NCBI RefSeq assembly: GCF_010672385.1
Contig: NZ_JAAHGT010000024.1
Coordinates: 1 to 38,257 of the forward strand
Reading direction: 5' to 3'
DNA: 38,257 bases
Source of the DNA: Okeania sp. SIO2F4
GTDB taxonomy: Bacteria > Cyanobacteriota > Cyanobacteriia > Cyanobacteriales > Microcoleaceae
How positions within the stretch are numbered: position 1 is the stretch's first letter; each line of letters starts with the position of its first letter. The notes under the pieces are model-generated. The model did not search any database, was not told where the DNA came from, and saw nothing but the letters and a program-made list of their open reading frames with translations. Positions 1 through 38,257 of this stretch are shown in pieces. Made by a program: the position numbers and the translations under genes.

Positions 1-108
1 CACGGACATGAAGTAGCGTGCTTCCATGCTGTTAGGCAGGGTCACGACCTCGCCGTCCTTGTCCCGCAGCGTGATCAGCGGACGCAGATCGTTGCTCACA
101 ATAAAGCT
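1..108 (-). other. Foreign RpoC-like fragment at a chimeric contig end
   Basis: Read on the minus strand, this GC-rich stretch is one open frame containing FIVSNDLRPLITL and, further on, TLPNSMEARYFMSV. The pattern DLRP-(x)5-D-(x)2-G-(x)2-V-(x)2-P...A-(R/Q)-Y-F matches the C-terminal part of proteobacterial RNA polymerase beta' (E. coli has KDLRPALKIVDAQG followed by PAQYFLP). Its composition is unlike everything downstream, and the frame ends at an AAGCTT HindIII site at 104-109, after which the sequence is AT-rich. I infer a chimeric join, for example with DNA of an associated heterotroph, rather than a cyanobacterial gene. Positions 109-326 after the join hold no gene I can support. Confidence 0.55.
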
Positions 109-326
109 TCTGTCTAAACCTCATTTAGTATCAGTTTGTTTGACGAAAGATATTTATGCTCTTCTAGCAAAAAGTAAGCACCAAGAGAGTTTGATACTTT
201 ACTATTGCGTATAGAAAAATATAACTCATTTTTATATTTTGATTTTTCCAAGAAATTTTACAGAACTACTTTGACTTCTCTGAGAAGTTTGATGCTACTA
301 TATTTATTGTTTAAATCTCAAAAAAT

Positions 327-857
327 ATGTTTGCAGGAACAACTGAAGCAGCAACTCTATTAGGAATCTCTACTCAACGAGTCCGAGTCTTACTTAAAGA
401 AGGTCGGATTCTCGGCGCTTACAAAATCAATTGTAAGACTTGGGTAATGCCTCTGTTTGATGGAATGCCAATTATCTCAGGTAAGAAGCGCGGCCCCAAA
501 CCTCGTTGGGGTTTCCGTCAGCATTGTGGCAAAAAGACTCTTAATGTAAATCGAAATAATCTTAGAGATAACCACAAGAATCGAAATACGAAAAAAAAGG
601 TACTTTCTGTCAAACAAGGCTCTAAGAATTTAGCTACAGGTCACGAAACAGAGATTCACGGTCCTTGTAGGATAGTTTATCGACCAGAAAAACCTCACAG
701 TTGTGGAGCGACCCTTTGGATTGAAACCTTAGCAGCAGTGACAGTGTATGATTTTGAGGGTAATGTAGAGCGAGTGAATAGTATGTGGGAAATATTTGAG
801 GATAGAATCAGAAAAACAGACAAACAAAAGGTTGAACAGTTAATTAGAGTAGCCTAA
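327..857 (+). CDS. MerR/excisionase-like HTH DNA-binding protein
   Basis: A 176-residue protein. Residues about 4-32 (TTEAATLLGISTQRVRVLLK) form a MerR/excisionase-type helix-turn-helix with the usual TxEAAxLLGIS...RVRxLL pattern. Next comes a short strand region ending WVMPLFDGMP, then a basic linker rich in K, R and N (about 52-95). The C-terminal half contains GPCRIVYRP and ATLWIETLAAV, which I recall from a cyanobacterial family of standalone HTH proteins of unknown target. An in-frame stop lies about 12 bp upstream and there is no strong Shine-Dalgarno, so the ATG at 327 is the only reasonable start. No partner gene is adjacent. Function beyond nucleic-acid binding is unknown. Confidence 0.75.
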   Translation: MFAGTTEAATLLGISTQRVRVLLKEGRILGAYKINCKTWVMPLFDGMPIISGKKRGPKPRWGFRQHCGKKTLNVNRNNLRDNHKNRNTKKKVLSVKQGSKNLATGHETEIHGPCRIVYRPEKPHSCGATLWIETLAAVTVYDFEGNVERVNSMWEIFEDRIRKTDKQKVEQLIRVA

Positions 858-1216
858 GCAAAAACTAGATTAGAAAAGTGTTTCTCACTTACTGAATTCC
901 TATCATAAATGAACAGATAGGCTAATATTCTGCTGAGTTTTTTTATTTATCTCACAGAGTAGTCGTTAACCTGAAGTAATATTATGTCCGCTTAATTAGC
1001 AAACTATCAAATGTCAAATAGTCTCCTGAAATTACTGCAAGTGTTAAATTTTTCAGTCTATACAAATTAAGATTTGATAATTTCCTTGTTGTTTAGAAGC
1101 ATAACCTAGGCACTATTCCCTTGCCTGTTCGCTACTCAGGACACCATGCTTCTAAAATTAGTACCCCAATAGATTCAAATTTAACAACGAAGATTATAAA
1201 TAACTTAGGAATTAAG
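858..1216. other. Intergenic, no gene seen
   Basis: AT-rich spacer between the HTH gene and the creatininase gene. No clear hairpin, repeat family or coding signal was found. The upstream TTG-started extension of the next gene (1121-1216) lacks family similarity and is treated as untranslated. Confidence 0.5.
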
Positions 1217-2014
1217 ATGCACAATTTCATTCCACCAGAAAGATTTTTTCCCTATCTCACCTGGCAAGATATTGAGACAATGCCAGATAAAGAAAATGTA
1301 GTAATTATTCAACCAGTAGGTTCGATTGAACAACACGGACCCCATCTACCCTTAATTGTTGATTCAGCGATCGCTACTTATGTCACTGGCAAAGCACTCG
1401 CTAAACTAGATCGGAATACTCCCGCCTACGCCTTGCCCACCCAATATTACGGCAAATCTAACGAACATTGGCATTTTCCAGGCACTATTACCCTCACCGC
1501 CCAGACTTTAATGGCTGTTTTGACAGAAACAGCAGAAAGTATCTATCGCTCTGGGTTCCGTAAATTAGTATTTTTAAACGCCCACGGTGGGCAACCTCAA
1601 GTTATTGAGATTGTGGCGCGAGACTTGCACCAAAAATATGAGGATTTTTTACTGTTCCCGCTCTTAGCTTGGCGCGTACCTAATCCTTGTGAGGAATTGT
1701 TCACCCAGAAGGAAATGGAATTAGGGATTCATGCTGGAGATGTCGAAACCAGTATGATGCTATCCATGTTGCCAGATGTGGTAAGGATGGATAAGGCGGT
1801 GTGTGAATATCCTCGAGGTTTGCCAGAAGATAGTATGTTGAGTATGGAGGGAAATTTGCCTTTTGCTTGGTTGACGCGAGAGTTGACTCGTAGTGGTGTG
1901 TTGGGTGATGCAAAAGTGGCGACTAAGGAAAAAGGCGATCGGATACTTGAGGCTTTTACTGATGGTTGGGTGCAGGTAATTAAGGATATTTATGAGTTTC
2001 GGCAACCAAGTTAA
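1217..2014 (+). CDS. Creatininase-family amidohydrolase
   Basis: Metal-dependent amidohydrolase of the creatininase/MftE superfamily, probably cytosolic. Residues counted from the ATG at 1217 show the metal-binding core: GSIEQHGPHLPL (Glu and His ligands), an Asp in the following VDS, FLNAHGGQ (His ligand) and HAGDVETSMM (a Glu ligand). At about 265 residues the length suits the family. The frame is open back to a TTG at 1121, but that 32-residue extension is unlike the family, whereas the ATG at 1217 follows TAGGAA and starts MHNFIPPERFF. The substrate cannot be told from sequence: family members hydrolyse creatinine or 3-oxo-lactam-type amides, or process peptides in mycofactocin synthesis. 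No mycofactocin genes are nearby. Confidence 0.85.
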   Translation: MHNFIPPERFFPYLTWQDIETMPDKENVVIIQPVGSIEQHGPHLPLIVDSAIATYVTGKALAKLDRNTPAYALPTQYYGKSNEHWHFPGTITLTAQTLMAVLTETAESIYRSGFRKLVFLNAHGGQPQVIEIVARDLHQKYEDFLLFPLLAWRVPNPCEELFTQKEMELGIHAGDVETSMMLSMLPDVVRMDKAVCEYPRGLPEDSMLSMEGNLPFAWLTRELTRSGVLGDAKVATKEKGDRILEAFTDGWVQVIKDIYEFRQPS

Positions 2015-2712
2015 GGAAGTCAGAAGTCAAATTAAAGTCAGATAGGGGAGCCGTCTCCTTGGCGACGTACAGAAGTTGTTTTTATCACGGGGATGCGCGA
2101 GCAACCCTCTAAAAACATTTCGCCTTAAAAGACAAGGAGTTTAAATTTGATAGCGATCGTGTCTGTGGTGTGGAGCATTATCGCTGTGTGAAAAACTTAG
2201 GTAATTTAGGTGATGAGAAAACTAATTTTCTTAATGGCGATGTTTTACTTTATCCAAACCTATGTTAGTAATCCAGGAATTTTTAGTATCTCCCTAGAAC
2301 TATATCTCAAAGAAAATCTTAATTTCAAAGCAGCAGAGTTAACAGCCTTTTTAAGTTTAGCTGCTTTCCCCTGGTTTCTCAAACCAGTTTTGGGATTAAT
2401 TGCTGATAGTTTTACTCTGTTTGGTTATCGCCTCAAAAGTTATTTTATAGTTTGCTATAGTGTGGCAGCGATCGTACTTTTTTATCTAAGTAAATTTCTC
2501 AACTATAAAAATTATATTCTGCTAATTGGTTTAGTAGTTATTTCTGTTTGTATTTCTTTTTCAGATGTTCTTACTGATAAGTTAATGGTTGTTGAAGGCA
2601 AATTGAGAGGGCAAGTATCTGTATTACAAGCATCTCAATGGGCTGCACGGGGTTTGGGTGGAGCATTAATGTATTATTTGGGTGGATGGGTAGCCCAAAA
2701 TGCTAATTTATC

Positions 2713-2995
2713 GTAAGCATTCAGCAGTCAGCTATCAGCTATCAGCTTTATTACCTTTAAAGGAGAAAAAAGCAATTTTATCAAAGCTTCAGAGTACGAA
2801 TCTCTGGTTGAGAATGTAGTAGAAATTAAATGAACGCTTGCTTTATTCATTAGACATCTCCAATCATAAAAAATCAAATCAATTATCCCGCAGCAATTAT
2901 CAATTCTTTCCCCCTATTCTCTACTCCCTACTCCCTCTTTTCTGGAGATGTCTATTAAAAAGTTGATAGCTGACCGCTAATAGCTGAATGTTTAC
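2713..2995 (+). mobile_element. MITE family A, copy 1 (inside the transporter gene)
   Basis: Begins GTAAGCATTCAGC and ends GCTGAATGTTTAC, forming imperfect terminal inverted repeats of about 25 bp rich in CAGCTATCAGC motifs. It is flanked on both sides by the 8-bp duplication AATTTATC (2705-2712 and 2996-3003). GTAA ends with 8-bp duplications are characteristic of the IS66 family, so mobilisation by an IS66 transposase is inferred. No transposase is encoded. It is longer than its sisters because a second element (2851-2954) is nested inside. Confidence 0.85.
2851..2954 (+). mobile_element. Small TA-flanked element nested in MITE A copy 1
   Basis: Inverted ends TAGACATCTCCA and TGGAGATGTCTA lie 104 bp apart and include a TA at each end, the duplication expected of IS630/Tc1-type mobilisation. 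The interior carries a CTCCCTACTCCCT run. A diverged relative of its left half occurs near 33183-33225. Subtracting it brings copy 1 close to the size of the other family A copies. Confidence 0.5.
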
Positions 2996-3760
2996 AATTT
3001 ATCTATAGCTTTTTTGATTACTGCTTTTGTACCTATAGCTGGTTTAATAGCTGCTTTAACAATACTTTCTGAACCCAAAGTACCATTAGAAAAAAATTCT
3101 TGGAAAATTAGTATTAATAGTTTGTGGTTAGCTATAAAATCATGGAAATTTATTACAGTAATTATTTTTATTACTTGCTTTCGCTGTCGTCCAGAACCCC
3201 GTCTATTTTATTATCAACGGGATATCCTAAATTTTAGTGCTGAATTTTTAGGAATTTTAGGGTCTTTAATATCTATATCAATTGCTATTGGAGCTACCCT
3301 ATTTGGAATTTTTGCTCCCAAGTTTCCTTTACCTATACTTTTAAATTTTTGTATGGCACTTAAAGTTACAAATACTATAGCTCTTATATTTATAAGCAAC
3401 GAACAAAGTGCCATATTAATTTGGATATTCTGCGGTATTACAGATGTTATTGCTACTCTAGGGGCTTTAGAAATAGCAGCTCGTAGTTGTCCTAAAAATG
3501 CAGAAGGAACTGCTTATGCTTTATTAATGTCTGTTTGGAATTTTGCTGGTACTCCAGGAATTATATTAGGTGGGTGGTTATGGGATAAAGGAATGAGTTT
3601 TTCTTGGCTGGTTATTCTTTGTACTATATTTAGTGTTTTTTGTTGGTTGCTTCTACCTTTATTGCAGTTAGAAATATTGAGATTCAATTCCGAGCAATAA
3701 GTATAATCATTTCAATTTTTAAATATTATCTGAGGTTCTGAATTTATTAGTAATAATTTG

Positions 3761-3919
3761 GTAAGTATTCAGCTATCAACTACTAATAAGAGGAAGAAGT
3801 AAAAGCAACCCTTGAAATTGAGATAGAATTAAAAGTTACTGCCAAAGTAAGCTCCTTTAATCTTAGAAGGAATTATTCATTATTTGCTGATAGTTGACTG
3901 CTAAGAGCTGAATGCTTAC
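3761..3919 (+). mobile_element. MITE family A, copy 2
   Basis: Begins GTAAGTATTCAGCTATC and ends AGCTGAATGCTTAC. The 8-bp duplication ATAATTTG precedes it (3753-3760) and recurs only at 4024-4031, beyond a family B element abutting its right end. So A and B together occupy one duplicated target. The insertion lies in the 3' end of the minus-strand TPR gene. Confidence 0.75.
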
Positions 3920-4023
3920 AGCGCTTTTCAGATTGATAAACCACATCGTCACAACCAAAACCCCGTAGGGACGTTCTATGGAACGTCCCTACTGTAGTCT
4001 ACCGTGCAGGAAAATTGCTGTAA
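3916..4023. mobile_element. MITE family B, copy 1 (108 bp)
   Basis: Ends TTACAGCGCTTTTC and GAAAATTGCTGTAA are inverted repeats. The centre is a long hairpin (TAGGGACGTTC / GAACGTCCCTA). The same 108-bp arrangement, inverted, is at 36909-37016, where the central stem has different but still self-complementary bases. Its TTAC overlaps the last 4 bp of MITE A copy 2. It supplies the stop codon and last residues of the TPR gene. Confidence 0.75.
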
Positions 4024-4928
4024 ATAATTTGTTCTTTGAAACGAGCTGCTTTTTCTCTGACTGAAATTATTTCAGTACCAGCAACTTTTTCTGCTTCAAT
4101 AGCAAATTGCAAAGCTTGTTGATTATTTGCTTGAGCTTTAGCTAATTCAGCAAGTTTTAGTAATGCACCAGCCTCCATATCGGGACGAGAAATTTCCCTA
4201 CTTAATTCCAGACATTCTTGATAGTATTGTTGAGCGCAATAATAACTTTGTTTGGCAAAATGCCCGTCTCCTAAGTTAAGCAAAGGAGCTGTTTGATAAT
4301 AGTTATTTCTATCTCTTAATGACCGATATTTTGCTAATGATAAATTTAGTTCTTGGTAACTTGCATCAAAGTTTTTGAAACTGAGATAACAGCTACCTAA
4401 GACATTCCGCAGTTCTGCTTCTGATTGGAGCAAAATATAACTTTTTTCGGCTTGATTTTTGGAATTTTCATCAACTACTATCTGCAAAGACTTTTGATAA
4501 TAATTTAGAGCTGAACTAAAATCATCTTGGCGATGAAATAATACTCCTAAATAACGGAATAATTTTGACTCTTGGATTGGCTCTTTTAGTAATTGATAAT
4601 TTTGTAATGCCCGATGGAAATATTCTTCGGCTTTTGTGAAATTTTGCCATTCTAAATAAAGCCATCCTAATTCACTTAACAACTGAGCTTCTACTACAGT
4701 ATTATTAATAGTCTTAGCAGCAGATAAAACTATTTGTCCGCAACGAAAATCATCTTGCCAATAGCACCATCTCCAGAAGTTATCACTCGCTTTTTCCCAT
4801 GTCTGATCTAACAAATCAAATGCCCGATGATTTCCAGAAATATCTGGTAGACAAAATTTACTAAAATCTCTTAAATCGCTCCCAACATTTTCTCTTTCTT
4901 CAAGAATATGTAAATTGACATTACCCAT
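3999..4928 (-). CDS. TPR-repeat protein with MITE-derived C-terminus
   Basis: A 309-residue protein. The N-terminal 65 residues (start MGNVNLHILEE, then FWRWCYWQDDF) are unusual and are duplicated in the DNA upstream. From about residue 75 there are five or six tetratricopeptide repeats, for example ELGWLYLEWQNFTKAEEYFH and YLGVLFHRQDDFSSALNYYQ. TPRs are protein-protein interaction scaffolds; in cyanobacteria such arrays often form the C-terminus of HTH-NTPase-TPR proteins. No NTPase is present here, and the HTH genes at 5606-6327 may be the detached N-terminus of such a protein (inference). The last seven residues (YSNFPAR) and the stop come from the family B element; without the insertions the frame would read ITNKFRTSDNI and stop near 3719. 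The start ATG is shared by the repeats upstream. Confidence 0.75.
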   Translation of the reverse strand: MGNVNLHILEERENVGSDLRDFSKFCLPDISGNHRAFDLLDQTWEKASDNFWRWCYWQDDFRCGQIVLSAAKTINNTVVEAQLLSELGWLYLEWQNFTKAEEYFHRALQNYQLLKEPIQESKLFRYLGVLFHRQDDFSSALNYYQKSLQIVVDENSKNQAEKSYILLQSEAELRNVLGSCYLSFKNFDASYQELNLSLAKYRSLRDRNNYYQTAPLLNLGDGHFAKQSYYCAQQYYQECLELSREISRPDMEAGALLKLAELAKAQANNQQALQFAIEAEKVAGTEIISVREKAARFKEQIIYSNFPAR

Positions 4929-5640
4929 ACTTTTTAATTACCTTTTTTTTTTAATAAAATCTCTCATTTAGATGCACTACATTGAACTTGATAAACGTAT
5001 CCGTTCCCTTTTACTTAGGGTTTAGGGAAAATAATCTTGCCAATAGCACCATCTCCAGAAGTCATAACTCGCTTTTTTCCATGTCTGATATAACAACTCA
5101 AATGCCCGATTATTTCCAGAAATATCTGGTAGACAAAATTTACTAAAATCTCTTAAATCGCTCCCAACATTTTCTCTTTCTTCAAGAATATGTAAATTGA
5201 CATTACCCATACTTTTTAATTAACCTTTTTTTTGAAATAAAATCTCTCATCTAGATGCACTACATTGAACTTGATAAACTTCAGCGAAAACCGAAGTGCC
5301 AATAGCACCATCTCCAGAAGTTATCACTCGCTTTTTCCCATGTCTGATCTAACAAATCAAATGCCCGATGATTTCCAGAAATATCTGGTAGACAAAACTT
5401 ACTAAAATCTCTTAAATCGCTCCCAACATTTTCTCTTTCTTCAAGAATATGTAAATTGATATTACCCAGATTTTTTAATTACCTTTTTTTTGAAATAAAA
5501 TCTCTCATCTAGATGCAGTAAATTGTACTTGAGAAACGTATCCGTTCCCTGTTATTTAGGGTTGAGCAAAAATCATCTTGCCAATAGCACCATCTCCAGA
5601 AGTTATCACTCGCTTTTTCCCATGTCTGATCTAAATTGAG
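4758..5640 (-). repeat. Tandem partial copies of the TPR gene 5' end (282-bp period)
   Basis: The landmark CCAATAGCACCATCTCC occurs at 4758, 5040, 5299 and 5581, giving spacings of 282, 259 and 282 bp. Each unit holds codons 1 to about 57 of the TPR gene plus about 110 bp of its upstream DNA (poly-T tract, CTCTCAT, TGAACTTGATAAAC). The 259-bp spacing reflects a junction where a short palindrome (CTTCAGCGAAAACCGAAG) replaces a longer spacer. The unit ending at 5298-5460 has lost its ATG. The last unit is truncated near 5636 and runs into the tail of the HTH gene, supplying its last codons out of frame. Confidence 0.85.
5022..5210 (-). pseudogene. Truncated duplicate of the TPR gene N-terminus
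   Basis: A 62-residue frame almost identical to the start of the TPR protein (MGNVNLHILEERENVGSD, later FWRWCYWQDYFP), ending where the repeat unit ends. It keeps the ATG and upstream DNA, so it could be expressed as a small peptide, but it has no TPRs. A product of the local 282-bp duplication, probably non-functional. Confidence 0.6.
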
Positions 5641-5977
5641 TTTTTATTAGGTCGTTATCCCTTGGATTTTTATTAGATTTGCTGGGAGTATTTGTTGGTG
5701 ATATAGAGGAGTTTTGAGTAAGTAATTTTTTCTCTAATACTCGCACAACATTTCTTTTACCAACTATTTCTCCAAGTGCCTTAGAAAGAATCTCACACCA
5801 TTCACTACCAACATTTTTGGCAGTGCTTAAATTACAGGGGCAATCTTGAGCAATTTGCTCGTAAGTTTTGCCTTGTAAAACACCATGAAATATGTTTATT
5901 TGTAATTCAGTCTTAGCTTTGCCAGTTTGGCGGGTAACTATTGACTCTGCAAATTCTAATAATTCTTCAGTCTTCAT
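5606..5977 (-). CDS. Standalone HTH protein (VMAP/AAA-associated type N-terminal domain)
   Basis: A 123-residue protein. Residues 1-82 (MKTEELLEFAESIVTRQTGK, later LQGKTYEQIAQDCPCNLSTA) resemble the helix-turn-helix found at the N-terminus of many cyanobacterial AAA-like, NB-ARC and TPR proteins. Here no NTPase follows: a Ser/Asn-rich linker leads to SDMGKSE, which is the neighbouring TPR duplication read in the wrong frame. So either the gene is a truncated receptor-like regulator or the HTH acts alone. It is preceded by a strong set of 10-bp iterons, which suggests autoregulation. A degenerate paralogue lies directly upstream. Domain identity is from memory of the family. Confidence 0.6.
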   Translation of the reverse strand: MKTEELLEFAESIVTRQTGKAKTELQINIFHGVLQGKTYEQIAQDCPCNLSTAKNVGSEWCEILSKALGEIVGKRNVVRVLEKKLLTQNSSISPTNTPSKSNKNPRDNDLIKTQFRSDMGKSE

Positions 5978-6040
5978 TTATGAAACCTTCTTATTTAATT
6001 TTTAGCTTGATGCCTTAAGCAATAATACCTTTTTACTATA

Positions 6041-6101
6041 ACCCAACTTTTGGCAACTTTTGGCAACTTTTGGCAACCTTTATCAACCTTTACCAACTTT
6101 A
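6041..6101 (-). promoter_or_regulatory. 10-bp iterons upstream of the HTH gene
   Basis: Three exact direct copies of TTTTGGCAAC in the plus-strand reading, followed by the relatives CTTTATCAAC and CTTTACCAAC, all at a 10-bp period (about one helical turn). The array lies 60-125 bp upstream of the HTH start. The paralogous HTH remnant has the same array (6391-6446). A regularly phased binding site for the adjacent HTH protein is a reasonable inference. Confidence 0.55.
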
Positions 6102-6132
6102 AAATTGGCGACTTTATCCAACTAGACAAATA

Positions 6133-6327
6133 CTAAAGAATCTTATACCATTCACTACCAATATTTCTGGCATTGCGTAAATCACATGGGCAATATTGAG
6201 AAATTTGATTGTAACTTTTGCCTTGTAAAACACCACAAAATATTTTTATTTTCAATTCAGTTTGAGCTTTGCCAGTTTGGCGGGTAACTATTGATTCTGC
6301 AAATTCTAATAATTCTTCAGTCTTCAT
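6133..6327 (-). pseudogene. Truncated paralogue of the HTH gene
   Basis: A 64-residue frame sharing its first 20 residues exactly with the HTH protein at 5606-5977, then diverging moderately (SYNQISQYCPCDLRNARNIG) before a stop after EWYKIL. That is about 20 residues short of the end of the HTH domain. The upstream 100 bp, including iterons, is duplicated too, so this is a tandem gene duplication with one decayed member. Expression as a short HTH peptide that competes for DNA cannot be excluded. Confidence 0.6.
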
Positions 6328-6390
6328 TTATAAAAGCTTCTTATTTAATTTTTAGCTTGAGGCATCAAGCAATAATACATTTTTAGTATA

Positions 6391-6446
6391 ACCCAACTTT
6401 TGGCAACTTTTGGCAACCTTTATAAACTTTAAATTGGCAACTTTAT
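6391..6446 (-). promoter_or_regulatory. Second iteron set, upstream of the truncated HTH gene
   Basis: ACCCAAC followed by two exact TTTTGGCAAC units, CTTTATAAAC, and a separated TTGGCAAC. It is the duplicated counterpart of the array at 6041-6101 with one fewer perfect unit. Confidence 0.5.
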
Positions 6447-6522
6447 ACAACTAGGAAAATACTGTTGGATAGGCTATTATTTGTTTGTAATTAATTAGTC
6501 AAGACTACTGAAACTTAGATGT

Positions 6523-6715
6523 TAATTTTTGGTAGATATAGTTTTTCTGGCTTCAGTCAGTCAGAAATAACTTTGTCATTTTCAGCCTAAATTTTTCTAG
6601 TCGTAAGTTTCCGAAAGTAATATTCACAACTCAAAAAATAGGAGAAAAGCTATGAATTTTTCCAGTGCTTTATCATGTTTGAAAAAGCAAACTAACTTAG
6701 CATTATTTCTCAGTG
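6523..6715 (+). repeat. PEP-CTERM leader cassette, copy 1
   Basis: From TAATTTTTGGTAGATA through the 5' leader, the AATAGGAGAAAAG ribosome-binding site and about the first 22 codons (MNFSSALSCLKKQTNLALFL), this DNA is nearly identical to 7763-7960; its last 64 non-coding bases and start of coding also match 8916-9045. In copies 1 and 2 the distance from GGTAGAT to the ATG is 121 bp. Confidence 0.8.
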
Positions 6716-7596
6716 CAACTTTGACACCGTTCTCTGTATTTTCTTTACCCGCTCAAGCCTCAGTTTTACACAATGGTTGGTCTTATTCCATAGATTCTTT
6801 TAATGACAGTATACAGAATAATAATGTTGGTGGTACAGATTATGAAATATATAGTACGGCTGTAAAAGCAACTGCTAATGAATTAATCTTTGCTATTAAT
6901 TCTAATTTGTCTTTAGGGGGTGTATATAATCAGTTTGCAGATGATAAACATACAACCTATGGCGATTTAATTATTAATCCCACTGGTGCAAGTTTTGATG
7001 CTGCAAATAGTAGTGGAAATCTATTGGCTATTCGCTTTGCTAGTCAGAATGATTCAGGTGTATCTGGATTAGGTTTTTTTGGTAGCGTAACTGCTAAATC
7101 TATTGCTACTGAAAATGGCTTATTATTTAATAATTTAGCAGCTTATAATAATTATGTAACTAACAATGGAGGAAATCCTAGTAATGGAGATTTAGCAGCT
7201 TCCGATCCTTATTTTAATAAAGGTACTCATGTTCCAAATGTTATCAACTCAGGTGTGAAAATTGGTGATATTAATTTCGTGTCTGATGTTGGTGCTTTAG
7301 GTTTAGATTTTGGTTATTTCGGAGCAGTTGGTAGCCAAACAATAGCACTTAGTGTCGATCGCTCTATCTTGCCTGAAAATCATTTTAATTGGGTATATCA
7401 TATTAATCCAGAATGTAATAATGATGTCACAATAGGAATAATTGATACGGCTTTCTTAGATTATATTCCGGAAGAATCGTCTATAGATGAAAAGAAAGCA
7501 GATAGAATAGGAAGTACACCCGAACCTTCTGTATTATTAGGCTTAGGAATGGTAGGTTTAGGCTTGGGAGTTTGCCGTCGGCGTCAAGTTTGTTAA
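6652..7596 (+). CDS. XDD-like exosortase-dependent (PEP-CTERM) surface protein
   Basis: A 314-residue secreted protein. The N-terminus (KKQTNLALFLSATLTPFSVF...LPAQAS) is a signal peptide with likely cleavage after AQA. The C-terminus has a textbook PEP-CTERM tripartite tag: TPEPSVLLGLGMVGLG helix followed by CRRRQ, recognised by exosortase/archaeosortase enzymes for surface anchoring. The body resembles the XDD families of exosortase-dependent proteins: ATANELIFAIN, GDLIINP, VGALGLDFGYF, SQTIALSVDRSILP and an ECNNDV motif near the end. The ribosome-binding site AGGAG precedes the ATG by 8 bp. A hairpin terminator follows. Exact ligand or role is unknown. It is the only intact member of the local three-gene set. 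Confidence 0.85.
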   Translation: MNFSSALSCLKKQTNLALFLSATLTPFSVFSLPAQASVLHNGWSYSIDSFNDSIQNNNVGGTDYEIYSTAVKATANELIFAINSNLSLGGVYNQFADDKHTTYGDLIINPTGASFDAANSSGNLLAIRFASQNDSGVSGLGFFGSVTAKSIATENGLLFNNLAAYNNYVTNNGGNPSNGDLAASDPYFNKGTHVPNVINSGVKIGDINFVSDVGALGLDFGYFGAVGSQTIALSVDRSILPENHFNWVYHINPECNNDVTIGIIDTAFLDYIPEESSIDEKKADRIGSTPEPSVLLGLGMVGLGLGVCRRRQVC

Positions 7597-7636
7597 TAGT
7601 TTTTACTCTGTAAAAGTTGAATATTCAATTCTTATC

Positions 7637-7676
7637 AAAAGCCCGGTTTTTTTTGAATAAATCGGGTTTATTATAC
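7637..7676 (+). terminator. Probable terminator after the first PEP-CTERM gene
   Basis: AAGCCCGGTTT and AAATCGGGTTT pair as a stem with one G-T wobble around a T-rich loop, followed by TATTATA. It lies 40 bp after the stop codon. There is no long 3' U-tract, so the call is moderate. Confidence 0.5.
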
Positions 7677-7706
7677 AGAGCTTCTCATATTAATGAGATA
7701 CAGCTA

Positions 7707-7760
7707 GTAGGTTGGGTTGAGGAACGATATTCGTAGCTTATCCGCAGGATAAACCCAACA
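7707..7760. repeat. Dispersed GTAGGTTGGGTT palindromic repeat, copy 1
   Basis: GTAGGTTGGGTTGAGGAACG at the left pairs with AAACCCAACA at the right. A shorter copy is at 23729-23758. This motif is a common interspersed repeat in cyanobacterial genomes. Confidence 0.6.
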
Positions 7761-7762
7761 TA

Positions 7763-7960
7763 TAATTTTTGGTAGATACAGTTTTTATGGCTTCAGTCAG
7801 TCAGAAATAATTTTGTTATTTTCAGCCTCAATTTTTCTAGTCGTAAGTTTCCAAAAGTAATATTCACAACTCAAAAAATAGGAGAAAAGATATGAATTTT
7901 ACGGGTGCTTTATCAGTTTTGAAAAAGCAAGCTAATTTTCCATTGTTTCTTGATGTAACT
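7763..7960 (+). repeat. PEP-CTERM leader cassette, copy 2
   Basis: Duplicate of 6523-6715, with the same 121 bp between GGTAGAT and the ATG and the same AATAGGAGAAAAG ribosome-binding site. Similarity continues about 22 codons into the gene (MNFTGALSVLKKQANFPLFL) and then stops. Confidence 0.8.
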
Positions 7961-8918
7961 ACAATCTTTTCTTTACTAAACCGCAAAAAGTTGGTAAGGA
8001 TTTTTCTCCCTTTTATTGCTGGTAGTTTCTCAGTAATCCAAGTTAACCCTTCTCTAGCTGCAACCCTTGTTAATTGGGATACAATTGGCTGGCAAGATAC
8101 TGTTCTCAATCAAGAATTACAGTCAAGTAACAATACCATTAAAATTGATTTTACATTGGGTAGTGAGGCTCAACTTGTTAATTTTGGCGGGGCGATGACG
8201 CCGAGTGTGAGTGGAATTTTGAATGGGAGTAATCCTGATTCTGGCGAAAATATCGATCAATCTTTACCAAAAAAATGTGGTTTAAAGCCTCTCCTTTTAA
8301 GGGGATAATAAATAAAAATTTTCTTTTGAGTCAATCCTATCCGTTTTCAAGGAGAGGTAAATTATTAATTATTAATTATTAATTATTAATTGTTGAAACC
8401 TTCAGCTAGATGCTTCTCAAGTGGGAGCTTTTGCAGACAATCCTGCATTATATAGTGCTACAATGAATGTGAATTTTTCCGAGAGCGATCGCCTGTTTTC
8501 TGATGTTTCCTTTATGCTCTATGACATCGACATCGGTTCTGTGTGGCAAGACCGCGTATCTATAATCGGATTTAGTAGTAATGGCGAAATTGCTCCAGAA
8601 TTTACCATTGAAAATACCGACTATGTGGAACAAGTTGATAATTACACGTTGGATGGTATCAAAAATTCTAGCAATGATGTAGATACCAGTAATGTATTGG
8701 TTTCTTTTAGCAGTTCAATTTCTGGTTTTCATTTGATATTCACTGATGGTGACGATATCGAAAGCAGTATCGACCCAAGTAGTCATGGAATTGGAATTGG
8801 TGATATCTATTACACACAAGAGCCTAATGATGTTCCAGAACCTGCTTCTACTCTTGGATTGTTAGTTTTAGGTATCATAGGACTTTATTCTCGACTTAAA
8901 ACACGCCGTTCATACTAA
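7892..8918 (+). pseudogene. PEP-CTERM surface protein split by a 136-bp insertion
   Basis: The 5' part (7892-8267) encodes the shared cassette peptide, then a second signal peptide (NRKKLVRIFLPFIAGSFSV, ending SLAA) and a beta-rich start of the mature protein (TLVNWDTIGWQDTVLN). The 3' part (8404-8918) continues QLDASQVGAFADN and ends in a PEP-CTERM tag (VPEPASTLGLLVLGIIG, then RLKTRR). Deleting 8268-8403 joins IDQSL to QLDAS and yields 297 codons in one frame. As it stands, translation stops at 8308 after frame-shifted residues. The double N-terminus suggests the cassette was grafted in front of an older signal peptide. The mature domain is not a family I can name. Confidence 0.75.
8268..8403. 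mobile_element. 136-bp insertion in a PEP-CTERM gene
   Basis: Boundaries are set by restoring the reading frame. It contains an internal inverted repeat (CCTCTCCTTTTAAGGGGATA facing TATCC...CAAGGAGAGG) and a heptanucleotide run (AATTATT, about 4.6 units, 8359-8391). No target duplication is evident and the left flank is TTAC. This fits a mini-element mobilised by an IS200/IS605-type HUH transposase (IS608 inserts 3' of TTAC), but this is inference. Confidence 0.5.
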
Positions 8919-9045
8919 ATTTTTCTAGTTGTAAGTTTCTGAAAGTAATATTCACAACTCAAAAATAGGAGAAAAGCTATGAATTTTCCGGGTGCTTTGT
9001 CATTTTTGAAAAAGCAAACTAATTTAGCATTCTTTCTTGGTGCAG
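8916..9045 (+). repeat. PEP-CTERM leader cassette, copy 3 (partial)
   Basis: Starts exactly at the previous gene's stop codon (TAAATTTTTCTAG) and matches the last 63-64 bp of leader copies 1 and 2 plus the first 22 or so codons (MNFPGALSFLKKQTNLAFFL). The upstream half of the leader is absent. Confidence 0.75.
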
Positions 9046-9830
9046 CTACGAACTACAAAATCAACCTTCCTCTGGCGATCGCAACTAATCTCGTCATTGG
9101 ATTATCGGCGATCGTTCCTGTAGCTGCCCAAGAAATTAAACCGATTGAAAGTGACACAACAGATATTATTGAAATTCTTGATGAATTTCAGGAATTATTT
9201 GTTCAAGAGGAGCGCTTACCTATAGAGAATCCAGAGCTTTTGCAGTTAGACCCGACAAAGCTAATTTTAGCAGAAGATTATGATGTTCGCTTGTATTTTA
9301 TTAATGAGGGAGCTGCAGCCAAAAATCAGTTAGGATTTACCGCAACAAATGGAGTCAATTCTCAGGAATCATTGGCTTTTGATAATATTTCTTGTCACAT
9401 CAGCAATGCTGATTGTCAATTACCCAGTGAAGATGGGGTTTGAAATATTGGTGATTATGTAGAATTGGGCAGCTTTACTGCTGGAACAAAGTTGGATTTT
9501 TGGTTACTTGCTAATGGGTTTAATAATCCCGATCCGCTGTATCCTTATGGTGCCGATCCGGCATTAAATCCTGATGGTCTTGAACATCTAGTTGCTTGGG
9601 AATATGAAAATTATGTTGTCTTAGGATTTGAAGATTTGTATGGTCCTCTTGGGGCAACTGACCCACCCAATCAAAACTCAGACCGCGATTTTAATGATGT
9701 GGTATTTGTATTAGATTTACCTCTGCTTAAAGAAAAGCCTGCTTCTACTCCAGAACCTGCTTCTACTCTTGGATTCTTAGTTTTAGCTATCATGGGACTT
9801 TATTCTCGACTTAAAACACGCCGTTCATAA
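8979..9830 (+). pseudogene. DUF4114-type PEP-CTERM protein with one in-frame stop
   Basis: 284 codons in one frame, broken only by TGA at codon 155 (9441-9443). The N-terminus is the shared cassette peptide followed by a second signal peptide (NYKINLPLAIATNLVIG, ending VAAQ); its first residue position reads ACG where an ATG may once have stood. After the stop the frame continues NIGDYVELGSFTAGTKLDFW, then NPDGLEHLVAW, VLGFEDL and SDRDFNDVVF, the signature of the DUF4114 domain. It ends TPEPASTLGFLVLAIMG with RLKTRR. Both ends therefore match the preceding gene at the DNA level, while the middle does not. Without stop read-through only a 154-residue fragment lacking the sorting tag would be made. 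Confidence 0.8.
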
Positions 9831-10071
9831 GACTTTGCTGTGCCAAATTTTGTTTTTTTCAACCTCTGTCTATCTATAATTTGAGCCTATTTTCTGGCTT
9901 TATTTTTTTTAAGCATCACTAGAGAGGGGGAACTGCCGAAACAGGGGGAAGTGTTGAATCAACTTTTGGGGAGTTTCTTACTCCACAAACCTCCCACACT
10001 TCCCACACTCTGCTTTTTGGCAGAATGAAACAGCCCTCCTATTTGCCCACCCTACAACTGTTGCCTTTCAA
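9831..10071. other. Spacer between convergent genes
   Basis: No gene. It holds a GGGGGAAGTGTTG segment and a nearby CCCACACTTCCC that can pair imperfectly, placed between the ends of the convergent PEP-CTERM and glgP genes; it might terminate one or both. Confidence 0.35.
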
Positions 10072-12669
10072 TTAAATCTGACAATAACGTTGTAAACCTG
10101 CTGTTTCCTGACTATATGCTTCCATGTCAATTTTTACAGGCTCAACATTCCAGATTTCCTGACAATATTCCGAGATAGTACGGTCAGCAGAAAACCTACC
10201 CATATTAATCGAATTAATAATACACATCCGAGTCCAATGTTCGGGGTCTCGATAAGCTTCATTTACCCGTTCCTGACAATCAATATAAGATTGATAATCA
10301 GCCAACAACATATATTCATCTTTTCCTAGTAAAGATGCTACAAGTGGCTGAAATAAATTTGGCTTACCTGGTGAAAAATAACCAGAAGCAATACGGTCAA
10401 TTACCTGCCGTAATTCTTTGTTATAAGTATAGTATTGCTCAGGATTATATCCTTCATATTTTAATGCTTTAACTTCTTCAACGGTCAATCCAAATAAGAA
10501 GAAATTCTCCGCACCCACAGCTTCCCGAATCTCAATATTTGCTCCATCAAGAGTACCAATAGTTAAAGCACCATTGAGGGAAAATTTCATATTCCCAGTA
10601 CCAGAAGCTTCCTTTCCAGCAGTAGAAATTTGTTCAGAAAGGTCTGCCGCAGGATAAATTCGCTGACCAATAGATACCGAGAAATTAGGCACAAAAACCA
10701 CCTTGAGTCGATCGCGCACATCTGGGTCATTATTTACTATTTCCCCTACAGCATTAATCAATTTAATAATTAACTTTGCCATATAGTAACCTGGTGCTGC
10801 CTTCGCCCCAAAAATGAAAGTGCGGTGCAAAATATCCGTATCTGGATTGTCTTTAATCCGATTATAAAGAGTAATAATGTGCAGCACACTCAACAATTGA
10901 CGCTTGTATTCATGGAGTCTTTTTACCTGAATATCGAACAAAGAATTAGGATTAACTACAACCCCTGTTTTTCCCTCAATATAAGCAGCCAAATCTTGTT
11001 TATTCTCATACTTAATCTGACTCCAATTATGGCGAAATTCTGGGTCATCAATAAACCGATCAAGCTGTTGAATTTCCTCTAAATTCTTAATCCAATTTTT
11101 GCCAATTTTATCTGTAATTAGTAATGCCAACTTGGGGTTACTAATTAACAACCAACGACGGGGAGTAATGCCATTAGTTTTATTCGTAAATTTCTCCGGC
11201 CAAAGTTCGTAGAAATCTCTCAAAACATCTGTTTTCAAAAGTTGAGTATGTAATGCTGCCACACCATTAATAGCATGAGCGCCAGCGCAAGCCAAATGAG
11301 CCATCCGTACCCGCTTTTCAGGAAATTCTTCTATTAGTGACATCCGTGCTAAACGCATATCATCCCCTGGATAACGTTTCTTAACTTTCTCTAGGAAATG
11401 GAAATTAATTTCATAGATAATTTCGAGATGTCGTGGCAGTAGAGTAGCGAACATACTAACTGGCCAACGCTCTAGAGCTTCTGCTAACAGAGTATGGTTA
11501 GTGTAGCCAAAAGTATTTTGGGTAATATTCCAAGCTTTTTCCCATTCAATATTATGTTCGTCTATCAACAGTCGCATTAATTCTGCAACGCCAATGGAGG
11601 GGTGGGTATCATTCAATTGAATGGCTGCTTTTTCGTGGAAGTTATCTAAATTTGGATTCCGTGATAAGTGAGTACGGATGATGTCTTGTAGAGAACAGCT
11701 AACAAAGAAATATTGCTGCTGTAACCGCAACATTTTTCCTTGGAAGATGTTGTCATTCGGATAGAGAACTTTAGAAATATTTTCAGAGACAGTTTTATCT
11801 TCAACGGCTCGGTTGTAGTCCCCAGAGTCGAAAATTTGCAAGTCAAATTCATTACTAGCTTTGGCACTCCAGAGGCGTAGGGTATTAACTGTGTTGGTAT
11901 TGTACCCTGGTACTAGAGTATCATAAGGCATTCCAATCACTGTGCGTGCAGGTATCCACCTAACACGGTAGTTACCTTCTTTGTCTGTATAAGCTTCAGT
12001 GTAACCGCCCAGTTTAATTTCTACTTGGTCTTCATAGCGGGGTATTTCCCAAGGGTTGCCAAAACTTAACCATTTGTCTGGTTGCTCGATTTGAAAGCCG
12101 TTATGAATTTGTTGTTTGAAAATGCCAAATTCATAACGAATACCGTAGCCCATTGCCGGAATCTCTAGGGTAGCAAGGGAGTCAAGGAAACAGGCAGCGA
12201 GGCGACCTAAACCACCATTGCCTAAACCAGGTTCGGGTTCTTTTTCTATCAAGTCATGCAGTTCAAGACAAGATTCTTCTAAGGCTTGACGCGCTACTTC
12301 CCAACAGCCAACGTTAACTAGGTTTTTGGCTAGTTGACGACCCATAAGAAATTCTGCTGAGAGATAATATACTGTTTTGACGTTTTGGTTGGAGTAGGTT
12401 TTAGTAGTTTTTAGGTAACGGTGCAGCAAGCGATCGCGCACTGTATAGGCCAACGCCATGTAATAGTCATAGGGGGTGGCAAACTCTAGGTCTTTCCCCT
12501 GTATATAATATAAGTTATCGGCAATCGCTCGTTTGATGGTATCAAGACTGGTACCTGTGCGATCGTCCTCTACTTGAATTTTTACTTTTTCTGTGTAAGT
12601 CTGTTCTTGGTGTACTTCTTGCATAATTTGCGAATTTGCTAATCTTAACTGTTTATTGACAACGCTCAA
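10072..12669 (-). CDS. glgP: Glycogen phosphorylase
   Basis: An 865-residue glycogen/alpha-glucan phosphorylase (GT35) that releases glucose-1-phosphate from glycogen using pyridoxal phosphate, central to dark mobilisation of cyanobacterial storage glycogen. The start of the fold is clear (YYLSAEFLMGRQLAKNL), with GNGGLGRLAACFLDSLATL in the N-terminal domain. Substrate and phosphate residues lie in RLHEYKRQLL. The pyridoxal-phosphate lysine lies in EASGTGNMKFSLNGA (about K695). Full length for the family. The 40-residue N-terminal tail before the conserved start is variable in this family; downstream ATGs exist, so the exact start is uncertain. It stands alone, with 500 bp of AT-rich DNA upstream. 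Confidence 0.97.
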   Translation of the reverse strand: MSVVNKQLRLANSQIMQEVHQEQTYTEKVKIQVEDDRTGTSLDTIKRAIADNLYYIQGKDLEFATPYDYYMALAYTVRDRLLHRYLKTTKTYSNQNVKTVYYLSAEFLMGRQLAKNLVNVGCWEVARQALEESCLELHDLIEKEPEPGLGNGGLGRLAACFLDSLATLEIPAMGYGIRYEFGIFKQQIHNGFQIEQPDKWLSFGNPWEIPRYEDQVEIKLGGYTEAYTDKEGNYRVRWIPARTVIGMPYDTLVPGYNTNTVNTLRLWSAKASNEFDLQIFDSGDYNRAVEDKTVSENISKVLYPNDNIFQGKMLRLQQQYFFVSCSLQDIIRTHLSRNPNLDNFHEKAAIQLNDTHPSIGVAELMRLLIDEHNIEWEKAWNITQNTFGYTNHTLLAEALERWPVSMFATLLPRHLEIIYEINFHFLEKVKKRYPGDDMRLARMSLIEEFPEKRVRMAHLACAGAHAINGVAALHTQLLKTDVLRDFYELWPEKFTNKTNGITPRRWLLISNPKLALLITDKIGKNWIKNLEEIQQLDRFIDDPEFRHNWSQIKYENKQDLAAYIEGKTGVVVNPNSLFDIQVKRLHEYKRQLLSVLHIITLYNRIKDNPDTDILHRTFIFGAKAAPGYYMAKLIIKLINAVGEIVNNDPDVRDRLKVVFVPNFSVSIGQRIYPAADLSEQISTAGKEASGTGNMKFSLNGALTIGTLDGANIEIREAVGAENFFLFGLTVEEVKALKYEGYNPEQYYTYNKELRQVIDRIASGYFSPGKPNLFQPLVASLLGKDEYMLLADYQSYIDCQERVNEAYRDPEHWTRMCIINSINMGRFSADRTISEYCQEIWNVEPVKIDMEAYSQETAGLQRYCQI

Positions 12670-13171
12670 ACCGGATTGAAAAGGGTTTTTGAGACTTAGT
12701 AGTAGTCAGTTCCATATTTGCTCACATTTGGTAACAAATACTTATAGAGATTAAGTTTAGTTATATTAATTTATTTCAAGACTTAACCAGGAATATTTTA
12801 GTATAATGTAATAATATTTTCCTAGATAATTGATTAATTATCGAATTGAATTTATTAACAAGTTTTGAATTTTCCCCAATCCCAAAGAAAAGATAAAATA
12901 TTAGATAAATCAAAGAAAATAAATATATACTTTTCCAATCATGTATTCTTTGATACTAATCTATAGTTTATAGACTTATTATTTAGTAGCATATGGTTTC
13001 ATGTTAACACTCTGTTGAGCGTCAAAAATAGTAACAGGATTAACCCAGTTAATTTGATATTTGTAGGAAAGGATGAGCTGGGATATTATCTCATATCCGG
13101 ATTAAAATTTATAAATAATTAGGTAGGAGTCAGGAGAAAGAAGTGGTGGAAATAAAGAATATATAAGAATA
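12670..13171. other. AT-rich region upstream of glgP
   Basis: About 500 bp without a plausible gene. It probably contains the glgP promoter, but I see no convincing -10/-35 pair or known operator. GTAACAGGATTAAC resembles half of an NtcA site but lacks the TAC half. Confidence 0.4.
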
Positions 13172-14581
13172 TCAGGACTTACGCAAAGACACTATATATA
13201 GTGTTGACCCTTAAATATTTATCTATTTAGCGATATAGCTGCCGCACTTGCTCCGCCAACCCTTGAACAGCAAAATACAAAAACCTTAAAAATTTGCTTG
13301 ACCCCAAATTATTTGGTATGCTTGATTAATATTATATAAATTACTTGTAATACCTTTAAGATGGACTTTAATTAGATCAAATATTGTCAGTATTTAATAA
13401 GTAGTCAGAAAAATTATACTCTAACAAATCTTGCCGATCATCTGGAAAAAATTAGCCACGATCAAATTAATCGTCCCATACAAAAATGTTGAAACACGGT
13501 TCAGAAATTTTGTGGCAAAATGTCAGGAAAGAAATTGTCACTTCTGAAGATTGTTATTTGCTGCATTGATCATACAGTTATTAATAAAAAATATTCCCAT
13601 AAAATTGATAGCGAAGCTCCTCTGCGCATAGGCACTTGTCCGGCGTCAGTAAAGTGGTAATGAACATGGGGGAGTGAGTGGGATAGGAATAGTTAATTGC
13701 TTATATTTTAATCCTAAAATAGAGCAATTCTGGATAATAGATTATCGTATTTATAATCCAGAAAGTGATGAAAAGAGTAAAATAAATCATGTAGAATAAA
13801 TGATGGTTGATGTGGTGGAAAATCATAAAATACCAGTAAAAACAGTATTAATGGATAGGTGGTATCCAACCCAAAGACTAATGGCTTTAATAGATAATTT
13901 AGGTAAAATTTGCTATTGCCCCTGAAAAAGCAATCGTTTAGTAGACTATAGTGGGGGTGTAAAAAAGTATCAAAAACTGGAATAATTAAAATGGAATGAG
14001 TGGGAATTAACATCAGGAAAGATTATTAAAATAAAAGGAATTCCAGTGAGATAAAAAAGTCAAATTATTCTGGGCTACTGTTTCCACAAACTTCAGCAGA
14101 ATATATTATTACTAATGACCTTAGTTATCAAAGTACAGATGATGTTGAGTTTGAGATTCGCGCCTAGGTGGAAAATTGAGGAATTCCACAGAGAAATTAA
14201 ACAGTTAACAGGACTTGAATTTTGCCAATGTCGTCGGGCAAAAATTCAAAAAAATCACATTGCTTGTGCTATGTTGGTCTGGAATCATTTGAAAAAAATT
14301 GCAAATAATTTGGGAAAAACTATTGCTCAACTAAAACATCAATTGTCATCTAAATATCTAGTCTCTGAACTCAAATATCCGACAATTAAAATGACAGTTG
14401 TTTAAGTTTTTATGGATTGTTTATAATCAACAAAAGCTGGGGGATGGCTATGATTTTTTAGCGTTGGCGGAGCAAGTGCGGTAGCTATATCGCTCTATTT
14501 AACATACGCTATATATATTGGTCGTATCAGAAATAACGACCAAGTTATACACTATATATAGCAGTACTGCGTAAGTCCTGA
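13172..14581 (+). mobile_element. Decayed IS701-like insertion sequence
   Basis: A 1410-bp element. Left end TCAGGACTTACGCA and right end (inverted) TCAGGACTTACGCA match, and homology continues inward as ACTATATATAGTG and GATATAGCT(G/A)CCGCACTTGC, so the terminal repeats are long and well kept. The flanks are AT-rich and I cannot assign a target duplication. The enclosed transposase is riddled with stops. Confidence 0.75.
13500..14405 (+). pseudogene. IS701-family-like transposase remnant
   Basis: Pieces in shifting frames read GIVNCLYFNPKIEQFWI, KTVLMDRWYPTQRLMALI, and finally a 96-residue open part from 14115 with RWKIEEFHREIKQLTGLEF and ending about YLVSELKYPT. The FHREIKQLTG block matches the third catalytic region (DDE Glu) of IS701/IS4-superfamily transposases. 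Many stops and frameshifts interrupt it, so it cannot act in cis; an intact relative elsewhere could still use the preserved ends. Confidence 0.7.
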
Positions 14582-15013
14582 ATATATTAGGAGGAGAAAG
14601 TTTTTTTATCGCTTATTCCAGCTACCATCAGCCATTACACAGAGCAGGGTAATAAAGTGAAAGTCTTAATGTTAAGTTCTGAAGCCGAGCTAGAATACTG
14701 ACATATCTGGTTTAGGGCTAACTCCAAAACCCTCATTGGTAAGTTTGGGTAAGTTTAGTAGAACGGGCATTTGCTGTCAAATCTTTTTATCGTCCTTACT
14801 ATTCGTAACATTCTTTTTTAAAAATGGTATTACGCCAGTTTTGCGAAGCAACAGCAAACGTCCGTGTCAGCTTGTGGACTGGAAACGCCGACGTTGCCAG
14901 GTAAAAGCAAGAATGGAACAGATTATAAGCACGAAAATCATAGATTTATATAGAAAATCATAAGTTTCTCAGAACGGTATAATAACTTTTGATAAATACC
15001 AAAATATTGAGAA
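14582..15013. other. Intergenic, no gene seen
   Basis: Between the IS and the 3' end of the acyl-CoA synthetase gene. A short open frame near 14736-14963 has no coding character. A GC-richer patch around 14840-14905 may be a relic of another gene. Confidence 0.4.
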
Positions 15014-17740
15014 CTACAAATCTATTTTTGCCTCTACTACATCAGCACTACGTTGCAACTGAAAACCAACCTTCTCACAGACTCGCTGCATAGGTGTATT
15101 CTCAGCTAAAATTGTAGCAACAATTCCCTCTAACTTCTCATCTTGACCCACCTGCACCAATCGTAACAGCAACTCAGTACCCAACCCCTGACGTTGATAG
15201 CGATCGCTCACCAACATCGCAAATTCTGCCTCATTTACCCCATGTGACTTACTCAAGCGACCCACTCCTAAAATTTCATGGCTTCCCGTTTCTGGATTTT
15301 TATAATCCGCTACCAATGCCATTTCCCGATGGTAATCAATAAAGCAAATCCTAGTTAACCGTTCGTGAGCAATGCGCCGACTCAACTTCAGAAAGTTAAA
15401 ATAACGCAAATACACACTTTCCTCTGACAACGTTTTGTGGAACTGAACAATCAACGGTTCGTCCTCTGGGCGAATAGGGCGAATAGTCACCAGATCGCCA
15501 TTTCTCATTTGCCAAGGTTTGACATATTTAGTAGGATACGGACGAATAGCTGATGATGGCAGTTTCTCTACACCCACACTCTTGTCATGGAGAACTATCC
15601 TTGCATCCAAAGCAATCAACCTTTCCGAAGAAGCTAACAGAGGATTAATATCAATTTCCTTAATCCAAGGTTCCTCTACCACCAACTGACTAAATTTCAC
15701 TAATAGCTTTTCCAGCGCTGCCAAATCTACAGCTTTCCTTCCCCTTACTCCTTTGAGAGCTTGATAAATTTTTGTCTGTTCCATCATCCGGCGAGCTAGA
15801 GTTGTATTCAAAGGTGGCAGAGCGATCGCCCGGTCTCTAAACACCTCTACTAACTGCCCACCTGTACCAAACACTAATACCGGACCAAACTGCGGGTCAA
15901 CACTACTACCAATAATCAACTCATAGCCACGATCTAAGCTTAACATTGGTTGCACCGTCACCCCTAGGAAATGCTCAGACCCCACTTTCTCAGTTACAGA
16001 TGTTTGAATATTTTGATACGCCCATTTCACTGCTTCTGCATCTTTAAGATTTAACTGCACACCATCCACATCAGTTTTATGGGTGATTGTCTCAGACAAC
16101 AGTTTCAGCACCACTGGATAACCAATTATATTAGCACGTTCCACTGCTTCTGCTTCAGTTTTGGCAACCAAAGTCTGCACAATAGGAATACCATAAGCAG
16201 CTAAAATTTGTTTTGATTCTGACTCTGTGAGAATATTTCTGCCTGCATCCTGAGCAGTTTTGATAATTTGCTCGACTATAGAACAGTTTGGACCGCTTTC
16301 TTGTTCTTGTGCTAGCAATGGAGTTTCATAAATACCCTGCAAATTATAACTGTACTGCCACATAAAATTAAAGAGCTTGGCAGCAGAATCTGGATAACGA
16401 TAGGTAGAGATACTAGCACGATTGAGAATAGTTTCACCTGTAGTTACCTCATCCCCTCCCATCCAACTTGCTAATACTGGTTTTTTAGCAGTCTGAGCAT
16501 AATGCTTCAACTGTTCAGCTGTTTGAGTGGGGTCAGTCATTGCTTGAGGAGTCAAAATTACCAGCAAACCGTCCGTGTTCGGATCTTTAACTGCTACTTC
16601 TAAAGTTTTGCGGTAGCGCTCTGGGTCAGCATCACCAAGAATATCAATGGGGTTAGCATGACTCCAGTGGGTGGGGAGAAATTCATTCAGTTGAGCAATT
16701 GTTTCTTCTGCCAGAGGTGCAAGTTCTCCACCAGTAGCAATCAGAGCATCGGTCGCCAACACTCCTGGTCCTCCAGCATTAGTAATAATTGTCAGTCTCG
16801 GTCCTTTCGGCAGCCGTGGCTGTTTTGCCATCACTTCTGCCATATTAAATAGTTCAGAGATGCGATTCACCCGCAGTACCCCACACCGACGAAAGGCAGC
16901 ATTTAGCACTTCATCACTACCTGTGAGCGATCCTGTATGTGAAGCAGCAGCTTTGGCAGCAGCTTCAGTTTGACCAGCTTTAATCACTATTATTGGCTTG
17001 GTCAATGCTACTTCACGAGCAGCAGACAGGAATGACTGCGCATTGCCAATAGATTCCATATAGATGACAATACTTTTGGTGTGGGGGTCGTCACCAAGAT
17101 AGTAGATGAGGTCGCCCCAATCTAAATCTAGCATTGAGCCTATGGAAATGAATGCACTGAAGCCTACGTTTTCTGGGAAACTCCAGTCGAGAACGGCTGT
17201 ACAAAATGCTCCACTCTGACTAATGAAACCAAGGTTGCCTGGGTTTGCCATAGTGCTAGCAAAGGTGGCGTTTAGTCCACTATGGGGGTTCATTAGTCCT
17301 AAACAGTTTGGGCCAATCAGTCGCATTTTGCCCTTGGCTGTTGCCATAATTTGTCGTTCTAATTCTATGCCTTCTGGTCCAATTTCTTTGAATCCTGCGG
17401 AGATAATTATTGCACCCTTGACTCCGACTTCCACACAGTCACGTACAGCATCAGGAACCATGGGAGCAGGAATAGCGATAATTGCTAAGTCAATTGGTTC
17501 TGGTATGGCTTTGATATTTGGGTATGCTGGAATTCCTAGCACATTATGGCGCTTGGGATTAACTGGAAAAATCGTCCCCCCAAAAGGACTGCTGATAAGA
17601 TTCCAGAGGATTGTGCGACCCACACTGCCGACTCTATCGGTAGCACCAATTACGGCCACACTTTCTGGGGCAAATATTGAGGTTAGGGGTTGTCGTTGTG
17701 CCCTCAGAATATCATAAGTTGGATCTGTTGTTTGTATCAT
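15014..17740 (-). CDS. NDP-forming acyl-CoA synthetase fused to GNAT acetyltransferase
   Basis: A 908-residue fusion. Residues about 18-125 form a CoA-binding Rossmann domain ([16 protein letters not shown]). Residues about 130-460 are the succinyl-CoA-ligase-like part with FISQSGAF and the phospho-His region ASHTGSLTG (about H268). Residues about 490-720 are an ATP-grasp domain ([31 protein letters not shown]). Residues about 735-905 are a GNAT domain ([14 protein letters not shown], acetyl-CoA loop [11 protein letters not shown]). This is the layout of Pat-type protein lysine acetyltransferases, in which the synthetase part may be regulatory or may interconvert acyl-CoA and acyl phosphate/acid. 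Whether both halves are active cannot be judged here. Single gene, no operon partners. Confidence 0.9.
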
Positions 17741-17811
17741 CTTTAGTTCTGCTTCATAAAACCGATATAAAACGTCTCTCTTGGTGCGCGTTCCCTCTCT
17801 TGGTCAGCATT

Positions 17812-17869
17812 CCCTTGCGCCTGTCGGCGGCGCGGGGTCTGACCGCTTGCGCCTTACGCCGACGCGGGG
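17812..17869. repeat. GC-rich palindromic repeat, copy 1
   Basis: CCCTTGCGCCTGTCGGCGGC through GACGCGGGG, 58 bp, internally self-complementary (GTCGGCG / CGCCGAC). A second 58-bp copy is at 17985-18042. Around and between them CTCTTGGTCAGCATTCCC and GCGTTCCC recur several times. The composition contrasts sharply with the AT-rich surroundings. Confidence 0.75.
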
Positions 17870-17984
17870 CCGCACCCCATAATAAGTGACATTTTAATGT
17901 TTACTTCCTGTCTCTTGGTCAGCATTCCCTCACAGGAGTGCGCGTTCCCTCTCTTGGTCAGCATTCCCTCTCTTGGTGTGCGTT

Positions 17985-18042
17985 CCCTTGCGCCTGTCGG
18001 CGGCGCGGGGTCGCACCGCTTGCGCCTTACGCCGACGCGGGG
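17985..18042. repeat. GC-rich palindromic repeat, copy 2
   Basis: Near-identical to copy 1, lying just downstream (in the minus-strand sense) of the tnpB remnant. These repeats may be unrelated to the IS or may be part of its end; I cannot tell which. Confidence 0.7.
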
Positions 18043-18077
18043 TCTGACAGCCTTCTACTGAGACCGTCGGCGGTTAC

Positions 18078-19247
18078 TCATCCACAGGCATCAACGGTCA
18101 AGCCGACCGCATCCCTTGAGTGCGTCTTGCATTCTGTTCGCAGAGCGTTTCCCCAGGAAATGGAGACATCAGAATTACGCACTCGCTTTTTTAAATTAAT
18201 ACTTGCATTCAAGTCCAGATCTATAGATAAGCCACATTCAGAGCAATCATAAGTTCTAAGGCTTAAGGGCATATCTTGAACATGAGCGCACCTACTGCAA
18301 GTCTTTGACGATGGGAAAAATCTATCTACTACTACGAGTTGCTGACCGTACCATTGGCACTTATATTCTAGCTGTCGTCTAAACTCATAAAAGCACTGTC
18401 TGCTAATTGATTTAGCTAGCTTGTGGTTAGCTAACATTCCACTGATGTTCAAATCTTCTATGACAACACTGCCGTGGTTCTTGGCTTACGTATGTTGTCA
18501 ATTTATGAAGTGCGTCTTTACGCATATTAGTTACCCGTCTGTGTTGCCTGGTTAACTTGATTACAGTTTTGTACCAATTATTTGAATACTTGACTTTTCT
18601 ACTAACTTGACGTTGCAGTAAGGTCAGTTTTTTCTCGGCTTTTCTATATGGTTTTATACTAGGAAACACTTTCCCATCACTTAAAGTAGCTAGGGTTTTC
18701 ACTCCCAAATCTACACCTATCACATCAGTTTTTTTGGGTGTTATCTGAGGATGAAATTCAAAACTACAGCTAAGATACCAATCTCCTGCTTGCCTACTAA
18801 TAGTTATTCTCTGAGCTGTTGCCTCACTCTTGTTCATAAGTTTTGACAATTGCCTTGAAAAGGTAATTTATGATTCCATCCGTTTAATTATATGGGCTTT
18901 CCACAATTATCAATTGTGAAAGAATCACACCTGCCTTTCTTCTTAAATCTTGTATATTTACCCAACACTTTAAAGAATCTTTTAAACGCTTCACCCAAGT
19001 TGATGAAAGCATATTGATAAACTTTAGATGACAGGTTTTTCATCCAAGAATAAAGTGGTTTAGTGTGATTGGTAAACACTTCTTTGAGTTTACGTTTGCG
19101 CAGCATTCCGAAGGAAACATTAGGCTTGTAACCATCAATATATGCAGCATTCCATAAACTTAAACCCCAGTTATAACACCAGCGTGAATAGCCAGCGTGT
19201 TGAGCCATTAGAGTTTTCTGTTTATTATTAAGTTTCAGCTTTGTTAA
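18078..19247 (-). pseudogene. tnpB: IS200/IS605-family TnpB remnant
   Basis: TnpB is the RNA-guided RuvC-type nuclease of IS200/IS605 elements. Three overlapping pieces are visible. The N-terminal part (19247-18888) has LKLNNKQKTLMAQHAGYSRW in frame, without a start codon. The middle part (18849-18427) has RuvC-I VIGVDLGVKTLATLSDG. The C-terminal part (18452-18078) has the four-cysteine zinc ribbon (CSRC...CSEC) and RuvC-III DLDLNASINL. The RuvC-II glutamate block GSVVIEDLNISG is in a different frame from the middle part because of one extra G near 18480, and an in-frame TAA follows GKPI. All three catalytic acids survive, but the frame is broken in at least three places. Confidence 0.85.
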
Positions 19248-19414
19248 TCATGGATTTCATATATGGGTGAGTGCAGCCTGTCTAAAAGTATGCTTTTTGA
19301 TGCATTATATCCTTATTCTCTGATTAAGTCAATCCTCTCTTTTGAAGTTGATTGTTATTTGTTTTTTCATCACCTTCTCTTCAAGTTTAATCGAAAATAT
19401 GAGTTGCCCGATAT

Positions 19415-19441
19415 CCCTTACAAGTTCTGTACTTGTAAGGG
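19415..19441. repeat. Perfect 11-bp-stem hairpin upstream of tnpB
   Basis: CCCTTACAAGT and ACTTGTAAGGG flank a 5-nt TCTGT loop. Located about 170 bp upstream of the tnpB remnant, it is placed like the left-end hairpin that IS200/IS605 transposases recognise. Confidence 0.45.
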
Positions 19442-19775
19442 GATTCAATTCACAAACATCTTTAAATTAATATGAAAATTATTCTTAACTTTATTATGCA
19501 GAAAAATATATTTTTTCTCGAATACAGATTATCAAATCTCATCTAAAAAGTCAAATTCATATAGATGTAAAATCTTAAAAAATAGTATTGATAATTACCT
19601 ATATAGTTTATGTTATCTCATGTTTGTTGGTATAGTTTGTGTCAAGCTAGGTGTGAATATCTATAGGAATTTTAAGGTTTTTTCCTACTTTCAAGCTCTC
19701 TTCCTTCTTTCCTAGATAACTAAATACCAGATTGCATTGATTAACAACAGTATAAAAAGGTGGCATACAAGTCAA

Positions 19776-19826
19776 AAGTCATCTTTGAGATGACTTAAGC
19801 TAAAAGCCTACGGATTTCAATCCGTA
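19776..19826. repeat. Two adjacent perfect hairpins
   Basis: AAGTCATCT-TTG-AGATGACTT (19776-19796) is followed 12 bp later by TACGGATT-TC-AATCCGTA (19809-19826). Neither is followed by a T-tract. They could be an end remnant of an IS200/IS605 element or a structured RNA. The rest of 19248-20192, apart from MITE A copy 3, shows no gene. Confidence 0.4.
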
Positions 19827-19932
19827 TATAAAGTCTTCTTTATTCTTCCTTACCCGTATTTTACAATACCAATGCTACTGGACTTGATATTAGTATATAT
19901 AACATTTATCATGTAGGTAAGCTAGATTATTA

Positions 19933-20090
19933 GTAAGCATTTAGCTATCAGCTTAAATAGCTGATATTCAAGATGATGTTAGGGAAAATACTAATCAATT
20001 ATTCATTTTTTCCTAACCCCGTGAATCCTATTGCTATTTGCCCAGCATTCCATAGGAACAGATGACTGCTAATAACTGAATGCTTCTTAC
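19933..20090 (+). mobile_element. MITE family A, copy 3
   Basis: Starts GTAAGCATTTAGCTATCAGC and ends AATAACTGAATGCTTCTTAC. The flanks GATTATTA and AATTATTT match at 6 of 8 positions, a decayed duplication. It ends about 100 bp upstream of the kinase gene, where it may lie within the promoter region. Confidence 0.65.
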
Positions 20091-20192
20091 AATTATTTCC
20101 TTATGGTTGTTCTGGCCTTATAACATTTATGTTTTAGGTTGACCAATAAATAAGGTTTCAAGCCTCCTGCTTTTTCAAGGGGATAAAAACTG

Positions 20193-22877
20193 ATGATTAA
20201 TCCTGGACAAATATTACAAGACCGCTATCAAGCAATTCAACTACTAGGAGATTGTGGTTTTGGTCAAACTTGGGAAGTTGATGATAGTGGTACAAGAAAA
20301 ATTATGAAAATATTGCAAGTACCAAGAGCAATAGACGACCAAAAAATGGAGGCAGTCATTTTTCTGTTTGAACAAGAGGCAAATGTTTTAACACAATTGC
20401 ACGATGTTGGATTACCAGAAGTGGAACCAGAAGGATACTTTATCGAGTCAACAGAAGATGTGGGACTATTACACTGTCTAGTAATGGAAAAAATCGAGGG
20501 GATAAATTTATCTGACTGGCTCAAACAAAATTATCACAATCAACCTATAGAAGAAGAGCGAGCGATCGCCTGGCTAATACAATTAGTAGAAATTATTAGC
20601 AAACTCCATCAGTATCAGTGCATTCACCGGGATATTAAACCAACAAATATAATTCTGCGTTCTACAGTGCAAAACCAAAATAATACTATTGTACAAGAGA
20701 TAGTATCTGAGAATTTGTCACAGAGTAGCCAAGTTCACCCAAAAAATAGAGAAGTTACGAAAGTTGAAAATTTATCCCCAATCTCACTGACTCCAAAAAA
20801 TGTTGCACAACCAGGAAATAATAAAAAAACACTTGGAGCAACAGAGGACCACAAAAGCGAAGTTGAGAACAAAAAAAATCATACAGCAAATCAGCAAGAC
20901 TCCCAAAACCAAGAGTGGGGTCAACTAGCATTAATAGACTTTGGCGCTACTAGGCAAGTTACAGAAACATATTTAAAACAAGTAGAAGGCAAGGATGTCA
21001 CTGGAATTATTTCTCAAGGTTACACATCCCCAGAACAATATGAAGGAAAAGTAATAAGACAGTCGGATGTCTTTGCCATCGGTCGGACTCTAGTTTACTT
21101 ACTAACTGCTGAAAATCCTACCAACTTGCCTAGTGATCCTCAAACTGGTAGATTAATGTGGCGAGACCACGCTACTCAAATTTCACAAAAGTTGGCAGAT
21201 TTAATTGATGAGATGATAGAAAATTTGCCTCAGTGTCGCCCTCAAACAACTGAAGATATTCTCGAACGTCTTGCTGAGTGTAAGCAAGAAGTAGAAACGG
21301 AAACAGAAGTTGAACTTCAACCTACCCAAAACCAACAAACGACTCCTGTAACTCAAAACCAGTTTTATTCCCAACTACTCCACTCAAAACTACTTAATTT
21401 CAAGGGTAAATCTCAAACAACTACACCTGAACCTAATAAATGGTTGGGTAATATTTCTCTATTAACACTGGGAGTAATAGCTGTTTTCATTGCTTTCTTA
21501 CCTGAGGCACCAACAACTTGCCCTTTAAAGTTTGATGACAAATTAAGTTGTGGCGAAGAAATTATAATTCCTGGTTCGGCAGCAACAGACAAAGAAGCAG
21601 GAGTAACAGCTTTTACTGATGGTAATTATCTGCAAGCAGTCACCTTATTAGAAGCAGCTAGAAAAAAACAAATTAACGATCCAGAAACTCTGATTTACCT
21701 AAATAATGCTAAATTGGCGGCTAACAACACCGAAGCTTATACTATAGCTGTTGCAGTGCCAATGACTGGTGATTCACGATCGCTCAACTATAGTTTAGAA
21801 ATTTTACGGGGAGTTGCTCAAGCTCAAAATGCAATTAACCAAAGCGATAACCGGATCGGAGGTAAGGGTTTAATTGTAATTATTGCTGATGATGTCAATT
21901 CTTCTACACAAGCTGTGAGAAGAGCAAATGCTTTGGCTGCAACTGGTCAAGTTTTAGCTGTAGTTGGTCATTTTTCCAGCCAAATTACTATGAAAGTAGC
22001 TCCAACTTATGAAGATAATAAACTGGTATTAATTTCTCCTACCGCTAATGCTTCTAAATTATCTAATCGCAATAATTTTTTGTTTCGGATGATTCCATCT
22101 GATGCAACAATGGCTCAAGCAATGGCTAGTTACCTAATTAGTCAATCTGAAGACGAACAGCCAAAAGTAGCTTTATTTCATATCCCTAATGATGTTTACA
22201 GCGAATCTCTCAAAAATCAATTTAGTCTTAGTTTTACTGCAGGTGGTGGCAAAATAGTTAAAGACCTGGATGAAAAATTTGATTTATCGAGAACTGCTTT
22301 TAATGCGAGTGCTGCTATAGATAGAGCAGATAAACAAGAGGCTACAGCTATAGTATTATTACCAGATATTTTCAGTTTATCTAAGGGAATAGAGGTAATA
22401 AAAGCAAATTGGCAGTTGAATTTACCTATCATTGCTGGAGATAGTCTTTATAGTGATTATGCTCTCAAGTTTGGTGCTGACGAAGCAGAGAGAAATCTTG
22501 TAGTAGCTACACCATGGCACAGTTTGAATAGCCCTAATTTAGATTTTCCCCAGCAAGCAAAAGAACTTTGGGGTGGTGCTGTGAGTTGGCGTACAGCTTT
22601 TGCTTATGACTCGGTTCAGGCTTTGATTACTGCTTTAGAGTCACTCCCGCAACAGAAAGAATTAAATCGTATTGCTCTGCAAAAAGTTTTAGCAAGTGAA
22701 GATTTTAGTTCCTATGGTGCTACAGGAGAGATAACTTTTTTAGGGAATGGCGATCGGCAAGAGTCAAGAATTAGTTTTACTCAGGTTGTTAAGTCTAGTT
22801 GTTCGCCATTGGGTTATACGTTTTTGCCGTTAGATTATCCTGTTAGTAAATTTAATCTTTTGGAATGTGAAGAGTAA
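20193..22877 (+). CDS. Ser/Thr kinase with extracellular periplasmic-binding-protein domain
   Basis: An 894-residue receptor-like kinase. The cytoplasmic kinase domain covers about 10-375: glycine loop LGDCGFGQTW, lysine in IMKIL (K39), HRDIKPTN with D147, IDFGATRQ with D249 and SQGYTSPEQY. Between HRD and DFG lies an extra ~80-residue Asn/Gln/Lys-rich insert. A single membrane segment (LLTLGVIAVFIAF) sits near 420-440. The outer part starts with a region resembling a TPR-like hairpin (EAGVTAFTDGNYLQAVTLLE), then a leucine/isoleucine/valine-binding-protein fold from about 520 (YTIAVAVPMTGDS, AVVGHFSSQITMKVAPTYE, LVLISPTANASKL, LPIIAGDSLYS). Ligand binding outside is inferred to control kinase activity inside. 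The ATG follows AAGGGGATAAAAACTG. Ligand and targets are unknown. Confidence 0.9.
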   Translation: MINPGQILQDRYQAIQLLGDCGFGQTWEVDDSGTRKIMKILQVPRAIDDQKMEAVIFLFEQEANVLTQLHDVGLPEVEPEGYFIESTEDVGLLHCLVMEKIEGINLSDWLKQNYHNQPIEEERAIAWLIQLVEIISKLHQYQCIHRDIKPTNIILRSTVQNQNNTIVQEIVSENLSQSSQVHPKNREVTKVENLSPISLTPKNVAQPGNNKKTLGATEDHKSEVENKKNHTANQQDSQNQEWGQLALIDFGATRQVTETYLKQVEGKDVTGIISQGYTSPEQYEGKVIRQSDVFAIGRTLVYLLTAENPTNLPSDPQTGRLMWRDHATQISQKLADLIDEMIENLPQCRPQTTEDILERLAECKQEVETETEVELQPTQNQQTTPVTQNQFYSQLLHSKLLNFKGKSQTTTPEPNKWLGNISLLTLGVIAVFIAFLPEAPTTCPLKFDDKLSCGEEIIIPGSAATDKEAGVTAFTDGNYLQAVTLLEAARKKQINDPETLIYLNNAKLAANNTEAYTIAVAVPMTGDSRSLNYSLEILRGVAQAQNAINQSDNRIGGKGLIVIIADDVNSSTQAVRRANALAATGQVLAVVGHFSSQITMKVAPTYEDNKLVLISPTANASKLSNRNNFLFRMIPSDATMAQAMASYLISQSEDEQPKVALFHIPNDVYSESLKNQFSLSFTAGGGKIVKDLDEKFDLSRTAFNASAAIDRADKQEATAIVLLPDIFSLSKGIEVIKANWQLNLPIIAGDSLYSDYALKFGADEAERNLVVATPWHSLNSPNLDFPQQAKELWGGAVSWRTAFAYDSVQALITALESLPQQKELNRIALQKVLASEDFSSYGATGEITFLGNGDRQESRISFTQVVKSSCSPLGYTFLPLDYPVSKFNLLECEE

Positions 22878-22920
22878 ATTCAGTTGTCAGTTATCAGTTA
22901 TCAGTTTATTTCCAGTGTTT

Positions 22921-22984
22921 AAGAAACCGGGTTTCTGGGAGGTAGATATTGTATGGTGGGGCATTTTATATAAACCCGGTTTCT
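22921..22984. repeat. AAACCGGGTTT-flanked small inverted-repeat element
   Basis: AAGAAACCGGGTTTCT at the left and AAACCCGGTTTCT at the right enclose about 35 bp. It is preceded by a CAGTTGTCAGTTATCAGTT run common in cyanobacterial spacers. It could also act as a terminator for the kinase gene, but there is no T-tract. Confidence 0.5.
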
Positions 22985-22992
22985 ATTGGAGC

Positions 22993-23705
22993 AAGAGTCA
23001 ATTTATTTTCTGAAGCATCCTGTTATGGGAGATGAGTAGTGAAATTTTTCCTCTATTGCGTCAAGAGCAATAATTAATTCATTTTCTGAAGCACCCGGTC
23101 ATGGGAGATGAGTAGTGAAATTTTCCGACTATTGCGTCAAGAGCAATAATTAATTCATTTTCTGAAGCACCCGGTCATGGGAGATGAGTAGTGAAATTTT
23201 CCGACTATTGCGTCAAGAGCAATAATTAATTCATTTTCTGAAGCACCCGGTCATGGGAGATGAGTAGTGAAATTTTCCGACTATTGCGTCAAGAGCAATA
23301 ATTAATTCATTTTCTGAAGCACCCGGTCATGGGAGATGAGTAGTGAAATTTTCCGACTATTGCGTCAAGAGCAATAATTAATTCATTTTCTGAAGCACCC
23401 AGTTATGGGAGATAAGTAGTGAAATTTTCCGACTATTGCGTCAAGAGCAATAATTAATTTATTTTCTGAAGCACCCAGTTGTGGGAGATAAGTAGTGAAA
23501 TTTTCCGACTATTGCGTCAAGAGCAATAATTAATTTATTTTTTGAAGCACCCGGTCATGGGAGATGAGTAGTGAATTTTTCCTCTATTGCGTCAAGAGCA
23601 ATAATTAATTCATTTTCTGAAGCACCCGGTCATGGGAGATGAGTAGTGAATTTTTCCTCTATTGCGTCAAGAGCAATAATTAATTCATTTTCTGAAGCAC
23701 CCGTG
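22993..23705. repeat. 76-bp tandem repeat array, ten landmarks
   Basis: The landmark GAAGCA recurs at 23012, 23088, 23164, 23240, 23316, 23392, 23468, 23544, 23620 and 23696, exactly 76 bp apart, giving nine full units plus partial ends. Each unit contains GGGAGATGAGTAGTGAA and a small hairpin TATTGC-GTCAAGA-GCAATA, then ATTAATTCATTTTCT. Several central units are identical; outer ones vary at a few sites (CCCGGTCATG versus CCCAGTTATG; CCGAC versus CCTC). 76 is not a multiple of three and no long frame crosses it, so it is non-coding. There are no variable spacers, so it is not CRISPR. Confidence 0.95.
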
Positions 23706-23728
23706 AGAGAGGAGCGATCGCTACTCAT

Positions 23729-23758
23729 GTAGGTTGGGTTGAGGTACGAAACCCAACA
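23729..23758. repeat. Dispersed GTAGGTTGGGTT palindromic repeat, copy 2
   Basis: GTAGGTTGGGTTGAGGTACG followed by AAACCCAACA. A shorter version of the repeat at 7707-7760. Confidence 0.6.
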
Positions 23759-23876
23759 TAATCAATCACAAAGGAAGAAGCAAGAAGGAAAAAAGGGGTA
23801 AATATTTAAAAAAAGGTAAAAACATAGCAGTAGGGCAACTCGCAAGTCGCCCCAGATCAATACCCTAGGGAAACGT

Positions 23877-24086
23877 TTATCCACGAACGGCGCGGATTAG
23901 TTTTGCTGCTGAGTGAGCGATCGCGCAAATAATGATGGAAGTACCAATGGCACTGCCAACTATCAAACCAACTTCTTGATTTTCGATTGCCAAGTCGGCA
24001 ACTTTATCTATTAAATTAATAGGTCTAGTTTCGTGGATTTCGGTATAAGTTGTTGGTTTTTGGTTGTCTGGAAAGTTATTTTCCAT
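23877..24086 (-). CDS. Small single-pass membrane protein, unknown function
   Basis: A 69-residue protein with a polar N-terminus (MENNFPDNQKPTTYTEIHE) and one hydrophobic helix at about 38-62 (VGLIVGSAIGTSIIICAIA), ending in a basic RAVRG tail. The ATG is preceded by GGAG at a suitable distance (TACTGGAGAATAATA), which supports a real gene. It is divergent from the HTH gene at 24635, and the 549 bp between them holds a palindrome and leader repeats. I do not recognise the family. Size and topology would suit a small membrane-acting peptide or an accessory subunit, but this is speculation. Confidence 0.6.
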   Translation of the reverse strand: MENNFPDNQKPTTYTEIHETRPINLIDKVADLAIENQEVGLIVGSAIGTSIIICAIAHSAAKLIRAVRG

Positions 24087-24156
24087 TATTATTCTCCAGT
24101 ATTAAAAGTAAAGTTGCTTAATTTTCACTTTAACTAATACTGAAGAAAAACATAGT

Positions 24157-24202
24157 CCAACTTTGCCTCAATTTTAGGTAAAAGTTAGTGAGGCAAAATT
24201 GG
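24157..24202. promoter_or_regulatory. Long inverted repeat between divergent genes
   Basis: CCAACTTTGCCTCA (24157-24170) and TGAGGCAAAATTGG (24189-24202) pair with a single mismatch across an 18-bp gap. It lies 70 bp upstream of the minus-strand small membrane gene, within the shared upstream region of the HTH gene. Candidate operator; an RNA hairpin is equally possible. Confidence 0.4.
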
Positions 24203-24260
24203 GAATATTGAACTGATTTTGCCGAATAACCGTTAAAAATTTAGGACTCGACTCTGGATA

Positions 24261-24640
24261 AGTAGTAGTAGTAGTAGCTTAACCAAAAAATTGGAGTCCT
24301 GGAACTAAGATTATTTGTTTTAGGATTCGGAGAATCTAAGTAGTTGTTTAAACAGTATTAAAAGTCGGTATTAATAGTAGTTTGACTAAAATACTGGAGT
24401 CATGGAACTAAATCATTTATTTAGTCTTTTGTTTGCGCTTTTAGAAACTCTATAGTTCTAAATGGGGAAAAGTTATGCACTTTCTTATTATTGATGATTT
24501 ATTGTAGTGATTGCAATATCAAAAAGGTGTTAATTTTGGTTCAAAAATGTCAATGACCACACATTTTTTAGCCAAGTGTGCTAAAAAAACGTAGTAGTAG
24601 TAGTAGTTTGTAACCAAAATAAAAGTGTAATGTCATGGGA
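24261..24640 (+). repeat. Reiterated leader with GTA runs and short peptides
   Basis: A pattern of (GTA)n, about 20-30 AT-rich bases with ACCAAAA or ACTAAAA, then GGAGTC(C/A)TGGAACTAA occurs at 24261-24325, more weakly at 24373-24430 (TTAATAGTAG start), and in altered form at 24591-24640, where TGTCATGGGACGAAC is the start of the HTH gene. In the second copy the ATG opens a 17-codon frame (MELNHLFSLLFALLETL); in the first the same site is CTG. This looks like duplication of one gene's 5' region. Confidence 0.55.
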
Positions 24641-25219
24641 CGAACAGAAAGTTCAATAAAACTCAACAAAGAAGGCATAAAAATGATTGATACAGCCAGA
24701 AAGAAAAAAGGTTGGAATAAAACAGACTGGCAGTGGTACTCCGATGCAGATGTCTCCGAATCAACCTTGAAACGTTTTATTGGTGGCAAACCTGTTTCAG
24801 TTAAAAATTTTCAAAGCTTATGCAAAGTTGTAGGGATAGAAGACTGGCATTCCCTTGTTGATTGGGAAAATAGCGACTGTACCGTTGCTCAATTTTCTGA
24901 AGAATTTCTCGGCACTTCCCTTACTGAAAAAAAACCACAATCTAAAGGAGGAGTAGCTGTAACTGGGGTTTTCACTCCAGAAAAAAAGCTGGAAGTGGAA
25001 ATGGCACTGGAGCGTTTACGGGAGCTTTTAATGGAATGCAAAATCGTAGTTAAACCTGCACAGGAACCTGAGTCGTACTATGAATGTTCTGTGTATGGTC
25101 TTTTTAGTACAGATCAACAATTAGAAATTGAAGTAGCATTGGAGCATCTAAGGGTACTTTTGCTGACCTGCACAATTACATTGCATGGCATAAATATCTC
25201 TGACATTTCTAACGATTAA
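24635..25219 (+). CDS. HTH protein with two C-terminal repeats
   Basis: A 194-residue protein. Residues about 10-75 (ARKKKGWNKTDWQWYSDADV, then SESTLKRFIGGKPVSVKNFQ) match the helix-turn-helix-like domain often found N-terminal to NTPase modules in cyanobacterial STAND-type proteins. Two copies of a short module follow: TGVFTPEKKLEVEMALERLR (about 110-140) and YGLFSTDQQLEIEVALEHLR (about 150-185), each ending in a hydrophobic LL...CxI strand. No NTPase or effector is attached or adjacent. It is therefore a standalone regulator or adaptor; function unknown. The ATG lies at the end of the third GTA-run leader and lacks a clear Shine-Dalgarno. Confidence 0.7.
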   Translation: MGRTESSIKLNKEGIKMIDTARKKKGWNKTDWQWYSDADVSESTLKRFIGGKPVSVKNFQSLCKVVGIEDWHSLVDWENSDCTVAQFSEEFLGTSLTEKKPQSKGGVAVTGVFTPEKKLEVEMALERLRELLMECKIVVKPAQEPESYYECSVYGLFSTDQQLEIEVALEHLRVLLLTCTITLHGINISDISND

Positions 25220-25291
25220 ACATAGAGTTCATAGTTCTTGAAACTGTATTCTATTTTTATGAAAACTGTTATAAATCACGATGGAATATCA

Positions 25292-25380
25292 AGAAGGGGT
25301 TTGCTCTCCAAACCCCTACGGAATTGCAATTTATCAACATATACTAAAAACTAAGTCAGAGATTACTTTTAACTTCCATA
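25292..25380. repeat. Direct repeat left of the Uma2 pseudogene
   Basis: GAAGGGGTTTGCTCTCCAAACCCCTACGGAATTGC and the following ~60 bp (AGTCAGAGATTACTTTTAAC) match 26278-26400 in the same orientation, so about 90 bp of related DNA flanks the Uma2 locus on both sides. The core is a palindrome (GGGGTTT / AAACCCC) common in cyanobacteria. Confidence 0.6.
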
Positions 25381-25500
25381 AGTTCAGTAGTCGATTGTTT
25401 CACCTAAATATAGTGTATTAGCTTTTTTCGTCACCCCATCACCCCATTTTCTATTAATTCTTTATATTTTTGGATAATCAGTTATAATAAATATTCTTAA

Positions 25501-25599
25501 CTTCCTGGTAAAGATGTAGAAATATTAGACTCTCTTAAAACATTATCTGGAGAGGATATTTTACCTGGATTTATATTAGATATGACAACAATTTCGTAG
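25501..25599 (+). pseudogene. 3' fragment of a Uma2-family gene
   Basis: 33 codons reading LPGKDVEILDSLKTLSGED, then ILPGFILDMTTIS and stop. They match the last 30 or so residues of the Uma2 pseudogene just downstream (GQDVEILDSPQILSGEDVLP). No start and no catalytic region. A relic of a tandem duplicate. Confidence 0.7.
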
Positions 25600-25625
25600 T
25601 TAACTCTGAGGAATAAAGAATCAAA

Positions 25626-26201
25626 ATGACAAATTTGACTATCGAGCTTAACCCAATAATTGACATGACAGAAGAACAATTCTTTCAACTCTGTCAAAAA
25701 AAACCGGATTTAAGATTTGAAATAAATTCTCAAGGAGATTTAATTATTACGTCACCTGCTGGTGGAGAAACTGGAAGTTATAACGCTGGATTAACTTCTA
25801 AAATTTGGATTTGGAATGAGCAAAGAAAGCTAGGTATAGTTTTCGACTCATCCACAGGTTTTCAACTCTCTAATAGTGCCAACTTCTCTCCCGATGTTTC
25901 CTGGATACCTATAGAAAAATGGAATAATTTAACTTCCGAACAGAGAACAAAATTTTTACCTCTTTACCCTGATTTTTTAATCGAATTAATGTCACCTTCG
26001 GAGAGCTTACCTAAAACTCAAGAAAAAATGAAAGAATATCTGGAAAATGGAATGCAGTTAGGTTGGTTAATTAATCCTAAAAATCAGCAAGTATAAATTT
26101 ATCGTGCTGGTCAAGATGTGGAAATATTAGACTCTCCTCAAATATTATCTGGTGAAGATGTTTTGCCTGAATTTATATTAGATATGACAACAATTTGGTA
26201 G
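25626..26201 (+). pseudogene. Uma2-family (DUF820) nuclease gene with one nonsense codon
   Basis: Uma2 proteins have a PD-(D/E)xK restriction-endonuclease-like fold and are greatly expanded in cyanobacteria; their role is unsettled. The frame starts MTNLTIELNPIIDMTEEQFF and contains ELxxPxG-like DLIITSPAGGETG, SPDVSWI, and PDFLIELMSPSE with the expected acidic residues. It reaches INPKNQQV and then TAA at codon 157 (26094-26096). The same frame continues IYRAGQDVEIL and ends DMTTIW at codon 191. The family normally has a Glu here (VEIYRPG), so one GAA-to-TAA change explains the break. The truncated product keeps the catalytic core but lacks the last strand. Confidence 0.85.
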
Positions 26202-26277
26202 TTAAAGAGTAGTCAGCGGTTAGCATAGTGTGCTACCTTTAATCATGCAATACTACCGAAATAAATAAACGCTCAAT

Positions 26278-26400
26278 ATTGAGGGGTTTGGAGACCAAAC
26301 CCCTACGAAATTGCTATTTATTGACAGATTCCGAAAACTCACTCAGAGATTACTTTTTATTTTTTACTTTTAACTTTCATCAAAAATTACTTTTGACTTT
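26278..26400. repeat. Direct repeat right of the Uma2 pseudogene
   Basis: GAGGGGTTTGGAGACCAAACCCCTACG followed by AACTCACTCAGAGATTAC. Counterpart of 25292-25380. Farther right, TTGACTTTTGACTTTTGA and a partial inverted copy (GAGACAAAACCCCTAAAGG) follow up to 26450. No gene between 26202 and 26539. Confidence 0.6.
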
Positions 26401-26539
26401 TGACTTTTGATTTTTAACTTCCATTGGAGACAAAACCCCTAAAGGATTGCAATTTTTAGTTTTCGATCAATTGTCTTCTATTAATTAGTAATTCGCAAAA
26501 ATTATAGTATAATTATTGAGAAAGTAAGGAACAAAAACA

Positions 26540-27319
26540 ATGAAGTTACGCAATTTACTACTCTTTACAATATCTATAGCTACCTCAATGATTCTAGCAA
26601 TATTATTTGTAGCTGAACTTTTGCGTTCTGAAAAAATAAATTATGCCTTATTTTTTGATGGAGTTGATGACTATATTCAAGTTGCCAATACTAACGTAGT
26701 AAACCAGATTGGTAGTGGAGATTTCACATTTTCTGTACTGGTTTATGCATTAGAAAGTGAACAAGTACGTCACCCTCAGATTCTCTCTAATCGCACAACC
26801 AACGGTGCAGGATTTCTGTTTGGATTTCATGGTCGTTGGAGAGGAAGTGAGAATAAGATACCTTATGTTCAACTTGATAATATTAATTGGATTGAGTATC
26901 CTAACCAACCTAACTTACTAAATAATCAATGGCATCACTTTGTTGCTCGTAAACAAGGGGATACACTAACATATTTTGAAGATGGAAAACTTGTGGCATC
27001 TTTGACAACTTCCAGAATTGGAAACTACAATCTTGCTTCCGAGCAACCTCTCTTAATTGGTTGGGATTTAGTTAATCAATCTCAGACACATTTCAAAGGT
27101 AAAATTGATGAATTAAGTATTTGGAATCGGGCATTAACTGATGCTGAAATAGATTCTAAAATGCTTTACTCTCTTCAAGGTAATGAACCAGGACTTATTG
27201 GTTACTGGCCTTTTGATGAAGGTTCTGGTAATCTTATTAGGGATAAATCAGGTAATGGTAATCATGGAACTATTTATGGTGGCGCTGTCTGGACAACTGG
27301 ATGGGTTTCAGAAATATGA
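26540..27319 (+). CDS. LamG/concanavalin-like jellyroll protein, membrane-anchored or secreted
   Basis: A 259-residue protein. Residues 8-30 (LFTISIATSMILAILFVAEL) form a signal anchor or signal peptide. From about 36 the LamG-type jellyroll is clear: ALFFDGVDDYIQVAN, FTFSVLVYALES, NNQWHHFVARKQGDTLTYF, KIDELSIWNRALTDAEI, and the closing GYWPFDEGSGN with SGNGNHGTIYGG. Such domains bind glycans or proteins at the cell surface. There is no PEP-CTERM tag, so retention would rely on the N-terminal helix. The ATG is preceded by AAGGAAC. No functional partners are adjacent; binding target unknown. Confidence 0.88.
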   Translation: MKLRNLLLFTISIATSMILAILFVAELLRSEKINYALFFDGVDDYIQVANTNVVNQIGSGDFTFSVLVYALESEQVRHPQILSNRTTNGAGFLFGFHGRWRGSENKIPYVQLDNINWIEYPNQPNLLNNQWHHFVARKQGDTLTYFEDGKLVASLTTSRIGNYNLASEQPLLIGWDLVNQSQTHFKGKIDELSIWNRALTDAEIDSKMLYSLQGNEPGLIGYWPFDEGSGNLIRDKSGNGNHGTIYGGAVWTTGWVSEI

Positions 27320-27442
27320 TGTTTGGTAAAATTATTGTAATTAAAATAGTGAACAATTAAATCACGATTATAAGTAAAATATCTAAAAATAATCGAGATT
27401 TTTGTTGCGCGATCGCTAAGTTTTTCACAGATATAAAAAAAT

Positions 27443-27889
27443 ATGGTTAATAAAATTACCGATCTAAAATTACTGTATGAAGAAGATTATTTCCTGTGGT
27501 TAGAAGAAACAATCAAACTACTAAATAATCGTCAATTAGAAAACCTAGATTATGAGAACTTAATTGAGGAGTTAGAAGCATTGGGTAGAAGTGAAAAAAG
27601 TGCTGTTGAAAGTTTTGTGACTTTAATTATTCAACATTTACTACTTTATCAATATTGGGAGGAAGAAAGATCTAATAACTCTAGGCATTGGCGTGGATAA
27701 ATTTTTGCTTTTCGGACTCAATTAGAATACAAACTCACAACAAATTTACGGAATTATTTAGCTGAAAGACTTGACTATCTTTATAGTAAAGCTAGAAAAA
27801 GCGCTCAAATTCAATCAGAACTTCAATTACCAGAAATTAACCCTTATTCTCTGGAACAGATATTGGGTGAAGATTGGCTACCAGAGTAG
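27443..27889 (+). pseudogene. DUF29-family gene with one nonsense codon
   Basis: DUF29 proteins (about 150 residues) are abundant in cyanobacteria and of unknown function. The frame begins with LLYEEDYFLWLEETIKLLNN and NLIEELEALGRSEKSAVESF, followed by HLLLYQYW and RHWRG. TAA at codon 86 (27698-27700) interrupts it, after which the same frame reads IFAFRTQLEYKLTTNLRNYL and ends GEDWLPE and stop at codon 149. The family usually has Glu after WRG (WRGEI), so a GAA-to-TAA change is likely, the same type of change as in the Uma2 gene 1.6 kb upstream. Confidence 0.85.
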
Positions 27890-27939
27890 TTATTCAACAT
27901 CTCTTCCTCTATCAATATTGGGAAGTCGAATGTAGTTAA
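27889..27939 (+). pseudogene. Fragment of a second DUF29 gene
   Basis: Directly abutting the stop of the previous frame, 16 codons read VIQHLFLYQYWEVECS and stop. This matches the central IIQHLLLYQYWEEE block of DUF29. A relic of a tandem copy. Confidence 0.6.
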
Positions 27940-27983
27940 AACTAGCTACAAATAATGTTTCTTTGATAAGTGGATGAAAAAAC

Positions 27984-28066
27984 CTAACCCCCCAACCCCC
28001 TTCCCTTGTAGGGAAGGGGGAGAAAACTCCCCTCTCAAAAGCAGGAGAGGGGTTGGGGGAGAGGTC
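27984..28066. repeat. Multi-stem C/G-rich palindrome at the mnmG 3' end
   Basis: CCCCCTTCCCTTGTAGGGAA(GGGGG) and CTCCCCTCTC...GGAGAGGGG form two hairpins enclosed by an outer CCCCAACC / GGTTGGGG stem. A widespread cyanobacterial repeat. Placed 3 bp beyond the mnmG stop, it may serve as its terminator. Confidence 0.65.
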
Positions 28067-28068
28067 TT

Positions 28069-29973
<1,905 letters not shown>

Positions 29974-30063
29974 GTTATAGTTTTGGTTTAATGTACATAT
30001 TCTTATATTAGCAATTATACTGTATAGCATTTCCCAAGCTCGTGAGGTACAGTTCTGGCGATT

Positions 30064-30126
30064 CCCCCTAACCCCCCTTCTCAAGGGGGGAACTGGAATT
30101 CCCCTTTTTCAGGGGAATTTAGGGGG
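30064..30126. repeat. CCCCCTAACCCCCC palindromic repeat upstream of mnmG
   Basis: CCCCCTAACCCCCC...TTAGGGGG outer pairing with inner CCCCCCTTCTCAAGGGGGG and TTCCCCTTTTTCAGGGGAA hairpins. A common cyanobacterial interspersed element, 90 bp upstream of the mnmG start and 165 bp upstream of the divergent ATPase gene. Confidence 0.65.
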
Positions 30127-30289
30127 ATCATAAATGTATTTCATAACTGTGCGAATTGCTGTATTTATGACTATTATTTGAAATTAAGTCAAAGCTAAAA
30201 TTAATACAAAATTCATATAAATTATGAGTGGTTATACTACTCTTAATAAGAAAAATGATTTGTCAAAATATTATAGGAGCGATCGTAAT

Positions 30290-31660
30290 ATGTCTGTATA
30301 TATAAAGCATCTTGAAGCTAAAGGAATTTATGGAATTTTTGATATAAATTTAGATTTTCATCAAGGAGTTAATGTCTTATTTGCTAAAAATGGCAAAGGG
30401 AAAACTACTTTGCTACATATTATTGCTAATTTACTCAATGAAGATTATGAAAGATTTGCCTTTATTGATTTTGATTATATTAATCTGAGGATGAGCGATA
30501 AAAATCAAGTAGAGTTAAAAAATAATAGAAATGATGAGGAGATTATATTATCTTTAGATGGAGTAGAAACAAAAAAAATTATATTTAAAAGAACTAAAGA
30601 AATTAATACAAAGCTTTTTCCCATAATTTCTGAAGTGGCTTCTACTGTGGCAGACCTCTGTAATAACATTCCAGATAAATCGTTAGAAGAACAATCAATA
30701 ACCGCTGCGCTTTCTGCTGCGGCAAAAGTACCGATAAATTACAATATTCTCAATCAATCATCAGAACAAAAATTAATAACAGCAGCTTATTTTCCTGCTT
30801 TTAGAAGTATGATAGAAGCTTGGGCATCAACAGAGGAAAAAAGTGGCAAACTAAGAGACGCTTCTGATGAAAAAAAGCAGCAACAAAAAACGAATTTTGC
30901 ACGTCAAATTTTTGGAGAATTTGTACCCTTACTTAACTATCCATCTGTTATTGAAATAGAGCAAGCATTAAACAAAGAAATTTCTCAAGCTTTTTATCAA
31001 CTAAACCAAGCACAACAAAAATATTTAGGAAACATTCTACCTCAAATATTTAATACTCTTTCCAAAAATTCAAAACCTGTAGAAGAAGACTCAAATTCAA
31101 TTCTAGAAGAAATCAAACAACTCAATAACGAACTTAAATTTCAAATGCTTGAAGACCTCCGCACTGCTGTTGAATCATTTCAAGCTGATGAAAAATCTAA
31201 AGAAACTGCTGCAAAGATTTTAATTACCTACAGAGAAGCACTGCAAAAAATATCCGATGAACAGAAAACTTACTTTCAGAATATTGAGAAATATCTAGCT
31301 GCTGTTAACTCATTTTTAGATAGTAAAGAGATAGAAATTATCTTCAAAAACTTACCAATTTTAGGAATAAATTTTCAGAATGGTATGCCTGCTATTCCTG
31401 GAATAAGTAAAGCATTATCATCAGGAGAACGTCAAATTCTAACGATGATATATGCCGCCTCTCAAATGAGCGAACAAAATATAGTTTTAATTGATGAACC
31501 TGAAATTTCTCTTCATGTTGATTGGCAACGTAAATTATTAGAAAAAATCTCTCAACAGTTAGGTGAAAAACAAATTATTGCTTGTACTCATTCTCCAGTA
31601 GTCGGAGCCGACTATGAAGACGAAATAATAATACTTGAACCTAAGATAATTCAAAATTAG
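30290..31660 (+). CDS. AriA-like ABC/SMC-type ATPase (PARIS-like defence)
   Basis: A 456-residue ATPase of the AAA_15/AAA_21 (OLD-like) group. The start chosen is the ATG at 30290, which follows AGGAG by 10 bp; the frame is open to 30224 without a ribosome-binding site. Walker A is AKNGKGKTT (32-40). A long helical middle (about 110-350, QAYQLNQAQQKYL-like coiled coil) follows, then the signature LSSGERQ (376-382), Walker B VLIDEPE with D402/E403 and the H-loop CTHSP (H434). With the downstream DUF4435-like protein it matches the AriA-AriB arrangement of PARIS, where the ATPase cages and releases the toxic nuclease on sensing phage anti-restriction proteins. The stop TAG is created by MITE A copy 4; the ancestral tail would be eight residues longer (YSYSFYNENR in place of the present end). 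Confidence 0.72.
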   Translation: MSVYIKHLEAKGIYGIFDINLDFHQGVNVLFAKNGKGKTTLLHIIANLLNEDYERFAFIDFDYINLRMSDKNQVELKNNRNDEEIILSLDGVETKKIIFKRTKEINTKLFPIISEVASTVADLCNNIPDKSLEEQSITAALSAAAKVPINYNILNQSSEQKLITAAYFPAFRSMIEAWASTEEKSGKLRDASDEKKQQQKTNFARQIFGEFVPLLNYPSVIEIEQALNKEISQAFYQLNQAQQKYLGNILPQIFNTLSKNSKPVEEDSNSILEEIKQLNNELKFQMLEDLRTAVESFQADEKSKETAAKILITYREALQKISDEQKTYFQNIEKYLAAVNSFLDSKEIEIIFKNLPILGINFQNGMPAIPGISKALSSGERQILTMIYAASQMSEQNIVLIDEPEISLHVDWQRKLLEKISQQLGEKQIIACTHSPVVGADYEDEIIILEPKIIQN

Positions 31661-31852
31661 TAAGCATTCAGCAGTCAGCTATCAGCTATCAGCTATTGTT
31701 TTTAGTGAGCGGTAAAAATTTTATTAATTGAGTCTGAGTTAAATCTTACTAAAAAAAACTATCTTCCTTGACTTGAAAGTTTGTATTCGTTTAAACTCAG
31801 CCTTTAAGAGGTATTCTTACTGAGATATGACGACTAATAGCTGAATGGTTAC
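31660..31852 (+). mobile_element. MITE family A, copy 4 (inside the PARIS-like operon)
   Basis: 193 bp beginning GTAAGCATTCAGCAGTCAGC and ending AATAGCTGAATGGTTAC. Perfect 8-bp duplication CAAAATTA at 31652-31659 and 31853-31860. Its first G completes the TAG stop of the ATPase gene. Its 5' 30 bp are identical to copy 1. Confidence 0.9.
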
Positions 31853-31887
31853 CAAAATTATTCATATAGTTTCTACAACGAAAATAG

Positions 31888-32046
31888 ATGAGTAAAATTA
31901 AAATAAAACCAGACTTAAACATTCACGAGGAAAATGTTGGCTTGAGATTAATTTCCTTTCCTGTGGAATCCTCCACAAACGCTCTCGCTCGTAATGACAG
32001 AAATATTTTTTTGCATAAATCCGATAAAAAAAAAGAGGAAGAATAA
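31888..32046 (+). CDS. Possible small ORF between the ATPase and DUF4435 genes
   Basis: A 52-codon frame starting MSKIKIKPDLNIHEENVG and ending DKKKEEE. Its ATG overlaps the ancestral ATPase stop as ATGA (31888-31891): before the MITE inserted, the ATPase frame would have ended in exactly that TGA. It ends 5 bp before the DUF4435 gene. This spacing suggests a translationally coupled small gene. Against it, the middle (hairpin GTGGAATCCTCCAC, then CTCGCTCGTAATGACAG) looks like a dispersed repeat, and I recognise no domain. Confidence 0.35.
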   Translation: MSKIKIKPDLNIHEENVGLRLISFPVESSTNALARNDRNIFLHKSDKKKEEE

Positions 32047-32051
32047 TAATA

Positions 32052-33026
32052 ATGGCAAAAGGCATTCCCAAATATACTCCAAAAGAGTATCGAAATTACT
32101 TGAGGATTAGTAGTAAAAAACATATTTTAGTTGAAGGCAAAAATGATAAATATTTTTTAGAAAGGATGTTGTCTTATCTGGCAAATGAAATAGATAAACC
32201 AGAACTAACCGAACAGGTTTTTGTAGATTCAGCAGAATCTTTAATTAAAGCTGATTCAGGAACAGGTAGTAATAAAGAAAAAGTTGAGGAAATTGCAAAT
32301 AGCGTAATCGATAAATCTTACAGTCAGAGATTTATTGCTTTTATAGACAGGGAGTTATATTTATTTGATTGGGATTATGAAAAAACTCAAATACTCCAAG
32401 ACAATTTTCCCGGACATAATATAGAAAAACGAATTATTAGAACACGAGGACATTCATTAGAAAATTATTTATTTGAACTTGATATAGTTAGTAATTTTTT
32501 CAACATAAATACAACAATACCTAATCCCCAAACAGCTACAAATTTATTTAAACAAATTTTTAAGTCCGTAATATATTCAGCTTGTACTATTGGTTTAGCT
32601 GCTACTAAAAGTAAACTGTTACAAAAAATAGAATCAGGTGTTCCTTGGAGAGATTTTATTGAGTTAACCTCTGGGGAAATAAACTTTTTATTAGAAGATT
32701 GGTTAGATTTTTTGACCGATAAACGTAATGTATCTGATAGTAAAATTTCAGAAATAAAGCAAAATTATAAAATTTATATTCAACTCATTAATCAAACATC
32801 TTTTGAAATTGTGAGATGGTTATCTCACGGTCATATTGGTTATGATTTTTTGAAAGAAGCATATATTAAATGTTTTATGGAAGTTATCAAAGAAAATGTT
32901 AGTAATATTGAGTGGATAGGAAAAGATAAGATGTTTAAACCGTTAATTAATTATTGGTTTGAGGAAATATTAAGTAATAACAGGATGTATTTTCAAGAAA
33001 TATTTGAAATGTTAGATTTATCATAA
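32052..33026 (+). CDS. AriB-like DUF4435/TOPRIM-type nuclease (PARIS-like defence)
   Basis: A 324-residue protein. The N-terminal TOPRIM-like core shows ILVEGKNDKYFLERML with E28 and D32, IAFIDRE with D99 and E101, and the DUF4435 hallmark RTRGHSLENYLF (H134, E137). The remaining helical C-terminus (about 145-324) has no motif I recognise. In PARIS, AriB is the effector released from the AriA ATPase and cleaves host tRNA to abort infection; the same role is inferred here from domain order and tandem position. The ATG at 32052 lies 5 bp after the small ORF, with GAGGAAG 12 bp upstream. Other ATPase-TOPRIM systems (OLD/Gabija-like) are the main alternative, but they usually carry the TOPRIM on the ATPase itself. 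Confidence 0.68.
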   Translation: MAKGIPKYTPKEYRNYLRISSKKHILVEGKNDKYFLERMLSYLANEIDKPELTEQVFVDSAESLIKADSGTGSNKEKVEEIANSVIDKSYSQRFIAFIDRELYLFDWDYEKTQILQDNFPGHNIEKRIIRTRGHSLENYLFELDIVSNFFNINTTIPNPQTATNLFKQIFKSVIYSACTIGLAATKSKLLQKIESGVPWRDFIELTSGEINFLLEDWLDFLTDKRNVSDSKISEIKQNYKIYIQLINQTSFEIVRWLSHGHIGYDFLKEAYIKCFMEVIKENVSNIEWIGKDKMFKPLINYWFEEILSNNRMYFQEIFEMLDLS

Positions 33027-33518
33027 AATTAGATTAAAAGTCTATTTTTACTAATTATGTTTGGAAACTTACGGTTAAGTTATAAACAAAATTTTAATAC
33101 AAAAAAATTAAGGCGATCGTCGTATTTATTAAGACTCAATAACAGAAGTGAATTTAAAGCCGAAATTAACAGCTACTAATATATATCTCCAATAATAAAA
33201 AATCAAATCAATTATCGTACTTTTATGCGTCAATTATTTTCCCCTACTGGACCGACACAGCTAAAATGGTGCCCTGCGACGGATTGCTCAATTCTTTTCA
33301 TAGTCTTAATTTAAGCCGTCTAACACACCCTACAATTTTGCACAAAATTAGCTGTCTCACGCCACTACTCCCTACTCCCTACTCCCTACTCCCTCTAACA
33401 GAAAAGAAAGTGTTAGGTATTAGGTATGAAAAAAATGAATCTTTCACTCACCGTCTTGCTGATAACAGGTGACGGATTACCTACCACCTAACACAGAAAA
33501 CAAAATCTGCTTCTAAAA
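33027..33518. other. Repeat-rich spacer between convergent genes
   Basis: No gene supported. It contains a diverged copy of the nested element of MITE A copy 1 (ATCTCCAATAATAAAAAATC near 33185), a CTCCCTACTCCCTACTCCCT run (33368-33396), and a TGTTAGGTATTAGGTA / TACCACCTAACAC pair near 33410 and 33481. Confidence 0.5.
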
Positions 33519-33869
<351 letters not shown>

Positions 33870-34083
33870 TTACACTATAAGTTTTAAGTCTACTCGTTTA
33901 TCAGGATGCCATCCTTTAATATCACCGCCAAGTGGGCCTTGTTTGTCAATAAATATACATTTATCTAGAAGGCTTTTTAATAGGCTGTCAAAATATTAAA
34001 AATACCAAAAAAATCATATACAGAATCTTAAACTTTTCTAGAATTTATCTCAAAAAGACCTTTTATCACATCACATTTTCGAT

Positions 34084-34133
34084 TATAATTATAGATTTAA
34101 TTATAAATAATAGTATCTAGAGAGGAACTACCC
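34084..34133 (+). promoter_or_regulatory. Candidate -10 and ribosome-binding site for ilvB
   Basis: TATAAT at 34084-34089 within a very AT-rich tract and GAGAGGAAC just before the GTG start. The -35 region is not convincing. Tentative. Confidence 0.3.
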
Positions 34134-35972
34134 GTGCAGTTACAGACTAAAGTAACCATCAAGCGAGCTACTGGTGCCTTTGCACTAATGGATAGTCTTA
34201 AACGTCATGGAGTCAAACATATATTTGGCTACCCAGGTGGTGCTATTTTGCCCATCTACGACGAACTTTACCGGTCAGAAGCAGCAGGAGACTTACAACA
34301 CATCCTAGTCCGACACGAACAAGGAGCCGCCCATGCCGCCGATGGATATGCCCGTGCTACTGGTAAAGTAGGTGTATGCTTTGCCACCTCAGGTCCAGGA
34401 GCAACAAACCTAGTAACAGGTATTGCTACTGCTCAGATGGACTCAATTCCCATGGTTATAGTTACAGGGCAAGTAGGCCGACCAATGATTGGCACTGATG
34501 CCTTCCAAGAAACAGACATTTATGGTATTACCCTACCCATAGTTAAACATTCCTATGTTGTCCGAGACCCTAGAGATATGGCCAGAATTGTTGCGGAAGC
34601 ATTCCATATTGCTAGTACAGGTCGTCCAGGTCCAGTCTTGATTGACGTACCCAAAGACGTAGGATTAGAAGAATTTGAGTATGAGCCAGTTGAACCTGGT
34701 TCTATCAGACTACCTGGATATCGTCCCACTACTAAAGGCAACCCTCGCCAGATTAACCAAGCGGTTAATTTAATCCGAGAAGCACGCCGTCCTCTATTGT
34801 ATATAGGCGGTGGTGCAATTTCTGCTGATGCTCATGGAGAAATTCAAGAATTAGCAGAACATTTTAATGTTCCTGTTACTACTACTCTGATGGGTAAAGG
34901 TGCTTTTAATGAACATCACCCCCTGTCAGTGGGAATGTTAGGAATGCACGGCACTGCTTATGCCAATTTTGCTGTGAGTGAGTGTGACTTGTTAATTGCT
35001 GTTGGCGCTCGTTTTGATGACCGAGTAACAGGAAAGTTAGATGAATTTGCTTGTCACGCCAAAGTAATTCATATTGATATTGATCCGGCAGAGGTAGGTA
35101 AAAACCGGACTCCTGATGTTCCTATCGTGGGAGATGTGCGTCAAGTTTTGATTGATATGCTAAGTCGTTGTCGGGAGACTGATGAACCAGTTAATTCTAA
35201 TCAAACTCAACTTTGGTTAGAACGAATTAATCGTTGGAAACAAGATTATCCGTTAGTCGCTCCTGAATATCCAGATAGTATGTCACCCCAAGAAGTGATT
35301 AATGAAGTTGGCAAAATGGCTCCAGATGCTTACTACACTACTGATGTTGGTCAGCATCAAATGTGGGCAGCCCAATTTCTGAAAAATGGTCCTCGGCAAT
35401 GGATTTCTAGTGCAGGTTTGGGTACGATGGGTTATGGGATGCCTGCTGCTATGGGTGCGAAGGTGGCATTGCCAAACCGAGAGGTGATTTGTATTGCTGG
35501 TGATGCTAGTATTCAAATGAATATTCAAGAGTTGGGTACTCTGGCGCATTATGGTATTAATGCCAAAACAGTTATTATTAACAATGGTTGGCAGGGTATG
35601 GTGCGTCAGTGGCAAGAAGCATTTTTTGGCGAGCGTTATTCTTCTTCTAATATGGAGATGGGAATGCCTGATTTTGTTAAATTGGCTGAAGCTTATGGGG
35701 TGAAGGGAATGCTGGTTTCTCGTCGGGATGAATTGAAAGAGGCGATCGCTCAAATGTTAGCTCACGACGGACCTGTTTTAATGGATGCTCGTGTAACTAA
35801 GGATGAAAATTGTTATCCAATGGTTGCTCCTGGTAAGAGTAATGCTCAAATGGTGGGGTTGCCTATTCGCAAACAGCTTGAGCAAGCGGTGGAGTTAATT
35901 ACTTGTAGCAACTGTGGATACGAAAATGTTGCTACTAATAATTTCTGCCCTGAATGTGGTAATAAATTATAA
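34134..35972 (+). CDS. ilvB: Acetolactate synthase, large (catalytic) subunit
   Basis: A 612-residue thiamine-diphosphate enzyme that condenses two pyruvates, or pyruvate with 2-ketobutyrate, in branched-chain amino acid synthesis. The N-terminus shows [18 protein letters not shown], the catalytic Glu in [15 protein letters not shown], the FAD-domain [14 protein letters not shown], and the TPP/Mg motif [12 protein letters not shown] ending [12 protein letters not shown]. It starts with GTG after GAGAGGAAC. The last 25 residues are a short zinc-ribbon-like tail, [19 protein letters not shown], with two CxxC pairs, beyond the normal end of the enzyme. I believe some cyanobacterial IlvB proteins carry it, but its role is not established. 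The regulatory subunit gene is not adjacent. Confidence 0.97.
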
Positions 35973-36071
35973 TTGATTGACAAAATCTCCAGCAGAGGGA
36001 GTAGGGAGTAGGGGAGATGAGGAGTATTATTTAACGTTTCTCTTGTATTGCTTCTCCCTACTTCTTGAATC

Positions 36072-36386
36072 TTAAGTTGATACTAAAATGGAATTATCAT
36101 GTTTATAGCTCAACCTACTCTTATTCAAGATATTTATACAATCGTAAGGACTTTGAATTAAGATAGTTTCTGGATTAAGAAGTCCACTATTTCTCAGTTT
36201 TTGAATAAGAGAACTATCGTCTTTTGCTGAATCATCAAGCAAAGAAACTTGTCTATTTAAGAGTAGTTCACGGGTTGAGTTGTCTGACTCTGCATCAATT
36301 TCTAGTTGATTTAATTCTTGAGGAGAAATAACCATAATAACTCTACGTTTTTCTGGCTCTTCTGGAAGATAATTATTTGTATCCAT
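36072..36386 (-). CDS. Hypothetical protein, 104 residues
   Basis: Starts MDTNNYLPEEPEKRRVIMVI, then SPQELNQLEIDAESDNSTRE, and ends KHDNSILVST. Acidic and polar, with no signal peptide or membrane segment. The VIMVISPQELNQLEIDAES stretch looks like a strand followed by a helix. No ribosome-binding site of note and no family I recognise. Codon choice resembles its neighbours, which mildly supports coding. It lies alone between ilvB and hcp. Confidence 0.5.
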   Translation of the reverse strand: MDTNNYLPEEPEKRRVIMVISPQELNQLEIDAESDNSTRELLLNRQVSLLDDSAKDDSSLIQKLRNSGLLNPETILIQSPYDCINILNKSRLSYKHDNSILVST

Positions 36387-36908
36387 GTTTTTATTGTTGA
36401 CTTAAGTTTCTGTTACTAGGGAATTAATTTCGATATCTTGATTTTTGCTAGAGACATCATCAATGCATTGTTCACGGAAAAGAATAACGCTATTTGCATT
36501 ACTGATGGGGGAGGAGTTTTATTTTGGATAGGCTGTAAAATTTGTATTTCCAGAAACCAGTTTAGGATTGGTTGGGGTATCTTTTGCTGAACTGTTTGAG
36601 GAATTTGAAGAATGATAAAAACTACAGTGTTCTTTCATCGTAATAATACTAATTACACAAAAAATAGTAATAAAATAGCCTCAAATAGACAAAGAGAAGA
36701 TTTAACTTCAAAAAGGTATAAATACTTGAAAGCTCAGGGTATTTCTGCGGAATGTTACACAAATAGCTACTTTTATAGCCTCGAAAGTAATTAGCCTATC
36801 TAGACTAATCTTTCCCAGAAAATGCTACCCAAACAGGAATTTTTTGACCAGAATAATTTTTAAGTATTAATAGTACACTACTAATTTAGTAATTTAAGTA
36901 GATATTGC
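36387..36908. other. Mostly non-coding region
   Basis: One short plus-strand frame (36612-36794, 60 codons, MIKTTVFFHRNNTNYTKNSN) is rich in Asn/Lys/Tyr as expected for random AT-rich DNA and has no convincing ribosome-binding site, so I do not call it. Nothing else is seen up to the family B element. Confidence 0.4.
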
Positions 36909-37016
36909 TTACAGCGGTTTTCCTATACGGTAGACTAGAGTAGGGGCGAATCGCCATTCGCCCCTAGAGAGTTTTGGTTATGACGATGTGGTTTATCAAT
37001 CTAAAAAGCGCTGTAA
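36909..37016. mobile_element. MITE family B, copy 2 (108 bp)
   Basis: Ends TTACAGCGGTTTTCC and AAAAAGCGCTGTAA; interior shared, inverted, with 3916-4023 (ATTGATAAACCACATCGTCA, TAGTCTACCGTA). Central hairpin TAGGGGCGAAT / ATTCGCCCCTA. No obvious target duplication. It lies about 185 bp from the 3' end of hcp. Confidence 0.75.
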
Positions 37017-37200
37017 GTACAAATCTGCCTTTGCATATTATACTAATTTAGGCGATGTGCAAGTTTCTACGGAATAATCAGCGTTTCTGGGTCAAGAGCG
37101 GAAAGTCTGGTTCTCACAACTCCCTAAATTTCGTCGGTTGGAAAAAGTTGTACACGGCGTTAATTTGGTAAATGCTATGAATCTCTGTTCCTTATTCATC

Positions 37201-38257
37201 TCAACCACAACCCAAACAAGCAGCTAAATCTTCATCGGGAGTAGCGATCGCCTGTAAGTTATATTTCTGCTTCAACAACTCAAACACATTTGGCGAAATA
37301 AATGCAGGCAAAGTCGGTCCTAACCGAATATCCTTAATTCCCAAATACAACAAAGTCAACAAAACTGCCACTGCTTTTTGCTCATACCAAGACAAAATCA
37401 TTGACAAGGGTAACTCATTCACACCGACATCAAACGCTTTTGCCAAACCCAAAGCAATTTCAATTGCTGAATAAGCATCATTACACTGACCAACATCCAT
37501 CAACCGAGGAATTTCCCCTATTAAACCCATTTCTTTGTCAAAAAAGCGGAACTTACCACAAGCAAGAGTCAAAACCACACAATCTTCCGGCACTTTTTCC
37601 ACAAACTCCGTATAATAATTCCGGTCTGGTTTCGCTCCATCACAACCACCCACTAAAAAGAAATGACGAATCTTACCTTGCTTCACCGCATCAACCACAG
37701 TATCAGCAACATTCAAAACTGTATTTCGGGCAAAACCAACCATTACTTGTTTCGGTTCTCCATCCTCGGTAAACCCAGACATTGACAATGCTTTTTCAAT
37801 AACAGGAGAAAAATCTGGCGTACCGTCTGAGGTAGTATCTAAATGAGTCATTCCCGGATATCCCACCGGACCGATACTAAATAATTTATCCTCATAATTT
37901 TCATGGGGTGGCATCAAACAATTAGTTGTGACTATTATCGGACCTGGGAATTTAGCAAAATCTTTAGTCTGATTTTGCCAAGCGGTTCCATAATGACCGT
38001 AAAAATGGGGATATTGTTGTTTCAAAAGCGGATAACCGTGGGAAGGTAAAAGTTCGCCATGAGTATAGATAGTAATATCAGTATTAGCAGTTTGTTTCAA
38101 AATTGCTGCAAGTTGTCGAATATCGTGACCGGAAACTAATATTGCTTTTCCTTTCCGGGGGTCCAATGGTACGGCGGTAGGTACGGGATGACCGTAGGTT
38201 TTTGTATGACCTGCGTCTAACAATTCCATTGCTTTGAGATTAATTTCTCCCACTTGC
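37201..38257 (-). CDS. hcp: Hydroxylamine reductase / hybrid-cluster protein, C-terminal part
   Basis: About 350 residues of a ~550-residue protein; the N-terminus lies beyond the window edge, so the apparent GTG at 38253 is only an internal codon. Hcp carries a hybrid [4Fe-2S-2O] cluster and reduces hydroxylamine or nitric oxide in nitrosative stress. The hybrid-cluster ligands are all visible in order: SGHDI (His), THGELLPSHGYP (Glu), TNCLMPP (Cys), VGGCDGA (Cys), LACGKFRF (Cys, persulphide position in the family), VGQCNDAYSA (Cys), and WYEQKAVAVL (Glu and Lys). It ends DLAACLGCG. The present part looks intact. Downstream 37017-37200 holds no gene. Confidence 0.95.
   Translation of the reverse strand, partial: QVGEINLKAMELLDAGHTKTYGHPVPTAVPLDPRKGKAILVSGHDIRQLAAILKQTANTDITIYTHGELLPSHGYPLLKQQYPHFYGHYGTAWQNQTKDFAKFPGPIIVTTNCLMPPHENYEDKLFSIGPVGYPGMTHLDTTSDGTPDFSPVIEKALSMSGFTEDGEPKQVMVGFARNTVLNVADTVVDAVKQGKIRHFFLVGGCDGAKPDRNYYTEFVEKVPEDCVVLTLACGKFRFFDKEMGLIGEIPRLMDVGQCNDAYSAIEIALGLAKAFDVGVNELPLSMILSWYEQKAVAVLLTLLYLGIKDIRLGPTLPAFISPNVFELLKQKYNLQAIATPDEDLAACLGCG

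Follow-up and report, generated by a model that had tools for sequence, protein, structure and literature searches.

Why do three adjacent genes for unrelated surface proteins begin with almost the same DNA? PEP-CTERM/exosortase surface proteins of cyanobacteria consist of a signal peptide, an unrelated body and a C-terminal tag, and the three genes studied here have the same components. They depart from that system in that their unrelated bodies have a common 5' end and in that two of the proteins carry an N-terminal stretch added before the signal peptide. We analysed the array in a window of 38,257 nucleotides from the marine, filamentous cyanobacterium Okeania sp. SIO2F4, on contig C670 of a 10.2-Mb genome in 1,512 contigs. 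The array is flanked by a creatininase-like gene on one side and a glycogen phosphorylase gene on the other, and all of its features lie on the plus strand. An earlier note on this DNA placed the feature at 6523-9045 and read it as an exchangeable cassette, a possible means of diversifying surface proteins; the end of that range falls inside gene 3, and the feature extends to 9830. We consider it likely that duplication of part of a 5' end joined one promoter and start to further PEP-CTERM genes and that the array then decayed.

The common 5' segment is confined to the array and to a few relatives. A search of the whole genome, which the earlier note had proposed, found the segment only at this array (n=3 copies; E 1e-102, 1.4e-70 and 3.4e-46, far beyond chance). 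No further real copies were present in the 10-Mb genome, where the remaining matches had E values of 0.08 or worse; those between 0.08 and 1 were rejected because they sit inside unrelated genes or random sequence. Among 62 genomes of the family, the segment occurs besides only in G002 (Hydrocoleum sp. CS-953, Microcoleaceae, of the same genus as our genome, G000), G003 and G013. Two order-level matches, in G038 and G040, were discarded as carriers, as they are not at matching gene starts.

Within the array, 6523-6720 and 7763-7960 are 89% identical over 198 nt, and a third copy starts from 8909. The leader of gene 1 (6453-6651) is the longest form of the common region and aligns with the remnant in G013, where 6453-6720 matches contig C440 at 85.1% identity over 269 bp. 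Gene 1 follows at 6652-7596, with its common N-terminal stretch, MNFSSALSCLKKQTNLALFLSAT, at 6652-6720. The leader of gene 2 (7763-7891), recognised from the 89% match, is bordered upstream by a dispersed repeat, TAGGTTGGGTTGAGG...AACCCAACAT (7708-7761), a 15-mer of which recurs at other loci in this genome and in relatives; the common coding stretch of gene 2 is 7892-7960. The leader of gene 3 (8909-8978), located by similarity search and by reading out the junction, abuts the tag of gene 2, and the common coding stretch here is 8979-9047. A leader of about 125 bp plus a run of codons had been described for all three genes. The codons (23-25) are indeed common to all three, and the full leader is found before genes 1 and 2 only; that of gene 3 is about 63 bp long and begins directly after the gene 2 tag. 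Moreover, the 3' boundary of the common coding stretch varies between copies.

The leader is better conserved than the codons that follow it. In the ~61 bp immediately preceding the start codon, identity is 97% between genes 1 and 2, 97% between genes 1 and 3, and 93% between genes 2 and 3, compared with 80%, 86% and 86%, respectively, over the opening 69 bases of the coding region. In the pair of genes 1 and 2 this amounts to 59/61 versus 55/69 positions (Fisher p 0.003, uncorrected); the uncorrected values for the other pairs are 0.035 (genes 1 and 3) and 0.17 (genes 2 and 3). The higher identity of the leader fits either constraint on the leader or homogenisation. Between paralogues, dN/dS over the 69-bp stretch ranges from 0.3 to 2.7 and, at such short length, is too noisy to be informative. 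The leader had no match in Rfam, a promoter scan of it returned no convincing promoter, and a pattern scan of viral contigs gave no match.

The bodies behind these starts are unrelated, as had been claimed. Gene 1 is an intact ORF for a 314-aa exosortase-dependent surface protein of the XDD3 family (NF041930, 191.6 bits against a cut-off of 80), and gene 3 (8979-9830) encodes a DUF4114 PEP-CTERM protein (PF13448, 43.3 bits against 27) with homologues in the family that are 30-46% identical. The body of gene 2 belongs to a separate, unnamed family, whose members in scattered cyanobacteria are 32-47% identical to it. When profiles of the three body groups were compared, only 27-42 columns aligned, near the C terminus, which is where the tags are found. 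All three genes score above the TIGR02595 cut-off of 16 (24, 19.2 and 17.6 bits), and the 3' part of gene 2 also exceeds the cut-off of PEP-CTERM PF07589, with 22.6 bits. The genome encodes an exosortase homologue (PF09721, 191.7 bits), so gene 1, the one gene that encodes an intact, secretable protein, may still be sorted; genes 2 and 3 are interrupted.

Gene 1 has one signal peptide, which includes the common stretch. Genes 2 and 3 have a second, complete signal peptide behind the stretch, as the earlier note had recognised: RKKLVRIFLPFIAGSFSVIQVNPSLAA (7982-8062) in gene 2 and NYKINLPLAIATNLVIGLSAIVPVAA (9051-9128) in gene 3 fall where their respective homologues (L092-L096 for gene 2; L052 and L057-L059 for gene 3) have their only signal peptide. 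Since the homologues begin at the position of this second signal peptide, the N-terminal addition is foreign to both genes. An ACG in gene 3 had been taken for a decayed ATG, and this reading does not survive comparison with relatives. The end of the common stretch reads GCAGCTACGAACTAC in gene 3, with G013 identical there, and GCAACTACGATC in gene 2 of both G002 and G003. The same ACG is present in all of these copies and therefore belongs to the common segment; it is no mutated start.

Genes 2 and 3 also have near-identical 3' ends, an observation that we could reproduce: their sorting-tag DNA is 96% identical over 81 bp (8834-8914 in gene 2 and 9749-9829 in gene 3). The PEP-CTERM tag of gene 1 differs in type, and the genome yielded no third copy of the 81-bp tag DNA. 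The tag of gene 2 in G002 (98% over 115 bp) runs straight into the flank that here follows gene 3. This join would follow equally well if the gene 3 unit was acquired in our genome or if G002 lost it through recombination between tags.

Most of the array is damaged, and gene 1 is its only intact gene. Gene 2 is split by a dispersed MITE-like repeat of ~130 bp (8270-8399), recognised by its genome matches, with inverted arms at 8288-8307 and 8338-8357. The 5' part of gene 2 (7892-8308) has an orthologous fusion in G002, and in G003 this survives as a relic, and the 3' part (8397-8918) matches homologues over 8397-8819. At E <= 1e-5 the repeat has at least 42 matches in the genome, several of them 99% identical; scoring 40 of 790 candidates put the number of copies detected at about 40. 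Gene 3 contains an in-frame TGA (9441-9443) at a position where homologues have Leu. Both lesions, the repeat in gene 2 and the TGA, had been overlooked in the first reading. The relatives fare no better, as every copy of the segment in them is a broken or truncated gene or a remnant. G002 has an in-frame TAA in gene 1 and has lost most of the gene 2 body, G003 retains only pieces of gene 2 around a transposon, and in G013 the segment lies at another position in the genome and continues into unrelated sequence.

How old are the fusions? In G002 and G003, the array sits between the same neighbour genes as here. A tree of the segment, built on about 140 sites, joins the gene 2 type of G000, G002 and G003 (bootstrap 96) and places gene 3 with G013 (89). 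Copies from different genomes thus cluster by gene type and not by genome or species, which indicates that the fusions are old and gives no sign of current exchange. Read from these sequences, the gene 2 fusion must be older than the split of G000, G002 and G003. The gene 3 type is likewise older, by its grouping, than the separation from G013's genus. The glycogen phosphorylase genes of G013 and G000 are 87% identical, a divergence that matches the 85-90% identity of the segment, so that the gene 3 type plausibly comes from the common ancestor.

One part of the array has a different history. The stretch 6618-8003, which extends from the leader of gene 1 to the beginning of gene 2, is 97.1% identical over 1,386 bp to positions 2384-3769 of the Hydrocoleum CS-953 locus (L041). 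Between G000 and G002, dS is 0.038 for gene 1 and 0.24 for each of the two flanking genes (Fisher p 4e-10 and 1e-7). The low dS of gene 1 against its flanks demonstrates that the gene 1-gene 2 stretch has been exchanged between lineages, by a route that we infer.

Chimeric genes can form through partial 5' duplication, in which the promoter and start codons of one gene are fused to another. The array has the same layout and differs from such chimeras in nothing beyond its secreted context. We propose that the founding event was a duplication of the 5' end of gene 1, which would have placed one assumed promoter, a leader, a ribosome-binding site, a start codon and the first half of a signal peptide ahead of two further PEP-CTERM genes. 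Both of these would have retained, farther downstream, the signal peptide that they already had. The likeliest donor is gene 1; this is the simplest reading because the segment is part of its only signal peptide. An ancestral link between this signal peptide and those of other XDD3 proteins was not significant, as it was not significantly closer to them than shuffled sequences (best z about 2), and the donor is thus unproven. Homologous recombination on repeats would subsequently have duplicated or homogenised the tag of genes 2 and 3, and recombination from tag to tag would have added the gene 3 unit here or removed it in G002. The gene 1-gene 2 segment passed between lineages, and the locus is now being worn down by an inserted repeat, nonsense mutations and deletions. 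Among the genomes examined, we found no intermediate of the fusion, and the copy elsewhere in G013 is a relocation that tandem duplication alone leaves unexplained. What stands of the promoter and leader capture suggested earlier is that one 5' end, comprising leader, ribosome site, start codon and N-terminal peptide, precedes three bodies, two of which have their own signal peptide, so that capture of a 5' end describes the array fairly; the mechanism of fusion is one that we infer. We find no support for an exchangeable cassette for diversifying surface proteins: the copies track gene type, their 3' boundary is variable and most are broken.

Could the array nevertheless be an active diversification system, with the leader and N-terminus at one end and the tag at the other acting as recombination arms for the swapping of the bodies between them, to yield variable surface proteins? 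Unrelated bodies do sit between similar ends, the leader is the better conserved part, the segment has passed between lineages and an exosortase homologue is available. The phase-variable vsp and vpma lipoprotein families of mycoplasmas likewise have bodies that vary behind a 5' region and signal sequence that are conserved. However, phase or antigenic variation calls for several silent or expressed copies with intact bodies in one genome and for a recombinase or invertible repeats at the locus. Here the copies number three, all local, and two are broken, as are those of relatives; neither long inverted repeats across the array nor a recombinase among the ORFs read was found. Unlike vsp and vpma, the copies are few, mostly broken and stable by gene type across species. 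Moreover, the gene 1 tag differs, so that two fixed ends exist only in genes 2 and 3. Such a system is very unlikely. There is a slim chance that the similar 5' ends and tags serve as homology arms in other strains, where the array would be active, and that the copy here is worn out; if true, such arms would let bodies be replaced and segments move between species. Duplication of whole genes in tandem, followed by divergence of the bodies, would account for the tandem order, the common leaders and the common 3' ends of genes 2 and 3, and the gene 2-gene 3 junction resembles a duplication joint. For the bodies, this explanation is refuted by three families that each have separate homologues in other cyanobacteria, and the extra signal peptide of genes 2 and 3 also speaks against it. 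It is possible for the ends only, and as an account of the array we find it very unlikely. The earlier note had tied simple tandem duplication to a cassette found only here and to proteins homologous throughout. In this genome the cassette is indeed found only here, but the proteins are not homologous throughout.

That the segment is a small mobile element with an outward start site is very improbable. A mobile element or MITE should have many copies with constant ends, but the whole genome holds three, with no common 5' or 3' end, and no terminal inverted repeats were seen. The different location in G013 would suit an element, as would the last 88 bp of a G002 contig (C434), which match the segment exactly; we set the latter aside as doubtful, because the contig has an N and an internally duplicated P450 stretch nearby. 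Selection might also keep the leader because a set of co-regulated genes uses it in common, as a promoter or as a 5' regulatory region, with the codons as a by-product. The leader is more conserved than the codons, and Proteobacterial PEP-CTERM genes have a common upstream regulatory DNA sequence (PMC1569441). However, the leader motif has no matches upstream of other genes in this genome, the Rfam and promoter searches gave it no support and two of the three genes are broken, which makes this reading very unlikely.

The array is best read as the relic of an old duplication and not as a working diversification system. It provides a clear natural case, dated through relatives, in which a leader and half a signal peptide were joined to secreted proteins already equipped with a signal peptide. 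PEP-CTERM genes of Nostoc and Anabaena are reported to undergo rapid duplication and loss (PMC1569441), and the array shows how fast such gene sets turn over in its own group. It also cautions that similar-looking cassettes can be relics when the genome is, like this one, rich in repeats. A relic would fit the picture drawn in a review of the marine cyanobacterium Trichodesmium, where noncoding DNA makes up about 40% and numerous in-paralogues have been inactivated (PMC3655545).

Just upstream of the array, 4900-6430 contains several tandem duplications nested in one another, of 296 bp (89%), 221 bp (89%) and 194 bp (90%), and the copies at 5785-6430 contain a short reverse-strand ORF of unknown family. 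These nearby duplications of unrelated sequence show that the region duplicates readily. A BT1/MFS transporter gene at 2210-3700 lies in two frames and is likely a pseudogene, and a broken transposon gene of the IS605-type OrfB/TnpB kind occupies 18078-19208 on the minus strand.
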